Below, in pieces: positions 1 to 64,000 of a DNA stretch of 64,000 nt (the stretch's first letter is position 1; the number at the start of each line of letters is the position of its first letter). The position numbers and the translations under genes were made by a program. Origin of the DNA: Terriglobia bacterium (lineage in GTDB: Bacteria > Acidobacteriota > Terriglobia > Acidiferrales > UBA7541); contig JAIQEV010000003.1 of NCBI GenBank assembly GCA_020073585.1, positions 1 to 64,000 of the forward strand. Direction: 5' to 3'. Below the pieces are notes generated by a model. It was given only the letters and a program-made list of their open reading frames with translations. It was not told where the DNA came from and searched no databases.

Positions 1-151
1 TCACATCCAAGCCCCCGTACTTCGCCTTCCAGGCGTAGATCGTGTGCTTCGAGACGCCCATCTCGCGGCCTACATCCTCAGCCCGCCGCCCCGCTTCCAA
101 TTGTTTCAGCGCTCCGATCATCTCCGCTTCGCTGTGCTTTCCCTTCGACAT
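1..151 (-). CDS. IS3-family transposase OrfA, N-terminal part
   Basis: The first 50 codons, read from ATG at 151 down to the edge, begin MSKGKHSEAEMIGALKQLEA and contain the helix-turn-helix segment VSKHTIYAWKAKYGG. This is the standard OrfA N-terminus of IS3-family transposases, which binds the terminal inverted repeats. AGGAGTGTG just upstream serves as ribosome binding site. The remainder of OrfA and the frameshifted OrfB catalytic (DDE) part are beyond the left edge, so activity cannot be judged. Confidence 0.85.
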   Translation of the reverse strand, partial: MSKGKHSEAEMIGALKQLEAGRRAEDVGREMGVSKHTIYAWKAKYGGLDV

Positions 152-213
152 CACACTCCTCCTCATTCCGCAGAATCATATACACTTCCCTGCGGATTGA
201 GGGGAGCAGGTCA
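1..213 (-). mobile_element. IS3-family insertion sequence, truncated by window edge
   Basis: The element is read on the minus strand. Its outer end carries a terminal inverted repeat typical of IS3 relatives: read inward from 213 it begins TGACCTGCTCCCC (213 down to 201). A short leader follows, then the orfA start at 151. The other end, orfB and any target duplication lie outside the window. The boundary at 213 is inferred from the TG...-type terminus and has not been checked against the partner repeat. Confidence 0.7.
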
Positions 214-556
214 AAAGGGCTTATGGGTGCGATCTGTTTATAAGAAAGTAACGAATGGGGGCAAGAAGATTTTGAAGGAGTTAGAAGAACCGCGTGGTGG
301 TCAGCCATGATGGGCGCGGCGCGGAAGAATCGCGCCGACCAAACCTTATAAATATAACATATCCATACTGATTGTCAATTGATTACTTCCAAGGGCTACT
401 TTCCTGGCGTAATGCCTTAGAAATTTCACGCAAAATGCAGGGGTGCCTGATGCCCAAGCGGGCGGGGCCCCGACTGCCCCGACTGCTGTCCGGGGCAAGC
501 TGTCCGGGGCAAGCAAGCCCCGCCCCTACAACGATTTAGGAAGCGATGCGAACAAG
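214..556. other. Intergenic region next to the IS element
   Basis: No convincing gene. It holds a 7-bp-stem hairpin at 317-337 (CGGCGCG/CGCGCCG with a 7-nt loop), an AT-rich stretch at 340-385, and the GC-rich palindrome listed at 460-530, which probably ends transcription of the minus-strand gene that stops at 557. Confidence 0.5.
460..530. repeat. GC-rich extragenic palindrome, expanded copy
   Basis: Arms GGGCGGGGC (460-468) and GCCCCGCCC (517-525), followed by CTACA, match the compact copy at 1539-1563. Here the centre is enlarged by short repeats of GTCCGGGGCAAGC. It lies just past the stop codon of the DUF4440 gene, so it may also act as a terminator. Confidence 0.6.
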
Positions 557-1426
557 CTACGGCGTCTTGGCGGGGGCAGCCTGGATGGCCGTCTGATAGC
601 TGATGGAGATGACCCACTGGCCATTCTGCTTGACCCACAGGCGGGTCACGTGGACGGGTTTGCCGCTGTGGGGCTGGTGCAGGCAGGTCATCACCACGGC
701 CTCCCCGAAATCAAACATGCGCGCGGAGACCAGCGGGGCCGGAGCCGAACCGACACCCAACTGCTTCTGCTTATCGAGGGTGGCTATGCGCCCCGCTTTG
801 TTGATGGGATGGTCGCTGCTGGAGCTGACCTGGACGAATTCTTCGGCGATGTGCGGGGCCCAGGCGGCGGAGTCATGCGCGGTGACGCCCGTCTCGAGGG
901 CCTGCCAGGAGGAGATGATCGCGCGCTCCGCATCGTTTTGCGGCGCGTAGGGTACGGTCTTGCAGGGGTTCTCGCACTCGTTCACACCGGTCCCCGCCGA
1001 CTTCGACGGCTCGGCCAGCTGCGTCACCTCGTGATAGACCAGGGCCCGCCAGCCGGCCGGGCGTTTGACCCAGAGGCGCAAGGCGTGCACCTTGCCGCGC
1101 TCGGCGGTGACCGCGCCTACGTCGCCGTAGGTGCGCTCTTGCGGCACGATCCCGCTTTCGTCGCCTAGGCCAGGCTGGGGCAGCGCCTGCAGGACATCGG
1201 CCCGCGTCTGCGTCTTGCCCGCGGAGTCCGTCCACGTAAAGTCCGGGTCCAGGAGTTTGTCCACGGCGGGTTTGTCCGCTTTGGCAAGGGCCTGCAGCAG
1301 CGCATGGTCCGCCTGGAGCACGGCCTGATCTTCCACCGCGGCGGGCAAGGCCTTAGCAGACGCCGCGGGCACCATCGCGCCGAGGAGCACAGCAACAGCC
1401 AGCAAAGCTAGAATTGAGCGTTTCAT
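557..1426 (-). CDS. Secreted protein with two DUF4440 (SnoaL-like) domains
   Basis: A 289-residue protein with a clear signal peptide (MKRSILALLAVAVLLGAMVP, ending near ASA) and two NTF2/SnoaL-like DUF4440 domains, about residues 30-140 and 165-280. Each domain carries the pattern QADxALLQAL...FTWTD or SSWQALE...EEFV, ending in an LWVK strand. The fold is a cone-shaped pocket used by diverse small enzymes and binding proteins, so no reaction can be assigned. ENPCKTVP in the linker supplies a Cys. The start is supported by GGAAGGGAAGCG. It is a close paralogue of the gene at 5379-6272; the two flank the TonB receptor in opposite orientations, which suggests a shared extracytoplasmic role. Confidence 0.85.
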   Translation of the reverse strand: MKRSILALLAVAVLLGAMVPAASAKALPAAVEDQAVLQADHALLQALAKADKPAVDKLLDPDFTWTDSAGKTQTRADVLQALPQPGLGDESGIVPQERTYGDVGAVTAERGKVHALRLWVKRPAGWRALVYHEVTQLAEPSKSAGTGVNECENPCKTVPYAPQNDAERAIISSWQALETGVTAHDSAAWAPHIAEEFVQVSSSSDHPINKAGRIATLDKQKQLGVGSAPAPLVSARMFDFGEAVVMTCLHQPHSGKPVHVTRLWVKQNGQWVISISYQTAIQAAPAKTP

Positions 1427-1538
1427 CGCTTCCCTTCCTTCCTGGAGATCGCCTGCGGCGCGTTGGGTTGCACGCGCCGAACTTGTGCCCGCTTAGCGCC
1501 GAATTCGGCCATACAGGGAATCGCGCTGGTGCTGCACC

Positions 1539-1563
1539 GGGCGGGGCAAGCCCCGCCCCTACA
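1539..1563. repeat. GC-rich extragenic palindrome, compact copy
   Basis: GGGCGGGGC, then AA, then GCCCCGCCC (1539-1558), followed by CTACA. The perfect 9-bp arms have the same sequence as those at 460-525. It lies between the TonB receptor and DUF4440 genes. Confidence 0.6.
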
Positions 1564-1610
1564 GCGTGAAAAGGGGGACCAGGGCAATCATTGCGTGCGC
1601 TTAAATGCGG

Positions 1611-1638
1611 CAGGGGCCGGACTCGCGTCCGGCCCCTG
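1611..1638 (-). terminator. Hairpin downstream of the TonB receptor gene
   Basis: Perfect 12-bp stem CAGGGGCCGGAC/GTCCGGCCCCTG with a TCGC loop, 28 bp past the stop codon of the receptor gene. There is no U-rich tract on the minus strand, so this is a strong hairpin rather than a classical intrinsic terminator. Confidence 0.55.
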
Positions 1639-1666
1639 TCAATTACCTGCCTACCATCCAGAGGAC

Positions 1667-4600
1667 CTAGAAGATGAACTTCAGGCCCAACTGGATGGCG
1701 CGAGAGCCGCCCGAGCCGAGGACGGGGTTGACGGCCGCGCTGTCCGGAGTCAAGCAGCCGCAACCGAAAGTACCAAGCGCTGAAGGATCGGAGGTGCCCC
1801 CGACGCCCCAGCCGCCGGTGCCGCCCGTGGGATTGGCGAAGTGGGGGTGGTTGAAGAGGTTGAAGGTTTCGACGCGGAATTGCGCCTTGAGCTTTTCGCC
1901 GAATTTGAAGCTCTTGCTGAGCGACAGATCAACGTTGTGGAAGCCGGTATCCCGGAAGATATTGCGGCCCATCTTGCCCCAAGTGTTGAAGGCCGGAGGA
2001 GTCATGACCGAACTGCCGTTCGCGTAGCAGCCGAACTGCGCGAGGGTGCCCGTGAATTGCGTCAGATCGGCCGCATGAGCTATGCACGCAGTCCAATCGG
2101 CCTGGGATTGCGCAGCGGACAGAAGGACCGGAACGAAGCTACCCGCGGTCGTATAACTGCATGATCCTGAGGAAGGGATTGTAGGATCTCCGGTGCAGTA
2201 GGGGATCGAGTCCGAACCGCCAGACTTGAAGCCCGCTGGGTTGCCGAAGAAATCCCAGCGCTCGGTAGCTTCGCCGGTTCCGCTGATGTCGTTGCCCTGG
2301 TCGTTCACATTCCAGGGCTGTCCGCTCTGCATAGTGAGGATGGTATTGACCTGCCAGCCTTCGAGAAGCTGAGACTTGGTCTTCTTCTCGGGGAGCGAGT
2401 AGGTCAGAGAGAGAGTAAAGCGATGACGGATGTCGTAGTCGCTGCTGGCGTGTTCCGCGGCCTGATTCCTGCTGTCCTGGGGAAGCAAGGCCACCCAGTT
2501 GGAAGACTGGTAGTCCAGGCCATGGGACCAGGTATAGCCGGCCACGAAATCAAGGCCGTGATAGTTGCGCGCGGTCAGCGTGGCCTGCAAACCGTTGTAC
2601 GTGGATCCGTAGAGGTTTGAGAGCTGGTTGATGAACCCGAGATACGGGTACTGAGCCGCAAATGGCCTCACGCCCGTTGCCGGATCGGGCTGATTAATAT
2701 CCCGAACGCCGGTCAGTTTCACGCCGTGATTGCCGACATAGGAAAGGTCCAAGGAAAGCTTGCCGGAGAAGGCATGCTGGATGCCGAGCATCCAGTTTTC
2801 GACGTAAGGAGTCTTGAAGTTGCGATCCATGGAGAAGGTGTCGCAAGGATCGGGATTGGCACCGCCGTCACCGCACTGGACCAGCCCAGTGACGCTGGCC
2901 GGATAGATGGCGGTGGATTGATCCACCCAGGTAAGACTCGATCCGGGGAGCGTGATTCCAGTGGTGATAATGTTTCCAATTCCCGCCTGCGTCGTGGGAC
3001 CGGGCCCAGTGATAATAGTGGCGCCGGTGGGCACTGTGCCCAAACCCAGAGTGACGGTATTTTGCGTGTTCTGCTGGGACATGAAGGTGTTCATGGACAG
3101 GAGGCTATAAATGAGGCTGCCGCCTGCGCGAACGATGGTGGTGCCCTTGCCGGTCACGTCCCAGGCCACGCCAAGGCGCGGGGAGAAGTTCTTGTGATCG
3201 CCGTTATAGACGGAAGAGATGTTCTTGCCGACCTGCTCGAGGCCGACGGAAGGCTCGAAATTGCCGAGCAAGTTGTGGGCTTCACTGGGAACCCCGCGGT
3301 ACTCGTAGCGGAGACCGAGGTTCAAAGTGACATGGGGAGTGATGCGCCAGTCGTCCTGGAAGAATCCGGCGTAGAGCCACTGGGTGATGTTGCGGGTAGG
3401 GTCGCCGGCCAGGAAAGTGGTGTTGCCGGGAATGCCCCTGAGAAAGTTTTGCAAACCACCGAAGCGGATGCGGCCGCGGCCGGCGCGGAAGGTGGCTTGA
3501 TGGACCATGTCGTCGCGGACTTCGCCGCCAAACTTGAAAGCGTGCTTGCCGCGCAAATAGGAGACCTGGTCAATGAAGCCAACGACCTTGTCGGGGCCGA
3601 CGATCTTGGGGAAGTTGTGGAAAGCGCCCAGTTGGGAGAAGCCCCTGATGCGGATGTCCGGGATACCGCTCAAGAGGGGATTGGAAAGACCGGTGTTGAT
3701 GACGTAGGGGAAATTGACATCGTTGGGAGTGATCTGGAGAACGTAATGGGTGAATCCCCCGCGGAGCTCGTTAACCAAAGCGGAGTTCGGAGCCCAAGCC
3801 CAAGTGCCGGAAACGTCCTGGGCGCGGGAATGAACCTTGGTACGGAACTGGGGAAGCACTTCCTGGGGAAAGTCTATACCCACGATGGTGTCGTTGCCGA
3901 AGAAGTAGGAACCGCTCAGGGAGTTATGGTCACTGAGGTGGTAATCCACTTTACCGACGGCATTCTTGGAACTGTTCTCATTGGGAGTGGTGACGAGAAC
4001 AGCCGTTCCACCGGTGTTGTTGGAAGGGAAGAATCCGAGCAAATAGTTGCTGAGGGGATTCACGAAAGCCGGCCCGCCGATGGCAGTAATGGCGTCGGGA
4101 ATGCTGATGGTCGGGTCGCCGATGGAAGCGGAAGTCGGGACGTTCACGGTGTTCGCATTGCCGACGGTGTACATCTGGCCTTCATACGCGCCGAAATAGA
4201 AGAGCTTGTCCTTGATGATGCGGCCGCCAGCGGTGCCGCCGTACTGTTCGAGATTGATAGGAGTTTTCGGGCTGGCCAGGCCCGTGGTGGGGTCAATGGC
4301 GGGGTTGAAGTAGTTGCGGGCATCCCAAGAGTCCATGCGGCCGAAGGCGTAGGCGGTGCCGTGGACGTTGTTGGTGCCGGACTTGATGCCGACGCTGGTG
4401 ACCGCGCCGGGCTTCCAGCCGAATTCGGCCTTAGGGTTGACCTGGGTATTGAACTCCTGAATGGCGTCGATGGGCAGGATGGTGGCGGCGTCGCCGATGA
4501 CGGCGGCGGCGTTGGTGATGCTGAGGCCCATGAAAGCTTCGTCGTTGGTGACGCCGTCAACGATGTAGCTGGTGTCTTCGGGGCGAATACCGTTGGTGCT

Positions 4601-5140
4601 CTGGGTCCAGGGTCCGCCACCGGGGTAGACAGTGGTGCCGGGGCGCAGAGAGACGAGGTTCTGGTAGTTGCGGCCGTTGAGCGGGAGGTCGTTGATGATC
4701 TCATTGTTGATGGTGCCGCCCAGGGTGGTGGTGCTGGTGTCCACCATGGGGACATCCTCGGTTACCGTAATGGTCTCGGTCTTCGCGCCGGTCTGGAGAA
4801 CGACATCAACGCGGACTTCCTTGCCAACCTCCAAGAGAATGTTCTGGCGATCAAAGGTCTTGAAGCCCTTGGCTTCCACATGGACCTTGTATGTACCGGG
4901 AAGGAGATTCGGCGCCAGGTATTCCCCGGATTCATCCGTAATGTAACTGCGCGCGATCCCTCTCTGCACGTCCGTGACAGTCACCGCCGCGCCGGCGACG
5001 TTCCCGCCGGACTGGTCGGTGACGGCTCCCGAGATTCGACCCGTGCTGCCTTGCGCAAACATCGGCACACAGGCCAACAACAGCGCAAGACTCGCACTCA
5101 AAATGCGCACAGCCATCCCCAAATGGAAATGCCGTTTCAT
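1667..5140 (-). CDS. Oar-like TonB-dependent receptor with carboxypeptidase-like domain
   Basis: A 1157-residue outer-membrane receptor. After the signal peptide (MKRHFHLGMAVRILSASLAL..., cleavage near MFAQ) comes a CarboxypepD_reg-like beta-sandwich (about residues 23-110, starting GRISGAVTDQSGG). A plug-like segment follows (INDLPLNGRNYQNL), then a long beta-barrel ending in a terminal aromatic residue (GLKFIF), as outer-membrane barrels do. Such receptors import large or scarce nutrients using TonB energy; the substrate is unknown. Two starts have good ribosome sites: ATG 5140 (GGAGGGAGCACT) and ATG 5167 (GGAGGTTCTTC), which adds nine residues. 5140 was chosen because it gives a compact signal peptide. 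A palindromic operator candidate lies about 50-70 bp upstream. Confidence 0.92.
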   Translation of the reverse strand: MKRHFHLGMAVRILSASLALLLACVPMFAQGSTGRISGAVTDQSGGNVAGAAVTVTDVQRGIARSYITDESGEYLAPNLLPGTYKVHVEAKGFKTFDRQNILLEVGKEVRVDVVLQTGAKTETITVTEDVPMVDTSTTTLGGTINNEIINDLPLNGRNYQNLVSLRPGTTVYPGGGPWTQSTNGIRPEDTSYIVDGVTNDEAFMGLSITNAAAVIGDAATILPIDAIQEFNTQVNPKAEFGWKPGAVTSVGIKSGTNNVHGTAYAFGRMDSWDARNYFNPAIDPTTGLASPKTPINLEQYGGTAGGRIIKDKLFYFGAYEGQMYTVGNANTVNVPTSASIGDPTISIPDAITAIGGPAFVNPLSNYLLGFFPSNNTGGTAVLVTTPNENSSKNAVGKVDYHLSDHNSLSGSYFFGNDTIVGIDFPQEVLPQFRTKVHSRAQDVSGTWAWAPNSALVNELRGGFTHYVLQITPNDVNFPYVINTGLSNPLLSGIPDIRIRGFSQLGAFHNFPKIVGPDKVVGFIDQVSYLRGKHAFKFGGEVRDDMVHQATFRAGRGRIRFGGLQNFLRGIPGNTTFLAGDPTRNITQWLYAGFFQDDWRITPHVTLNLGLRYEYRGVPSEAHNLLGNFEPSVGLEQVGKNISSVYNGDHKNFSPRLGVAWDVTGKGTTIVRAGGSLIYSLLSMNTFMSQQNTQNTVTLGLGTVPTGATIITGPGPTTQAGIGNIITTGITLPGSSLTWVDQSTAIYPASVTGLVQCGDGGANPDPCDTFSMDRNFKTPYVENWMLGIQHAFSGKLSLDLSYVGNHGVKLTGVRDINQPDPATGVRPFAAQYPYLGFINQLSNLYGSTYNGLQATLTARNYHGLDFVAGYTWSHGLDYQSSNWVALLPQDSRNQAAEHASSDYDIRHRFTLSLTYSLPEKKTKSQLLEGWQVNTILTMQSGQPWNVNDQGNDISGTGEATERWDFFGNPAGFKSGGSDSIPYCTGDPTIPSSGSCSYTTAGSFVPVLLSAAQSQADWTACIAHAADLTQFTGTLAQFGCYANGSSVMTPPAFNTWGKMGRNIFRDTGFHNVDLSLSKSFKFGEKLKAQFRVETFNLFNHPHFANPTGGTGGWGVGGTSDPSALGTFGCGCLTPDSAAVNPVLGSGGSRAIQLGLKFIF

Positions 5141-5191
5141 AGTGCTCCCTCCGGTATTGAAACGCATGAAGAACCTCCACCCCTGAAAAAT

Positions 5192-5208
5192 GGTATAACC
5201 GCTATACC
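5192..5208. promoter_or_regulatory. Operator-like palindrome GGTATA-N5-TATACC
   Basis: A perfect 6-bp inverted repeat with a 5-bp centre (ACCGC), in the AT-rich promoter region upstream of the TonB receptor. Its size and symmetry suit a dimeric repressor of the GntR or LacI type, but no such regulator is encoded in the window, so the cognate protein is unknown. Confidence 0.5.
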
Positions 5209-5378
5209 GTCATATGGGACAGCGTGTCAAGCGCTTTCATCAAAAAAATTACACCCAGCCATTACAAAGATTCGTGCTCCCGAAGCTATGCCATAGCAGC
5301 TTAATGAGTTAAACTGACTTTTGAAGGAAACTGGCACTCGCCAGGTCCACTTCCCGCAATTCCTCCAGGGAGGTTGCC

Positions 5379-6272
5379 ATGAGACGCATCCTTGCCACGG
5401 GCGCCCTATTCGCGGTCAGCATCCTGCCTGCAAGCGCATTCGGCACACCCAACGAAAAGGCCGCCACGGCGGACACTGCGGAAACTGCCGTCATGCAGGC
5501 GGATCTCGCCTTGGTGCAAGCTCTCGAAAAGGGAGACAGGCCCGCCTTGGCTGGGCTCCTGGATGAGGAGTTTACCTGGACCGACCTCGAGGGGCAGATC
5601 CTCGCGAAGGCCCAGGTGCTTCAGGAGCTGCCGCAGCTCATTGCCAGCAAAACGAACCAGCAGCTCCGCAACTACGGCACGGTCATCTTTTTCACCGGCA
5701 CGGGACAGCTCGCCGAGGAGAATATCCGCTTCGTGCGCGTCTGGGTAAAGCGCCCCGCCGGCTGGCGCGCCCTCCTGCAACAGGACACGGTCATCGTCGG
5801 GAAAACCGCCGCCCCGCAGGCCACTGTTCCGGCCGGCACTCGCTGCGAGAATCCTTGCACCACCGTGCCGGAGATGCCGCAAGAGCCCGCGGCGCGAGAA
5901 GTCGTCGCCTCCTGGCAAGCACTGGAGGCCGCCGTCAACCGGCGCGACGCCGACGGCTGGGCCGCGCATGTCGCCGATGAGTTCGTCTTCAACGTAAAAG
6001 ATAACGGCAACCCGCTCACCAAGGCCGACCGCATTGCCACCATCAAGAAACAGGCGCAGGGCGCCAGCACCACGGACATTGGCACGGTCCTGCCCGGCTC
6101 CATGACGGTGTGGGTCTTCGGGGAAACGGCGGTAATGGCCGATGTGCAACAGCCGACCATCGGCGGCGACCCGTACCGCGCCATGCGTATCTGGGTAAAA
6201 CGCGACGCCCGCTGGCAGCTTGTCTATAGCCAGCAGACGATCATCCGGCGGCCCGCGCAAGCGGCTCGGTAA
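5379..6272 (+). CDS. Secreted protein with two DUF4440 (SnoaL-like) domains
   Basis: A 297-residue paralogue of the protein at 557-1426. It has a signal peptide MRRILATGALFAVSILPASA and two tandem DUF4440 domains (about 30-140 and 165-285). The hallmarks are MQADLALVQALEKGDRPAL, FTWTD, VRVWVKRPAGWRALL, the linker CENPCTTVPEMPQ, and a second VASWQALEAAV...DEFVF. The start follows GGGAGGTTGCC. The reaction is unknown; the family is an NTF2-like pocket. It is transcribed divergently from the TonB receptor and ends before a terminator at 6304-6357. A pair of such genes around one receptor hints at periplasmic handling of its ligand (inference). Confidence 0.85.
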   Translation: MRRILATGALFAVSILPASAFGTPNEKAATADTAETAVMQADLALVQALEKGDRPALAGLLDEEFTWTDLEGQILAKAQVLQELPQLIASKTNQQLRNYGTVIFFTGTGQLAEENIRFVRVWVKRPAGWRALLQQDTVIVGKTAAPQATVPAGTRCENPCTTVPEMPQEPAAREVVASWQALEAAVNRRDADGWAAHVADEFVFNVKDNGNPLTKADRIATIKKQAQGASTTDIGTVLPGSMTVWVFGETAVMADVQQPTIGGDPYRAMRIWVKRDARWQLVYSQQTIIRRPAQAAR

Positions 6273-6303
6273 TCGGGCTGCAGCGGCGCCGCGTTCCGCA
6301 CTT

Positions 6304-6357
6304 GAGCACGGGCGTTCCGCAAGCCCGCATAGGCCGCCCTCGTGCTCATTTTCCTTT
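6304..6357 (+). terminator. Rho-independent terminator after DUF4440 gene
   Basis: Stem GAGCACG (6304-6310) with CGTGCTC (6341-6347), extended inward by GGCG/CGCC with a bulge, and followed by ATTTTCCTTTTG. Placed 32 bp past the stop codon of the DUF4440 gene and just before the MFS gene. Confidence 0.6.
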
Positions 6358-6376
6358 TGTGGCACAGTAACAACCC

Positions 6377-7624
6377 ATGCCCGAGTCCCGGAACCCACAA
6401 CGCTCCTGGCGTGCCGCCCTATCCTATCCGGACTTTACCCTGTACCAATCCGCGCGGCTGCTGATCGGCTTCTCCCAGGCGATGCAGTCGGTCGCCGTCG
6501 GCTGGCAGGTCTACGAGATCACCAAGCGCCCCCTGGATCTCGGTCTTGTCGGGCTGGCACAGTTCCTGCCCGGAATCCTGCTGTTCCTTGTTTCCGGGCA
6601 TGTCGCCGATCGTTTCGACCGCCGCAGGCTCTACGCGCTCTGCTGCGCGGGATATGCCGTCTGCTCCAGCCTGCTTCTCTTTCTCATCTTTCGGGGAAAC
6701 CATTCGGTCTATCCCATCTACCTGGTGCTCGTTTTACTCGGTGTGGTTCGTTCCTTCAGTTGGCCCCTGGGCCAGGCCCTCTTGCCGCAGTTGGTTCGCG
6801 AAGAGCATTTTCCGAATGCCGTCGCCCTGGGCGCAACCGTCACGCAGACGGCCATGATCCTCGGTCCGGCGATCGGCGGCGTCATTTATGCCTTCTCCCG
6901 CGGGCCTTCGGCGGTCTATGGCACCGCGGCCGCCGCTTCGCTGGGCGCCATGATGGCCACGCTGCGCATCCGCTCGCGGGCCAAGCCCCGCCCGCCGGAA
7001 CAGGTGAGCCTCACCACAGTGCTGGCGGGTCTGCGCTACATCTGGACGCAGAGGCTGATCCTCGGCACGATTTCGCTCGATCTCTTCGCGGTTTTACTGG
7101 GAGGCGCGGTGGCCTTGCTTCCGGTCTACGCGCGGGAAATTCTCGACACCGGGCCCTGGGGTCTCGGCCTGTTGCGCAGCGCCCCCGGAGTTGGGGCCGC
7201 GGCCATGGCCTTCCTGATGGCCCATCGTCCGCTGCGCGGGCACGCCGGGGCCACCATGCTCTGGTGCGTCGCGGGTTTCGGCTTCTTCACCATTCTCTTC
7301 GGGATCTCCCGAAGCTTTCCGCTATCTCTGCTGGCCCTGCTGCTGGTCGGCGCCACGGACATGGTCAGTCTGATCATCCGCAGCACCATGGTGCAGCTGG
7401 CCACGCGCGATGAGATGCGCGGCCGCGTCGGGGCCGTCAACATGCTGTTCATCGGGGCTTCCAACGAACTCGGCGAATTCGAATCCGGTGTTACCGCCGC
7501 ATGGTTCGGCACCGTGCCGGCCGTGGTGCTGGGTGGAGTGGGGACGCTCCTGGTGGCGGCGGTATGGGCGTGGAGGTTCCCGGAGATACGGCAGTCGGAC
7601 CGGTTCAGCGGCCCGGCGAACTAG
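6377..7624 (+). CDS. MFS transporter, EntS-like exporter type
   Basis: A 415-residue polytopic protein of about 12 transmembrane segments. It carries the MFS loop 2-3 motif GHVADRFDRRRLYALC and, between helices 4 and 5, QLVREEHFPNAVALGATVTQTA, which is typical of the MFS_3/EntS branch that exports siderophores and small drugs. The start ATG 6377 gives MPESRNPQRSWRAALSYPDF, where the family's usual first helix begins. It is preceded by a terminator, so probably has its own promoter, and converges on the gene ending at 7649. The substrate cannot be predicted from sequence. Confidence 0.85.
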   Translation: MPESRNPQRSWRAALSYPDFTLYQSARLLIGFSQAMQSVAVGWQVYEITKRPLDLGLVGLAQFLPGILLFLVSGHVADRFDRRRLYALCCAGYAVCSSLLLFLIFRGNHSVYPIYLVLVLLGVVRSFSWPLGQALLPQLVREEHFPNAVALGATVTQTAMILGPAIGGVIYAFSRGPSAVYGTAAAASLGAMMATLRIRSRAKPRPPEQVSLTTVLAGLRYIWTQRLILGTISLDLFAVLLGGAVALLPVYAREILDTGPWGLGLLRSAPGVGAAAMAFLMAHRPLRGHAGATMLWCVAGFGFFTILFGISRSFPLSLLALLLVGATDMVSLIIRSTMVQLATRDEMRGRVGAVNMLFIGASNELGEFESGVTAAWFGTVPAVVLGGVGTLLVAAVWAWRFPEIRQSDRFSGPAN

Positions 7625-7648
7625 GCCAGGCCGCCGAGGCGGTGGCGA

Positions 7649-8677
7649 TTAATCCTGCACGGAATAAATCCACATTTCGGCTGCGCTAGCAGAGCGGGCA
7701 GGGACGGCGAGGAAGAAGCGGTCAAAACCCTTTTTGCCCTTGCCGAAATAGCCTGCGGTGCGCGCGCCGAGGGAGGAAGGCACCTTGGCGAGAAGCTGGT
7801 AGTGGCCGGGGTCTTTTTCCTGAAAGACGCTGATATAGGCTTCAGCGCCGGGGATGTAGATGCGCTTGCGGGCCGCATCAAAATAGACTTCATCGGCTTC
7901 CTGGACGCAGGGCAGATTGGCGATCAGCTGGCCGGTTTGGGTGTTGAAGACGGCGAGGCGGGCGGGCTGGTGGGTGACGACGAAGAGGCGGTGTTCGGCC
8001 TCATCCAGGGCCATGGGGAAATTCTGCTCGATGGAGAGAGACCAGCGGGCGATGGCCTGGGTGGTGCGGTTGATCACCGCGATCTGCTTAAGGTCGGGAA
8101 GATTCACGTAGATATTGGGGCCGTTTTTTTCGAGCTGAAAGGATTCCGGGTGGGCGCCGAGCTTGAATTCGCCGGGGAGGCGCTCGTTGGTCTTGGTATC
8201 CACGGCGGCGATGGCGCCGGTTTCTTCCGCGCCGTAACCGACGTAGATGCGCTTGGTGGCGGGGTCGTAGCGGAGATTGTCGACGTCGTCCTGGAAATCA
8301 AGGATCTTGATCAGATCGAAGGAAGTTCCGTCGTAGATGTAGAGTTTGCCCTCGCCGCTGCCGGCATAGAGCTTATTCGCTTCGGGGGCGAAAGCCAGGC
8401 CCTGCGGTTCGGGGATGCCCGGGATGCTGTGCGTGCGGACGCGCGCGCTGACGTCGATCACTTCGATGGTGTTGCTGCCCACGGAGGAAACGAAGATGTG
8501 TCCCTTGCCGTCGGAGGTGAAATGATCGAAGCGTCCCTGCACGCCGGGCATGGGAATCGCTTCCGTGAGAATCAGGGGCTTGGGGGGCTCGGCGGGGGCG
8601 GGCTCTTGCGCAGCAGCCTGTCCCGCGGATGCCGCAAGTAACGCAAATGCCATGCCCAGACTGTTTGCTTTTGTCAT
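7649..8677 (-). CDS. Secreted YncE-like beta-propeller protein
   Basis: A 342-residue secreted protein. After a signal peptide (MTKANSLGMAFALLAASAGQ, cleavage near AAAQ) it consists of repeated propeller blades such as GHIFVSSVGSNTIEVIDVSA, NKLYAGSGEGKLYIYDG, KRIYVGYG and HRLFVVTH. This is the YVTN/YncE-type seven-bladed fold, usually a periplasmic binding or scaffold protein with no enzyme activity of its own. A TTG 18 bp upstream keeps the frame open, but ATG 8677 with GGAGGCCAGA is the better start. It is divergent from the hydrolase at 8853 and shares a regulatory region with a perfect palindrome. Confidence 0.8.
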   Translation of the reverse strand: MTKANSLGMAFALLAASAGQAAAQEPAPAEPPKPLILTEAIPMPGVQGRFDHFTSDGKGHIFVSSVGSNTIEVIDVSARVRTHSIPGIPEPQGLAFAPEANKLYAGSGEGKLYIYDGTSFDLIKILDFQDDVDNLRYDPATKRIYVGYGAEETGAIAAVDTKTNERLPGEFKLGAHPESFQLEKNGPNIYVNLPDLKQIAVINRTTQAIARWSLSIEQNFPMALDEAEHRLFVVTHQPARLAVFNTQTGQLIANLPCVQEADEVYFDAARKRIYIPGAEAYISVFQEKDPGHYQLLAKVPSSLGARTAGYFGKGKKGFDRFFLAVPARSASAAEMWIYSVQD

Positions 8678-8750
8678 TCTGGCCTCCAACCCCAATCGTG
8701 GAATCGATTCATCACTTTCGAAATCGCCCCAAGAAGATACAGCGCAGCGC

Positions 8751-8762
8751 TTGACCGGTCAA
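8751..8762. promoter_or_regulatory. Perfect palindrome TTGACCGGTCAA in a divergent promoter region
   Basis: A 12-bp perfect palindrome between the divergent propeller gene (start 8677) and hydrolase gene (start 8853). The form TTGAC...GTCAA resembles TetR-family operators. No TetR gene lies in the window, so this is an operator candidate only. Confidence 0.45.
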
Positions 8763-8852
8763 TCGCCCGGTGATAGAAGCGCCATACTGATGCTCCGGCA
8801 AATGCGTATCAGAGCGTCATGGCCATCGTTCTGTAATCCGAGGAGGTCGCCG

Positions 8853-9893
8853 ATGAAACTCCGCATGGCACTCACGATCGCCGCGTTGTCCGTGCTCCTG
8901 GCCGCGCTGCTTACGGCTCCGCATCTCTCCCTGCTTGCCCACGCCCAGCTCAGTACGGGGAAGCCGCCCGCCGAATCGATCGCCACGCATGGCTACGTGG
9001 TCGCCAGCAAACCCATCAAAAGCTCGGCCATCCCGGCGGAATACACCCTGGTGCTGACACGGGACGAGATCTACGTGCCCATCGCCATCCGCAAGCCGGA
9101 AGGCAAGGGGCCCTTCCCGGTGATCACCATGGCTTCCGGCGAGGGCCGCGAAGGGATGAAAAAAGTCGAGCAGTTGACGGAACGCCTGGCGCAGATGCAG
9201 GAGCGCATGCTCGCGCGGGGCTACGTGGTGGCCACCATCAACTACCGCAACGAAATCCCCTACGAGTACGAACACGCCAAGCCGCCGCAAAATCTCCCCG
9301 ACAGCATCAGCGGAGAGCGGCGCATGCTGAAATCGGGGCCGACGCTGGACCACGAGGACTTGATCGCCATCATCCGCTATCTGCAGTCGCTGCCCTATGT
9401 GGATAAAGACGGCATCGGGTCAATGGGCGTGAGCCACAGCGGCGAGATGATCCTGAAAGCGTCGAGCGAATACACGTTCGGCGCCGGAGTGTGCATCGAA
9501 CCCGCCGCGCACGAGTTTCTGACAATCGACACGGGCCCGACGGCGCCGCGCAAGGACAGCGAAATCCAGTTCAATGACGTCGAAGTTGTACGGAAGAGAG
9601 CCAACAAGGCGGAGGCGATGGAGCGCATCCAGCGCATGCACACGCCGATCCTCGTCTTCGGCCGCGATACGGATCACCAGCAGGGGGTCTTCAAACTGAC
9701 CTATGAGTGGATGAAAGAAGCCGGCAAGGAGGTGGCCTGGCAAAGCTTCGACCACCCCGTGCACGGCTACGTATTCATCTACCCCCAGAAGGACGGCTCG
9801 TACAAGCCCGACGAAATTCAGGAGAAGGCCTTCGACATCTTCATGGCGTACTTCGACAAGCACCTGAAGCACTCGCACGATGGGTCCCGGTAA
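8853..9893 (+). CDS. Secreted alpha/beta hydrolase, dienelactone-hydrolase-like
   Basis: A 346-residue protein with a signal peptide (MKLRMALTIAALSVLLAALL) and an alpha/beta-hydrolase domain. The nucleophile elbow is GVSHSG around Ser194, on the GxSxS variant of the pattern. A likely acid is in FGRDTDHQ, and the catalytic His in DHPVHGYVF. The N-terminal part YVPIAIRKPEGKGPFPVITM is the standard entry strand of dienelactone-hydrolase or acyl-peptidase-like enzymes. The start is fixed by AGGAGG at 8841-8846. The frame is open further upstream but has no better start. It precedes a second secreted hydrolase by 47 bp, so the two are probably cotranscribed. Substrate unknown. Confidence 0.8.
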   Translation: MKLRMALTIAALSVLLAALLTAPHLSLLAHAQLSTGKPPAESIATHGYVVASKPIKSSAIPAEYTLVLTRDEIYVPIAIRKPEGKGPFPVITMASGEGREGMKKVEQLTERLAQMQERMLARGYVVATINYRNEIPYEYEHAKPPQNLPDSISGERRMLKSGPTLDHEDLIAIIRYLQSLPYVDKDGIGSMGVSHSGEMILKASSEYTFGAGVCIEPAAHEFLTIDTGPTAPRKDSEIQFNDVEVVRKRANKAEAMERIQRMHTPILVFGRDTDHQQGVFKLTYEWMKEAGKEVAWQSFDHPVHGYVFIYPQKDGSYKPDEIQEKAFDIFMAYFDKHLKHSHDGSR

Positions 9894-9940
9894 TGGAAGA
9901 TCCCCGGTGCGCCGACCGGAACGGAGGGAGTGGAGGAACC

Positions 9941-11008
9941 ATGTTGATCACCCATGACGCCGATGGCGTCCTCGCAGAGTCTCGCCGCGCGCCGCGGATG
10001 CGGGGAGCGGGAATTCTCGCGCTGGCCGTTGTGCTTCTCTTCGCACTGCCCGGCGGGCAAGCCTGGGCAGCGAACGCCAAGGAAGACGGCGCGATCGCCG
10101 GTCTCACGGCCAAGTTCATTGACGTCCACGGCGTCCGGACGCGCTACTACGAGATGGGCCAAGGCGAGCCGCTGGTGCTGGTGCACGGCGAAGGCTGGTC
10201 CGGGCACTCGAGCGCCAACACCTGGTCCAAGAATATTCCGGGGCTGGCGCAGCGCTTCCACGTTTTCGCAGCGGATAAGCTGGCTTCCGGCATGACCGGC
10301 AATCCCCTGGACGACAAGGATTACAACATCCAGGGGGAAGTCGAGCACCTCTACCAGTTCATCCAGACTTTGCATCTCGGAAAAGTCCATCTCATCGGGC
10401 AGTCGCGCGGCGGCGGCTGCGCTTTCTTTTTGGCCGTGGCGCATCCGGAGATCGTCAAGACATTGATCATCATTGACAGCCTGACTGCCGCCCCGGACGG
10501 CCCCAACACCCGTCAGGAAGCGCTGGCCACGTGCCCGAAAGAGCCGGACTGGGTGGAGTGGAAGTGCAGACTGCAGGCCATTTCCTTCCGGCCGGAGGTT
10601 GCGTTCGACGAGGAGTTCTGGGAGGCCGGGAAATATATGGCCAGCCTGCCGAAATCGTTGGAAACCGCAGCGAAGATCAAAGCCGGGGCCGGCGAGCCGC
10701 TGGCTTCACAATTCAATGCGTGGAAAAAGACGGTGCATGAGCACGTAAAAAACGAAGGCATTCTGCAGATGCCGGTACTGCTCTATTGGGGGCGCAACGA
10801 TCCCTCGGCCGTTCTGGCACGGGGATTGGATCTCTTCGACATCATCGCGGAGAAAAACCCGCGCACGCGGATGTTCATCGCCAACAAGGCCGGCCATTTC
10901 CACTACCGGGAATATCCGGAAGAGTTCAACCAGAACGTCATCCACTTCATCGACTACTGGGAGCGCCAGCCGGCGGGAACGCCGGCCGCGGCAGCAAAAA
11001 GTTTTTGA
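9941..11008 (+). CDS. Secreted or membrane-anchored alpha/beta hydrolase
   Basis: A 355-residue protein with a hydrophobic N-terminal segment (about residues 22-43, GILALAVVLLFALPGGQAWA) acting as signal peptide or anchor. Then a classic alpha/beta-hydrolase: oxyanion motif LVLVHGEGWSGH, nucleophile elbow GQSRGG with Ser155, acid region YWGRNDPSAV, and catalytic His in NKAGHFHYREYPEEF. It resembles ring-cleavage (MhpC/XylF-like) or haloalkane-dehalogenase-like hydrolases; the exact activity is unclear. The start follows GGAGGAACC. It lies directly downstream of the hydrolase at 8853 and ends 17 bp before the convergent gene at 11026. Confidence 0.8.
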   Translation: MLITHDADGVLAESRRAPRMRGAGILALAVVLLFALPGGQAWAANAKEDGAIAGLTAKFIDVHGVRTRYYEMGQGEPLVLVHGEGWSGHSSANTWSKNIPGLAQRFHVFAADKLASGMTGNPLDDKDYNIQGEVEHLYQFIQTLHLGKVHLIGQSRGGGCAFFLAVAHPEIVKTLIIIDSLTAAPDGPNTRQEALATCPKEPDWVEWKCRLQAISFRPEVAFDEEFWEAGKYMASLPKSLETAAKIKAGAGEPLASQFNAWKKTVHEHVKNEGILQMPVLLYWGRNDPSAVLARGLDLFDIIAEKNPRTRMFIANKAGHFHYREYPEEFNQNVIHFIDYWERQPAGTPAAAAKSF

Positions 11009-11025
11009 AGTTGTCCGGAGTTATC

Positions 11026-13290
11026 TCAGACCAGCTTCGCCCGCGAGAGCGGCAACTCCCGGATGCGCTTCCCGGTCGCCGCGAAGATGGCATTGCACAG
11101 CGCGGGCGCAAAGGGCGGAACGGCGGGCTCACCCGCTCCCGCCGGAGGCGCATCACTGGGCACGAGGTGGACATGCGTTTCCGCCGGCGCCTCTGTCATC
11201 CGCGCCACCGGATAGTTATGGAAATTGGACTGATCGATTACGCCGTTGGTCGCCGTAATCTCTCCCATTAGCGCCAGGCTTGCGCCGAAGACGGCTGAGC
11301 CTTCGACCTGGGCGCGCACCCGTTCCGGATTCACCACTGTCCCGGCGTCAAAGGCCGTGTCCACGCGCCGGATTTTAATTTCCCCGCGATCGCCCACGTC
11401 CACGCGCACCACCGTGGCCGCGTAGCTAAGGAAGCAGCGGTGTACCGCCAGGCCCATGCCCGAGCCCTGGGCCAGCTTCTGCCGGCCCCAGCCGGCTTTC
11501 TCCGCCGCCAGCTCGAGCACGCGGCGCAGACGGGCCGTGTCAATCGGATATTTTTCATAGGGCGCGCCGTAGTTGGGATAGTCCGCAGGCAAGACGCTGC
11601 GCTCGATGATGCGGTCCGGGCCGAGCAGCGCCAGCAGATAGTCCAGGCTGTCGCGCCCCGCGGCATGCGCCAGTTCGTCCGCGAAGGATTGCACCGCGAA
11701 GGCGTGATAGACGTTGCCCACCGAACGGAGCCAGCCGATCCGCACGTGCGCTTTCGCCGCGCCGTTTTCCACGCGCAGATTGGGAATCGCGAAGGGCACG
11801 TCGCACAGGCCGTGATTCAAATCGCGGGGAAGCCCGTAGACCGCGTTGACGTCGTTCATGGAATTGATCGGCGGAAACGCCGAGCGGTGCAGCCAGGCCG
11901 TCGGTTTTCCGTCCGCGCCCAGCGCGGCCTTCAAATACATCGCGGAAACCGTATGGTAGTAATCGAAGCGCAGATCATCCTCGCGCGTCCAGACGACTTT
12001 GACCGGCCGGCCCGTCTTCTTGGAGAGGATCGCCGCCTCGACCGCGAAGTCCGGCTTCGATTTCCGCCCGAATCCCCCGCCCAGAAACGTGACGTGGCAG
12101 AGCACGTCTTCCTTCCTGATCCCCAGCGCTTCGGCGACCGCGCCTTGCACGGCCTGCGGGTTCTGCGTGCACACCCACGCCGTCACTTTTCCGTCGCGGT
12201 ATTCGGCCACTGCCGCGGGCGGCTCCATCGGAGCGTGCGCCAGATGCGGCGCGTAATACTCCGCTTCCACCACCTTGCCGCCCCTGGAGAATTCCGCGTC
12301 CACGTCGCCGGCATTGCGAATCACCTTGCACGGCTTGCGCACCGCCGCCTGCAATTCCCTCTTGTAGGCCTCCGAGCTGTAACCCGCATGGGCGCCGTGG
12401 TCCCATTCGATCTTCAGCTTCTTGCGGCCCTGCATGGCCGGCCACGTGCTGTCCGCCAGAACGGCCACGCCGCCCAGCGCCTGAAATCCGTGCGGCGGCG
12501 TGAACGGCTCGATCGGAACAACCTGGCGCACGCCCGCGACGCCGAGCGCTTCCTTGTCGTCCAGGGACTTGATTTTTCCTCCCAGCACGGGCGGCCGCTC
12601 GACGGAAGCGTAGAGCATGCCGTCCACATGCACGTCCTGGCCGAAGATCGCCTGGCCCGAGCAGAGTTCTTTGACGTCGTAGTTCTTGGCTTCTTTTCCG
12701 ATGTAGCGCCACGCGCTTCTGGCTTTCAGCGTTACTTCTTCCTTCTTCGGCACCGGGAGTTTCGCGGCCGCCGGCGCCAGTTCGCCGTATCCGAGCTTCC
12801 GGCCGGTTGGCCGGTGCACGACGATGTGCAGATCCGTGGCGCATTCCGCGGCCGGCACTTTCCACTGCTGCGCCGCGGCGCTCACCAGCATCATGCGCGC
12901 GCTGGCTCCGGCCTGGCGCATCACGTCGAAGAAGAGACGCACCGATTTCGAGCCATCCGTGTCCTGCGTGCCGTATTTCGGATCGCCCACCGCTTGTTCA
13001 ATCCGCACCCGCGCCCAGTCGGCATCCAGCTCATCGGCCACCACGCGCGGCAGCGACGCCCGGATTCCCGTGCCCATTTCCGAGCGGTGCGCGATGATGC
13101 TTACGCTCCCGTCGCGGGCAATGGCCAGATAGACATTCGGCTGGAAGCCTTCTCCGGCCAGCGGATCAGCGGAGGCGGACCCGGCGGCCCCCGGAGTTTC
13201 CGGATAGGCACGGACGCACAAAACCAGCGCTCCGGCCGAGACCAATCCCTGCAGAAAACCGCGGCGGCTGGCGTTTTCGATTCTGTTCAT
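11026..13290 (-). CDS. Molybdenum hydroxylase large subunit, isoquinoline-oxidoreductase (IorB) type
   Basis: A 754-residue molybdopterin-binding subunit of the xanthine dehydrogenase family. A Tat signal ([17 protein letters not shown]) shows it is exported folded. Family signatures include [36 protein letters not shown] and near the C-terminus [19 protein letters not shown]. IorB-type enzymes hydroxylate heteroaromatics or oxidise aldehydes with molybdopterin cytosine dinucleotide. They normally work with a small [2Fe-2S] subunit, and none is encoded nearby. Instead a pentahaem cytochrome c gene lies 63 bp upstream, which may take the electrons. Probably in one minus-strand operon with 13354 and 13953. 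Confidence 0.88.
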
Positions 13291-13353
13291 GGGACCTCCG
13301 GATGGAGAACCGGCGAGCTGCGAGACGCAAAACTTTGCAAACTCGCGGGCGGT

Positions 13354-13911
13354 TCAGTTCTTATGGCACGCGTCGCAGACCGTCTTGGCGTTGTTCTTCT
13401 GATGGCAGTCGAGGCAACTGAACATCGTCTTGACGCTGGTGGTCTCCGCCATGGCTTCCATCTGCGCCACCGGGCCGTGGCACATTTCGCACTTCATGCC
13501 CGCCCGCAGATGCGGGCGATGGCTCCAGGTCACGCCCGGAAGCACAGCGTAGATGCGCACCCAGGGAACCGGCTTCTGGGACTTCGCGAACTCCGCGAGT
13601 TTCAGGATGGCCGGCTTGTTCTTGGCAATTGCGGCGTGGCACGACATGCACGTGCCAGTGGCCGGGAAAGTCATCAGGGCGCCGGGATCGGGATTCGTGT
13701 GACACTTCTGGCACTGCAGGCCGAAGCCCAGATGCTTTTTGTGGCTGAAGGGGATGGGTTGCGCGGGCGGCGCGGGGTGCAGCGGGTTATCGGGCACCAT
13801 CCGCGGAACCGCGGGCGCTTGCTGCGCCGGGAGCGCGAAGGCCGCGAACAGGAACGCCGCCAGAATTGCCGCAGCCGCCACCAGGGTGAAACTTCCCTTC
13901 CTTCGATTCAT
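13354..13911 (-). CDS. Pentahaem c-type cytochrome, c7/c3-like
   Basis: A 185-residue exported cytochrome. The N-terminal signal or anchor (about residues 8-30) is followed by five CxxCH haem sites at residues 67-71, 88-92, 141-145, 166-170 and 179-183. The segments FSHKKH (55-60) and SHRPH (130-134) provide likely distal His ligands, as in class III/c7 cytochromes. It should carry electrons in the periplasm. The start ATG 13911 follows GAGGTGTGCTC. It sits between a Tat-exported flavoprotein (41 bp upstream) and the molybdenum hydroxylase (63 bp downstream), so it may link these enzymes to the respiratory chain (inference). Confidence 0.9.
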   Translation of the reverse strand: MNRRKGSFTLVAAAAILAAFLFAAFALPAQQAPAVPRMVPDNPLHPAPPAQPIPFSHKKHLGFGLQCQKCHTNPDPGALMTFPATGTCMSCHAAIAKNKPAILKLAEFAKSQKPVPWVRIYAVLPGVTWSHRPHLRAGMKCEMCHGPVAQMEAMAETTSVKTMFSCLDCHQKNNAKTVCDACHKN

Positions 13912-13952
13912 GAGCACACCTCGTGGACTAAAACTGCCGCGGCCAGCGCGTG

Positions 13953-15623
13953 TCACGCTTTCTTCTTCAGCACTTCCTCGATGCTGGTGCCGAAATCCTT
14001 GAGCATCACCGTGGCCGCATTGCGTCCGGGCGCGCCCGTCACCGAGCCGCCGGGATGCGTCGTGGCGCCGGTCTGGTACAGGCCCGGGATGGGCATGCGG
14101 TGCTGCGCCCAGCCGGGCATGGGGCGCATGGGGCCAACCTGCGAGGCGCTCTGCGCGCCGGCATGCGCGCTGCCGCGCCAGAAATGCGGGTTCATGCGCT
14201 CGAGATCGAGCGGGCTCTCGACGAAGCGCGCGAGGATCTTGTCGTCGGTCAGGTTGGGTGCGAAGCGCCGCAGGTATTTCAAATTCGCATCGGAGACCTG
14301 GTCCTTGATGACGTCCCAGTGCTGCGGGCCTTCCTTCAATTCGTAGGGCTGCCAGCCGAGGACCTTGACCGTGTGCATGCCCGCCGGGGCGCGCGTGGGA
14401 TCGGCCACGGTGCAGCAGATCACCTGCAGGGAGGGGTCCTCGAGAGTGGGCGCGCCGAGGGAATCGTCGTAGTTGCCGCGCAAGGCGCGCTCGGGAGAAG
14501 AGAGAATGCCGGATTCCACCGGCGCGAGTTTGCCGCCTTCGACGGCGTAGAGCGGAGGCTCGGTGGTGGCGTAATGGGTGACGAACATGGCGTGCTCCGC
14601 CTGCCAGGTATCCACGCCGTCGACGAAGTCCTGGCCCCACAATTCGCGCGGCGCCATATCCACCAGGTGCTTGATGTGGATCGTGGATAGCACGGCTTTC
14701 TCGGCGCGGTAGGAGCTGCCGTCATCGCATTCCACGCCCGCGCATTTGCCGTTCTCGACGATCAGGCGCCGCACCCATTTGTTGGTGAGGATCACGCCGC
14801 CGTTGGCTTCGATCACCCGCGCCAGCGCCTGCGTCAAAGCTCCCGATCCGCCCTTGGGAATGGGCCGCCCCGCGCGCTGCTGGCCCGGCGCGGCAAAGGC
14901 CAGCCGGCCGGTCATCGGCGCGTCCGGCGGCTCCGCCGCCAAATGCGACATATAGAGCATGAACGTGCGGCTGTGATCGTCCTCGAAATTGTCGCGGATG
15001 ATCTCCCAGGCGGACATCGCCAAGCGCCGCTGCCACAGCTTGCCGCGGGGCACTTCCGCCAGGCGGTCGTTGAGCGGCTTTCCAAAGCCGATGGGCGTGA
15101 AAGTCGAAGCCCCCAGGATGGGCTTGACGGCCTCGAACTCGGCCAGCAAGCGCCGGTAGGCGGCCGCGTCTTTCTTGGAAAACCTGGCAAATTCCGCGCA
15201 GGTGCGGTCGAGGTCGCGCCACTGCGTCAGATAGCTGCCATCGGCAAACGGCACATGGAAGATGGGATCGGGATCGACGTACTCCAGACCGTAATTGCGC
15301 AGGCCGAGTTCGTCGTTGCGCAGCATGGGGTTGGCTTGAATGAAGGCGTGCGCCGTCGCGCAGACGTCGTCTTTGAATCCCCGCAGGGTCAGTTCCGCGG
15401 ATTTGACGCCGCCGCCGACGATGGGCCGGCCCTCGAGGACGACGATGCGGTAGCCGGCTTTGGCCAGGTAGGCGGCCGCAATCAGACTGTTGTGCCCGGC
15501 GCCGGCGACGACGATGTCAAAGCGATCGCGCGGGGCCGCTTGCGGTTCGAGGGAGACCGCCTTGACGGCCAGCGGCGCGATGGCCGCACTCTTCACAAAG
15601 CCGCGCCGCGTCATCTTGCTCAT
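13953..15623 (-). CDS. Tat-exported FAD oxidoreductase, phytoene-desaturase-like
   Basis: A 556-residue flavoprotein. Tat motif MTRRGFVKSAAIAPLAVKA precedes a Rossmann FAD-binding segment (VVAGAGHNSLIAAAYLAKAG with VVLEG). The C-terminal part has the CrtI/NAD(P)-FAD oxidoreductase signature PGLYQTGATTHPGGSVTGAP. This family covers carotenoid desaturases and many uncharacterised dehydrogenases; export makes a role in carotenoid synthesis unlikely. The start ATG 15623 follows GGGAGGCCTGTC; an upstream in-frame ATG at 15650 is less well placed. Next downstream is the pentahaem cytochrome. Confidence 0.82.
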   Translation of the reverse strand: MSKMTRRGFVKSAAIAPLAVKAVSLEPQAAPRDRFDIVVAGAGHNSLIAAAYLAKAGYRIVVLEGRPIVGGGVKSAELTLRGFKDDVCATAHAFIQANPMLRNDELGLRNYGLEYVDPDPIFHVPFADGSYLTQWRDLDRTCAEFARFSKKDAAAYRRLLAEFEAVKPILGASTFTPIGFGKPLNDRLAEVPRGKLWQRRLAMSAWEIIRDNFEDDHSRTFMLYMSHLAAEPPDAPMTGRLAFAAPGQQRAGRPIPKGGSGALTQALARVIEANGGVILTNKWVRRLIVENGKCAGVECDDGSSYRAEKAVLSTIHIKHLVDMAPRELWGQDFVDGVDTWQAEHAMFVTHYATTEPPLYAVEGGKLAPVESGILSSPERALRGNYDDSLGAPTLEDPSLQVICCTVADPTRAPAGMHTVKVLGWQPYELKEGPQHWDVIKDQVSDANLKYLRRFAPNLTDDKILARFVESPLDLERMNPHFWRGSAHAGAQSASQVGPMRPMPGWAQHRMPIPGLYQTGATTHPGGSVTGAPGRNAATVMLKDFGTSIEEVLKKKA

Positions 15624-15688
15624 GACAGGCCTCCCGTGAAACGGGCGCATTCTAGCACGCTCGCGCCCATTGCGCGCCTGGGCAAATT

Positions 15689-16993
15689 TCAGGCGAGATT
15701 GCGGCGCAGGGTCTCGCGATCGAGTTCCTTCTCCCAGCGGGCCACGACGAGAGTGGCGACGCCGTTGCCGATCATGTTGATCAGGCCGCGGAACATGCTC
15801 ATGAAGCGGTCGATGCCCAGAACCAGGGCCATGCCCGCCACGGGGATGGTGGGCACGACCATCAGCGTGCCGACCAGGGCGATGAACGAGGCGCCCTGCA
15901 CGCCGCTCGCGCCCTTGGAAGTGAGCGTGGCCACGGCCAGAATGGTGATCTGCTGCATCACCGTGAGATGGGTATTGGTGGCTTGGGCCACGAAGAGCGC
16001 CGCCAGTGTCATGTACAGGCTGCTGCCGTCGGTGTTGAAGGTGTAGCCGGTGGGCACCACGAGGCCGACGAGCGGCTTCGAGCAGCCCAGCTTTTCCAGC
16101 TTGGCCATCAGCGTCGGCAGCGCCGTCTCCGACGAGCTGGTGGCCAGCACCAGCAGAATTTCTTCCTTGATGTACACCAGGAACTTGACGATGTTGAAGC
16201 CCACGGCCTGGGCAATCGCGCCGAGAATGATGAGCACGAAAAGAATCGAGGTGATGTAGAACGTGGCGATCAGCTTCACCAGCGGCCCCAGCGAGGCCAG
16301 GCCATATTTGCCGACGGTGAAGGCCATGGCGCCGAAAGCGCCGATGGGCGCGAGGCGCATCAGGATATTGACCACGCCGAAGACCGCGTGCATAAGGGCG
16401 TCGAAGAGATCAACGAGCGGCTTGCAGCGCTGGCCGATGCTGGAGAGCGCGAAGCCGAACAGAATGGCGACGAGCAGAACTTCCAGGATGTCGCCCTTGG
16501 CGAAGGCGTCCACCACGGTGGTGGGAATGATGTGCATCAGGAAATCCGTGACGCTCTGGGCCTTGGCGGCGCCGGCGTAATCGGCCACGGCCTTGGCATC
16601 CAGCCCGGCGGGATTGACGTTGAAGCCGCCGCCGGGCTTGACCACGTTGCCGACGATCAGGCCGATCAGCAGGGCCACCGTGGAAACGATCTCGAAGTAG
16701 AGCAGGGCCTTGCCACCGACGCGCCCGACTTTTTTCATGTCTTGCATACCAGCGATGCCGGAAACGACGGTGCAGAAAATGATCAGGGTGATGATCATGG
16801 TGATCAGGCGGATGAAGGCGTCGCCGAGGGGCTTCATGGCGATGGCCTTGGCCGGACTGAAATAGCCCAGGGCCACGGCCACGGCGATGGCCAGGAGCAC
16901 CTGCACCCACAGACTGGCGTAAAACGGTTTCTTGCGTGCTTCCGGCTCCTCGGCGGCGAGGGCGGGAGACTGCGAAGCGCTGAAAAATCCCAT
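15689..16993 (-). CDS. dctA: Dicarboxylate/amino acid:cation symporter, DctA/GltP family
   Basis: A 434-residue inner-membrane symporter. It has the DAACS hallmarks: the serine-rich re-entrant loop [10 protein letters not shown], the TM7 motif [10 protein letters not shown], the HP2 loop [14 protein letters not shown], and [17 protein letters not shown] in TM8. The family couples uptake of C4-dicarboxylates, glutamate or aspartate to H+ or Na+; the sequence looks closest to DctA, but GltP cannot be excluded. Its 5' leader contains a perfect 9-bp-arm palindrome (17011-17031) of the dispersed TTGACCGC family. It lies 65 bp upstream of the FAD oxidoreductase gene on the same strand and may be cotranscribed with it. 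Confidence 0.88.
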
Positions 16994-17010
16994 TGGTCGG
17001 TCCTCTCAAG

Positions 17011-17031
17011 GGTGACCGCGCAGCGGTCACC
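17011..17031. repeat. Dispersed TGACCGC-N3-GCGGTCA palindrome, single copy
   Basis: Perfect 9-bp arms GGTGACCGC/GCGGTCACC around GCA, 18 bp upstream of the dctA start codon. Same core as the copies at 36055, 40112-40183 and 47450-47520, and the degenerate one at 25215-25257. Confidence 0.75.
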
Positions 17032-17440
17032 GTTCCTTCAAATGTTCGGTGCCGATTCCAGGCTGGCCCCGTTTGAAGAGACCAACAGTATGCAGACACC
17101 TGCAGCATCGAGACTTTGGCCCATGCGCGTGGGAAGCAAATTCACACGCGACAAGGTTCCGCCTCGCCGCCCGAAGGCACTACACTCCGCCACCTTCTGG
17201 AATTGAGTTCAGATGGTGCCAACTGGGACGCCGCAACGCAACTCTTTTCTGGCGGCGTCCGGCGGAAGGGGTCCGGGAGAGCGCCAGAAGGAGCCGCAGG
17301 AGGAAAGCGGCGGAAAGCCGGAGGGTCCAGAGGGCGCAGCGGCAGCAATAATTCTTTCTTATGTTATAGGCAATAATTATTAATTGGACTGATTCGCCCC
17401 TTCCCTCGCATTCTGGTAACGTCTTTGGCGGACTCCATCC
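17032..17440. other. Divergent intergenic region between dctA and the ilv leader
   Basis: No gene is supported; short open frames here lack ribosome sites and family resemblance. The segment 17346-17386 is distinctly AT-rich and is the likely site of the ilv promoter, although no clear -35/-10 pair could be picked. Purine-rich GC segments fill 17210-17340. Confidence 0.5.
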
Positions 17441-17560
17441 ATGGTCGCCAGCGCGTACGCATCGAAGCCACGAGTGTCCGGCAGAGCCGGGAGCGCGATT
17501 CGTGTCGTCGTGCGAATTCGCCCCATTCCTGGAAGCGTGCGCGGAGACACCGGCGGGTGA
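17441..17560 (+). CDS. Putative ilv leader peptide rich in Val and Ile
   Basis: A 39-codon open frame from ATG 17441 to TGA 17558-17560. Its C-terminal half has regulatory codons clustered as AIRVVVRIRPIPGSV (17495-17539): three Ile (ATT) and four Val codons in 15. The stop codon overlaps a segment able to pair with the 5' arm of the following terminator. This is the layout of leader peptides in branched-chain amino acid attenuators: ribosome stalling at Val/Ile codons when charged tRNA is scarce lets the antiterminator form. The ribosome site is weak; an in-frame GTG at 17474 is an alternative start. Confidence 0.55.
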   Translation: MVASAYASKPRVSGRAGSAIRVVVRIRPIPGSVRGDTGG

Positions 17561-17606
17561 TGGCAGCCTAGGAAAGAAATTCAAGCAGGACCCGGGGCCA
17601 TCATCC
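17555..17606 (+). promoter_or_regulatory. Antiterminator pairing of the ilv attenuator
   Basis: GGGTGATGGC (17555-17564), which includes the leader peptide stop codon, can pair with GCCATCATCC (17597-17606) over 10 bp with one G-U pair. The second segment is part of the 5' arm of the terminator, so the two structures exclude each other. Confidence 0.6.
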
Positions 17607-17634
17607 AGAGCAGGATGATGGCCCCGTAAATTTT
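17593..17634 (+). terminator. Attenuator terminator upstream of ilvD
   Basis: Perfect 14-bp stem, CGGGGCCATCATCC (17593-17606) with GGATGATGGCCCCG (17613-17626), loop AGAGCA, then TAAATTTT. It lies 41 bp upstream of the ilvD start codon and would stop transcription before the operon. Confidence 0.75.
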
Positions 17635-17674
17635 CGGGGCCGCGCAGTTCGCCGCGACCCATGAGGAGCGAGAA

Positions 17675-19420
17675 GTGAGCAACCCCTTACCCCGACCCCG
17701 GAGCAGCGCGCTAACCGACGGAGCGCATCGCGCGGCAGCGCGGGCCATGCTGCGCGCCACCGGCTTGCGCGACGAGGATCTCGCGCGGCCGCTCATCGGC
17801 ATCGCCAACACCTGGACCGAGATCGGCCCCTGCAACTACCACCTGAAGGAGCTTGCGGAGCACGTCAAGGCGGGGGTGCGCGCCGCGGGCGGGACGCCGC
17901 TGGAGTTCAACACCGTATCCATCTCCGACGGCATCACCATGGGCAGCGAAGGAATGCGCACGTCGCTGGTGAGCCGCGAGGTGATCGCGGACTCGATCGA
18001 GCTGGTGACGCGCGGCAATTTGCTGGACGCGCTGGTAGTGCTGGTGGGCTGCGACAAGACGATTCCGGGCGGGGTGATGGCGCTAGCGCGGATGGATATT
18101 CCCGGGCTGATTCTCTACGGCGGGTCCATCGCGCCGGGGCAGTTCCACGAGCGTCCGGTGACCATTCAGGACGTCTTCGAAGCGATCGGGGCGCACGCGC
18201 GCGGCGGCATGTCGGATGAGGATCTGCATGCGCTGGAGTGTTCCGCGTGCCCGGGCGCGGGAGCGTGCGGGGGACAGTTCACCGCGAACACCATGGCGCT
18301 GGTGTGCGAATTCCTGGGGATTGCGCCCATGGGGCTTTCGAGCATTCCGGCCACGAACAAGACCAAGGAGACGGCGGGGCACAAAGCGGGCGAGATGGTG
18401 ATCGAGCTGCTGCGGCGCGACGTGCGGCCCAGCGCCATCATCACTGCGCAGTCGCTGGAAAACGCGATTGCGGGGGTGGCCGCGACGGGCGGCTCGACCA
18501 ATGCCGTGCTGCACTTGCTGGCCATCGCTCAGGAAGCGCGGTTGCCGCTGGTGATCGACGATTTCGACCGCATCAGCGCGCGCACGCCGCTGCTGGCGGA
18601 CCTCAAGCCGGGCGGGCGTTTTGTAGCCACGGATCTGTACGCGGCGGGCGGCACGGCGCTGGTGGCGCAGCGGCTGCGCCAAGCGGGCCTGCTGCACGGC
18701 GATTGCCGCACCGTGACGGGAAAGAGCATCGGCGAAGAAGCCGCGGCGGCGAAAGAGACGCCGGGGCAGGAAGTGGTGCTCCCGGCGGCCAAGCCGCTCA
18801 AGCCAACGGGCGGGCTGGTGATTCTGAAGGGCAACCTTGCGCCGGAAGGCTGCGTGGTGAAAGTGGCGGGGCACAACATCCAGGAGTTCCGCGGACCGGC
18901 GCGGGTATTCGACAGCGAAGAAGCGTCGTTCGCGGCGCTGCAGCAGGGCGGGATACGCGCGGGCGACGTGGTGGTGATCCGCTACGAGGGGCCGAACGGC
19001 GGACCGGGGATGCGCGAGATGCTGGCGGTGACCGCGGCGCTGGTGGGAGCGGGGCTGGGCGACAGCGTGGCGCTGCTCACCGACGGGCGCTTTTCCGGAG
19101 CGACGCATGGGCTGATGGCCGGGCACGTGGCACCGGAAGCGGCGGCGGGCGGACCGATCGCGGCGCTGCGCGACGGCGACATCATCGTGTTCGATATTCC
19201 CAAGCGGGCGTTGCGCGCCGAGGTTTCCGACGACGTGCTACGCGAGCGCCTGCGCAGCTGGACGCCGCCGGCGCCGCGCTACACCAGCGGAGTGATGGCG
19301 AAATACGCGCTGCTGGTCTCCTCGGCGTCGCGCGGGGCGATCACCACGGTGCCCGCGGGGGTACGTTCTCTATCCGCACCGGCACCTGCAACGGCGCCGC
19401 TTCCAGCGAGGACGATATGA
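17675..19420 (+). CDS. ilvD: Dihydroxy-acid dehydratase
   Basis: A 581-residue IlvD/Edd-family dehydratase. It converts 2,3-dihydroxy-isovalerate and -methylvalerate to the 2-keto acids in Val and Ile synthesis. It carries the Fe-S and substrate motifs GCDKTIPGG and [16 protein letters not shown], the KGNLAPEG segment, and the C-terminal [19 protein letters not shown]. The start is GTG 17675 with GAGGAG upstream. First gene of ilvD-ilvB-ilvN-ilvC; its end overlaps the ilvB start (ATGA), showing translational coupling. Regulation is probably by the attenuator at 17441-17634. Confidence 0.96.
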
Positions 19421-21126
19421 AACGCACCGGCGCGGAAATTCTCTGCGAAACACTGCAGCGCCTGGGGGTCAAGGATATTTTCGGCTACCCGGGCGGGGCG
19501 ATACTGCCGACGTACGACGCGATTGGGCGGTCGCAACTGCACCACGTCCTGGTGCGGCACGAGCAGGGCGCGACGCACATGGCCGACGGCTACGCGCGGG
19601 CGAGCGGAGGAGTGGGCGTGGCCATGGCCACGTCGGGACCCGGCGCGACGAACATGGTCACCGGGATCGCCACGGCCATGCTGGATTCTTCGCCGGTGGT
19701 GTGCATTACCGGGCAGGTGAGCAGCAAGCTGCTGGGCAGCGATGCGTTCCAGGAGATCGACATCACGGGCATCACCATGCCCATCACCAAGCACAATTCG
19801 ATCGTGTCGCGCGCGGAGGACATCGCGCGGGCGGTGCGCGAAGCGTTCGTCATCGCGGCGTCCGGCAGGCCGGGACCCGTGCTGGTGGACGTCACGAAAG
19901 ACGCGCAGCAGGGGACGTGCGAGCTGGACTGGGAGGCCGCCACGCCGAAGCTGCCGCCCAAGCGCCTGCACCCGGCCTGCGAGGAAACCGAGTTCGCCCG
20001 CGCCGTGGAACTCCTGAACTCCGCGAAGCGTCCCGTGATCCTGGCGGGGCATGGGGTGCAAATTGCCGGCGCGGTGCGCGCGCTGGAGGCGTTCGTGCGC
20101 CGCGGACACTTCCCGGTGGCCATGACGCTGCTGGGCATCGGAACGTTTCCGGCCACCGATCCGCTGAATCTGGGGATGATGGGCATGCACGGGGAAGCGT
20201 GGGTGAACCGCGCGATTCAGGAGTCCGACCTGATCGTGGCCGTGGGGATGCGCTTCGACGACCGCGTCACCGGGGACCTGCGCACGTACGCGACAGACGC
20301 CCGGAAGATTCACATCGAGATCGACCGCTCGGAGATCAACAAGAACGTAAAGGTGGACGCGGCGCTGGTGGGCGACGCGCGCGAACTGCTGGAGCAACTG
20401 CTTCCCTGCCTGGAGCCGCGCGACCGCAGCGAATGGGTGGAGTACATCCGCACGCTGAAAGGCCATTCCGCGGTGCGCGACATCCAGAGCCTGCCGGACA
20501 GCGGGCATCTCTACGCGGCACACGTGATCAACGATTTGTGGAAGGAAACGAAGGGGCGGGCGCTGGTGGTCAGCGACGTGGGGCAGCACCAGATGTGGGA
20601 GGCGCAGTATTACCACCACGACCGGCCGCGCTCGCTGATCACCTCGGGCGGCCTGGGAACGATGGGGTTTGCGCTGCCGGCGGCGATCGGGGCGAAATTC
20701 GCGAAGCCGGAGGACGAGGTCTGGGTGGTGGTGGGCGACGGCGGGTTCCAGATGACCATGTGCGAGCTGGCGACGATCGTACAGGAAAAGATCAACGTCA
20801 AGATCGCCATCATCAACAACGGCTACCTGGGCATGGTGCGGCAGTGGCAGGAGTTTTTCTACGACAAGCGCTACGTGGCCACGCCGCTGGTGGCGCCGGA
20901 CTTCTGTGCGCTGGCCAGCGCCTTCGGGATCCGCAGCGAGAAGGTCGGCACGCGCGGCGAAGTGCTGCCGGCGATCCGCAAGGCGCGGGAGGCCGCGGAG
21001 ACGGTGCTGCTGGATTTCCGCGTGGAGCAGGAAGACGCGGTGTATCCGATGGTGCCGGCGGGCGCGGCGCTGCATGAAATGATCCGGCGGCCGAGCCCGC
21101 TGGTGGAAACCGCGACGGAGCCGTGA
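19417..21126 (+). CDS. ilvB: Acetolactate synthase, large catalytic subunit
   Basis: A 569-residue thiamine-diphosphate enzyme making acetolactate or acetohydroxybutyrate, the first common step of branched-chain amino acid synthesis. The catalytic Glu lies in [15 protein letters not shown]; the ThDP/Mg motif runs from GDGGFQMT to IINN. FAD-region signatures such as [12 protein letters not shown] are present. The start ATG 19417 overlaps the ilvD stop by 4 bp. It is followed after 7 bp by the regulatory subunit gene. Confidence 0.96.
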
Positions 21127-21133
21127 GGAGCGT

Positions 21134-21667
21134 ATGAAAACACTGGTAGCGTACGTGGAAAACAAACCGGGCGTGCTGAACCGCGTGGCGTCGCTGGCGC
21201 GGCGGCTGGCGATCAATATCGATTCGCTGACGGTGGGACCGACGGAGAACGACGAGATCGCGCGCATGACGGTGGTGGTGCACACCGACGAGCAGGGAGC
21301 GCGGCGGGTGCAGGCCAGCCTGGAGAAGCTGGTGGACGTGCTGCTGGCGGAAAACATCTCGGGGCGCCCGGCGGTGGTGCGCGACCTGGCACTGATCAAA
21401 GTGGCGGCGGACCAGAAGTCGCGGCCGCACCTGATGGAACTGGTGAAGGTGTTCCGGGCGCGGGTGGTGGACGTGGCGCCGGAATCGCTGATCCTGGAAG
21501 TATCCGGAACGGTGCACAAGATCGACAGCCTGCTGGAAGTGCTGCGGCCGTTCGGCGTGCTGGAGATGGCGCGCACGGGCAGCGTGGCGATGACCCGCGG
21601 CGCGGACCTGCTGCAGCCGCCGGCAGCGGCGGAAGCCAGCGCCGGCTGCGCCGTCAAACCGAATTAA
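21134..21667 (+). CDS. ilvN: Acetolactate synthase, small regulatory subunit
   Basis: A 177-residue protein with an N-terminal ACT domain ([20 protein letters not shown]) that binds valine for feedback inhibition, and the C-terminal ALS_ss domain ([20 protein letters not shown]). It activates the large subunit and makes it Val-sensitive. The length is usual for the IlvH/IlvN long form. The start ATG 21134 follows GAGGAGCGT. Third gene of the operon. Confidence 0.95.
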
Positions 21668-21737
21668 ACTGGAACACAATCAGACGCCCGCGCGGCCGCT
21701 CCACAGTGCAACCCGCGGAGCCTTTCGGAGGAAGAGC

Positions 21738-22751
21738 ATGGCGAAGATGTATTACGAAAACTCGGCGGACCTGGCCCTGATTCGGGCGAAAAAAGTGGCG
21801 ATTCTGGGCTATGGATCGCAGGGGCATGCGCATGCGCTGAATCTGCGCGACAGCGGAGTGGAGGTGCGCGTGGGGCTGCCGGAGAAGAGCAATTCCCGCG
21901 CGCGGGCGCAGAAGGACGGGGTGACCGTGCAGACGCCGGCGGAAGCGGCGGCCTGGGCGGACGTGATCATGATCCTGGTGCCGGACACCAAGCAGCCGGC
22001 GCTGTACCGCGAGGCGGTGGAGCCGAGCCTGAAGCCCGGAAAGATGCTGATGTTCGCGCACGGCTTCAACATCCGCTTCGGAACGATCAAGCCGCCGGCC
22101 ACGGTGGACGTGACGATGATCGCGCCCAAGGCGCCGGGGCACCGGGTGCGCGAAGTGTTCGTGGAAGGCGGAGGAACGCCGGGATTGCTGGCGGTACACC
22201 AGGACGCCACGGGCAACGCCAAGGCGCTGGCGCTGGCTTACGCGCGGGGGATCGGCTGCACGCGCGCCGGGGTGATCGAGACGACGTTCACCGAAGAGAC
22301 GGAGACGGATCTGTTCGGCGAGCAGGCGGTGCTGTGCGGCGGGGTGAGCGCGCTGATCAAGGCGGGGTTCGACACGCTGGTGGAAGCGGGCTACCAGCCG
22401 GAGATCGCCTACTTCGAATGCCTGCATGAGCTGAAGCTGATCGTGGACCTGATCTACAAGGGCGGGCTGAGCTACATGCGCTATTCGGTGAGCGACACGG
22501 CGGAGTACGGCGATTACACGGGCGGGCCGCGCGTGGTGACCGAGGAAACGCGCAAGGAGATGCGCAAGATGCTCGCGGAGATCCGCGACGGAAGCTTCGC
22601 GAAAGCGTGGATCGCGGAAAACGAAAAGGGCTGCCCGAACTTCAAGGAGATGCGGCGGCGCGAACGCAAGCATCCGATCGAAGCGACTGTGGGCCCGCAA
22701 CTGCGGGCCATGATGCCCTTCCTGCAGCCGGTGATCGCTCCGGAAGAATAG
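21738..22751 (+). CDS. ilvC: Ketol-acid reductoisomerase, class I
   Basis: A 337-residue KARI, which isomerises and reduces acetolactate to dihydroxy-isovalerate using NAD(P)H and Mg2+. The N-terminal Rossmann segment is [20 protein letters not shown]. The C-terminal knotted domain has the metal ligands in [22 protein letters not shown] and in [17 protein letters not shown]. The length fits the short class I form. GGAGGAAGAGC precedes ATG 21738. Last gene of the ilv operon; a strong hairpin follows at 22818-22847. Confidence 0.96.
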
Positions 22752-22817
22752 GGCAAGCAACCCGCTGCGGAAGCGGGGCCGCGTGCTTCGCCGAGCGGCG
22801 AGTTTGCCTCCGAACGC

Positions 22818-22847
22818 GGCGGCATCCCGGCTCGCCGGGATGCCGCC
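22818..22847 (+). terminator. Hairpin after the ilv operon
   Basis: Perfect 13-bp stem GGCGGCATCCCGG/CCGGGATGCCGCC with loop CTCG, 66 bp past the ilvC stop. There is no U-tract, so efficiency is uncertain, but it separates ilvC from the rpiR-type gene. Confidence 0.6.
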
Positions 22848-22923
22848 ACCGCAGAGAACGGACCCGTGGCGCAGGTTTTCACAGGGTTGACAGCAGCGAA
22901 AATTTGGGCAATTCTCTCGCCGC

Positions 22924-23796
22924 ATGACTAGAAGCTCAAAGGTTCCTCAAGCGCCTGCGCCCAACCTCGCCGAGGGCATCGCGCGGCTCAGCGCCAAGCG
23001 CCAGGAGATCATCCGCCCGATCCTGGAACAGCCGCGCGATTTTGTTCTGCTCAGCGTGCGGGCGATGGCCAAACACCTGAAGACGGACCCCGCGACGATC
23101 GTGCGCATCGTCCGCGGCCTGGGCTTTGGCAGCTACCGCGAATTTCAGCGCCACCTCCACAGCCTCTCGATCGCTTTTGCCACCTCGCTGGATACCATGC
23201 AGACCGCCGGCGGGAAGGATTCCAGCATTCCCGGCCATATCCGGGAATCGCTGGAGCAAGACCTGAAAAACCTGCAGGCGCTGAAGAACAGCCTGGACGC
23301 GCGGCGCCTGACGGCCGTGGCCAAGCGGTTGTATGCGGCGCGGCGGATCCTGCTGCTGGCCGGGGACCTGGCGACCACGCTGGCCTATTTTTTCGATTAC
23401 CAGGCCAGCGTTCTCGGCCTGCCGCTGTTTTCCGCGACCTCCTCGGGACGGATCACGCATCTGGTGCGCAACGTGAGCAGCAAGGACGTGGTGATCGCCA
23501 TCAGTTTCCGGCGCGGTCTGCGGCAGACCGTGGAAGGACTGGCGCAGGCGCACAGCCGCGGCGCGCACTGTGTCGGCATCACCGACACGTTCCTCTCTCC
23601 ACTGGCGCGGCACTGCGACGAGCTGTTCCTGGCGCCGGTCGAGTCGCCCTCGTTCGCGGCCTCCTATGCCGCTCCCATGTCCCTGCTCAGCGCGCTGCTG
23701 GCCGCCTGCGGCGAAGTGCGCCGGCCCCGGACGCTGGCGCTGATGAAGCAGGTGGCGGAGGAGCAGCGCAAAGGATTCCGCTGGTGGGCGTCCTGA
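22924..23796 (+). CDS. RpiR/MurR-family transcriptional regulator with SIS domain
   Basis: A 290-residue regulator. The N-terminal HTH_6 domain (about 15-90) contains LSVRAMAKHLKTDPATIVRI followed by GFGSYREFQRHL. The C-terminal SIS domain (about 125-265) should bind a sugar phosphate or related ligand: LLLAGDLATTLAYFF, KDVVIAISFRRGLRQTVEG and GAHCVGITD. RpiR proteins control sugar-phosphate and amino-sugar (MurNAc) catabolism. Its neighbours downstream, a racemase and a cell-wall carboxypeptidase/D-aminoacylase, suggest control of cell-wall-derived or D-amino-acid metabolism (inference). ATG 22924 lacks a strong ribosome site. Confidence 0.88.
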   Translation: MTRSSKVPQAPAPNLAEGIARLSAKRQEIIRPILEQPRDFVLLSVRAMAKHLKTDPATIVRIVRGLGFGSYREFQRHLHSLSIAFATSLDTMQTAGGKDSSIPGHIRESLEQDLKNLQALKNSLDARRLTAVAKRLYAARRILLLAGDLATTLAYFFDYQASVLGLPLFSATSSGRITHLVRNVSSKDVVIAISFRRGLRQTVEGLAQAHSRGAHCVGITDTFLSPLARHCDELFLAPVESPSFAASYAAPMSLLSALLAACGEVRRPRTLALMKQVAEEQRKGFRWWAS

Positions 23797-23849
23797 GGGA
23801 CCCAGCACCGCAACACACGTTTCAGAGACTTCCCTGGCAGTAAGCACTC

Positions 23850-23878
23850 TTGACAGAGTTCCCCGCAGCCGCTAACTT
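23850..23878 (+). promoter_or_regulatory. Sigma70-like promoter upstream of the racemase gene
   Basis: TTGACA (23850-23855), 17-bp spacer, TAACTT (23873-23878). It lies just past the rpiR-type gene and drives toward the gene at 24069 with a leader of about 180 nt. Confidence 0.45.
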
Positions 23879-23904
23879 CTGTGCGGTTTCTTCATGAGAG
23901 ATGC

Positions 23905-23918
23905 GCAACGAATGTTGC
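23905..23918. promoter_or_regulatory. Candidate operator GCAAC-GAAT-GTTGC
   Basis: A 5-bp-arm inverted repeat about 27 bp downstream of the predicted -10 element, in the leader of the racemase gene. The position is suitable for repression by the adjacent RpiR-type regulator (inference). Confidence 0.35.
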
Positions 23919-24068
23919 AGAATTCCTTCATGCGAAAAAGCGTTTTGGCTTCCGGCGCGGTTCCTGCCGCTGTAAACCGCCGTCCCGCGCACCCCTGCCC
24001 GCCCGGGGACGCGAACTGCGCCGGCCTTGCGGGCAGAGACATGGCGCAGTGCGCGCGACGGGAGCCCG

Positions 24069-25181
24069 ATGAAGATTGAAGCCATTACGCTGCGAAAACT
24101 GAAGATGCGCCTCAAGGCGCCCTTTGAGACGAGCTTCGGCCAAGTCTGGGAGCGTCCCGTCCTGCTCGTGGAGCTGCTTGCCGACGGCGTCTCGGGCTGG
24201 GCCGAATGCACGCCGATGGAAGGGCCGTTCTACAATCCGGAGACCACCGGAACGGCCTGGCACGTCACGCGGGATTTTCTGGTGCCGCTGGTTCTCGGCC
24301 AGAGCGTGGCCTCGGCGGCGGAAATTCCGGCGCTGTTCTCCGCAATCCGCGGCCACGAAATGGCCCGGGCGGGCATCGAGAACGCGCTGTGGGACGCCGA
24401 AGCGCGGCAGAAAGGGATTCCGCTGTGGAAGCTGCTCGGGGGCACGCGGGAGGAGATCGCCTGCGGCGTGTCGCTGGGGATTCAGGCCACGCCCGAAGCG
24501 CTGCTGGAAAAAGTGGGCACGGAGCTGAACGCGGGATACCAGCGGATCAAGATCAAGATCAAACCGGGAAAGGACATCGAATATGCGCGGGCGGTACGCA
24601 AGGCGCATCCGGCGATCCGGCTTTCCGTGGACGCCAACTCCGCCTACACCCTTTCCGATGTGGAGCATCTGCGTAAGCTCGATGAATTCGGCCTGCTGAT
24701 GATGGAACAGCCGCTGTGGTGGGACGACATCCACGCCCACGCGAAGCTGCAGAAAGAGATGCGCACGCCGGTCTGCCTGGATGAATCGATCTACCACTTG
24801 CGGCACGCGGCGACGGCGATCGAGCTGGATGCCTGCCGGGTGGTAAATATCAAGCTGGGGCGCGTCGGGGGCCACACCAGCGCGCGGGAGATTCAGGCCT
24901 ACTGCCAAGAGAGGAGCGTCCCGGTGTGGTGCGGGGGGATGCTGGAATGCGGGATCGGGCGCGCGCACAATATCGCGATGTCGACGCTGCCGGGGTTCGT
25001 CTATCCGGGGGACGTCTCGGCGAGCAAGCGCTACTGGGAAGAAGACGTGATCGAGCCGGAGGTGGAGGTCACGCCGCGGGGCACGATCGTTGTGCCGCAG
25101 CGGCCCGGAATCGGCTACGCTGTGCGTCAGGAGCTCATCGAGCGGCTGACGGTCGAAAAGGAAACCTGGCGGGCGCGCTGA
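24069..25181 (+). CDS. menC: N-acylamino acid racemase / o-succinylbenzoate synthase family
   Basis: A 370-residue enolase-superfamily enzyme of the NAAAR/OSBS branch. All expected active-site residues are present: Lys163 in KIKIKPGKD, metal ligands Asp188 (VDANS), Glu213 (MMEQPL) and Asp238 (CLDES), and Lys262 (NIKLGRVGG). The C-terminal [20 protein letters not shown] is diagnostic of the subgroup. Members make o-succinylbenzoate for menaquinone, racemise N-acyl amino acids, or both. The D-aminoacylase domain next door favours the racemase role; no other men gene is in the window. The start ATG 24069 follows GGAGCCCG; the frame extends upstream but without a better start. Confidence 0.85.
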
Positions 25182-25214
25182 ATCCGGTTTCGTGAAAGAG
25201 GCACCCGTCCTCGT

Positions 25215-25257
25215 TCACCGCTGCGCGGGTACACTTGAGTTGACCGCTTCGTTGTCG
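25215..25257. repeat. Degenerate two-unit copy of the dispersed palindrome
   Basis: TCACCGC-TGC-GCGGGTA (25215-25231) and TGACCGC-TTC-GTTGTCG (25241-25257), 26 bp apart. The spacer ACACTTGAGT resembles the ACACAGGAAGT spacer of the 40 kb array. It lies between the racemase and PBP4 genes. Confidence 0.45.
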
Positions 25258-25306
25258 CACTTGAAATGTCCGCGTGAACAGCCTGAATCTTGGGAGGGAG
25301 AACGCC

Positions 25307-27859
25307 ATGAAACGCACACGCCCGGTTCGGCCGCTGCTGCGCTGCGGACTTCTGCTGGCCGCGGCCGCCTGGTGGCCGCATCCGGCGCCGGCACAGAATG
25401 CCGCGCCCCCCGTGCTGGCCGAGCGCATCCGGAAAATCATGGAGCAGCCGGAATTTGCGCACGCCAATTTCGGCATCGAGTTCTACTCGCCGGAGACCGG
25501 CGAGGTGATCTACGCGCTGAACGAACACAAACTGTTCACGCCGGCTTCGACGACGAAGACGCTCACCGAAGGAGCGGTGCTGGCGAGTTTCGGCGCGAAC
25601 TATCGCTTTCATACGCGCCTTTACCGCACCGGCCCAGTGGATGGAAAGGGCCGGCTGAAGGGCGACCTGGTGCTGGTGGCCAGCGGCGATCCCAATCTTT
25701 CGAACCGCATCCGGCCGGACGGCACGCTGGCGTTCGAAGATGAGGATCACTCGTACGGCGGTGCGGCCGTGGCGGGCGATCCGCTCGCGGTCGTCCGGCA
25801 GCTCGCGAAAGAGACGGCCGCGAAGGGCATTCGCCAGATTGAAGGGCGCGTGCTGGTGGACGCGAGTCTATTTCCGGATGGGCCGCGCGAGGGCGGCACG
25901 GGCGTGGTCATCTCCTCGATCGTGATCAACGACAACGTTATCGATCTGGTCGCCCGGCCCGGAGCCAAGGCCGGCGACGCGCTGATTTTGGAATCCACGC
26001 CGCAGACTTCGTATGTGAAATTCGTGAATCAGCTCACGACGTCCCGTCCAGGGAGCAAGCCGGACCTGCAAGAACCGGCGATCGTCACGAACGCGGACGG
26101 AACGGTGGTGGCGACGCTGCGCGGCAGCCTTCCGCAGGACGCGAAGCCGGTCACCGCGCCCTTCGCCGTGCCCTCCCCGACGCAATTCGCGCAGACCGTG
26201 CTGAGCGAAGCCCTGGCCGCCGCGGGTGTCCAGGTGAAAACGCCGGGAAACGCCGCGGCGCCGGACCTGGCGGGGTATGCGAAGTTTTACGTCGCGGAAA
26301 ATCAAGTGGCCGAGCACGTTTCCCCGCCGCTCGCCGAGGAGATCAAGGTCACGCTGAAGGTCAGCCAGAATCTGCACGCCGGGATGGGGCCGTATCTGCT
26401 GGGCGCGCTGGCGGCCAAAAACACACGGGAGCCGCTGCTCGCGGGTTTCGGCCTCGAGCGCGAATTTCTGCAGGCGGCGAAGCTGGATCTCTCCGGCGCG
26501 TCGCAAGGAGACGGCGCGGGCGGCGACTGGGCCGATCTCTTCAGCCCGCACTTCATGTGCCGGTACCTGGCGTACTGGACGACGCGTCCAGACTTCAATG
26601 TGTTCTTCAAAGCGCTGCCGGTGCTGGGCAAGGACGGCACGCTGGCGAAGATCCAGACGGACTCGCCGGCTGCCGGATACGTCCACGCGAAAACCGGCAC
26701 GTATGACTCCGAAGACCGGCTCGGCGGGAAAATGATGCTCAACGCCAAGGGCCTGGCCGGCTACATCATTACCAAGACCGGGCGGCGGCTGATCTTCGCG
26801 GCGTACGTCAACCACGTGCATCTGCCGCCGGATGCGGAAGCGGATCAGAGAATCGCGGGACAGGCGCTGGGGGCGATCGCGGCGGCGGCCTACGACGCGC
26901 CGCTCGAGGCGCCGGCTCCCGTCGCCAGCGGCTACGACATCATCATCCGCAACGGGCACATCGTGGACGGCACGGGCAATCCCTGGTACGCGGCGGACGT
27001 GGCCATCCAGGGCGAGCGCATCGCAAAAATCGGCGACCTGAGCGGAGAGAAGGGCAAGCGGGAAATTGACGCCGCGGGGCGCATCGTTTCGCCCGGGTTC
27101 ATAGACATGCTCGGGCAGTCGGAGAGTTCGCTGCTGCTCGACAAGCGCGCCACGAGCAAGCTGGCCCAGGGCATTACCACGGAGATTACCGGAGAAGGCG
27201 GGTCCGCTGCGCCGCAGAACGAGAAGACCCTGGCGCAATTGCAGCCGCTGCTCGCGCACCTCGGCCTCACCGTGGATTGGACCACGCTGGATGGCTATTT
27301 CCGGCGTCTTGAAAAGCAGGGTACGCCGCTCAATTTCGGCACCTACGTGGGTTCCGCACAGGTGCGCGAGGCGGTGCTCGGCGACGAGAATCGCGCGCCG
27401 ACGCCCGAAGAGCTGGAGCGCATGAAAGCGCTCGTCGAGCAGGCCATGAAGGACGGCGCTCTCGGCGTTTCCTCCGCGCTTATCTATCCGCCAAACATCT
27501 ACGCCAAGACAGACGAACTGATCGCCCTGGCGCAGGTGGCCGCGAAATACGGGGGGCTCTACGCCACGCACATGCGCAGCGAGGGCGCTTCGCAGACGGA
27601 AGCGCTGGCGGAAGCCATGCGCATCGGGCGCGAGGCCAAGATCCCCGTCGAAATTTTCCATCTGAAAGTCAGCGGGAAACCGCGCTGGGGGAAGATGAAG
27701 AAGGTCGTGGCAGCCATACAGGCGGCGCGCGATTCCGGGCTGGACATCGCCGCCGACATGTATCCCTATACCGCGGGCGCGACGGCGCTGGTCTCGGCGC
27801 TGCCGCCCTGGGTGGCCGATGGCGGTGGACACGCTGCTGGACTTCATCCTCGCGGATAG
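25307..27859 (+). CDS. PBP4-type D-Ala-D-Ala carboxypeptidase fused to a truncated D-aminoacylase
   Basis: An 850-residue fusion. After a signal peptide (MKRTRPVRPLLRCGLLLAAA, ending near PAQ), residues about 30-540 form a peptidase S13/PBP4 domain with SxxK at 81-84 (STTK), SxN in KVSQNLHAG and KTG at 462-464; it trims or cleaves peptidoglycan peptides in the periplasm. From about residue 543 (YDIIIRNGHIVDGTGNPWYA) a D-aminoacylase domain begins, with metal-ligand regions YATHMRSEG and EIFHLKVSGK. The usual HxH after GFID is replaced by LGQSE. The frame runs out at 27859 just after PPWVADGG, where about 100 residues expected in this family are missing. The start follows GGGAGGGAGAACGCC. Confidence 0.8.
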   Translation: MKRTRPVRPLLRCGLLLAAAAWWPHPAPAQNAAPPVLAERIRKIMEQPEFAHANFGIEFYSPETGEVIYALNEHKLFTPASTTKTLTEGAVLASFGANYRFHTRLYRTGPVDGKGRLKGDLVLVASGDPNLSNRIRPDGTLAFEDEDHSYGGAAVAGDPLAVVRQLAKETAAKGIRQIEGRVLVDASLFPDGPREGGTGVVISSIVINDNVIDLVARPGAKAGDALILESTPQTSYVKFVNQLTTSRPGSKPDLQEPAIVTNADGTVVATLRGSLPQDAKPVTAPFAVPSPTQFAQTVLSEALAAAGVQVKTPGNAAAPDLAGYAKFYVAENQVAEHVSPPLAEEIKVTLKVSQNLHAGMGPYLLGALAAKNTREPLLAGFGLEREFLQAAKLDLSGASQGDGAGGDWADLFSPHFMCRYLAYWTTRPDFNVFFKALPVLGKDGTLAKIQTDSPAAGYVHAKTGTYDSEDRLGGKMMLNAKGLAGYIITKTGRRLIFAAYVNHVHLPPDAEADQRIAGQALGAIAAAAYDAPLEAPAPVASGYDIIIRNGHIVDGTGNPWYAADVAIQGERIAKIGDLSGEKGKREIDAAGRIVSPGFIDMLGQSESSLLLDKRATSKLAQGITTEITGEGGSAAPQNEKTLAQLQPLLAHLGLTVDWTTLDGYFRRLEKQGTPLNFGTYVGSAQVREAVLGDENRAPTPEELERMKALVEQAMKDGALGVSSALIYPPNIYAKTDELIALAQVAAKYGGLYATHMRSEGASQTEALAEAMRIGREAKIPVEIFHLKVSGKPRWGKMKKVVAAIQAARDSGLDIAADMYPYTAGATALVSALPPWVADGGGHAAGLHPRG

Positions 27860-28343
27860 TGCGCAAACGGACGCCATCTACTTCATGGCCAGCGAGGACG
27901 ACCTGCGCACCGGGCTGCAGCAGCCCTGGACGAGTATCGGCCTGGATTCCGGCGCCATGGCGCTGGATGGGCCGACCTACGAGCCGCACACGCACCCGCG
28001 GGCGTTCGGATCGATGCCCCGGCTGCTCGGGCACTACGTGCGCGACGAACACCTGCTGCCGCTGGAAACGGCGATCCGCAAGATTACTTCCCTGCCCGCG
28101 CAGCGCGAGCACCTGGCGGACCGCGGGCTGCTCCAGCCCGGCTATTTCGCAGACATCACCGTGTTCGACGCCGCGGAGATTGCGGATCACGCCACTTATG
28201 CCAAACCCGATGAATTGTCCACCGGCGTGGACTTCGTTCTCGTGAATGGTCAGGTGGAATACGAGCATGGCAAGCTGACGGGCGTTACCGCCGGGCGCGT
28301 GCTGCGCGGCCGCGGCTACCAGCCGGCGGCGGCCTCAAAGTAA
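27819..28343 (+). pseudogene. Out-of-frame C-terminal fragment of the D-aminoacylase domain
   Basis: This frame (174 codons from ATG 27819) continues the D-aminoacylase family after the break: VDTLLDFILADS, YFMASEDDLR, the catalytic-Asp region SIGLDSGAMA, TYEPHTHPRAFGSMPRLLGHYV, ITSLPAQREHLADRG and a final beta-sandwich strand DFVLVNGQVEYEHG. It overlaps the upstream gene by 41 bp in another frame, and the family segment between PPWVADGG and VDTLLDF is absent. An internal deletion with frameshift is the simplest reading; a separately translated fragment is possible but has no ribosome site. Confidence 0.7.
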
Positions 28344-28486
28344 AAGCTCCCTGACGACACGATACCCGTGCTGAGGGGAAGCGAATCCTATCGTACCCCT
28401 CCGGTCCATCGTGCAGACGCAAATCAAAGAGCTGGCCCGCGCAGGAACTCCCGCAACGGCCGGAATAATATTCACCCGGTTCGAAA

Positions 28487-28514
28487 TTGACATCTTTCTA
28501 TCTAGGGGTATCTT
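28487..28514 (+). promoter_or_regulatory. Sigma70-like promoter of the lipoprotein gene
   Basis: TTGACA (28487-28492), 16-bp spacer, TATCTT (28509-28514), giving a leader of about 45 nt to the ATG at 28566. The region 28344-28486 shows no gene. Confidence 0.5.
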
Positions 28515-28565
28515 GGAGAGTGTGCCCGCGCTTCGATACCCGAACCGGGCAGGAGGTATTTCGCC

Positions 28566-29243
28566 ATGAGCCGCAAATTCTTTTCGATGATTGCCAGCAT
28601 CAGCCTGTTGGCGTTTCTTGCGGGGTGCAAAACGCTCAGCCCCGAACAGGCCGATAAGACAACTCCCGAGGAAGGCAAAAGTGCGGGAAAGGTCGCTGCC
28701 AAAACAGCCGCTGCCCCCACCGTGAGGACCATCGTCGTTCCCGAAGGAACGGAAATTTCCGTCGTTCTCGACCAAACCATCGGCTCGAAAATCAGCCAGC
28801 CTGGCCAGCGATTTGACGCTTCCGTAGCCGACGCGGTTGAAGTGGACGGTAAGATCGTCATCCCCAAAGGAGCCCACGCCGAAGGGGTGATCCGCGACGC
28901 CAAGCCTGCCGGCCGTTTCAAGGGCGGGGCCGTGCTCGCGCTGGATCTGACCTCCATCACCGTCAGTGGCAAGCCCTACGAAATCGAGGCATCCGCGCCC
29001 GCTCTGACCAGCAAAGGAAAAGGCAAGCGCACAGCCGCCATGGTCGGCGGCGGGGCGGGAGCCGGAGCTGCGATCGGGGCGCTAGCGGGCGGCGGTAAAG
29101 GCGCTGCCATCGGTGCCGCTGTCGGCGCCGCAGCCGGTACGGGAGGAGCGGCCTTCACCGGCAATCGCGACATCGTTTTGCAGGCCGAAACCGGCCTGAC
29201 ATTCAAGCTGCTGAAGCCGCTGGCGCTGAAGGAAAAGCGCTAG
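28566..29243 (+). CDS. Lipoprotein with glycine-zipper C-terminus
   Basis: A 225-residue lipoprotein. The signal ends in the lipobox LAFLAGC, so it is lipid-anchored. A beta-rich domain (about 55-150; [37 protein letters not shown]) is followed by a glycine zipper ([20 protein letters not shown], about 158-200) likely to insert in or span a membrane. It is homologous to the C-terminal two thirds of the protein at 51465-52283. Function unknown. AGGAGGTATTTCGCC precedes the ATG. A separate promoter lies upstream; the SDR gene follows after 35 bp. Confidence 0.8.
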
Positions 29244-29278
29244 GCAGCACCACGGCAATTTTTCGGAGAGATCCTCTG

Positions 29279-30040
29279 CTGACCAACCAGACCGCACTCA
29301 TCACCGGCGCCGGCAGCCCCGGCGGCATCGGCTTCGCGGTTGCCCGCCGGCTGCACGCCGCCGGCATCCGCGTGGCCATTACCTCGACGACGGAGCGCAT
29401 CCATGCGCGCGCCCAGGAACTCGACCCCAGCGGGAAAAACGTGCTCTCCTTCGTCGCCGACCTCACCGTCGAGGCCGAAGCGCAGCGCCTGGTGGACGCG
29501 GTCCTCGAGCGCGCCGGGCAGCTGCACATCCTCGTCAATAACGCGGGCATGGTGCAGACCGGCGAAGCGATGCTGAGCAAGCCGCTGCGCGACCTCAGCT
29601 ACGCCGAGTGGCGGCGGCAGATCGCCATCACGCTGGACACCGCGTTTCTCATGACCCGCGCGGTTCTGCCGGCGATGACCAAGCACAAGTACGGGCGCAT
29701 CGTGAACGTTTCTTCGGTGACCGGGCCGCTGGTGAGCAACATCGGCTCGTCGGCTTACGGAGCGGCCAAGGCCGGGCTCGACGGCATGATGCGCGCGGTG
29801 GCGCTGGAAACCGGGGGCGACGGCATCACCATCAATTCCGTGGCGCCGGGCTGGGTGGCCACGGCCTCGACCACGGAGGAAGAGCGCGCCGCGGCCCGGC
29901 ACACGCCGCTCGGCCGCGCCGCCACGCCGGACGAAGTTGCCGCCGCGGTCTGCTTTCTGGCCACGCCGGACGCTTCGTACATCACCGGTCAGGTTTTGGT
30001 GGTGGATGGGGGAAATATTCTGCAGGAAACCAAGGGGTAG
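29279..30040 (+). CDS. Short-chain dehydrogenase/reductase with apparent CTG start
   Basis: A 253-residue classical SDR, NAD(P)-dependent, substrate unknown. Motifs: cofactor loop TGAGSPGGIG (9-18), NNAG, catalytic Ser in IVNVSSVTG, and YxxxK in SAYGAAKAG. The first ATG in frame (29372) would remove the cofactor loop. Upstream of it the frame has no ATG, GTG or TTG after the previous gene, but a CTG at 29279 stands 8 bp after GGAGAG and gives the normal SDR N-terminus TNQTALITGAG. CTG (or a mis-called ATG) is therefore the likely start; CTG 29276 is the alternative. It ends before a bidirectional terminator. Confidence 0.85.
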   Translation: MTNQTALITGAGSPGGIGFAVARRLHAAGIRVAITSTTERIHARAQELDPSGKNVLSFVADLTVEAEAQRLVDAVLERAGQLHILVNNAGMVQTGEAMLSKPLRDLSYAEWRRQIAITLDTAFLMTRAVLPAMTKHKYGRIVNVSSVTGPLVSNIGSSAYGAAKAGLDGMMRAVALETGGDGITINSVAPGWVATASTTEEERAAARHTPLGRAATPDEVAAAVCFLATPDASYITGQVLVVDGGNILQETKG

Positions 30041-30048
30041 AGAAAAAA

Positions 30049-30068
30049 GGGCGGACCAAGGTCCGCCC
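30049..30068. terminator. Bidirectional terminator between convergent genes
   Basis: Perfect inverted repeat GGGCGGACC-AA-GGTCCGCCC between the SDR stop (30040) and the ino1 stop (30132). AGAAAAAA precedes it, so on the minus strand it is followed by a U-rich run. Confidence 0.7.
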
Positions 30069-30083
30069 CTTCCCAGTAAAATC

Positions 30084-30111
30084 CGTCATTTCGAGCGAAG
30101 CGAGAAATCTC
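30084..30111. repeat. Intergenic element of CATTTCGAGCGAAGCGAGAA type
   Basis: The sequence around 30087-30108 has short outer arms ATTTC/GAAAT. I recall elements of this kind recurring in intergenic DNA of several phyla; only one copy is seen here, so the call rests on memory of the motif and not on repetition within the window. Confidence 0.3.
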
Positions 30112-30131
30112 TCTTCGCTTGGCGATGTGTG

Positions 30132-31445
30132 CTAGTCGTAGTATTCCTGGCCGAGGTGGGTGATGAGGTCTTCGCCCATCATCCAGCGCAGGGTATTCTT
30201 GAGTTTCATGAGCTGGATGAACAGGTCGTGCTCGGGATACAGCCCCGGGGCGGTCATCGGCGACTTGAGATAGAAGCTGAGCCACTCCTGGATGCCGCGC
30301 ATGCCCGCGCGCTGCGCCAGGTCCAGGAACAGCACCAGGTCCAGCACGATGGGCGCCGCCAGGATCGAATCGCGGCACAGGAAGTCCACCTTGATCTGCA
30401 TGGGGTAGCCCAGCCAGCCGAAAATGTCGATGTTGTCCCAGCCCTCTTTGTTGTCGCCGCGCGGCGGATAATAGTTGATGCGCACCTTGTGGCAGATCTT
30501 GCCGTAGAGCTGCGGATAAAGGTGCGGCTGCAGAATGTACTCCAGCACGCTGAGCTTCGATTCTTCCTTGGTCTTGAACGAGCCGGGATCCTCCAGCACT
30601 TCGCCGTCGCGGTTGCCCAGAATGTTCGTCGAGAACCAGCCGTTCATCCCCAGCATGCGCGCCTTGAACGCCGGCGCCAGCACCGTCTTCAGCAGCGTCT
30701 GCCCGGTCTTGAAGTCCTTGCCGGCCACCGGCACGCCGTGCTCCTGCGCTAGCTGCAGCAGCGCGGGAATGTCCGCGGTCAGGTTGGGCGCGCCGTTGCC
30801 GAAGGGCACGCCGCTGGTGATCGCGGCCCAGGCGTAGAGCATGGACGGCGCAATCGCCGGGTGGTTGGCCTTCATCGCCGCTTCGAACTTCTCCGGCGTG
30901 CTGTGCGCCTCTTCCGGCGCCAGGAAAATCTCCGTCGAGCCGCACCACAGCATCACCAGGCGCGCGCACTGGTTCTTCTTCTTGAAATTGGCGATGTCCG
31001 CCTTGAGCTGCAGCGCGATGTCGTACTTGGTCTTGCCCTTCTTCACGTTCTTGCCGTCCAGCTTCTTCACGTAGTTGCGGTCGAAGGCTGCGGGCATGGG
31101 CTTGATCTTCGACAGGAACGCCTTCACTTCCTTCAGATGGTGCGGCTCGAGCACCCCGGCGCGGGCCGCCGCCTCGTAGGAGTTTTCCGGAAAGATGTCC
31201 CAGCCGCCGAAAACCAGGTCCTGCAGCTTGGCCAGGGCCACGAAATCGCGGATCAGCGGCGAGCGGTTGTCGGTGCGCTTGCCCAGGCGGATGGTGCCCA
31301 TCTGCGTCAGCGAACCCACCGGCTGCGCCTTGCCGCTGCGCACCAGCTCCACGCCGGCCATGAACGTCGTGCCCACCGCCCCCATGCCCGGCAGCAGCAC
31401 TCCCAGTTTTCCTTTCGGCGGGGCGATCTTCGCTGGCTTGTCCAT
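30132..31445 (-). CDS. ino1: Inositol-3-phosphate synthase
   Basis: A 437-residue member of the myo-inositol-1-phosphate synthase family, which cyclises glucose-6-phosphate to inositol-3-phosphate with NAD. The Rossmann start is KLGVLLPGMGAVGTTFMAGV. Family segments include GGWDIFPENSYEAA, VMLWCGSTEI, SMLYAWAAITSGVPFGNGAPN, PVAGKDFKTGQTLLKTVLAP with the active-site Lys, and NGWFSTNILGNRDGEVL. The product feeds inositol lipids or compatible solutes. It is the last gene on the minus strand of this block, 183 bp after the PASTA gene, and ends at a shared terminator. Confidence 0.93.
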   Translation of the reverse strand: MDKPAKIAPPKGKLGVLLPGMGAVGTTFMAGVELVRSGKAQPVGSLTQMGTIRLGKRTDNRSPLIRDFVALAKLQDLVFGGWDIFPENSYEAAARAGVLEPHHLKEVKAFLSKIKPMPAAFDRNYVKKLDGKNVKKGKTKYDIALQLKADIANFKKKNQCARLVMLWCGSTEIFLAPEEAHSTPEKFEAAMKANHPAIAPSMLYAWAAITSGVPFGNGAPNLTADIPALLQLAQEHGVPVAGKDFKTGQTLLKTVLAPAFKARMLGMNGWFSTNILGNRDGEVLEDPGSFKTKEESKLSVLEYILQPHLYPQLYGKICHKVRINYYPPRGDNKEGWDNIDIFGWLGYPMQIKVDFLCRDSILAAPIVLDLVLFLDLAQRAGMRGIQEWLSFYLKSPMTAPGLYPEHDLFIQLMKLKNTLRWMMGEDLITHLGQEYYD

Positions 31446-31628
31446 GAAACTCCTCGGTCCTCAGAATGTGCCGCGCCGGCCGTCTTTCCAACCAGGCGAA
31501 CCAACGCGCAAAGAAAAGACTAAACAAAAGTGTAATCATGCGCGAACCGCGGACGATTTGCAAATTGAAAGGGAAGCGGGACTTCGCGCAGTTCCATCTC
31601 TTCGCTTCTGGTCTTCAGGAGCGGCCTG

Positions 31629-32537
31629 CTAGTTGGCGACGGTCAGTTCCACCGTGGCGGAAACCGCGACCCGCGCCCCGGCCGGCGGGGCCTGCTCGAT
31701 GACCGCGCCGTGCGGCCACTGCGCGGCGGCCACGTAGTTGGCTTTGTAGCGCAGGGGGACCTGGCTGAGGAGCCGCGCCGCTTCCGCTTCGCTCAGTCCG
31801 GCGAGCGCGGGCATGATGTAGGCGGACTCCCGCGCGGGTTGCGCGACCAGCACGTTCACCCGCGGCGTGGCCGCTCCGTTCCCCGGCCGCGGGCTCTGGA
31901 TCACCACGGTGTCCCCGAGGGCCTCCGGCAGCGTGACGCTCGAGACTTCTCCGATCTGCAAGCCCGCGCGCAGCAGTTCGATGCGTGAGGCGCGCAGCGA
32001 TTTGCCCTCCAGCGCCGGAATCGAGAGCTGGCGCTGGCCCAGGCTGAGAATCACGTGGGCCTGCTGGGAAACCTTCATTTGCATGCCCGGAGGCGGCGTC
32101 TGGCGCACCACCACGTTGATGGGCAGGTCGCTGTACATGCGATCGGCGACGCGCAGCAGCAGTCCGCTGGAACGCAGGAGATGGTCGGCCTCGGCCACGT
32201 TTTTCCCGACCAGATTGGGCATGGCCACTTCGCGGCCATGGATGGCGATGCGCATGGCGGTGATCGCGCTCAGGAAGGCCGCGGACGCCAGGATAAAGAC
32301 CAGCAGGGTGACGCGCGTCAGCCACTCCAGGCGCTGCCGCAGGGTCATGCCCCCGGGTTCGGCCCCGGAATCGGCCCCGGAATCGGGAAGTCCCGCAGGG
32401 GTCGCTTCAAACCACGTTTTCGGCAGCTCCTCGGAGTCCGGCTCGGGCGAAGTTTCCGGCTCCGCGTCGAGCGGCCCGTTGGGCGGCTCGTCGGGTGGGC
32501 CGTCGGGCGGCACTCGATGATCGTCGGCGCCGCTCAT
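31629..32537 (-). CDS. Membrane-anchored protein with three PASTA domains
   Basis: A 302-residue protein: an acidic, proline-rich cytoplasmic segment (1-65), one transmembrane helix (about 74-95, VTLLVFILASAAFLSAITAM), then three extracellular PASTA domains (about 105-170, 171-240, 241-302). Each follows the pattern MPNLVGKNVAEADHLL or QTPPPGM. PASTA domains bind muropeptides or beta-lactams and usually sit on Ser/Thr kinases or PBPs; here there is no kinase domain. The start ATG 32537 overlaps the stop of the TldE-like gene, so the two are translationally coupled. Confidence 0.88.
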   Translation of the reverse strand: MSGADDHRVPPDGPPDEPPNGPLDAEPETSPEPDSEELPKTWFEATPAGLPDSGADSGAEPGGMTLRQRLEWLTRVTLLVFILASAAFLSAITAMRIAIHGREVAMPNLVGKNVAEADHLLRSSGLLLRVADRMYSDLPINVVVRQTPPPGMQMKVSQQAHVILSLGQRQLSIPALEGKSLRASRIELLRAGLQIGEVSSVTLPEALGDTVVIQSPRPGNGAATPRVNVLVAQPARESAYIMPALAGLSEAEAARLLSQVPLRYKANYVAAAQWPHGAVIEQAPPAGARVAVSATVELTVAN

Positions 32538-34243
32538 TTTTTGGTGCTGGCCGCGGCGGACGCAAAGGGCGGCGGCGGATAATCCGGGAGCTTGTCCTTG
32601 CTGGTATCCGCGCGCTTCACCTCCAGCTCGTCGAAGAGCACGGAGGGGCTGATGACGGCGGCGGGCAGCCCGCTCGCGCGGTTGCTCACCAGCGGATCAT
32701 CGCCCGCGGCGATCAAGTTGTTGCGCAGCGTGCGGATGTCCAGTTCGCTGAAGACCGCGCCGCGAATGAGCTCTTCGTGGCCGTCCTTTTCGTAGAGGCG
32801 GTAGAGCAGCCGCGGCGAGTTCCCGGGGCCCAGCGTGTCCACGCGATAGCCGTACGGTTTGCCCTGCGCGCGCACCATTTCCAGCACCTGCTGGCGCAGC
32901 GCCGCGGCCGCCTGCGGCTGCGACGTGCGGATGAACAGATTGCCGATGCTCGGCTGCGGGATGCCCCCCGGCCCGGTGCGCCCGTGCCCGTTGGAAGCGG
33001 GGAAGTCGCGGATGGGCAAGCGCCCGAGCAGATAGCTGGCCAGGATGCCCTTGTCCACCGCGGTGACCGCCTGCGCGCGCACGCCCTCGCTGTCCACCTC
33101 GTAGCTGCCGACGAGGCTCTTGCCCTGGAACTGCTTCGCCGTGGGATCGTCCACCACCGTGAGAAACGCCGGCAGCACGCGCGCCTTGTAGCTGGTGTCG
33201 AACGCCCCGGTCGTGCGCTTGGGGCTGCCGGGCTGCGGCTTGCGCCCCAGAATATTTTCGCCCACCAGGCCCGCGAACATGTCGTCCGCGGCGTCCGCGG
33301 CGAACAGCACCGGGCCGCGGTACTCCTCTTCGGCGATGGGCGCTTCGCGCAGCGCCACCAGCGTCTCCAGGGTTTTCTTCGTATCCGCGAGCAGCGCCGC
33401 GCGCGCCGGCAGCTCTTCCGGGCGCCCCACGGTCCAGTAGGGACTGCGCGCCAGGCGCATGCCGTCGCCAGCTTGCGTGAAGCCGCCGATGGTCACGGTG
33501 TAGGTGGTTCGCCCGGAGCGCATGACCGTCCCTTCGGAATTCACGAAATACTCGTTGACGGCCGTGAAGCGCGCCGAACCGGTCAGCGACTGCACCGCGG
33601 GATATTCCCGGTACAGGCTGGTGGCGTCCTCCAGCGTCTTGCGCCACGCGGCGCCATCCGCCCCCAGGGCCACCAGGGGGCCGACCGCCGTCACCGGCGT
33701 CGCCCGCGCGAAGTCGTCCACCGGATTGGCGTCCGCGGCGAACTGCTTCATGTACGCCTGTTTCTCCGTCAGCGATTCGCCCGCGGCTTTGTAGGCTTCG
33801 TCGGTGGCCAGCCAGATCTGGCGGCGCAGTGCGATCGGGTCGTTGTCCAGCGGCAGATAGGCCGTTTCCCCGATGCCCTGGCCGATGAAGCTGTCCTGCT
33901 TGTAATCCCCGACGCGCACCACCACCCGCAGCACCCGCCCGCGCATGTTCTGTTCCTCGCGCGCCGCTCCGAAGGCCGCCTCCACGTAGCAATCGTGCAC
34001 GTCGTGGACGCGGTACTCGATGTAGTAGGGAGCCTGCACCTGCTCCATCTTCAACTGCGCCTTCGAGCGCTCCAGTTCCGTCAGCAGCGCTTCCAGCAGC
34101 GGATCGGCGGAGGCCGCGGCCCGTGCTTCCGCGGCGGCGTCCGCCGCGCCCGCCGCCGGGGTGTTTGCGGCGCGCAGCGGTTTCCCCGCGGCCAGCAGCA
34201 AAGCCAGCGTCACAAGTGCCAGAGTGCGTTGCGCGATCTTCAC
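32534..34243 (-). CDS. Secreted TldE/PmbA-like protein lacking the zinc motif
   Basis: A 569-residue TldD/PmbA-superfamily protein with a signal peptide (MKIAQRTLALVTLALLLAAG, ending near RAA). Its C-terminal half has the family's NGHGRTGPGGIPQPSIGNLF and RAQGKPYGYRVDTLG segments. At the place where TldD has HExxxH it reads VLFAADAADDMF (about 312-323), so the zinc site is absent, as in TldE/PmbA. In cytoplasmic TldD/TldE, only TldD carries the metal and the two form a heterodimer. The start overlaps the TldD stop (ATGA at 34240-34243), consistent with a 1:1 complex in the periplasm. Confidence 0.85.
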   Translation of the reverse strand: MKIAQRTLALVTLALLLAAGKPLRAANTPAAGAADAAAEARAAASADPLLEALLTELERSKAQLKMEQVQAPYYIEYRVHDVHDCYVEAAFGAAREEQNMRGRVLRVVVRVGDYKQDSFIGQGIGETAYLPLDNDPIALRRQIWLATDEAYKAAGESLTEKQAYMKQFAADANPVDDFARATPVTAVGPLVALGADGAAWRKTLEDATSLYREYPAVQSLTGSARFTAVNEYFVNSEGTVMRSGRTTYTVTIGGFTQAGDGMRLARSPYWTVGRPEELPARAALLADTKKTLETLVALREAPIAEEEYRGPVLFAADAADDMFAGLVGENILGRKPQPGSPKRTTGAFDTSYKARVLPAFLTVVDDPTAKQFQGKSLVGSYEVDSEGVRAQAVTAVDKGILASYLLGRLPIRDFPASNGHGRTGPGGIPQPSIGNLFIRTSQPQAAAALRQQVLEMVRAQGKPYGYRVDTLGPGNSPRLLYRLYEKDGHEELIRGAVFSELDIRTLRNNLIAAGDDPLVSNRASGLPAAVISPSVLFDELEVKRADTSKDKLPDYPPPPFASAAASTKK

Positions 34244-36030
34244 GGCTTCACCTCCGCCTTCGGCGCTGCGTCTTTGCCCGCTCCGGGCGTTTCAAACCCC
34301 GGCGGAGGCAGGATGGGCGGCCGCGTGTGCGAATGCCCGCGCTTCTGTACTTCCATTTCCGAGAACAGCATGGCGGGAGCGGCCGCGGACACCGGCACGC
34401 TGCCGGATTCCGCCCCGCACACCCCGTTGAACACCTGCGGCTTGTCTCCGGTGACCAGGATGCGCGTCAGCGCCGCCAGCGGCGTCCCCACGATGTCCAC
34501 GCCGCGCACCAGCTCGTCCGGCCGCCCGTCCGCGTACACCCGATAGACCATCACCGGGAGCACCTGGAACGCCTGCGGCAGCGCGCGCGAGGTCAGCGTG
34601 AAGCCCCCCTGCACATCGTCAAAATACAGCCCGTACGGCTTCCCCTGCTTCTTCACTTCCTCCAGGAAGCGCTTGCGCAGTTCGCTGTCCGCTACCGTCT
34701 GCGTGGACGTGACCAGCAGATTGCCCTGCCGCCCCGTGGGCATCAGCCCGGGCTGGTTGCGCCCGTGCCCGTTCGATTTCTCGAAGCCCGTGACGGGCAT
34801 GCGCGACATCAAAAAATTTTTTAGCACCCCGTTCTGGATCACCTCCACCCGCTGCGCCGCTACCCCTTCGTCGTCGAAGTCGTAGCTCCCGGCCAACTTC
34901 ACCCCGTTGAGCTGCCGCGTCGTCGGGTCGTCGGTGACGCTGAGGAACTTCGGCAGGATTTCCTGCCCCACCTTCTTGGTGAACGTCTGGCCCTCGTCTT
35001 CGTCGCGTTGCCGGTGGCCTTCCAGACGGTGCCCTAGCACTTCGTGGAAGAACACCGCGGCGGCGCGCCCCGAGAGCATGGCCGGTCCGTCGAAGGGCTC
35101 GGCGACCGGCGCCTTGCGCAGCGCCTGCAGGTCCGCCGCCACGCGCTCGATCTTCCCCAGCAGTTCGCTCTCCGCCGGAAGTTCCCCCGGGCTCGGCGCC
35201 TGAAACGTTTCCACCCGCAGCAGCTCCATGCCGTCATCGGCGCGCGTCTGCGCCTGGATGATCAGCCGCGCCGAGGCGCTCGGCGAAACGATCATGCTGC
35301 CCTCGCTCGTAACCAGCCGCGACGTCCCCCCTTGCACCTGCAGCACCACCACCGCCGAGTACACCTCGGGGTATTTGCGGAATGCCGCGGACAGCCGCCG
35401 CACCTCGCCTTCCCAGGCGGCGTGGTCGAAAGCCGGCGGCGCCCCCGGGGCGCCCGTGCGGTGCTCCACGCTGTCTTTCGAAAAGTCCGGCGACTTGTCC
35501 TCTTCTTCCGCGCGCACCGCCGTATTCGTCTTGACGTTCAGGAACGCGGGCGCGGCGCGCTTATATTCCCGGTCGGTGAGCTCCCACAGGACGCGCGCGA
35601 TGGCCTCGGAGTTGTCGCCCAGCGGCAGCGTTCCGGAAGTCATCCCCGAGGGGCGGCTCTGCCCGTGCGTGTTGTCCAGCGCCGGCGAACCCACGCGCAT
35701 GGCCACGTCGGCCTGCCGCCGCTGCACCGCGGCATTGGTCAGCAAGCTGCCGAAGGCCCCCACCAGCACCGCCAGGTCCTGGTCGTACACCGTGTAGCTC
35801 AGGAAGTACGGCGCGGGATCGCTCTTCCCCAGTTCCTTGGTGGCCCGCGTCAGTTCGCCCTTCATGGTCTGCAGGATGGCGTCGGGGGCGGGCGACTGCG
35901 CGCGAGCATCGTTGGCCGCTTGGCCCAGCGGCGCGCCGCAAAGCTGCAGCGTCAGTACGCCGCATAGCAAGACGCGGCCCGCGGCCTTCATGCGCCCCGC
36001 GGGTGTGATGTCGTTCCGGTGAAAAATCAT
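34240..36030 (-). CDS. Secreted TldD-like zinc metalloprotease
   Basis: A 596-residue TldD homologue with an N-terminal signal (residues about 14-39, MKAAGRVLLCGVLTLQLCGA). The zinc site HEVLGHRLEGH begins at His329, the TldD-type HExxxH. Downstream are ILPKFLSVTDDPT, LAGSYDFDDEGV and SNGHGRNQPGLMPTGRQGNL. Cytoplasmic TldD/E degrade unfolded peptides and mature microcins; an exported pair would act on periplasmic or surface peptides (inference). ATG 36030 follows GGAGCGACACGA and is preferred over ATG 35991. A copy of the dispersed palindrome lies 25 bp upstream. Confidence 0.87.
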   Translation of the reverse strand: MIFHRNDITPAGRMKAAGRVLLCGVLTLQLCGAPLGQAANDARAQSPAPDAILQTMKGELTRATKELGKSDPAPYFLSYTVYDQDLAVLVGAFGSLLTNAAVQRRQADVAMRVGSPALDNTHGQSRPSGMTSGTLPLGDNSEAIARVLWELTDREYKRAAPAFLNVKTNTAVRAEEEDKSPDFSKDSVEHRTGAPGAPPAFDHAAWEGEVRRLSAAFRKYPEVYSAVVVLQVQGGTSRLVTSEGSMIVSPSASARLIIQAQTRADDGMELLRVETFQAPSPGELPAESELLGKIERVAADLQALRKAPVAEPFDGPAMLSGRAAAVFFHEVLGHRLEGHRQRDEDEGQTFTKKVGQEILPKFLSVTDDPTTRQLNGVKLAGSYDFDDEGVAAQRVEVIQNGVLKNFLMSRMPVTGFEKSNGHGRNQPGLMPTGRQGNLLVTSTQTVADSELRKRFLEEVKKQGKPYGLYFDDVQGGFTLTSRALPQAFQVLPVMVYRVYADGRPDELVRGVDIVGTPLAALTRILVTGDKPQVFNGVCGAESGSVPVSAAAPAMLFSEMEVQKRGHSHTRPPILPPPGFETPGAGKDAAPKAEVKP

Positions 36031-36054
36031 TCGTGTCGCTCCACATTTACTTCT

Positions 36055-36073
36055 GTGACCGCGCAGCGGTCAC
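36055..36073. repeat. Dispersed TGACCGC-N3-GCGGTCA palindrome, single copy
   Basis: Perfect 8-bp arms GTGACCGC/GCGGTCAC around GCA, in the gap between fmt (stop 36179) and the tldD-like start at 36030. Core and loop are identical to the copy at 17011-17031. Confidence 0.75.
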
Positions 36074-36178
36074 CTATCGCACTAGCACGGAAGCGCGAGT
36101 ATGCCTCAGTGCCGTGTTCCGTGCAATTTCCATGCGCCGCCGCTGTTCCTTCTCCGCAGCGCGCCACTTCCGGCGGCC

Positions 36179-37117
36179 TCAGCCGTCCGTCCCGAAGGCC
36201 TCGCCCTCGCCGAGCCGCACCCCGCTGGCGAACTCCCGCGCGGAGACCCGCTTGCGCCCTTCCAATTTGACGCCATCCAGCCGCAGAAGTGTCCCGGAGC
36301 CGCAGCCTACCTCCACTTCGCCTCCGCTAAAAAAGATGCGCCCGGGAGGCGCCGGCGTTGTCCCCTCCACGGGTTTCCCCCAGAGGTGGCAGCGCTGCCC
36401 GCGAAACGTGCTGAACGCCCCCGGCCACGGCGCCAGCCCGCGGATTCGGTTGTAGATCTCCCCGGCGCTCAACTCCCACCGGATGCGCCCGTCCTCGCGC
36501 TGAAGAATCGGCGCGGCGCTGGCCGCCGCGTGGTCCTGCGCCCGCGGCGTGATCCGGCCCTCGCGCAGACCGCGCAGCGTCTCGGCCATCAGCGGCGCCC
36601 CGGCCTGGGCCATGCGCGCCGCCAGTTCCGGAGCGCTTTCCTCCGCTCCAATCTCCAGCGTCTGCTGCAGCAGGATTTCCCCGGTATCCATGCCGGCGTC
36701 AATGCGCATGGTGGTCAGTCCCGTGCGCGTTTCGCCGTTCACGATGGCCCAGTTGATGGGCGCGGCTCCGCGGTATTTCGGCAGCAGCGACGCGTGCAGA
36801 TTGATCCAGCCCAGCCGCGGGATCGCCAGCAGCGCCGCGGGAATGATCTGCCCGTAGGCGATGATCACCACGGCATCGGGCGCCAGCCGCGTCAGCAGGG
36901 CCCGCGCCTCCTCGCTGCGCATCTTCGCCGGCTGGTGCACGGGAATCCCCGCCGCCAGCGCGGCCTGTTTCACCGCCGGCGCGGAGATCTCCTGCCCGCG
37001 CCCCCGCGGCCGGTCCGGCTGCGAGACGACCGCGGCGATTTCGAACTCTTTGCTGGCTAGAAGATGCTGCAGGGTGGGAACGGCGAACTCCGGCGTGCCG
37101 CAGAAGACGATGCGCAT
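36179..37117 (-). CDS. fmt: Methionyl-tRNA formyltransferase
   Basis: A 312-residue enzyme that formylates initiator Met-tRNA. The N-terminal domain has MRIVFCGTPEFAVPTLQHLL, the folate/catalytic segment INLHASLLPKYRGAAPINWA and the acidic DAGMDTGEILLQ. The C-terminal OB-like domain starts near IRGLAPWPGAF. ATG 37117 is chosen because GGAGGAGGCGCC precedes it and the family starts here; an upstream GTG at 37150 would add 11 residues. It follows def on the same strand after 26 bp, the usual def-fmt pairing. Confidence 0.95.
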   Translation of the reverse strand: MRIVFCGTPEFAVPTLQHLLASKEFEIAAVVSQPDRPRGRGQEISAPAVKQAALAAGIPVHQPAKMRSEEARALLTRLAPDAVVIIAYGQIIPAALLAIPRLGWINLHASLLPKYRGAAPINWAIVNGETRTGLTTMRIDAGMDTGEILLQQTLEIGAEESAPELAARMAQAGAPLMAETLRGLREGRITPRAQDHAAASAAPILQREDGRIRWELSAGEIYNRIRGLAPWPGAFSTFRGQRCHLWGKPVEGTTPAPPGRIFFSGGEVEVGCGSGTLLRLDGVKLEGRKRVSAREFASGVRLGEGEAFGTDG

Positions 37118-37143
37118 GGCGCCTCCTCCGAGCCGCCCGTGGC

Positions 37144-37707
37144 TCACCACTCGCCTTGTTTGCGGAGCTTCTTGATTTTGCGCTTGATCAGGTCGCGCTT
37201 CAGCATGCTCAGGTGCTTCAGAAACAGGATGCCGTGCAAGTGGTCGATCTCATGGCAGAAGGCCCGCGCCAGCAGGTCCTCTCCGCGCATCTCGAACCAT
37301 TCCCCCTGGGCGTTCTGCGCCCGCACGGTGACGAACTGCGGCCGCACCACGTAGCCCCGGAAGCCGGGAATGGACAGGCAGCCTTCTTCCTCGCGCTTCT
37401 CGCCCTCGCCGTGAATGATCTCCGGGTTGGCCAGCACGATCCGCGCTTCCGGATTCTTCCCGCCGGTCACGTCCACCACCGCCACTTGCAGGCTCCGCCC
37501 GATCTGCGGCGCGGCCAGCCCCACGCCCTGCGCCGCGTACATCGTGGCGAACATCTCCTCGCACAGCTCCGCCAGCTTGGCGTCGAAGCGGGTCACCGGC
37601 GCCGTCGGCTTTTCCAGGATCGGATCGCCGTATTTCACGATCGGATGGATCGTGCGCGGCTTCTCGGCCCCCGCCGCTCTTTCAGTAGTTGTCGAGTTGT
37701 CGGCCAT
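37144..37707 (-). CDS. def: Peptide deformylase
   Basis: A 187-residue metalloenzyme removing the formyl group from new proteins. All three signatures are present: GVGLAAPQIG (motif 1), EEGCLSIPG (motif 2, metal Cys) and HEIDHLHG (motif 3, HExxH). The start ATG 37707 (MADNSTTTERAAG) lies inside the end of aroC, so the genes overlap by 26 bp; GAGGGCT sits close before it. An upstream in-frame start at 37782 would add 25 residues with no family resemblance. Confidence 0.95.
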   Translation of the reverse strand: MADNSTTTERAAGAEKPRTIHPIVKYGDPILEKPTAPVTRFDAKLAELCEEMFATMYAAQGVGLAAPQIGRSLQVAVVDVTGGKNPEARIVLANPEIIHGEGEKREEEGCLSIPGFRGYVVRPQFVTVRAQNAQGEWFEMRGEDLLARAFCHEIDHLHGILFLKHLSMLKRDLIKRKIKKLRKQGEW

Positions 37708-38851
37708 AGCCCTCAAAATTACGCCGCGTTTCCGCCAGCGAATCTCCTCCGAATTTTTGCAGAAAAGCCCCCGCCAGGACAAGCGCCACCATGGCTTCCC
37801 CGGCCACTCCCGCCGCCGGCACCACGCAGATGTCGGAGCGCTCGTAAGCGGCTTTCACCGGCTCCTTGGTCACCAGGTCCGCCGTCTCCAGCGGCCGCCG
37901 CAGCGTCGAGATGGGCTTGATGTACCCGCGCACCACCACGTCCTCGCCGTTGCTGATCCCGCCTTCGAGGCCCCCGGCGCGATTGCTCGGCCGGCGGAAG
38001 CGCCGCGCGCCCCCGTCGTAGCGGATCTCATCCTGCACTTCCGAGCCGTAGCTTCCCGCCGCGCTGATCCCCGCGCCAATCTCCACGCCCTTCACCGATT
38101 GCAGCGACATCACCGCCTGCGCCAGCAGCCCGTCGAGCTTCTCATCCCACTGCGCGTGGCTCCCCAGCCCGGGCACCACGTTGTGCGCGATCACTTCGAA
38201 GACCCCGCCCACCGTGTCGCCCTTGCGCAGCGACTGCTCCACTTCCGCTTTCATGCGCTCCTGCGTTTCTCCGTCCACGCAGCGCAGCGGCGAATCCAGA
38301 TCCCCGCAAATCCCTTGCACTTCCTCCCACGTCGCGGCGCGCTCCAGCCGCGCGTGCCCCACGGCCACCACGTGGCTGGCCAGCTCGATCCCGAATTCCC
38401 GCAGCAGCAGCTTGGCCAGCGCTCCCGCGGCCACCCGCGCCGCGGTTTCCCGCGCCGACGAGCGTTCCAGGATGTAGCGCGCGTCGTGCAGATCGAATTT
38501 CAGCCCTCCGGCAAGGTCCGCGTGTCCGGGACGCGGCGCCGTCAGCCGGCGTTCCGCCGCCGGATCACCGGGCCCCTCCACCGGCAGCGCTTTTTCCCAG
38601 TTGGCCCAGTCCCGGTTTTCGATGCGCAGCGCGATCGGCGCGCCGATGGTGCGCCCGTGGTGCACCCCGGCAAAAATTTCCGCGCGGTCCTTTTCGATCT
38701 TCTGGCGCCCCCCGCGCCCGAAGCCCAGTTGCCGCCGGTGCAATTCGTGGTTCACGAACTCCACATCTACCGGCAGGGAAGCGGGCAGCCCGGAGATCCA
38801 GGCGAGCAGCGCCTGGCCGTGCGATTCACCGGCGGTATAGAAACGCAGCAT
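37682..38851 (-). CDS. aroC: Chorismate synthase
   Basis: A 389-residue enzyme that makes chorismate from 5-enolpyruvylshikimate-3-phosphate with reduced FMN. Signatures: MLRFYTAGESHGQALLAWIS at the N-terminus, the RPGHADLAGGLKF and RSSARETAARVAAGALAK segments, and GGISNGEDVVVRGYIKPIST. ATG 38851 matches the family N-terminus; the longer frame to 38914 is not conserved. First gene of the minus-strand run aroC-def-fmt-tldD-tldE-PASTA. Confidence 0.96.
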   Translation of the reverse strand: MLRFYTAGESHGQALLAWISGLPASLPVDVEFVNHELHRRQLGFGRGGRQKIEKDRAEIFAGVHHGRTIGAPIALRIENRDWANWEKALPVEGPGDPAAERRLTAPRPGHADLAGGLKFDLHDARYILERSSARETAARVAAGALAKLLLREFGIELASHVVAVGHARLERAATWEEVQGICGDLDSPLRCVDGETQERMKAEVEQSLRKGDTVGGVFEVIAHNVVPGLGSHAQWDEKLDGLLAQAVMSLQSVKGVEIGAGISAAGSYGSEVQDEIRYDGGARRFRRPSNRAGGLEGGISNGEDVVVRGYIKPISTLRRPLETADLVTKEPVKAAYERSDICVVPAAGVAGEAMVALVLAGAFLQKFGGDSLAETRRNFEGYGRQLDNY

Positions 38852-39170
38852 GAAGAGTCGTGACCTCGCCAAGCCGCCCATTCGCGGCTGCCAAAGAACT
38901 GCCAGCTCTCTCACAAATCGCCGGGCGCTTATCGAACCCCGTCATCCCCGGCGCAGCGTCGAAGATTCCGACCCGGTCGGAACGAAGCTCCCTTCGAGTT
39001 GAGCATTTGTGAGTTACCTTCTAGTGTAGCCGGGGCGGCCTGCAGCGTCCAGCGCGTTGCGCCGGAACGGAGCGCGAGCTGGCCCGCCGCGGCCTCCCGC
39101 TTGACGCCGCTGCGCACCGACGTTAGGCTTCACTGCCAGGCGTGCCAGTGCCTCTGGCCAGCCAACTACC
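38852..39170. other. Divergent intergenic region between aroC and mlaE
   Basis: No gene seen. It must hold promoters for both directions. A 9-bp inverted pair CTCACAAAT (38910-38918) and ATTTGTGAG (39005-39013) is 86 bp apart and could be two half-sites or chance. No clear -10/-35 pair was identified. Confidence 0.4.
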
Positions 39171-40013
39171 GTGGCGGATACTCCACTCCAAGCGGCCAGC
39201 CCTGATGCGAAGGAAGCCCATGTTCCTTCGCTGTTCGAGGTTCTCGGCGGCCTGGCCCGCAAAGCCATCGCCGGCGTGCAGGACTATTCCATCCTCTCCC
39301 TGCGCTCCCTGACCAATCTCGCGGCGGGGCCGCGCTACATGCCGGACGCCATGGAGCAGATGGACATTATCGGCGTGGGCTCGCTCCCCATCGTGCTGCT
39401 CACCGGCTTTTTCATCGGCGCGGTCATGGTTCTGCAGACCGGCTCGCAGTTCACCCGCTTCGGCCAGACCGCCCTCACCGGCGACGTCGTGGCCATTGCC
39501 CTGGTGCGCGAATTGGGGCCGACCATCACCGGGCTGCTGGTCGCTGGGCGCTGCTCTTCGGGGATCGCCTCGGAGCTGGGCTCGATGCTGGTGACCGAGC
39601 AAGTGGACGCCATGCGCGCCATGGGCACGGACCCCAGCCGCAAGCTGGTGACCCCGCGCGTGCTGGCCACCCTCTTGATGCTCCCCCTGCTCACCGCGCT
39701 GGCCGACTTTATCGGTCTTCTCGGCGGTTGCGTGGTCTCCGTCTTCACCCTGCGTCTGGACGCCTATCAGTTCTGGACCCGCGCCATAGATGCCCTCGAG
39801 TTTGCCGACCTCATGCAGGGCCTGAGCAAGCCGGTATTTTTCGGCTTCATCCTGGCCACCGTGGGCTGCTACAAGGGCCTTTCGGTCCGCGGCGGCACAC
39901 AGGGCGTGGGGCGCGCCACCACCCAGGCCGTCGTCGTCTCCTCGGTGCTCATCATCGCCGCGGATTTCTTCCTCACCAAGATCTCGCTGTTCCTCGCCGA
40001 CAAGGTGTTCTAG
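39171..40013 (+). CDS. mlaE: MlaE/YrbE-type ABC permease of an MCE lipid transporter
   Basis: A 280-residue integral membrane permease. The MlaE core is evident: FFIGAVMVLQTGSQF, VRELGPTITGLLVAGRCSSG, IASELGSMLVTEQVDAMRAM and the C-terminal KPVFFGFILATVGCYKGLSV. With an ATPase and an MCE protein it moves phospholipids between the membranes of Gram-negative cells. The start appears to be GTG 39171, without a clear ribosome site. First gene of mlaE-mlaF-mlaD; a 3-unit palindrome array separates it from mlaF. Confidence 0.92.
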   Translation: MADTPLQAASPDAKEAHVPSLFEVLGGLARKAIAGVQDYSILSLRSLTNLAAGPRYMPDAMEQMDIIGVGSLPIVLLTGFFIGAVMVLQTGSQFTRFGQTALTGDVVAIALVRELGPTITGLLVAGRCSSGIASELGSMLVTEQVDAMRAMGTDPSRKLVTPRVLATLLMLPLLTALADFIGLLGGCVVSVFTLRLDAYQFWTRAIDALEFADLMQGLSKPVFFGFILATVGCYKGLSVRGGTQGVGRATTQAVVVSSVLIIAADFFLTKISLFLADKVF

Positions 40014-40111
40014 CCGGGCGGCAGGCGGCACACGGTTTCTCCGCGGGCCGGGCGAACTTCACCCCAGCCCTGTACGCCGGGCCATTTCTCACTATAATCA
40101 TGGCACTTGGT

Positions 40112-40183
40112 TGACCGCTCGGCGGTCACACAGGAAGTTGACCGCTATGCGGTCGCACAGTGAAGTTGAGCGCTTCGCGGTCA
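40112..40183. repeat. Three-unit array of the dispersed palindrome
   Basis: Units at 40112-40128 (loop TCG), 40139-40155 (loop TAT) and 40167-40183 (loop TTC), with core TGACCGC-N3-GCGGTCA and period 27-28 bp. The units are joined by ACACAGGAAGT- or GCACAGTGAAGT-like spacers that give the array a direction. The array ends 9 bp before the mlaF start; TATAAT at 40093-40098 sits just upstream. Confidence 0.8.
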
Positions 40184-40192
40184 CACGCAATT

Positions 40193-41020
40193 ATGAGCAG
40201 CCACGGCACCAACGCGGCGGTCGTCTCCCTCGAAGCGGTGCACATCGGCTTCGAGGAAGGCGAAGTGTTGCGCGGCGTTTCCTTCTCCGTCCCCCCGCGC
40301 CAGACCCTCGTGCTCCTCGGCGAGAGCGGCACCGGCAAGACCCTCACCCTCAAGCTGGCCGCCGGCCTGCTCCGCCCTGATTCGGGACACGTGCGCGTCC
40401 TGGGCCAGACCGTCTCGGAGATGCGCGAAGAGGAGCTGCTGGAGTTCCGCCGCCACATCGGTTTCGTCTTTCAGGAGGGCGCGCTCTTCGATTCCATGAG
40501 CGTGGCCGACAACGTCGCCTACCGCCTGCGCGAAGACGGTTTGCCGGAAGAGGAGATCGAGCCGCGCGTGCGCGAGACTCTGCGCTTCGTCGAGTTGGAG
40601 CACGCCCTGGAGATGCTGCCCTCGGAGCTCTCGGGCGGCATGCGCCGGCGCGTGGCCATCGCGCGGGCCCTGGTGAATCGCCCCCCGGTGGTGCTCTACG
40701 ATTCGCCCACCGCGGGCCTCGATCCCATGACCGCGCAGACCATCATCACTCTGATCTTGCGCCTGCGCGACGTCTACGGCGTCACCGCTCTGCTGGCCAC
40801 GCACCGCCTGCAGGACGGCTTTGCCCTCGCCAATTTCCGCTTTGATCCCGAATCCCGCCGCGTTTTTCCTTTGGCCGCCGGGAACGGCGGCGCGGCGGCC
40901 CCCGGGGAGGCGGCTGGCACGCGCTTTCTCGTCTATCGCGACGGACTGGTCTATTTTTCGGGTGGTCCGGAAGAGATCGTGGCCTCGCGGGATCCCTATC
41001 TGCGGCGATTTTTGGTCTGA
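40193..41020 (+). CDS. mlaF: MlaF-type ABC ATPase of an MCE lipid transporter
   Basis: A 275-residue ATP-binding subunit: Walker A GESGTGKT, Q-loop FVFQEGALFDSM, signature LSGGMRRRVAIARAL, Walker B VVLYDSPTAGLDP and H-loop LLATHRLQD. It powers the MlaE permease. ATG 40193 (MSSHGTNAAVV) is chosen. No ribosome site is visible because the preceding 80 bp are the palindrome array; an in-frame GTG at 40160 would start inside it. A TATAAT box upstream of the array could give an internal promoter. Confidence 0.9.
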   Translation: MSSHGTNAAVVSLEAVHIGFEEGEVLRGVSFSVPPRQTLVLLGESGTGKTLTLKLAAGLLRPDSGHVRVLGQTVSEMREEELLEFRRHIGFVFQEGALFDSMSVADNVAYRLREDGLPEEEIEPRVRETLRFVELEHALEMLPSELSGGMRRRVAIARALVNRPPVVLYDSPTAGLDPMTAQTIITLILRLRDVYGVTALLATHRLQDGFALANFRFDPESRRVFPLAAGNGGAAAPGEAAGTRFLVYRDGLVYFSGGPEEIVASRDPYLRRFLV

Positions 41021-41062
41021 CCTGCCGGGGCGCGAGCGCCCGGCGGGAGAGGAGAACGCAAC

Positions 41063-42148
41063 ATGGCACAGCGCAAGCAATTGACCTGGACCGAACTGCG
41101 CGTCGGTTTGTTCGTGCTGGTGGGGCTGGCGATCCTCGCGGTGGGCATCTTCTATGTCACCGCTCCGGGCGTGCTCGGGCCGAAGTACCGCCTGCGCACC
41201 TTTCTCCCCGAGGTCGCCGGGCTGGCCACGGGCGCGCCCGCCCGCCTGGACGGCGTCGAGGTCGGCAACGTCGAGGCCATCCGCGTCGCTCCGCGCGTGC
41301 GCGGCCAGGCCCCCGAAAAGAACCGCAACATCGAGGTCGTGCTCCGCGTGGACCGCCGCTACCAGGACGACATTCTCACCGATTCCACCGTCAGCCTGGT
41401 GACCGAAGGCCTGCTGGGCAACCGCTACGTGAACATTACCCGCGGCTTCACCGGCGTGCCCTTGAAGGAAGGCCAGGAACTGAAGGGCGTCGAGGAAAAG
41501 GCCATCAAAGAAGTCGTGCAGCGCAGCGCGGACCTGCTCGGCAACCTCAACGCTCTCTCCGACGAAGTGCGCGACCTGATCGCCGGCGTCCAGGAAGGCC
41601 GCGGCACGCTCGGCAAGCTGCTCACCGATGAGCAGGCCTATGCGCATCTCAACAGCATCCTGGCCAAGAGCGACCAGATGGTCAGCAACGTCCAGGCCGG
41701 ACAGGGAACCCTGGGCAAGCTGGTGGCCTCCGAGGAGATCTACCAGAAGGCCAACACCGCCGTGGGCCGCGTGGACACCCTGCTCGCGGACATCCAGGCC
41801 CAGAAGGGCACCGTGGGCAAGCTCATCTACGACCCCAGCCTCTATGACAACGCCAAACAGGTCGCCGAAAAGGGCAACCTGCTGCTCACCGACGTCCGCG
41901 CCGGCAAGGGCACCCTGGGCAAGCTGGCCACCGACGAGTCGCTCTTCGTCAATTTGCGCGATACCAGCGGTCATCTGGCCGCCGCCACCGCCAAGCTCAA
42001 CGACAACACCACCAGCGCCGGCAAACTTTTCAGCGATCCCAAGCTCTACGACAATCTCGCGGGTTTGTCCGGGGACCTGCGCCTGCTCGTCGGGGACCTC
42101 CGGCAGAATCCCAAAAAGTTCTTGCGCGTCAAGTTCGCGCTCTTCTAA
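41063..42148 (+). CDS. mlaD: MCE/MlaD-family substrate-binding protein
   Basis: A 361-residue protein with one N-terminal transmembrane helix (about 13-33, RVGLFVLVGLAILAVGIFYV) and an MCE domain (about 40-130; GLATGAPARLDGVEVGNVEA, VTEGLLGNRYVNI). The C-terminal half consists of five repeats with an exact 34-residue period: GTLGKL at 181, 215 and 283, GTVGKL at 249, and AGKL near 317, each followed by a D/E-rich LYxN segment. These are probably alpha-helical and extend the periplasmic channel or needle. It binds lipid for the MlaE-MlaF pump. GGAGAGGAGAACGCAAC precedes the ATG. Confidence 0.92.
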   Translation: MAQRKQLTWTELRVGLFVLVGLAILAVGIFYVTAPGVLGPKYRLRTFLPEVAGLATGAPARLDGVEVGNVEAIRVAPRVRGQAPEKNRNIEVVLRVDRRYQDDILTDSTVSLVTEGLLGNRYVNITRGFTGVPLKEGQELKGVEEKAIKEVVQRSADLLGNLNALSDEVRDLIAGVQEGRGTLGKLLTDEQAYAHLNSILAKSDQMVSNVQAGQGTLGKLVASEEIYQKANTAVGRVDTLLADIQAQKGTVGKLIYDPSLYDNAKQVAEKGNLLLTDVRAGKGTLGKLATDESLFVNLRDTSGHLAAATAKLNDNTTSAGKLFSDPKLYDNLAGLSGDLRLLVGDLRQNPKKFLRVKFALF

Positions 42149-42150
42149 GG

Positions 42151-42177
42151 GCGAGCGGAAAACGTTTCGCGGCTCGC
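42151..42177 (+). terminator. Hairpin after the mla operon
   Basis: GCGAGC (42151-42156) pairs with GCTCGC (42172-42177), with an inner GAAA/TTTC pairing, immediately after the mlaD stop. There is no long U-tract; it may only weakly separate the next transcript. Confidence 0.4.
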
Positions 42178-42205
42178 TCTCTCGGGCTGTAATGCAACTG
42201 TAACG

Positions 42206-42234
42206 TTGGCAGCGTATCCTGATTAGTTTAGGAT
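42206..42234 (+). promoter_or_regulatory. Sigma70-like promoter of the kinase-ppx-sixA group
   Basis: TTGGCA (42206-42211), 17-bp spacer, TAGGAT (42229-42234). The ATG at 42250 is only about 10 bp past the expected transcription start and has no ribosome site, so the message may be almost leaderless. Confidence 0.5.
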
Positions 42235-42249
42235 GCGAGTCATCCGGCC

Positions 42250-43014
42250 ATGACCGAAACCCAGGACACCACGCCCAAGCCCCCTCGCCAGGAACCGGCC
42301 AAATCCACGCTCCCCCAGCCGGGCCGCCCGGTGCCTAGCCGCGCCTATCCCGGCGCGCTCATCGTCGTCGAAGGCACGGACGGCTCGGGCAAGAGCACGC
42401 AGCTCTACCTGCTCAAGCGCTGGCTGGAGATCGGCGGCTACCGCCTGCACTTCACCGAGTGGAACTCTTCGCCCCTGGTCAAGTCCGCGACGCGCCGCGG
42501 CAAGCAGCGCCGCCTGCTCACTCCGGTGACCTTCTCCTTGCTGCACGCCGCGGATTTCGCCGACCGCTGCGAGCGCCAGATCATGCCTCTGCTGCAGGCC
42601 GACTACCTGGTTCTCGCCGACCGCTACACCTACACCGGTTTTGCCCGCGATGCCGCGCGCGGCTGCCCCCCGCGCTGGCTCCGCAACCTCTATCGCTTCG
42701 CCCCGGTGCCCGACATCACCTTCTATTTCCGCGCGCCCCTGGACGTCGCCGTGAACCGCATCCTCAGCGGCCGCCCCAAGCTGAAATACTACGAAGCGGG
42801 CATGGACCTCGGCCTGTCCTACGACCGCGCCGAGAGTTTCCGCCTCTTCCAGGCGCGCATTCTCGAGGAGTACGACAAGATGGTCGAGAGCGACAATTTT
42901 GTCGTCCTCGACGGCACCCTCCCCGTCAACAAGCTGCAGAAACAGATGCGCGATATCGTCGCCGAGCGGATTGACCTCAAGCGCTTCGCCCCGCGCCCCG
43001 AGGAAGCCGTATGA
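42250..43014 (+). CDS. tmk: Thymidylate-kinase-like P-loop kinase, intact Walker A
   Basis: A 254-residue kinase of the dTMP kinase family. After a 35-residue proline-rich extension comes LIVVEGTDGSGKSTQ (intact Walker A, Lys present). The DRY motif follows (LADRYTYTGFARDAARGCP), then a lid-like segment (NRILSGRPKLKYYEAGMDLG). True dTMP kinase phosphorylates dTMP to dTDP. The DRY region and long insert differ from housekeeping Tmk, and the setting with Ppx, SixA and CHAD makes another phosphoacceptor possible, for example polyphosphate- or nucleotide-linked signalling. It overlaps the next kinase gene by 4 bp. Confidence 0.75.
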   Translation: MTETQDTTPKPPRQEPAKSTLPQPGRPVPSRAYPGALIVVEGTDGSGKSTQLYLLKRWLEIGGYRLHFTEWNSSPLVKSATRRGKQRRLLTPVTFSLLHAADFADRCERQIMPLLQADYLVLADRYTYTGFARDAARGCPPRWLRNLYRFAPVPDITFYFRAPLDVAVNRILSGRPKLKYYEAGMDLGLSYDRAESFRLFQARILEEYDKMVESDNFVVLDGTLPVNKLQKQMRDIVAERIDLKRFAPRPEEAV

Positions 43015-43856
43015 GCCCCAACGAGCCGGAAAAGCCCGAAGCCCCCGCGGAAGCTGCCCCCGCCGCCCCGCCCGCTCCCCCGGCCAAACCCTCCGCCGCG
43101 CCGCAAGGCGGCGAAGCGGACGTCAGCTCCTATTTCTTCGGCGAGCAGTTGGTGGGCTGCGACCCTAGCGACATCACCGGCAAGCTCGTGGTCATCGAGG
43201 GCATGGACGGCTCCGGCCGCTCCACGCAGATCGCCCTGCTCCAGGAGTGGCTGGAATCCGAGGGTTTCGCCGTGCAGACCAGCGGCCTGCGCCGCTCCTA
43301 TCTGGTCGGCAAGGACATCGACCAGTTGCTCGCGCGCAACGCGGTCACCCGCATGACCCTGGCGCTCATGTACGCCACCGACTTTTTCGACCAGCTCGAG
43401 CATCGCGTTCTCCCCGCTCTGCGCGCCGGCACCGTCGTCCTCGCCGACCGCTTCATCTACACCCTCATGGCCCGCGGCGTGGTCCGCGGCATCAACCGCG
43501 ACTATCTCACCGGCCTCTACGCCATGGCCCTCCGCCCGCACCTCACTTTTTGGCTCAACGTCCGTCCGGAGACCGCCTTCGCCCGCGAGTTCAAGAAGGC
43601 CCAGGCCATCAGTTACTGGGAGGCCGGCCGCGACATGTCCCTCTCCCACGATCTCTACTGGTCCTTCATCCGCTACCAGACCATGATCAAGCGCGAATTC
43701 GAAGTCATGGCCAAGCGCCACGAGTTCATCGACCTCGACGGCGAAGCCAGCGTCCAGGCCGTGAACAAGCAATTGCGGCAGAAGATCGCCGAACAACTCG
43801 GCATCCGCGCCGGCAAGTACACGCCCTCCGCGGCGCTCGCGCATCTCTGGCGGTAA
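43011..43856 (+). CDS. Thymidylate-kinase-like protein with Walker A Lys to Arg
   Basis: A 281-residue paralogue of the preceding gene, with a 55-residue Pro/Ala-rich N-terminal extension. The P-loop reads LVVIEGMDGSGRSTQ (residues about 60-74): the invariant Walker A Lys is Arg (codon CGC). The DR motif (LADRFIYTLMARGVVRG) and lid-like segment (QAISYWEAGRDMSLSHDLYW) are kept. Loss of the Lys usually abolishes phosphoryl transfer, so this may be a regulatory or pseudokinase partner of the first protein. The ATGA overlap at 43011-43014 implies coupled translation and perhaps a heterodimer. The ppx gene starts 7 bp downstream. Confidence 0.75.
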   Translation: MSPNEPEKPEAPAEAAPAAPPAPPAKPSAAPQGGEADVSSYFFGEQLVGCDPSDITGKLVVIEGMDGSGRSTQIALLQEWLESEGFAVQTSGLRRSYLVGKDIDQLLARNAVTRMTLALMYATDFFDQLEHRVLPALRAGTVVLADRFIYTLMARGVVRGINRDYLTGLYAMALRPHLTFWLNVRPETAFAREFKKAQAISYWEAGRDMSLSHDLYWSFIRYQTMIKREFEVMAKRHEFIDLDGEASVQAVNKQLRQKIAEQLGIRAGKYTPSAALAHLWR

Positions 43857-43863
43857 ACCCAGC

Positions 43864-45414
43864 TTGGCTGACCCCGTCCACATCGCCGCAATCGACGCCG
43901 GCTCCAACGCCATCCGCATCTCCATCGCCCGCGCCTATTCCGCGCTGGATATCGAGCCCCTGCACTCCGAGCGCTGCGCCCTGCGCCTGGGCGAGAGCGT
44001 CTTCCTGCGCCACCGCTTCAGCGAAGAGACCCTGGCCCGGGCCGTAAAAGCCTTCCGCCATTTCCGCTCCCTCCTCGACGAATACGACGTGACCCGCTAC
44101 CGCGCCGTGGCCACCAGCGCCTCCCGCGAGGCCCGCAATCGCGGCTCCCTGGTCCGCCGCATCAAGCAGAAGAGCCGCATCCGCCTGGAAGTGATCGGCG
44201 GCGCCGAAGAGTCGCGCCTCGGCCGCGAGGCCGTGCTGGCCGCCGTCAGCCCGGAAGCCCCGCCCCGCTGCATCGTGGACCTCGGCGGCGGCAGCCTGGA
44301 GATCAGCCTGCTCCGCGATCACGCCTTGCAGCAGAGCGTGCAGCTCCCCGTGGGCACGGTGCGCCTGATGACCACCTTGGACATGCCCGGCGTGATGCGC
44401 CCTTCCCAGGCCGAGCAGGTGCGCCGCTATGTCCGCGCCCTGCTCGAATCGCGCCTGCCCGCGCGTCCCAACCTCGGCGGGCAGATTGCCGTGGCCTGCG
44501 GCGGCAACGCCGAAACCCTCGCCAATATCGCCCCCGGCCCCCGCGCTTATGGCGTGGCCACCCTCGATCTCGCCCGCCTGCGCGAGCGTCTGCCCTCCAT
44601 CCTCAAGCGCGACGTGCGCCAGCGCATGAAATCCTTCCGTGTGCGCCGCGACCGCGCCGACGTCATGGCCGTCGCCGCCATCATCTTTCTCACCCTCGGC
44701 CGCTATCTCAACCTGCGCACCCTCCTGGTCCCCGGCGCCGGCGTCCGCGAAGGTCTGCTGCAGGAGATCGCCCGCGAATCCTTCAGCCGCGCCGGGCGCC
44801 ATCGCTACGACGCCGCGGCCCGCCAGCTCCTCGCCGGCGCCCGCAGCTTTGCCCGCCGCCTCGCTCCCATGGCCTACGACCAGCAGCATGCCGAGCACGT
44901 CCGTGAGCTCAGCCTGATGCTCTTCGACCAGCTTCAGCCCGTTCATCATTTGCCGTCCCGCGCCCGCGTCCTCCTGGAAGCCGGCGCGCTCCTGCACGAC
45001 CTCGGACACATCGTCAGCCATCGCGGCCACCACAAGCACGGCGAATACCTGGTGCGCAACGGCGACATTGCCGGCTTGGAAGGTCCCGAGCGCGCCATGG
45101 TCGCCGGCTTGGTGCGCTACCACACCCGCAAATCCGAGCCCGCCCGCCACCACGCCTCCTATGCCTCCCTGAGCGGCGGCGACCAGCGCACCCTCCGCCG
45201 TCTGGCCTCCCTCCTGCGTCTCGCCGAGGCCCTCGACCATTCCCACCGCGAGCGCATCCGCGCCATCAAAGCCGCTTTCCGCCGCGGCGCCATTGGCCTG
45301 CAAATCCAGGCCCGCGGCGACGCCCGCGAGGATCTGCTCTGCGCCGCGCGCTGCACCACACTCTTTGAAAAGGAATTTCGCGTGAAACTCTTATTCCGCC
45401 AGGCGGCGGTCTAA
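43864..45414 (+). CDS. ppx: Ppx/GppA exopolyphosphatase with C-terminal HD domain
   Basis: A 516-residue phosphatase of the ASKHA fold. N-terminal phosphate motifs: AIDAGSNAIRIS (9-20), CIVDLGGGSLEISLL (136-150) and VACGGNAETLA. The C-terminal half is an HD-type domain (about 320-510) with LHDLGH at 377-382 and VRYHTRK at 417-423. The family hydrolyses polyphosphate or pppGpp. The start appears to be TTG 43864; no ATG or GTG lies before the conserved DAGSN motif. It follows the second kinase gene by 7 bp and precedes sixA by 19 bp, so the genes form an operon. Confidence 0.92.
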   Translation: MADPVHIAAIDAGSNAIRISIARAYSALDIEPLHSERCALRLGESVFLRHRFSEETLARAVKAFRHFRSLLDEYDVTRYRAVATSASREARNRGSLVRRIKQKSRIRLEVIGGAEESRLGREAVLAAVSPEAPPRCIVDLGGGSLEISLLRDHALQQSVQLPVGTVRLMTTLDMPGVMRPSQAEQVRRYVRALLESRLPARPNLGGQIAVACGGNAETLANIAPGPRAYGVATLDLARLRERLPSILKRDVRQRMKSFRVRRDRADVMAVAAIIFLTLGRYLNLRTLLVPGAGVREGLLQEIARESFSRAGRHRYDAAARQLLAGARSFARRLAPMAYDQQHAEHVRELSLMLFDQLQPVHHLPSRARVLLEAGALLHDLGHIVSHRGHHKHGEYLVRNGDIAGLEGPERAMVAGLVRYHTRKSEPARHHASYASLSGGDQRTLRRLASLLRLAEALDHSHRERIRAIKAAFRRGAIGLQIQARGDAREDLLCAARCTTLFEKEFRVKLLFRQAAV

Positions 45415-45433
45415 CTCAGCACGGGGAGCAAAC

Positions 45434-45934
45434 ATGCATCTCTTTATTGTGCGCCACGGTATCGCCATCGAGCGCGGCGCTCCAAAATGTCCCCCGGACC
45501 CCGAGCGCTTTCTCACCGAAGAGGGCATTGCCAAGACCCAGCAGTCGGCCAGGGGCGTGGTGGCCCTGGGCGCCTCCGCCGATCTGCTGCTTTCCAGCCC
45601 CTACGTGCGCTCCCTGCAGACCGCCGAGATTTTTGCCGAAGCCCTGGGTTTTCCCGCGCCGAAGATCCGCAAGTCGGAAGCTCTCCTGCCCGGCGCGGAC
45701 CCCCTGCTCATCTTCCGCGAACTGGCCCGCGAGAAGCTGGGCGCGACCGTCTTCCTCTTCGGACATGCCCCGCAACTCGACGACCTGATCGCCTACGCCC
45801 TGGGTTCCCAGCACGCCTTCACCGCCCTGAAGAAAACGGGCGTCGCGCAGATCGACCTGACGCGCATCTCCCCGCCCGCGGGCATCCTCGTCTGGGTCGC
45901 TCCGCCAAAAATGCTCCGCCGTTCGGGGAAGTAA
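45434..45934 (+). CDS. sixA: SixA-type phosphohistidine phosphatase
   Basis: A 166-residue histidine phosphatase. The RHG motif is at the N-terminus (MHLFIVRHGIAIERG), the second arginine region is SSPYVRSLQTAEI, and the second catalytic His lies in VFLFGHAPQLDDLIAY. SixA removes phosphate from histidine on phosphotransfer proteins; small members are also often found beside polyphosphate and CHAD genes. The ATG follows GGGGAGCAAAC. It converges on the CHAD gene, with only 15 bp between stops. Confidence 0.9.
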   Translation: MHLFIVRHGIAIERGAPKCPPDPERFLTEEGIAKTQQSARGVVALGASADLLLSSPYVRSLQTAEIFAEALGFPAPKIRKSEALLPGADPLLIFRELAREKLGATVFLFGHAPQLDDLIAYALGSQHAFTALKKTGVAQIDLTRISPPAGILVWVAPPKMLRRSGK

Positions 45935-45949
45935 GCACCCGCGCGTCTC

Positions 45950-47545
45950 TTAATCCGCAGGGCCGGCAATCCCCGCTTCCTCCGTGTCGGGAGCGCCGGG
46001 GACGCCTTTCTCGGCGGGCTCGATGAGCAAGGCGCGGCCCAGCGCCTGTTCCAGCAGATGCTTCCCGGCAGCCAGCCGCGAGACGCTCTCCAAACTATTC
46101 ACCCATCCCGGCACGCGCAGCACCACCGTCTCCCCCGCGCCTTGCGCGCGCAGACCGGCCTGCGCTTCCACGCCGCAGCGCCGCAGCGCCCGCGCCAGCC
46201 GCAGCAGCCCCGCGAGCAGGCGCACCAGCCGCTGCTGCTCTTCGGAAAGCGCCGCGAAGCCGCGGTGTCCCGGTTTGGGCTCCGCGCCGCGATGGTAGCG
46301 CACCGTTTCTCCCAGTAACTCCCACTCCGCGCCGTTCCAGCCGGGAGGCGCGGGAAGCTTCTGCAGCATGGCCCGCGCCGCTTTGTGCGGCGGCTTGCGG
46401 TTCTGCGCTCCGCCAATCCCGTGCAGCTGCGCGGCGGCCTGCAGGATGCGCCGCGCCGCAGGCTCGCGCAATGCCGGCGCCGCGCCCGCGGCGGCCAGCA
46501 CCCCGGCAATGCGCAGCGCCAGCCGGGAAACTTTGGACGTGCGCCGCCGGTGCGCGTCCAGCGCCCGCGCCGTAACCCGCAGCCGCGCCTGCGCCGCCGC
46601 CTCCAACTGCGCGCCCTGCGGCAGCCCGCTGCGCCACACGTGCCACAGCCCGGTGCGCCCCAGCGTCAGTTGCCGGTAGGTCTGCAGGCGCTCCCCGCGC
46701 TCGCGCTCCAGCGTGCGCCGGAAGGCCCCCGCGGATTCCGCGGGCAGATTTCCCGCTTCGCCCTTCAGCAGCTCCCCCAGGACGTCGAGATCGTGCACAT
46801 CCCCGAGCAGGTCCTGCGCGCGCTTCAGGCTCTCTTCCCAGGCCGGCAATTGCTGCGGCAAAAGGTTTTCCACGGTGTAGCGGAATCTCTTCAGCCCGAT
46901 GCGCAGCAGGTGCCACGGCTTGGGCCGCTCCGTGCGCAAGGCCCGCGCGTGCAGCTCGTGCGCCGCTTCGAAGCGCTCCAGCGCCAGGCACTGCGCCGCG
47001 GGCCCGTCCGCGGGCGCCAGCAGCGCTCGCCGCCGCAGCCCGCGCTCCAGCCTCTTCCAGCCGGCCGCGTCGAATTTTTCCGCGGCGCGCAACGCTGCCG
47101 CCTCCGCCTCGTGCTCCCGCGCTTCCAGGATTTCCAGCAGGCGGCTCCGCGCGGCATCCTTTTCTTCGGGCGCCAGCCGCCGTACCCAGCCTTCCAGCAC
47201 TTGGGCGTCGCGCCAGGCTCCCAGCTCGCGGAAGAGTTTCGCGGGCGCCTTGCGCAGTTGCTTCCAGCCGGGCGTGGGATCGGCTTCCTGCAGCGCCGCG
47301 GCCAGTGAGCGGCAGCGCCGAATGGCCACCCGCAGATCGTGCACCGCATCCTGCTCGCGGGTGCTGCACACCCGCTCCAGTTCCTTGCGCACCCGCCCCA
47401 TCCAGTAGGAGAGGCCGAGCCGCTCGGTTGAGGGAACAGCGGCGACCGTTGACCGCTCAGCGGTCAAACCGGAAGCTGAATGCTGAGCGGTCGCACCGGA
47501 AGTTGACGATTTCGCGGTTACGGAGATGCGGGTAGCGCTGGCCAT
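45950..47545 (-). CDS. CHAD-domain protein with Ppx-like degenerate HD domain
   Basis: A 531-residue protein. Residues about 41-325 form a CHAD domain of basic helices with the conserved His/Lys/Arg patterns (AVHDLRVAIRRCRSL, WHLLRIGLKRFRYTVENLLP), which in studied members binds polyphosphate. Residues about 345-510 align with the C-terminal HD domain of the Ppx at 43864 (QLHGIGG against LLHDLGH, VRYHRG against VRYHTR, LLAGLLRLARAL against LASLLRLAEAL), but the HD pair has become HG and the next His is Gly. Residues 10-36 are three 9-residue repeats produced by the palindrome array. ATG 47545 has no clear ribosome site, and a later start (for example Met49) is possible. Confidence 0.85.
   Translation of the reverse strand: MASATRISVTAKSSTSGATAQHSASGLTAERSTVAAVPSTERLGLSYWMGRVRKELERVCSTREQDAVHDLRVAIRRCRSLAAALQEADPTPGWKQLRKAPAKLFRELGAWRDAQVLEGWVRRLAPEEKDAARSRLLEILEAREHEAEAAALRAAEKFDAAGWKRLERGLRRRALLAPADGPAAQCLALERFEAAHELHARALRTERPKPWHLLRIGLKRFRYTVENLLPQQLPAWEESLKRAQDLLGDVHDLDVLGELLKGEAGNLPAESAGAFRRTLERERGERLQTYRQLTLGRTGLWHVWRSGLPQGAQLEAAAQARLRVTARALDAHRRRTSKVSRLALRIAGVLAAAGAAPALREPAARRILQAAAQLHGIGGAQNRKPPHKAARAMLQKLPAPPGWNGAEWELLGETVRYHRGAEPKPGHRGFAALSEEQQRLVRLLAGLLRLARALRRCGVEAQAGLRAQGAGETVVLRVPGWVNSLESVSRLAAGKHLLEQALGRALLIEPAEKGVPGAPDTEEAGIAGPAD
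47450..47520. repeat. Three-unit array of the dispersed palindrome inside the CHAD gene start
   Basis: Units at 47450-47466 (TGACCGC-TCA-GCGGTCA), 47477-47493 (degenerate, TGAATGC-TGA-GCGGTCG) and 47504-47520 (TGACGAT-TTC-GCGGTTA), with exact 27-bp period and CCGGAAG spacers. The spacer orientation is the same as in the 40 kb array, antisense to the CHAD gene. Because 27 is a multiple of 3, the frame stays open and encodes 9-residue repeats. Confidence 0.75.
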
Positions 47546-47565
47546 AAACACGCCGAAAGGAGATG

Positions 47566-48867
47566 CTACAGGGTAGCCCTTTGCGACAGGCGCGTCCAGA
47601 CCAGCGTCCGGGGAAGCAGGTCGGGCAGCATCCCGCACAGCACCCCGCCCATAAGCAGCGTCATGGTCGCGGCGATGACGAAGACGTGGCTGGGGTCCGG
47701 ATGGCCCAGCCGCAGCATGGCGTACTGGGCCAGCGGCTGCATGGCAATCCCCACAAAAGAAAGGAGATTCGAGGCGGCTATGGTGCGCCCTTTCTCCTCC
47801 GGCGCCGGCCGCGCCTGGATCAGCGCATTCACCGGCACCGAAAAGAACCCCGCGCAGCCCCCCAGCGCCACCAGCAGCCCCAGCACCTCCGGGAACTGCC
47901 GCCCGGGCCAGGCCAGGGCCACCGCCAGCGCCGCGATCCCGGCCATGGCCGGGAGAATCATCCCGTGCTCGATCTTGTTCCGCGAAACATACCCGGCCGC
48001 GAAGCTCCCGAAGGCGATCCCCAGGCTCAGCCCCGCCAGCAGGTAGCTGCTGTGCACCTCGTCCACCCGCAGCACGTCCGTCGCATACAGCACGATATTC
48101 AGCAGCAGCAGGGAAGCCAGAAACCAGAAAAACGTGTTGGCCACCACCGCCGTCCACAGGAAGTCGTCGCGCCGCATGCGCTGCAGCTCCCGCACGAACC
48201 CGCCCGGCCAGTTCCAGGAGAAGCGCCGCGCCGGGTCCGCCGCCGGAAGCCGTGTGATTCCCAGGCTGGTGGAAATCCCCAGCGCCGAGAGCCCCAGGAA
48301 AACCACCCCCGACCACGCTTGCCGCCCCGCGAAGACGTGCGCCAGTATGCCCCCGGCCAGCGTCCCGGTAATCGCCGCCAGGAACGTTCCCAGCTCCAGA
48401 ATCCCGTTGCCCCACGAGAGCCGGTGCAGCGGCAGAAGCTCCGGCAACAGCGAGTATTTCGTCGGCCCGAAAACCGCCGCCTGCGCGCTCACCAGAAAGA
48501 GCGCCGCTCCCGCCAGCGCCAGATGCCCCCCGGCCAGCGCCCAGGCCGCAAAGACCATCACGCACAGCTCGCAGCACTTGGTTGTCAGCGTCACCCCGCG
48601 CTTGCTGTAGCGGTCCGCGAAATATCCCCCGGGAATGGAAAACAGAATGAACGGCACGGAAAAAAGCAGCGGCACCACTAGTACGAAGAGAAAATCCCGC
48701 CGCTCCCGCGGCAGCCCCGCCTCCAGCACCAGAAATCCCACCAGCCAGCGCAGCGCGTTGTCGCTGAATGCGCTCTGGAATTGCGTCACGATCAGCATCC
48801 AAAAGCCAAGGAGCGGCCGGCGCCCGGCCGAGGCAGTCGTGGCAGGCAGTGCACCTAGGTGGCTCAT
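47566..48867 (-). CDS. MFS transporter, LplT (lysophospholipid) type
   Basis: A 433-residue polytopic protein. FWMLIVTQFQSAFSDNALRW in helix 1, the loop motif GGYFADRYSKRGVTLTTKCCE, and SAQAAVFGPTKYSLLPELLP after helix 4 are the pattern of LplT-like MFS proteins, which flip lysophospholipids inward. LplT is often joined to or next to the Aas acyltransferase; none is encoded here. ATG 48867 is the first start in frame and matches the family N-terminus. The CHAD gene follows after 20 bp on the same strand. Confidence 0.82.
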   Translation of the reverse strand: MSHLGALPATTASAGRRPLLGFWMLIVTQFQSAFSDNALRWLVGFLVLEAGLPRERRDFLFVLVVPLLFSVPFILFSIPGGYFADRYSKRGVTLTTKCCELCVMVFAAWALAGGHLALAGAALFLVSAQAAVFGPTKYSLLPELLPLHRLSWGNGILELGTFLAAITGTLAGGILAHVFAGRQAWSGVVFLGLSALGISTSLGITRLPAADPARRFSWNWPGGFVRELQRMRRDDFLWTAVVANTFFWFLASLLLLNIVLYATDVLRVDEVHSSYLLAGLSLGIAFGSFAAGYVSRNKIEHGMILPAMAGIAALAVALAWPGRQFPEVLGLLVALGGCAGFFSVPVNALIQARPAPEEKGRTIAASNLLSFVGIAMQPLAQYAMLRLGHPDPSHVFVIAATMTLLMGGVLCGMLPDLLPRTLVWTRLSQRATL

Positions 48868-49193
48868 GCGGTGCGCGGAGTGTACCCGCGGAACCCCCGC
48901 CGGGGCAAGCGCGGGATGGAGAAGCCCCTAGCCGCCGAGCGCCCTCCGGGTCGTCTACCCTCTCGGCGCTTGTGGCTCGGATGCTTCTGCGGAACTCCGC
49001 GGACCATGCTTCGTGCGCAGGCGAGGGACCCATCGCTTGTATTTCACGAGTCGCTCGTGACAATCGAGAAACACCTTCCTGTCCCTTTTCAACTTTCAAC
49101 TGTCGACTGTTAACTTCCTGCCGGCCAAGATTCCTTGCGGGAAAGAGCAGGGGAGTGCTATCTTTCGCCATCGCTGGTAAGAGGGAAAAGCCG
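48868..49193. other. Divergent intergenic region without a gene
   Basis: Between the MFS and acetyltransferase starts. It contains a perfect inverted repeat TCACGAG-TCG-CTCGTGA (49044-49060) and a run of CAACT-like repeats (49090-49112). No open frame here has a ribosome site or family resemblance. Confidence 0.45.
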
Positions 49194-49649
49194 ATGCCCA
49201 AACCCATTTACATCCGGGACCTTCGCGCGGAAGATCTGCCTGCTCTGGTGAATATCGAGGAACGGACCACGGGCGTGGCTCGTCCCGAATACTGGCGGAA
49301 GAGAATGGAACTTTCCGAAGCCATACGCCCGCACTGGACCTCTCTGGTTGCGGAGACGGATAACCGCGTGGTGGGCTTCGCCTTCGGCAGGGCCGGCGAG
49401 CTCGAGTTCGGCCTTCCCGGAACCGTCGCCTGGATCGAGATGCTCGGCGTGGACCCGGCCTACCGGCACCGGGGAATTGCCGCCCAGTTGATCGAGCACT
49501 TTACTTCGTCCGCGCACGACCACGGAATTCAGACCATCTTCACCCTCGTCAGCAAGGGCCACGCCGAAATGGAGAAATTTTTCACCAAGCAGGGATTTAC
49601 TCAGGGCGAGATGCTGCATTTCAAAAAAGAAGTCCGCAGTGATCTTTGA
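49194..49649 (+). CDS. GNAT-family N-acetyltransferase
   Basis: A 151-residue GNAT protein. The acetyl-CoA loop is in VDPAYRHRGIAAQLIEHF (Q/RxxGxA pattern), preceded by the strand AWIEMLGV and followed by GIQTIFTLVSKGHAEMEKFF and KQGFTQGEMLHFKKEV. It should transfer an acetyl group to an amine of a protein, peptide or small molecule; the acceptor is unknown. ATG 49194 (MPKPIYIRDLRAEDLPALV) has GAGGGAAAAGCCG upstream and is the normal GNAT start; the frame is open further upstream but is not conserved. Confidence 0.88.
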   Translation: MPKPIYIRDLRAEDLPALVNIEERTTGVARPEYWRKRMELSEAIRPHWTSLVAETDNRVVGFAFGRAGELEFGLPGTVAWIEMLGVDPAYRHRGIAAQLIEHFTSSAHDHGIQTIFTLVSKGHAEMEKFFTKQGFTQGEMLHFKKEVRSDL

Positions 49650-49690
49650 GGTGTCCTTCCATCGTAGCGATCGCCGTGGACGCCGCTCCT

Positions 49691-49726
49691 CTCTGCGCTT
49701 CTCTGCGCTCTCCGCGTCTCTGCGTT
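49691..49726. repeat. Short CTCTGCG-type direct repeats
   Basis: CTCTGCGCTT, CTCTGCGCTC, TCCGCGT and CTCTGCGTT follow each other: an imperfect 10-bp tandem repeat. Confidence 0.5.
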
Positions 49727-50231
49727 GTCTTTTTCTCCACTCTTTCTCGAATCCCTTTCGCCCTGTGCAGGCGCCCACTGTCTTCCCCAGCCCCGGATGC
49801 GCTTCGCCGCATCATTCGAATGCCGCTAAATAGAATTGACCGTGAAGTACTCATCGGCTATAATGTTTTTGTTTTTGGCGCGGAGGAGACAGGACAACAC
49901 GCCCTTGTCCGCGCAACTCGCCCGCCCGCAACTCTCTTTCCCCGGCCACCACGTTACGAACTACCCCTCCGCCGAACCTCTTCTGCAACCCCTGCAGAAT
50001 CAGCTCTTACGCACCCCTCCGCAACAATATGCAAACAAAGAATTTCAACCTCCCTGCTTTGATACTCTTGTGCAACCTCCTCGCGTAACCCCTTTAGATT
50101 CCGCTCTTACAAAAACCACCGGGGGTGGGGGTGCTCCCCTGGCCATTTCTCTAAACAAAAACTTTAACTATCTTGGCGAACTTGCCTCGCGCCTGCCGCA
50201 GCGCGCATCGCGACTCCCAGGGGCTCTCTTC

Positions 50232-50262
50232 CACGAGTCACAAGTCACGAGTCACAAGTCAC
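50232..50262. repeat. 14-bp tandem repeat
   Basis: CACGAGTCACAAGT occurs twice in a row and is followed by CAC, about 50 bp upstream of the tRNA gene. Confidence 0.6.
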
Positions 50263-50314
50263 TTTCCTCCGCCTTGAGCCCGCGTGGCCCCCATGCTATG
50301 TTGAAAGGCGCAAG

Positions 50315-50400
50315 GCCGGAGTGGCGGAATGGCAGACGCGGCGGACTCAAAATCCGCTGGCCGCAAGGCTGTGTGGGTTCGACTCCCTCCTCCGGTACCA
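50315..50400 (+). tRNA. tRNA-Leu (anticodon CAA)
   Basis: Acceptor arm GCCGGAG pairs with CTCCGGT, followed by A and encoded CCA (50398-50400). The anticodon stem GCGGA/TCCGC holds loop CTCAAAA, giving anticodon CAA. A long variable arm (around GGCCGCAAGGCT) marks a class II tRNA, and GGGTTCGACTCCC is the T arm. Length 86 nt. Confidence 0.95.
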
Positions 50401-50435
50401 ATCTTTCTCCACCACGCTTTCCCAAAGGACTGGCC

Positions 50436-51344
50436 ATGAGACGAAGCCTACTGGCGCTGGGGATGGCGCTGCTGCTGGCGGCGAGTGTGTGCGCGCAGGA
50501 GCCAAAAGCGCCCGCGCAAGCGGAAGACGCCAAGCTGGCGACGGCGATGCGCGCCGTCGAGGAGCGCATCGCGGCGAGCGGGGCGGAGGTGGGCATCGCG
50601 CTGCGCACCCTGGACGGCCAGACCGAGTGGTACCGCCACGCCGACGAGGCCTTTCATGCCGCCAGCACGATGAAGCTGCCGGTGATGATCGAGCTGTACC
50701 GCCAGGCGGCCATCGGCAAGTTGCGCCTGGACGAGCCGCTCCTGGTGCGCAACGAATTCCACAGCATCGTGGACGGCTCGGTCTATGCGCTGGACGTGGG
50801 CGTGGATTCCGAGGGCGAACTGTACAAGGCCCTGGGGCAGACGCGCACGCTCGATCAGCTATGCGAAGCGATGATCACGGTGAGCAGCAACCTGGCGGCC
50901 AACCTGCTCATCGAGCGGCTGGGCATCGAGAATATCCGCGCCACCACCCAGGCGCTGCATGCCGATGGCATGCACGTCCTGCGCGGGGTGGAGGACGGGA
51001 AGGCCTACGACAAGGGCCTGAACAACACCACCACGGCGCGGGGCTTGCTCATCCTGCTGAAAGCCATCGTCCAGGGGAAGGCGGTGGATGAGGCTTCCAG
51101 CCGCAAGATGGCCGAAATGCTCAAGCGCCAGAAGTGGAATGAGGCCATCCCCGCGGGGCTGCCTCCGGGCACGGTGGTGGCCCACAAGACCGGGGAGATC
51201 ACCGGCATTCACCACGATGCGGCCATCGTTTATGCGCCGCGGCCCTTCGTGCTGGTGATTCTGGTGCGCGGCCTGGCCGATTCCAAACAGAGCGCCGCGC
51301 TCATGGCGAATATCGCACGGGAGTTGTACGTTGCGACGCAGTAG
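50436..51344 (+). CDS. Class A beta-lactamase-like serine hydrolase
   Basis: A 302-residue exported protein. After a signal peptide (MRRSLLALGMALLLAASVCA, ending near AQ), the serine active-site motif is STMK in FHAASTMKLPVMIELY. The second motif is SSN in MITVSSNLAANLL, at the SDN position, and the third is KTG in VVAHKTGEITG. A Glu lies in the omega-loop region (RGVEDGKAYDKGLNN). This is the Beta-lactamase2 fold. It may hydrolyse beta-lactams or be a related peptidase or esterase; the SDN to SSN change makes true resistance uncertain. It starts 35 bp after the tRNA with AAGGACTGGCC upstream. Confidence 0.82.
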   Translation: MRRSLLALGMALLLAASVCAQEPKAPAQAEDAKLATAMRAVEERIAASGAEVGIALRTLDGQTEWYRHADEAFHAASTMKLPVMIELYRQAAIGKLRLDEPLLVRNEFHSIVDGSVYALDVGVDSEGELYKALGQTRTLDQLCEAMITVSSNLAANLLIERLGIENIRATTQALHADGMHVLRGVEDGKAYDKGLNNTTTARGLLILLKAIVQGKAVDEASSRKMAEMLKRQKWNEAIPAGLPPGTVVAHKTGEITGIHHDAAIVYAPRPFVLVILVRGLADSKQSAALMANIARELYVATQ

Positions 51345-51464
51345 AGCCATCTTCCGGGCGGGCCCGCGCATCGAAGGCCTTAGAATGGCCCCAGCCAGCC
51401 AAAAAACTGCTTTCTCCGGTCTTCCGGGACGCAGGCTTTCCGGGACCGCAAACAGGAGGGAACG

Positions 51465-52283
51465 ATGAAGGGATTCGCAAAGATTCTGGGTGCCGCGCTG
51501 CTCGCCCTGGCGTTTGCGGGCGCAGCTTCCGCCGATACGCTGGAGCTGAAAGACGGACGGGTGTTGCAGGGGCGCTACCTGGGCGGGACGCAGGCGGTGT
51601 TGCGCTTCGATGTGGACGGCCGGGTCGAGACTTTTTCGGTGAACGAGATCGTGGCCCTGACGTTCACGGGGGCTGCGGCTCCCGCGGCGGCAGCCGAGCC
51701 CGAACCGCAGCCCGCGCCGGCCCCGAAACATCGCGCGGCGGCTGCGCCGGACGGCGCCATCACCATCGCGGCGGGCACGCCGCTGCTAGTGCGCATGATT
51801 GACGGCGTGGACTCCTCGAAGAACCACGTGGGCGATATTTTCCACGCCAGCCTGGAGACCGATCTGCTGGCGGACGACGTGCTCGTGGCCCGCAAGGGCG
51901 CGGATGTCTACGGGCGTCTGGCGGAGGCCAAGGAAGCGGGGCACATGTCCGGCAGCGCCGAGCTGCAACTGGAGCTGACGCGCATCGTCATTGACGGGCG
52001 CGACTATCCGCTGGTGACCAGCGAATACGAATTGAAGGGCAAGGGCCGCGGCACGAACACCGCGCAGAAAGTGGGCGGCGGAGCCGTGGTGGGCGCGATC
52101 ATCGGCGCAATCGCCGGCGGCGGCAAGGGCGCGGCCATCGGCGCGGGCGCGGGTGGCGCGGCGGGCGCGGGCGTGCAGGTGCTGACCCGCGGGCAGCAGG
52201 TGAAGGTGCCCAGCGAAACGCTGCTGGAGTTCCGCCTGCAGCAGCCCCTCTCCGTGCGGCCTTCTAGCCGGACGCAGCGCTAG
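51465..52283 (+). CDS. Secreted glycine-zipper protein, paralogue of 28566
   Basis: A 272-residue protein with a signal peptide ([20 protein letters not shown], ending near ASA). Then a small beta domain ([20 protein letters not shown], about 25-65), a Pro/Ala linker, a beta-rich domain (about 95-190; [20 protein letters not shown]) and a glycine zipper ([20 protein letters not shown], about 207-240). The last two parts match the lipoprotein at 28566-29243, but there is no lipobox. Function unknown; the zipper suggests membrane association. AGGAGGGAACG precedes the ATG. Confidence 0.8.
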
Positions 52284-52388
52284 CGCGGGATGGGCCGCGG
52301 ATTCCCTCTGCGCGCCGGCGGCACGTTGTTGCTTACGCGCCGCCGGCGCAAGAATAGCGCTTGCGCCGCTTTCTATTGCTAAGTATGC

Positions 52389-52409
52389 TACCCCCGTAAG
52401 TGGGGGGTA
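52389..52409 (+). promoter_or_regulatory. Palindrome covering the ribosome site of the XRE gene
   Basis: TACCCCC (52389-52395) is the complement of GGGGGTA (52403-52409) with a 7-nt centre. The right arm is part of the G-rich ribosome binding region 3 bp before ATG 52412. It could be an operator for the regulator itself or an RNA hairpin hiding the ribosome site. Confidence 0.5.
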
Positions 52410-52411
52410 AC

Positions 52412-52828
52412 ATGCCGAAGGAAAAGCCGCGCGTCAATATCGGGGAAGTGATCCGCACCTACCGCAGCCAGCGGGGGCTGTCGCAGGGGGATATCGAGCG
52501 GCGCACCGGGCTGCTGCGCTGTTATCTCTCGCGCGTGGAGAACGGCCACACCGTGCCCTCGCTGGAGACCCTGGCCAAAATCGCCGAAGCCATGGACATC
52601 AGCCTGGCCGATTTTTTCCCCGGGACGGAAACCACCCGGGACCGCGAAACCCAGAAGATGCTCGGCGAACTCTCCCAGGACGAAATCCGCTTCCTGGTGG
52701 AGATCAAGCGCTACACCACGACGCTCTCCGACGGGGATAAGCGTCTGGTGCTGGCCATGATCCGCAAAATGGCCACGCTGACGCCGCCGCCGGCGCGCAA
52801 GCCCGCGGCGCGCCGCCCTTCGCTCTAG
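52412..52828 (+). CDS. XRE-family helix-turn-helix regulator
   Basis: A 138-residue protein. The N-terminal HTH_3 domain (about 8-65) reads IGEVIRTYRSQRGLSQGDIE, then RRTGLLRCYLSRVENGHTVP and SLETLAKIAEAMDI. The C-terminal helical part (LSQDEIRFLVEIKRYTTTLS...) is probably for dimerisation, with no ligand domain. It regulates genes by operator binding; the palindrome over its own start suggests autoregulation. A GTG 12 bp upstream is also in frame but lies inside the palindrome, so ATG 52412 is preferred. It ends before a terminator shared with the convergent flavoprotein gene. Confidence 0.88.
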   Translation: MPKEKPRVNIGEVIRTYRSQRGLSQGDIERRTGLLRCYLSRVENGHTVPSLETLAKIAEAMDISLADFFPGTETTRDRETQKMLGELSQDEIRFLVEIKRYTTTLSDGDKRLVLAMIRKMATLTPPPARKPAARRPSL

Positions 52829-52853
52829 AAAAAACTGCCGACACGCCTACGGG

Positions 52854-52883
52854 CCTGGCGCAGCGCTGCGGCGTTGCGCCAGG
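52854..52883. terminator. Bidirectional hairpin between convergent genes
   Basis: CCTGGCGCA (52854-52862) pairs with TGCGCCAGG (52875-52883) across a 12-nt loop, between the XRE stop (52828) and the flavoprotein stop (52928). TATACTGTTTAGTT follows on the plus strand. Confidence 0.6.
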
Positions 52884-52927
52884 TATACTGTTTAGTTAAA
52901 TAGAAAACCAGGAACGCAGCGCTGCGC

Positions 52928-54118
52928 TCAGTCCGCGGTGTCGCTGCCCGCGCAGGTGACCGCGGAGGCGGGCTGCTCGAGGTTGAGGACGTTGGAGATG
53001 AACTCGCTGACGGAAATTCCCAGATGGCCCCAGAGGCGGCGCTTCAGGCTGCGGTAGTCCTGGGTGCCGCTGAAGAGATCGCTCATCAACTGGCGCAGAA
53101 CGGAGCTGCGGCGCATGAGCTGGACAAGATGGGTGGTGACGGCCACGCCGAGAAATGTGCCGCGGTAAAAGCGGCGCACGATGCGCGAAGCGAATTCCAG
53201 GTCGGCGGAGAAGGCGGCCTTGACGCGCGCGGGATATTTTTCCGGCGCGCCTTCGGCCAGGGAACTGCCGAGGAGCTCGCCGGAGCGCATGGCGTAGAAG
53301 AGGCCTTCGCCGGTGAGGGGGTCGACCCACGCGGCGGCGTCGCCGATGAGCGCCCAATTGCGGCCGACGACGGGGCGCTGGGAAAGGGTGCGTTCCTGGG
53401 GCGAGGGCAGGACGTGGCTGTAGAAGCGCGCGCCTTCCGTGGAGATTTTTTCGCGGCCGAGAAATTCGTGGAGGTGCAGGCGCAGCTCGTTGCTGGTGTG
53501 CGCGGCCATGTTGCCGCAGATGCCGACGGAAAGATGATCGTTGCGGGGGAAGGACCAGATGTAGCCCTCGAATTGCGGGAGGAACTTGATCTGGATGCCA
53601 TCGCGGGAGACGGGCACGAAGTAACCCTGGGTCATTTCGAGTTCGGCGGGCTCGAAGGGGCGGGTTTCGGGGAAGAGGCTGTTGCGGGCGCCGGCGGCGA
53701 GAACGAGGAAATCGGCGCTGTGCCACTGGCCGCCGGCGCAGTAGCGGGGGCGGCGGGAATCGGTGTCAATGGCGGTGACGTGGGATTGCAGGACGCGGCA
53801 GCCGCTGTGCGCGGCGCGGTCGAGCAGCAGGCCGTTCAGGACGGCGCGGGAATAGACCACGATGGGGTGGGACATCTGGAGCAGGACGCGCTGGCCGTCG
53901 CTGCTGATGAGCTCGACGTCGCGCACGACTTTCTTGGGATGCGCATTTTCGCGAAGGAAGGGGTAGGCTTCCAGGGCCTTGTGGGTCAGGCCGCCGCCGC
54001 AGGGTTTCTCCCACGCCAGATGTTCGTCGAGGATCAGGACCTGGTGCCCGGCGCGGGCGAGCTGCTCGCCGCACAAGGACCCGGAAGGTCCGCCGCCCAC
54101 GATTGCAATCTCCGCCAT
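52928..54118 (-). CDS. Geranylgeranyl-reductase-like FAD oxidoreductase
   Basis: A 396-residue flavoprotein of the GGR/PHBH fold. The FAD motif is AEIAIVGGGPSGSLCGEQLA with ILDEHLAWEKPCGGG, where PCGGG is characteristic of geranylgeranyl reductases. The second FAD segment is WALIGDAAAWVDPLTGEGL. Members reduce isoprenoid chains of lipids or quinones, or oxidise related substrates. ATG 54118 follows GAGGCCAGCGAC. It lies 52 bp downstream of the hydrolase/membrane protein gene on the same strand and may be cotranscribed with it. Confidence 0.87.
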   Translation of the reverse strand: MAEIAIVGGGPSGSLCGEQLARAGHQVLILDEHLAWEKPCGGGLTHKALEAYPFLRENAHPKKVVRDVELISSDGQRVLLQMSHPIVVYSRAVLNGLLLDRAAHSGCRVLQSHVTAIDTDSRRPRYCAGGQWHSADFLVLAAGARNSLFPETRPFEPAELEMTQGYFVPVSRDGIQIKFLPQFEGYIWSFPRNDHLSVGICGNMAAHTSNELRLHLHEFLGREKISTEGARFYSHVLPSPQERTLSQRPVVGRNWALIGDAAAWVDPLTGEGLFYAMRSGELLGSSLAEGAPEKYPARVKAAFSADLEFASRIVRRFYRGTFLGVAVTTHLVQLMRRSSVLRQLMSDLFSGTQDYRSLKRRLWGHLGISVSEFISNVLNLEQPASAVTCAGSDTAD

Positions 54119-54170
54119 GTCGCTGGCCTCAAAGGCGTTTCGGTTCGCCCGCTGGCGGGTGCGGATCCGC

Positions 54171-55685
54171 TCAAGTCAGGGGGAAGAGGAGCAAACAAAA
54201 CGCGGCGGCAAGTATAGCACCGAAAAGCGCGGCGCCAGCGGGGGACCGGGATTCCGTCCGGAAGAGGTCAACACCCCCGCGATGCAGAAGAGTGAAGGCG
54301 GCGAAGTAGGGGGCCATGAGCACGAGAAGCACTTGGGCGTTGTGGAGGAAGAAGAGCGCGGCGACGAGTGCCAGCCAGGCGACGAAGCGGGCGGCGAGAG
54401 CCAGGAGGAGGCGGCGGAGCCTGCTGGCGGGATTTTCCGGGGCGGCGGGGCCGAGGAGCAGTTCTTCGGCGGCACAAAAAGGGAGCAGGGCCAGAACGAG
54501 GAGCGGCCAGCGCCAGAGGCGCGCGGGGTCCAGCCAGGCGGTGGTGACGGTGCAGTGGAACCAGGCGAAGAAAAGGAGAGAGAGCGCCAGACCCAGCGCG
54601 GAGGCGCGCGCCGCGATCCGCGGGGGCAGGCGGAGAAAAGAAGGCAACTGGGGCAGGCGAGCGAGGAGCAGGGCCATGGCCACGAGAAAAAGAAAACTGA
54701 CGAGGTAGCCGCCGTCGTACAGGCGAAGAAAGCGCAAGGGCACGCCGAAGGTCAGCAGGCCGATGGCGCAGAGGGATGCCGCGGCCATGGCGAGAAAAGT
54801 GTGCGCGGGGGAAGAATGGGCGGCGGCGGGTTGGGCGGCCTCCGGAAGAGATGAGAGGGTTGCCCGCAGGAAGGGACCGGAAAGAAGAGCAAGGCCGGAC
54901 AAGCCGAGAAGAAAAGCGAGGAAGGGGCTGCGCGTGGGCAAAGCGGGAGCGGCGGGAAGGGCGAGGAGGCGGGCGGTCCAATCGAGGGAAAGGCGCAGGG
55001 CCTGGGAATCAAGGAGCAGGCTGACGTGACTCGCGGTGGGGACGATGCGTCGCTCGCCGGGCGGGCCGGGGATTTGTGCGAGGAGTTGCGCGGTGGCGCG
55101 GAGGAGGGAGTCGGGTTCGAGAGCGCCGCTGACGAGGAGGAAGTTGGGCGGCAGCTTGGCAGGCGGCGGGTAGAGCAGCATCTCCGGGGAAATGCCGGGT
55201 ACCGCGAGCATGGGAGCGGGGGAGAGGGCGAGGACACCGGCCACCGGTGTGCGGGAGGCCAGGCGAAGAGCGAGGGCTGCGCCCAGGGAGTGGCCGGCCA
55301 GGATGGTGCGCGCGGGCGCGATCTCGCCGCGGCGAAGGAGATCGGTGAGGAGGGCTGCGCTGCAGGATTCCGCGCGGGCGGGCGTGAAAGGGCCAGGGGA
55401 GCGGCCGTGGCCCGGAAGATCGGGAACAATCACACGCAGACCCAGGGCTAGAAAGGCGCGGGTGTAATAGTCCATCACATTTGTGTTGCCCGCGAGGCCA
55501 TGCAGCAGGAGGACGCTGCCGCGCGCGGGCTGCGCGCCGGGCGAAAAAGTGTTTACGGAGAGGACGCATCCCTCCGAGCGAAAGATTTCGATGCGCGCGG
55601 GGAGCGCGGTACGGCGCAGGAGCAGTGCGGCGGCGGCCAGCAACAGCAGCGCGGCAACGGTCTGCGCGAGGCGAGCGCGTCTCAC
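54171..55685 (-). CDS. Alpha/beta hydrolase fused to a multispanning membrane domain
   Basis: A 504-residue protein. An N-terminal transmembrane helix (about 7-24) is followed by a lysophospholipase-like hydrolase domain (about 35-245): oxyanion [24 protein letters not shown], nucleophile GHSLGA and late His in [10 protein letters not shown]. Residues about 255-500 hold some seven hydrophobic helices (for example [19 protein letters not shown]) without a recognised family. The start is GTG 55685 with GAGGCGCACC upstream. The hydrolase probably faces the periplasm and may act on lipids; the role of the membrane part is unknown. Confidence 0.75.
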
Positions 55686-55789
55686 GGTGCGCCTCGGAAG
55701 GCAGGTTGAGCGCGTGTTACCATGAAAGAGAGGGGACCGCGAGGAGGCGCGCCGCGAGCGCCGGCGGTTTGGGATTTGCGGAGCGACAT

Positions 55790-56278
55790 GTGGACGGCGC
55801 CATCCTGACGATCGAGGAAGCGATTGTGCAGTTCGGGCGGGGGAAACGCAATGGCCGGGTGGTGTTCACCAACGGCTGCTTCGACATCCTGCATCCGGGG
55901 CACGTGCGCACGCTGGAGCAGGCGCGCGCTCTCGGGGATTACCTGATCGTGGGGATCAATAGCGACGCCAGCGTGGGCCGGCTGAAAGGCGCGGGGCGGC
56001 CGCTGATCGCGGAACGGGAGCGCGCGGAAATTCTGGCGGCGTTCGAGAGTGTGGACGCGGTGGTGATTTTCGAAGAGGAGACACCGCAGGCGGTGATTGC
56101 GCGGCTGCTGCCGGACATTCTGGTGAAGGGCGGCGACTGGGGGGCAGACCAGATCGTCGGACGGGCCGAGGTAGAAGCGGCCGGGGGACAGGTGGTGCTC
56201 ACTCCGGTGGTGGCGGGCTATTCCACGACGGAGATTCTGCGCAAAGCGCGCGAAGGCGCCGCCGGTTCGCCCTGTTGA
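55790..56278 (+). CDS. rfaE2: D-glycero-beta-D-manno-heptose 1-phosphate adenylyltransferase
   Basis: A 162-residue stand-alone nucleotidyltransferase corresponding to the C-terminal domain of HldE. Motifs: [20 protein letters not shown] (HxGH), [46 protein letters not shown] and GYSTTEIL. It makes ADP-heptose for the LPS core, consistent with an outer membrane. The start is probably GTG 55790, with GGAG six bases upstream; the longer open frame upstream is not conserved. mfd follows after 13 bp. Confidence 0.9.
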
Positions 56279-56291
56279 AAAACTTTCCGCA

Positions 56292-59200
56292 ATGATTCAT
56301 TCCTCAGTACGCGAGCGTCTGGAAGCCGTGCTACGCCATCCGGCGCTGGAAGGCGCGCGCGGAGCGTTGCAGGCCGGGCAGGCGGTGGTGTGCGTGGCCG
56401 GGCTGCACGACGTGGCCAAGGGGCTGGTGGTGGCGCACCTGGCGCACGAACTGCGGCGGCCGGCGTTCCTGGTGGTGGACGGCAACGACCGCGCCGAAGC
56501 GCTGGCCGAGAACATCCGCTTTTTCAGCACCGTTTTTACGGGGAGCGGACAGGGCGTGGCCGTCCTGCCGGCGTTCGACGCCGATCCGTGGCAGGAGAAG
56601 CCGCCGCATGCGGACATTCTGGAGCGGCGCGCGGCCACGCTGTACCAGCTGGCGGGCGGGGAAGTATCGCTGTTGATCGTGCCGGCGAGCGCGGCGCTGT
56701 GGAGGTATCAGAGCGCGGGGGCGTACCGGGGGCTGGGGCGGATGCTGGCCGCGGATCAGGAAGCGAGCCTCGAGGAGCTGATCGCGCAGCTGGAGGCGGT
56801 GGGGTATGCGCGCACGGAGATGGTCGAGCTGCCGGGACAGTACGCGGTGCGCGGCGGGATCGTGGACGTGTTCTCGCCGGAAGCGCCGCGGCCGGTGCGC
56901 ATCGAGCTGCTGGGGGACACGGTGGAGTCGGTGCGGGAATTCGATCCGCGGACGCAGCGCTCGATTGCGCCGGTGGTGCACACGACGCTGCTGCCGCTGA
57001 CGGAATTCGCCGCGGGAGTTTTCGGCGGCGCGGGTTCGCAGGGAGGGATCTCGGTCTTCGAGCTTTCCGCGCAGTCGCTGAGCCCGCTGGTATTTCTGGA
57101 TGAACCGGAAAGCCTGCGGGAGGTGGTGCGGCAGCAGGCCAGGGAAGCCGTGGAACTGTACGAAAAGCACGGGCGGGCCGACGCTCCTCCGCCCAATCAC
57201 TATTTCTGGAACGAAGAGGAATGGGCGGGTCTGCTGGGAGCGCTGACGCAGGTGCACCTGGAGCAACTGGCGCTGGCCACGGGCGCGGGGGAGCGCTACG
57301 AGCTGGGTTCGCGGCCGTGTTCGCGGTTTCACGGGGACGTGGTGGCCTGCATGGGCGAGGTGAAATCGCAACTGGCCGCGGGCGGGTCGGTCCTGCTGAC
57401 CGCCGCCAGCACCGGGGAACGCGAGCGGCTGGCGGACATCTGCCGGGAATACGAAGCGCGGTATGCGCTGGGAGAGACGGACGCGGGGGCCTCGGAATTC
57501 GCCATCGAGAGTTCGCAGGAATCGGCGGCGCTGGTGCTGGTGCGCGCGCCGTTCGCGGCCGGGGTGGCGTTTCCGGAAGCGAAGCTGACGCTGTACGGGA
57601 ACGCCGACCTGTTCGACGTGGCGCCGGCGCAGGAGCGTCCGCGGCGCAAGAGCAGCAGCGCGGGTTTCCGCAGCGACTTTTCGGAGCTGAAGCCGGGGGA
57701 CTACGTGGTGCACGTGGACCACGGCATCGGGCAGTTCGAAGGGCTGCGGCTGATCGAGTCCGACGGGCGGCGCGGGGAGTTCATGCTGCTGCGTTACGCG
57801 GAGGACGCGCGGCTGTACGTGCCGCTGGAGCGCATGGACCTGGTGCAGGGCTACCGCAGCCTGGAAGGGGCGCAGCCGGCGCTGGACAAACTGGGGGGCA
57901 CAAACTGGGCGGCGCGCAAGACGCGGGTCAAGAAGTCGCTGGAGGAGATGGCCGACCGGCTGGTGGAACTGTACGCCCAGCGCAAGACGACGCAGGCCTT
58001 CAAGTTTTCCGGGGACACGCCGTGGCAGCGGGAATTCGAGGACGCCTTCGAATTTCAGGAGACGCCGGACCAGGAAGCGGCCATCGCGGACATCAAACGG
58101 GACATGGAGAGCGGGAAGCCCATGGACCGGCTGCTATGCGGGGACGTGGGCTACGGGAAGACGGAAGTGGCCATGCGCGCAGCGTTCAAGGCGATCGCGG
58201 ACGGCAAGCAGGTGGCGCTGCTGTCGCCCACCACGGTGCTGGCTTTCCAGCATTACGAGACGTTCAAGAAGCGCTTCGCGGCGTTTCCCGCGAAGATCGA
58301 GATGCTCAGCAGGTTCCGCAGCGCGGCGGAACAGAAGGCGATCCTGGGCGGGCTGGAAGCGGGGAAAGTGGACGTGGTGATCGGGACGCACCGGCTGCTC
58401 TCGAAGGACGTGAAGTTTCACGACCTGGGGCTGCTGATCGTGGACGAAGAGCAGCGCTTCGGGGTGACGCACAAGGAGCGGCTGAAGGAGCTGCGCAAGG
58501 ACGTGCACGCGCTGGCGCTCTCGGCGACGCCCATCCCGCGCACGCTGCACATGTCGCTGGCGGGGCTGCGGGACATGTCCCTGATCGAGACGCCGCCGAA
58601 GGACCGCCTGGCGATCCAGACGGTGGTGGCGCCGTTTCAGGAGGACCTGGTGCGGCGGGCCATGGAGAGCGAACTGGCGCGCAACGGGCAGGTCTATTTC
58701 ATTCACAACCGGGTGGAGTCGATCTACTCGGTAGCGTCGCTGGTGAGCCGGCTGATGCCGAAGGCGCGGGTGGTGGTGGGCCACGGGCAGATGGGCGAGA
58801 AGGAACTGGAAAAGGTGATGCTGAAGTTCATCCGGGATGAGGCGGACATCCTGGTGGCCACGACCATCGTGGAAAACGGGCTGGACATTCCGCGGGCCAA
58901 CACGATTTTGATCAATCGCGCGGACCGGCTGGGGCTGGCGGAGCTGTACCAGTTGCGCGGGCGGGTGGGGCGCTCGCACCAGCGGGCCTACGCCTATCTG
59001 CTGGTGCCGCCGGAGACGACGCTGACGCCCATCGCGCGGCGGCGGCTGGCGGCGATGAAGGAGTTCAGCGAGCTGGGAGCGGGATTCCGCATCGCGGCGC
59101 TGGACCTGGAACTGCGCGGGGCCGGGAACCTGCTGGGGCGGGAGCAGCACGGGCACGTGGGGGCCATCGGCTTCGACCTGTACTGCCAGATGCTGGAACG

Positions 59201-59675
59201 CGCGGTGGCGCGGATCAAGGGGGAGGAGGCGGCGCCGGAACTGCGGACCACGCTGAACCTGGGGCTGGATGTGCGCATCCCGCAGGAGTACATCCCGGGG
59301 GAGAATCTGCGGCTGCGGACGTATAAGAGAGTTTCGTCGATCGGGTCCCAGGAGGAGAAGGAGGACGTGCGGCGGGAGCTGGCCGACCGCTTCGGGCCGG
59401 TGCCGGCTTCGGTGGACAACCTTCTGGAGTACGCGGCGCTCAAAGCGCTGAGTGAGCGGCTGCGCATAGCGGCGATCGAGCGGCAAGGCAGCCGGGTGGC
59501 GGTGCGCTTCCATGCGGAGACGCCGCTGGAGCCGGCGCGGCTGGTGGCGCTGATCCGCTCGCGGAAGGGAATCCGGCTGGACCCCAGCGGGGTGCTGTGG
59601 ATGGAAATGGGGCGCGGGGAGGCGGTGCTGGAGCCGCTGAGAAACGTATTGCTCGGGCTGCAAGGGCAAGGCTAA
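56292..59675 (+). CDS. mfd: Transcription-repair coupling factor
   Basis: A 1127-residue ATP-dependent translocase that removes stalled RNA polymerase and recruits UvrA. From the N-terminus: UvrB-like region (1-350), RNA-polymerase-interacting domain beginning DYVVHVDHGIGQFEGL (about 470-540), helicase motor with Walker A GDVGYGKTEVAMRA and DEEQRFGVTHKERLK, ALSATPIPRTLHMSL, motif VI GRVGRSHQRAYAYLL, and the C-terminal TRCF domain. Length is normal for the family. It follows rfaE2 closely and is 19 bp upstream of the SurA-like gene. Confidence 0.97.
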   Translation: MIHSSVRERLEAVLRHPALEGARGALQAGQAVVCVAGLHDVAKGLVVAHLAHELRRPAFLVVDGNDRAEALAENIRFFSTVFTGSGQGVAVLPAFDADPWQEKPPHADILERRAATLYQLAGGEVSLLIVPASAALWRYQSAGAYRGLGRMLAADQEASLEELIAQLEAVGYARTEMVELPGQYAVRGGIVDVFSPEAPRPVRIELLGDTVESVREFDPRTQRSIAPVVHTTLLPLTEFAAGVFGGAGSQGGISVFELSAQSLSPLVFLDEPESLREVVRQQAREAVELYEKHGRADAPPPNHYFWNEEEWAGLLGALTQVHLEQLALATGAGERYELGSRPCSRFHGDVVACMGEVKSQLAAGGSVLLTAASTGERERLADICREYEARYALGETDAGASEFAIESSQESAALVLVRAPFAAGVAFPEAKLTLYGNADLFDVAPAQERPRRKSSSAGFRSDFSELKPGDYVVHVDHGIGQFEGLRLIESDGRRGEFMLLRYAEDARLYVPLERMDLVQGYRSLEGAQPALDKLGGTNWAARKTRVKKSLEEMADRLVELYAQRKTTQAFKFSGDTPWQREFEDAFEFQETPDQEAAIADIKRDMESGKPMDRLLCGDVGYGKTEVAMRAAFKAIADGKQVALLSPTTVLAFQHYETFKKRFAAFPAKIEMLSRFRSAAEQKAILGGLEAGKVDVVIGTHRLLSKDVKFHDLGLLIVDEEQRFGVTHKERLKELRKDVHALALSATPIPRTLHMSLAGLRDMSLIETPPKDRLAIQTVVAPFQEDLVRRAMESELARNGQVYFIHNRVESIYSVASLVSRLMPKARVVVGHGQMGEKELEKVMLKFIRDEADILVATTIVENGLDIPRANTILINRADRLGLAELYQLRGRVGRSHQRAYAYLLVPPETTLTPIARRRLAAMKEFSELGAGFRIAALDLELRGAGNLLGREQHGHVGAIGFDLYCQMLERAVARIKGEEAAPELRTTLNLGLDVRIPQEYIPGENLRLRTYKRVSSIGSQEEKEDVRRELADRFGPVPASVDNLLEYAALKALSERLRIAAIERQGSRVAVRFHAETPLEPARLVALIRSRKGIRLDPSGVLWMEMGRGEAVLEPLRNVLLGLQGQG

Positions 59676-59694
59676 ACTGCAAGTGAGGAAATCC

Positions 59695-60798
59695 ATGAAA
59701 AAGCTGGCGGTATTGTTCATGCTGATGGCCGCGGGTGTGGCGGCGCAGGAAAAGGGCAAGACGATCGAGGAGATCGTGGCGCGGGTAAACAACGAGATCA
59801 TCACGCGCACGGAGTACGAGAAGGCCAAGGCGCAGGTGGCCGAGGACGCGCCGCAGGAGTGTCCGAAGTGCACGGCGGAACAACTGCAGGCGATGGTCGC
59901 GGAGCGGCAGAAGCACGTGCTGCGCGATTTGATCGACCAGTCGCTGCTGGTGCAGCGCGGCAAGGACATGGGCGTGAGCGTGGAGACGGACGTGATCAAG
60001 CGGCTGGATCAGATCCGCGTGCAGAACAACCTGGGGAGCATGGAAGAGCTGGAGAAAGCAGTGAGCGGGCAGGGGCAGAACTGGGAAGATTTCAAGAACA
60101 ACATGCGCAACACGCTGCTGACGCAGCGGGTGATCAGCAGCGAGGTGGGGTCGCACATCCAGATCGGGAAGGAAGAGCTGGCGAAATACTACGAAGCGCA
60201 CAAGAAGGAGTTCATCCGGCCGGAGCAGGTGGCCTTGCGCGAGATCTTCCTGAACACGGAAAAGAAGAAAGAGCCGGAGATCGCGGAGCTGAAGAAGAAG
60301 GCCGAAGGGCTGCTGGAGCGGGTGAAGAACGGCGAGGAGTTCGGAGAGCTGGCCAAACGGTTCTCGGAGGGCAGCACGGCCAAGCAGGGAGGATACCTGG
60401 GGACGTTCAAGCGCGGGGAGCTGGCGAAAGAGCTGGAGGACAAGGTCTTCGCGCTGAAGAAGAACGGGCTGACCGAGGTGATCGAGACCAAGCAGGGGTT
60501 CCTGACGCTGCAGGTCATGGAGCACTACGACGAGGGGCAGCAGACGCTGGCCAAGGTGGAGCCGGAGATCATGGACAGGCTGTACGGGGAGCGGATGGAA
60601 CCGGCGCTGCGCGACTATCTGCGGAAGCTGCGCGAGGAGAGCTACGTGATCGTGAAGCCGGGGTACGTGGACAGCGCGGGGCTGGGCGGGGCGCCGATTC
60701 AGGAGATCAGCGCGGCGCCGGAAGCGAGCAAGGCGAAGAAGAGCCAGGGGCGCAAGAAATTTCTGGTGTTCGGGAAGCGCAAAGAGACCGGCGCATGA
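59695..60798 (+). CDS. SurA-like periplasmic peptidyl-prolyl isomerase/chaperone
   Basis: A 367-residue exported chaperone. Signal peptide MKKLAVLFMLMAAGVAAQ. SurA N-terminal domain (about 20-170; IVARVNNEIITRTEYEKAKA, LIDQSLLVQRGKDMG). One parvulin/rotamase domain (about 185-285; VALREIFLN, RVKNGEEFGELAKRFSEGS, GGYLGTFKRGEL). Lys-rich C-terminus. It helps outer-membrane proteins fold; the window encodes two large TonB receptors as possible clients. ATG 59695 follows GAGGAAATCC; a GTG at 59683 is also in frame. The stop overlaps the next gene (ATGA). Confidence 0.9.
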   Translation: MKKLAVLFMLMAAGVAAQEKGKTIEEIVARVNNEIITRTEYEKAKAQVAEDAPQECPKCTAEQLQAMVAERQKHVLRDLIDQSLLVQRGKDMGVSVETDVIKRLDQIRVQNNLGSMEELEKAVSGQGQNWEDFKNNMRNTLLTQRVISSEVGSHIQIGKEELAKYYEAHKKEFIRPEQVALREIFLNTEKKKEPEIAELKKKAEGLLERVKNGEEFGELAKRFSEGSTAKQGGYLGTFKRGELAKELEDKVFALKKNGLTEVIETKQGFLTLQVMEHYDEGQQTLAKVEPEIMDRLYGERMEPALRDYLRKLREESYVIVKPGYVDSAGLGGAPIQEISAAPEASKAKKSQGRKKFLVFGKRKETGA

Positions 60799-61823
60799 AG
60801 AACAAGTTTGTCGCGGAGCTGACCAGCGAACAGCCGATCACGTCGATCTTTCTGGTGTGCGCCAAGGAAGTGCGGAGCACGCGCGACGGCAAGCCGTACC
60901 TGCGCATGGAGCTGGGGGACCGCACGGGGACGATCGAGGCGCGGATGTGGGACCGCTTCGAAGCGGCGGCCAGCCAGATCGCGCGCGAGGACTTCATCCA
61001 CGTGAAGGGGCGCGTGGAAATCTACAAGAACAAGCCGCAACTGGCGCTGGAGTCGTTCCGGCGGGCGAGCCCGGAGGAAGTGAATCTCGCGGACTACCTG
61101 GCGCACACCGAGGCGGACGTCGAGAAGCTGTATGCGGAGATGGTGCGGACGGCGGAAGGGCTGGGGAATCCGTGGCTGCGCAAGCTGGTGGTGAAGATTA
61201 TCACCGACCCGGCGAATGCGCCGCGCTTGAAGCGCGCGCCGGCGGCCAAGATGATGCACCACGCGTACCTGGGCGGGCTGCTGGAGCACGTGATGAGCCT
61301 GTGCGGGCTGGCGCGGGCGGTGGCCGGGCAGTACCCGGAGCTGAACCTGGACCTAATCCTTACCGGGGTGCTGCTGCACGACGTGGGCAAGCTGGACGAG
61401 CTGAGCTACGAGCGGGCCATAAGCTACACCGCCGAGGGGCAACTGCTGGGGCACATCGTGATGGAAGTCGAGTCGGTGGGGCGGGCGATGGACGGGATCG
61501 AGGGGTTTCCGGCGCCGCTGAAGACCGTGGTGCAGCACCTGCTGATCAGCCATCACGGGGAATACGCGTTCGGTTCGCCGAAGCTGCCGATGATCCGCGA
61601 GGCGCTGGTGCTGCATTTTCTGGACGATCTGGATTCGAAGATGGCCGCGATGCGCGCGGCGCTGGCGCTGAGTTCCGGGGACCCGCAGTGGTCGGAGTGG
61701 AGCGGGGCGCTGCAGCGGAAGTTTCTGCGGCTGGAGGAGTATCTGCAGGGGAAAGCAAGCGGGGAAGCGGGTAAATCCGGGGAAGCGGGCGCGGCGAAGG
61801 CCGCGCCGGGCTCCACGAAATAG
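60795..61823 (+). CDS. YhaM-like 3'-5' exoribonuclease (OB + HD domains)
   Basis: A 342-residue protein. The N-terminal OB-fold nucleic-acid-binding domain (about 10-95; RTGTIEARMWDRFEAAAS, FIHVKGRVEIYKNKPQLAL) is followed by an HD hydrolase domain (about 150-310) with metal residues in MMHHAYLGGLLEHVMSLC, LLHDVGKLDEL and ISHHGEYAFGSP. YhaM degrades RNA or single-stranded DNA 3' to 5'. The C-terminus is a Gly/Ala/Lys-rich tail. The ATG overlaps the stop of the SurA-like gene by 4 bp. Confidence 0.9.
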   Translation: MKNKFVAELTSEQPITSIFLVCAKEVRSTRDGKPYLRMELGDRTGTIEARMWDRFEAAASQIAREDFIHVKGRVEIYKNKPQLALESFRRASPEEVNLADYLAHTEADVEKLYAEMVRTAEGLGNPWLRKLVVKIITDPANAPRLKRAPAAKMMHHAYLGGLLEHVMSLCGLARAVAGQYPELNLDLILTGVLLHDVGKLDELSYERAISYTAEGQLLGHIVMEVESVGRAMDGIEGFPAPLKTVVQHLLISHHGEYAFGSPKLPMIREALVLHFLDDLDSKMAAMRAALALSSGDPQWSEWSGALQRKFLRLEEYLQGKASGEAGKSGEAGAAKAAPGSTK

Positions 61824-61919
61824 GAATACGACCTGCGCGCCCACCAACAAGCGAGCGCAATTCCCGCGACGCTACAAATCCGCAAACTGGCGATCCGCCC
61901 GGCGGCCATTCTGGCGCCG

Positions 61920-62897
61920 ATGGCCGGAGTGACGGACACGCTGTTCCGGCGGGTGATCCGCGGGCTGGGCGGGTGCGGGCTGCTGATGACGGAGTTCACC
62001 AGCTCCGAGGGCGTGACCCGCAGCGCGCGCAAGACGCTGCGCTATTTGCACTTCGAAAAGGACGAACATCCCATCAGCGCGCAGCTCTTCGGGGCCAACC
62101 CGCGGGTGATGGCCGCGGCCGCGGCGCTGGTGGAGGAGCTGGGCTTCGACAGCGTGGACATCAATCTGGGCTGCCCGGCGAAGAAGGTGGTGAAGTGCGG
62201 CGGGTCGGGATTGCTGCGCGATCTGAAGCTGCTGGAGGAGATTTTGCGGGCGGTGCGGGCGGCGGTGCGCATCCCGCTGACCATCAAGATCCGGGCGGGC
62301 TGGGACGAAAGCAATATCGTGGCGGTGGAAGTCGCCAAGATGGCGGAGAACGCGGGAGTGGAGGCCATGGCGGTGCATCCGCGGACGCGCGTGCAGGGGC
62401 TGAGCGGGCGCGCGGACTGGCGGATCATCGCGGCGGTCAAGCAGGCGGTGCGCATACCGGTGATCGGGAACGGGGATATCCAGAGCCCGGAAGATGCGGC
62501 GCGCATGGCGCGGGAGACGGGCTGCGACGGGGTGATGATCGGTCGGGCGGCGGCCAGCAACCCGTGGATTTTTTCGCAGATGGCGCAATACCAGGCTACG
62601 GGGCGCTACGCGCAGCCTACGCAGGGCGACCGCTACCGGTTACTATCCGGCTACTACCGGCAGATTCTGGATAGCGCGGCGCCGGACGCCGCAGGCAAAA
62701 TGAAGCAGTTCGCGTGCTGGTTTTCGTTTGGGGTGAAGAACGGCGGCGAGCTGCGGCGCGGAGTGCACCAATCGCGGACACCCGGGGAGATTCTCGAGCG
62801 GGTGGAGCGATTTTTCGAGCAACCGGACGCCGCCACGGGGGAGGATGTCCATGGCGTTAACGGCTACTATGGCAGCGAAGCAGCGGGCGGAGCGTAG
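61920..62897 (+). CDS. dusB: tRNA-dihydrouridine synthase
   Basis: A 325-residue (from ATG 61920) flavoenzyme reducing uridines in tRNA. Motifs: MAGVTDTLFRRVIR, the active-site Cys in DINLGCPAKKVVKCGGSGLL, the HPRTR segment (AVHPRTRVQGLSG), and NGDIQSPEDAARM with GVMIGRAAASNPWIF. ATG 61920 cuts off the first beta-strand: the codons just before it read IRPAAILAP, exactly the family start. No ATG, GTG or TTG occurs between the previous stop and 61920, so the true start may be ATT 61860 or CTG 61833/61887. The C-terminal 15 codons overlap the PilZ gene. Confidence 0.88.
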   Translation: MAGVTDTLFRRVIRGLGGCGLLMTEFTSSEGVTRSARKTLRYLHFEKDEHPISAQLFGANPRVMAAAAALVEELGFDSVDINLGCPAKKVVKCGGSGLLRDLKLLEEILRAVRAAVRIPLTIKIRAGWDESNIVAVEVAKMAENAGVEAMAVHPRTRVQGLSGRADWRIIAAVKQAVRIPVIGNGDIQSPEDAARMARETGCDGVMIGRAAASNPWIFSQMAQYQATGRYAQPTQGDRYRLLSGYYRQILDSAAPDAAGKMKQFACWFSFGVKNGGELRRGVHQSRTPGEILERVERFFEQPDAATGEDVHGVNGYYGSEAAGGA

Positions 62898-63213
62898 AAT
62901 CTCGGTGCATCTGCCGATGACCATCCGCGGGCGGGACAGCCGCGGGTTTGCATTCGAAGAAGCAACTTCCAGCGAAAACCTGTGCCGCAGCGGGGCGGCG
63001 TTTCTGGTGCGGCGGGACGTGCCGCCGGGGACGGACATCGAGATCCACATTCCGTTTTCGGCGCAGACGCGGCGGCGCCCGGAGACGGATTTCACCACGC
63101 AGGGGCGGGTGGTGCACGTGAGCGAAGAGCTGGCGTGCGGGGGACGGCTGGTGGGCGTGCAGTTTACCGGGCCGCGGTTTCACCGCGTGTTCCGTCCGGA
63201 ATCAACCAGCTAA
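62851..63213 (+). CDS. PilZ-domain protein
   Basis: A 120-residue single-domain PilZ protein. The RxxxR motif is present (KQRAERRISVHLP), and the second motif reads ENLCRSGAAFLV, with Cys where the usual D/NxSxxG has Ser. It ends with GVQFTGPRFHRVF. PilZ domains bind cyclic di-GMP to control motility, biofilm or secretion; the Ser to Cys change may weaken binding. ATG 62851 is preferred over 62845 because GGGGGAGG lies at the right distance from it. It overlaps dusB by 47 bp and is followed by a hairpin. Confidence 0.82.
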   Translation: MALTATMAAKQRAERRISVHLPMTIRGRDSRGFAFEEATSSENLCRSGAAFLVRRDVPPGTDIEIHIPFSAQTRRRPETDFTTQGRVVHVSEELACGGRLVGVQFTGPRFHRVFRPESTS

Positions 63214-63255
63214 AGACCGCAGATCCGAAGCGTTTTGCAGCGATGAAGAGCCACG

Positions 63256-63282
63256 CACGCGCCGGTGCGAAACCGGCGCGTG
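63256..63282 (+). terminator. Hairpin after the PilZ gene
   Basis: Perfect 11-bp stem CACGCGCCGGT/ACCGGCGCGTG with loop GCGAA, 43 bp past the stop codon. No U-tract follows. Confidence 0.5.
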
Positions 63283-63358
63283 AATTGCGCATGGGCGCGT
63301 AAGCGAACCCCACTCCAGCCCGCATTTCCCTATTAGACAAGAAGGAAACAATCTTCGG

Positions 63359-63374
63359 CGGCGGATGTCCGCCG
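63359..63374. promoter_or_regulatory. Palindrome CGGCGGATGTCCGCCG before the second TonB receptor
   Basis: Perfect 7-bp arms around TG, about 60 bp upstream of the receptor start. Possible operator or hairpin in the 5' region; it is unrelated to the GGTATA site before the first receptor. Confidence 0.35.
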
Positions 63375-63432
63375 ATGAGTGTAGGCTGATAAACAACTTG
63401 GGAAACTCGTCCTTTGACAGAAGGGGTGGAAA

Positions 63433-64000
63433 ATGAAATTCAGCAAAATACTCGCAGGCCTTATTTGCTCTATTTTATTGGCGACCGGCATGGCTTTTGC
63501 CCAGGGCGTGGGAGCTTCGGGGGACCTTACGGGAACGGTCACGGACCCTTCCGGCGCGGCGGTGGCGGGCGCGACGGTGGTGGTGAGCAATGCCGCGCAG
63601 GGCATGCGGCGCACGGCGGTCACCGATAGCGAAGGCGCGTACCGGGTGGCGGGACTTTCGCCGGCGAAGTATGACGTCAGCGTGGAGCATGCCGGCTTTC
63701 AAGCCGAAGTTCAGAGCGGCATAGTGGTCAACGTTGGGCAGGTGCTGATCGTCGATTTTCAATTGCGGCTGGCAGGAGTGGCCGCGAAAGTAGGGGTGAC
63801 CTCGGAGCTGCCGGTGGTGGAGACGGAGAGAGGGCACCTGGCGGACACCATCACCGAACAATACATCACGGATTTGCCGATCAGCCGGCGCGACTATCTG
63901 ACGTTTACGCTGCTGATGCCCGGAGTCTCGGATTCGACGCGGCAGGCCGCGAACCAGGAATTTCGCGTCAAGCAGACGCCGCAAAGCGGACTCTCCTTCT
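63433..64000 (+). CDS. Oar-like TonB-dependent receptor, N-terminal part
   Basis: The first 189 residues of a second receptor, cut by the right edge. Signal peptide MKFSKILAGLICSILLATGM, ending near AFAQ. Then a CarboxypepD_reg-like domain (about 28-115; GDLTGTVTDPSGAAVAGATV, AYRVAGLSPAKYDVSVEHAG) and the start of the plug (ELPVVETERGHLADTITEQY, ITDLPISRRDYLTFTLLMPG). Architecture as in the receptor at 1667-5140, but the sequences are clearly diverged. GGGGTGGAAA precedes the ATG. The barrel is outside the window. Confidence 0.9.
   Translation, partial: MKFSKILAGLICSILLATGMAFAQGVGASGDLTGTVTDPSGAAVAGATVVVSNAAQGMRRTAVTDSEGAYRVAGLSPAKYDVSVEHAGFQAEVQSGIVVNVGQVLIVDFQLRLAGVAAKVGVTSELPVVETERGHLADTITEQYITDLPISRRDYLTFTLLMPGVSDSTRQAANQEFRVKQTPQSGLSF

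Follow-up and report, generated by a model that had tools for sequence, protein, structure and literature searches.

A leader ahead of ilvDBNC in Acidobacteriota predicted to act as a ribosome-mediated Val/Ile attenuator

The ilvDBNC operon in the window (the whole 64-kb stretch of DNA, from a soil acidobacterium, that was analysed) is preceded by a leader that we predict, with a probability of roughly 90%, to be a ribosome-mediated transcription attenuator responding to valine and isoleucine. At the sequence level, the leader shows each of the features that we looked for as characteristic of ribosome-mediated amino-acid attenuators, except for a mapped promoter. Its codons match the product of the operon (25.7% of the codons in frame specify Val or Ile, and the operon is ilvDBNC), conservative substitutions confined to the leader frame indicate that it is selected as a coding frame, an intrinsic terminator with covariation (0 of 500 shuffles as high) lies between the leader ORF and the first gene, and a mutually exclusive antiterminator would, by computation only (96% pairing, geometry and occlusion folding), be masked by a ribosome at the stop codon and free when the ribosome stalls. 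The elements of the region and the genes that follow it are these:

17359..17389, plus strand: promoter-upstream element, TTAT-N10-ATAA then TTATTAATTGGAC; a conserved feature of ilvD upstream regions in the genus, with a matching element before leuA
17414..17422, plus strand: putative extended -10 (TG-G-TAACGT), aligning with TGnTACTTT / TGnTAATCT of relatives
17426..17450, plus strand: 5' hairpin TGGCG(G)AC / GTCGCCA, read from the sequence; its loop contains the leader start codon
17441..17560, plus strand: leader ORF of 39 codons, MVASAYASKPRVSGRAGSAIRVVVRIRPIPGSVRGDTGG, stop codon TGA at 17558-17560; Val/Ile enrichment specific to this frame, conservative substitutions genus-wide
17498..17539, plus strand: putative control codons, IRVVVRIRPIPGSV, the Val/Ile cluster of a leader conserved in the genus
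17555..17564, plus strand: antiterminator 5' strand, GGGTGATGGC, including the leader stop codon and pairing with 17597-17606
17557..17571, plus strand: overlapping mini-ORF GTG ATG GCA GCC TAG, with a second, out-of-frame stop at 17569-17571
17593..17634, plus strand: intrinsic terminator, 14-bp stem 17593-17606 / 17613-17626, then TAAATTTT
17663..17668, plus strand: Shine-Dalgarno sequence GAGGAG of ilvD, read from the sequence
17675..19420, plus strand: ilvD, dihydroxy-acid dehydratase; GTG start, TIGR00110 above cut-off
19417..21126, plus strand: ilvB, acetolactate synthase large subunit; ATGA overlap with ilvD, TIGR00118 above cut-off
21134..21667, plus strand: ilvN/ilvH, acetolactate synthase small subunit; TIGR00119 above cut-off
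21738..22751, plus strand: ilvC, ketol-acid reductoisomerase; TIGR00465 above cut-off

A gene for a MurR/RpiR-like regulator, with weak NCBIfam matches below cut-off, lies 3' of ilvC on the same strand (22924-23796).

According to the mechanism that we propose, transcription of ilvDBNC would be set by how much charged Val and Ile tRNA is available. The RNA would start about 12 nt 5' of the leader ORF. With Val and Ile plentiful, a ribosome translating the leader would reach the stop codon at 17558 and cover 17555-17564; with this antiterminator strand covered, the 14-bp terminator would form and transcription would end before ilvD. With Val or Ile in short supply, the ribosome would stall at 17498-17539, the antiterminator strand would be free to pair with the 5' terminator arm, and RNA polymerase would be expected to continue into the operon.

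The leader frame and the competing stems

The initial annotation had described a 39-codon frame with a Val/Ile cluster, a 14-bp terminator hairpin followed by a T-run, and a 10-bp antiterminator formed between a strand that takes in the leader stop codon and the 5' arm of the terminator. The frame (17441-17560, cluster at 17498-17539) and the antiterminator are present as it had placed them, as is the terminator hairpin at 17593-17626, a perfect 14-bp stem with a loop of 6; a T-run is likewise there, yet the emphasis put on it needs correction, the run being weak and interrupted in the window (TAAATTTT) and comprising 5-7 consecutive T in most relatives. The annotation had also proposed that related leaders be examined for retained Val/Ile codons and for compensatory changes in both stems. 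The Val/Ile frame indeed proves to be kept as a coding frame, compensatory pairs occur in the terminator stem, and the antiterminator has one clean double change and one co-ordinated change, as detailed below.

Val and Ile codons clustered as densely as in IRVVVRIRPIPG (6 in 12 codons) arise in 0.21% of shuffled leaders, any frame being counted. The alignment used for the pairing and codon tests comprises 30 leaders of the genus, and the fraction of Val plus Ile in it is 0.257 in the leader frame as opposed to 0.062 and 0.055 in the other two, with a mean of 0.107 and a maximum of 0.150 in 1000 shuffles. Substitutions in the leader frame are conservative, with a mean BLOSUM score of 0.08 versus -0.68 and -0.72 in the other two frames, a value matched or exceeded by 2 of 60 column shuffles; kinship of the leader sequences makes these codon and coding tests overstate independence, the three-frame contrast within the same sequences being less affected. 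Typical leaders of the genus end in IVVRIIPVPVRGTTGG or VIVGIGFVLVGGRTSG directly before the stop, and that of the window ends in AIRVVVRIRPIPGSVRGDTGG.

In the same alignment, 96.8% of the terminator pairs are kept and there are 9 double-change cells, with none of 500 shuffles scoring as high. Sequences within one mismatch of the terminator core are single-copy in genomes of the genus and stand 5' of ilvD. The antiterminator, formed by GGGTGATGGC (17555-17564) and GCCATCATCC (17597-17606), consists of 9 Watson-Crick pairs and one G-U pair; 96% of the pairs are kept in the 30 relatives, compared with 21-58% in slid controls. Its one clean double change is GGATAATGGC with GCCATTATCC in L010, where the TGA of the box has become TAA, and in two distant loci (L040 and L042) all three strands are altered together (GGATGACG / CCGTCATCC / GATGACGG). 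Covariation of the antiterminator is sparse because a single strand has to fit both of its partners. When the two strands of the window were scanned for a terminator with a T-run and an antiterminator, 2 matches were returned, of which the one at ilvD is alone in having a Val/Ile leader; the same scan of four shuffled windows returned 1, 0, 0 and 0 matches.

The start of the last Val codon lies 18 nt 5' of the antiterminator box, and a stalled ribosome covers about 12 nt of RNA downstream (PMC4833913), so that a ribosome stalled at this codon should leave the box free and one at 17558 should cover it. Folding was modelled at equilibrium on the transcript truncated at the terminator loop, with kinetics outside the model. 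The median probability of the antiterminator is 0.98-0.99 with the ribosome at the Val/Ile codons and 0 with the ribosome at the stop codon, the latter value following from the occlusion itself and hence providing no independent evidence. It is 0.99 without any ribosome, so that read-through is what the model predicts for an untranslated leader, in contrast to the classical trp design. The switch envisaged by the initial annotation, with the antiterminator freed by a ribosome at the Val/Ile codons and covered by one at the stop, is well supported by the comparison with relatives, agrees with spacing and constrained folding, and stands as a prediction.

We found no conserved strong protector hairpin by genus alignment and folding. 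A candidate helix between an arm of the 5' hairpin and the antiterminator strand is paired in 86% of cells and shows modest covariation, but it is poor in the window and folding gives it a probability near 0 when no ribosome is present, and we do not claim it. When the leader of the window is folded at full length, the minimum-energy structure does pair the antiterminator strand upstream. The 5' hairpin itself keeps 79% of its pairs in the 30 relatives, with covariation weakly above shuffles.

A second stop codon beside the antiterminator

A second stop codon, 11 nt 3' of the leader stop and in frame with an overlapping (A/G)TG ATG, is present in 27 of the 30 aligned leaders (TAG in 17, TAA in 9, TGA in 1) and also in L131. 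It lies outside the pairing strands, and the chance of a stop is about 4% per codon. On the ilvD tree, accounting for the state of this codon takes six changes: in two the stop is gained or lost, and about four replace one stop by another. In other families a stop usually ends the ATGATG frame at once or within two more codons (MM, MMA or MMxA before the stop), exceptions being L033/L204, L034, L038, L046 and L051. We read this pattern as a sign of selection to end translation near the box in more than one frame.

One explanation, to which we give slightly less than even odds, holds that the second stop (the mini-ORF only) is a back-up for leaders that have been frame-shifted by indels rather than a reinitiation device. 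The true control-codon frame does finish at the second stop in six leaders (L005, L198, L200, L201, L202 and L203); most leaders of the genus, however, end this frame at the TGA, and yet the second stop has survived about four exchanges among TAG, TAA and TGA. A back-up stop may itself be selected, so this reading overlaps with one based on reinitiation, which is a plausible, unproven cause of the second stop. The fuller proposal that we put forward, tentatively and with distinctly less than even confidence, is that a ribosome terminating on the leader reinitiates at the AUG-AUG or GUG-AUG of a mini-ORF of 2-4 codons that has a stop of its own; the ribosome would be detained on the antiterminator strand without entering the terminator, which would make the off state sharper. 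The proposal further has a single genome using one such core repeatedly while exchanging the leader codons, Val/Ile for ilv and Thr for hom. In the window, the stop at 17569-17571 may be what ends translation by ribosomes that reinitiate at the overlapping GTG-ATG, a step less certain than the others in the mechanism. The element would provide an example of a conserved overlapping mini-ORF within an attenuator.

Conservation, spread and alternative explanations

The leader region and the terminator are kept in 31 of the 33 ilvD upstream regions examined in the genus, most of the 31 having conserved a promoter-proximal leader, the Val/Ile-rich frame, the antiterminator box over the leader stop and the terminator; the whole leader and the terminator are lost in the other two (L013 and L123). 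Four leaders (L019, L025, L026 and L028) are without a clear Val/Ile frame, the antiterminator is weak or absent in three (L003, L025 and L028), and several are frame-shifted, with the end of the Val/Ile frame ranging from -5 to +23 relative to the box. In L025 and L028, a pair of relatives, in which the Val/Ile frame and the antiterminator are degraded, a frame beginning in the box continues into the terminator.

A strict blind detector, with thresholds so strict that the leader of the window itself is missed, recovered 16 of the 33 loci of the genus and 7 of 80 wider loci, with 0 hits in antisense and 0 in random sequences. The exact core occurs in about a dozen of 396 genomes of the phylum, a lower bound given the exact patterns used, with some pattern matches being due to chance and lacking a leader or a terminator; exact patterns were chosen over a covariance model since the antiterminator box is misaligned in the wider set. 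By eye, the same arrangement with a different core can also be recognized in Geothrix/Holophagaceae, with GGCCCCGC stems, and in L112, from a genome of the same order.

The genes found 3' of the exact core encode, besides ilvD and ilvB, homoserine dehydrogenase (hom), a LysR regulator and glutamate synthase. Cores before ilvD or ilvB in distant families carry Val/Ile leaders, and those before hom carry Thr-rich leaders (with MTQTRGTTATMMTPTVVMSITTTATP and MPANRTVSTTVVPTKAPAT). Three genomes (G099, G310 and G135) have two copies of the core each, with Val/Ile-rich leaders at ilvD, Thr-rich leaders at hom and a core sequence common to both. Our strongest argument that the leaders are sensors is precisely that their codons match the operon. 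Homoserine dehydrogenase lies behind the same core in L199, L201, L203 and L224, the leader being clearly Thr-rich in L201, L203 and L224 and less so in L199. The same core also stands before a gene for the glutamate synthase large subunit in L194 (G432:C83), where the leader is weak (SVTIMISAMTPGGGDG). An attenuator was sought before the best homoserine dehydrogenase match of the genome under study as well; a hairpin is present there, but no matching core.

These observations bear on the possibility, very unlikely in our view, that the hairpin, as an intrinsic terminator, acts constitutively to trim read-through or fix a basal level, with the Val/Ile frame not being a sensor. Three loci (L019, L025 and L028) do keep the terminator without the Val/Ile frame or the antiterminator, as such a role would allow. 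It would nevertheless leave unexplained the paired box at the leader stop, the coding signal that retains Val and Ile, and the Thr codons before hom; moreover, the neighbour on the other side, dctA, is oriented away from the ilv leader, which leaves no transcript from upstream that would have to be terminated. Hardly credible is an element that acts mainly at translation or through binding of a ligand (as in a riboswitch) or of a protein to the RNA, the small ORF then being incidental: the 5' hairpin, whose loop contains the leader start codon, could gate leader translation, but no Rfam family matches (the covariance-model search gave above the gathering score a tRNA elsewhere in the window alone, and nothing relevant at E up to 10), the conserved core consists of two mutually exclusive helices and a T-run, and the ilvD Shine-Dalgarno sequence lies outside the switch, 37 nt 3' of the terminator.

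Known attenuators, the promoter region and associated regulators

Most documented cases of ribosome-mediated attenuation come from Proteobacteria and Actinobacteria, and the enteric ilvGMEDA and ilvBN operons are controlled by leader attenuators of this type. The leader described here resembles the enteric ones in its short ORF rich in codons for branched-chain amino acids (Ile/Val, in part also Leu, in the enteric leaders), in its exclusive antiterminator and terminator, and in preceding a biosynthetic ilv operon. It differs from them in its unrelated sequence, in an antiterminator strand that includes the leader stop, in starting near the putative 5' end of the transcript, and in that no conserved strong protector hairpin was found, with the untranslated leader hence predicted to read through. 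Attenuators of the thrABC type, with Thr/Ile leaders, are known from phyla other than Acidobacteriota; the Thr-rich hom leaders found here have the same architecture and different sequences. In actinobacterial ilvB leaders, Val, Ile and Leu codons overlap the terminator hairpin, the mode of action having been left open (PMC1262725), and ilvBNC of C. glutamicum has been modelled with a terminator, an antiterminator and an anti-antiterminator (PMC11857589). Like these, our leader combines an ORF rich in such codons with a terminator before an acetolactate synthase operon; unlike in these, the codons lie upstream of the terminator and the stop codon overlaps the antiterminator.

A survey has predicted attenuators in Acidobacteria, almost none of them with an associated function (PMC2965389), whereas a function is proposed for the ilv leader here. 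The initial annotation was aware of no such attenuator in this lineage, and we likewise found no earlier functional assignment of an amino-acid attenuator in Acidobacteria in the open-access literature searched. The ilv leader would thus represent a concrete, conserved case in Acidobacteriota, with a core reused for Val/Ile and Thr leaders, and a testable example of sensor codons changing while the switch stays unchanged.

A transcription start downstream of 17560 had been named as an observation that would speak against attenuation; a conserved promoter block sits just 5' of the leader ORF instead. Relatives have TTGACT 17 bp 5' of the aligned -10, the -35 of the window is weak, and a consensus promoter scan of the window gave no promoter above threshold. 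We infer that transcription starts at about 17429, so that the 5' end of the leader would be short and similar to that of a leaderless mRNA. A frame from an ATG further upstream, at the putative transcript start, that leads into the mini-ORF frame is open in L004, L007 and L011 and closed in L008, L015 and L024 (by eye), and does not define a conserved ORF.

The promoter-upstream element at 17359..17389 is probably the binding site of a DNA-binding regulator, and it is retained where the ilvD attenuator has been lost (L013 and L123). In the genus, ilvD and leuA have a common promoter element, TTAT-N10-ATAA followed by AT(T/A)AATTnGAC (leuA loci L162 and L165-L193). No attenuator was seen before leuA in the same genome, where there are a short leader and the common promoter element only. 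The leuA gene is divergent from a LysR-type gene (L162:494-1375:-), whose product is a candidate regulator of both ilvD and leuA. In L195 (G112:C53), a Val/Leu/Ile-rich leader and the same attenuator core precede a LysR-type gene that shares 40% identity with the one linked to leuA, which suggests that this regulator may itself be attenuated.
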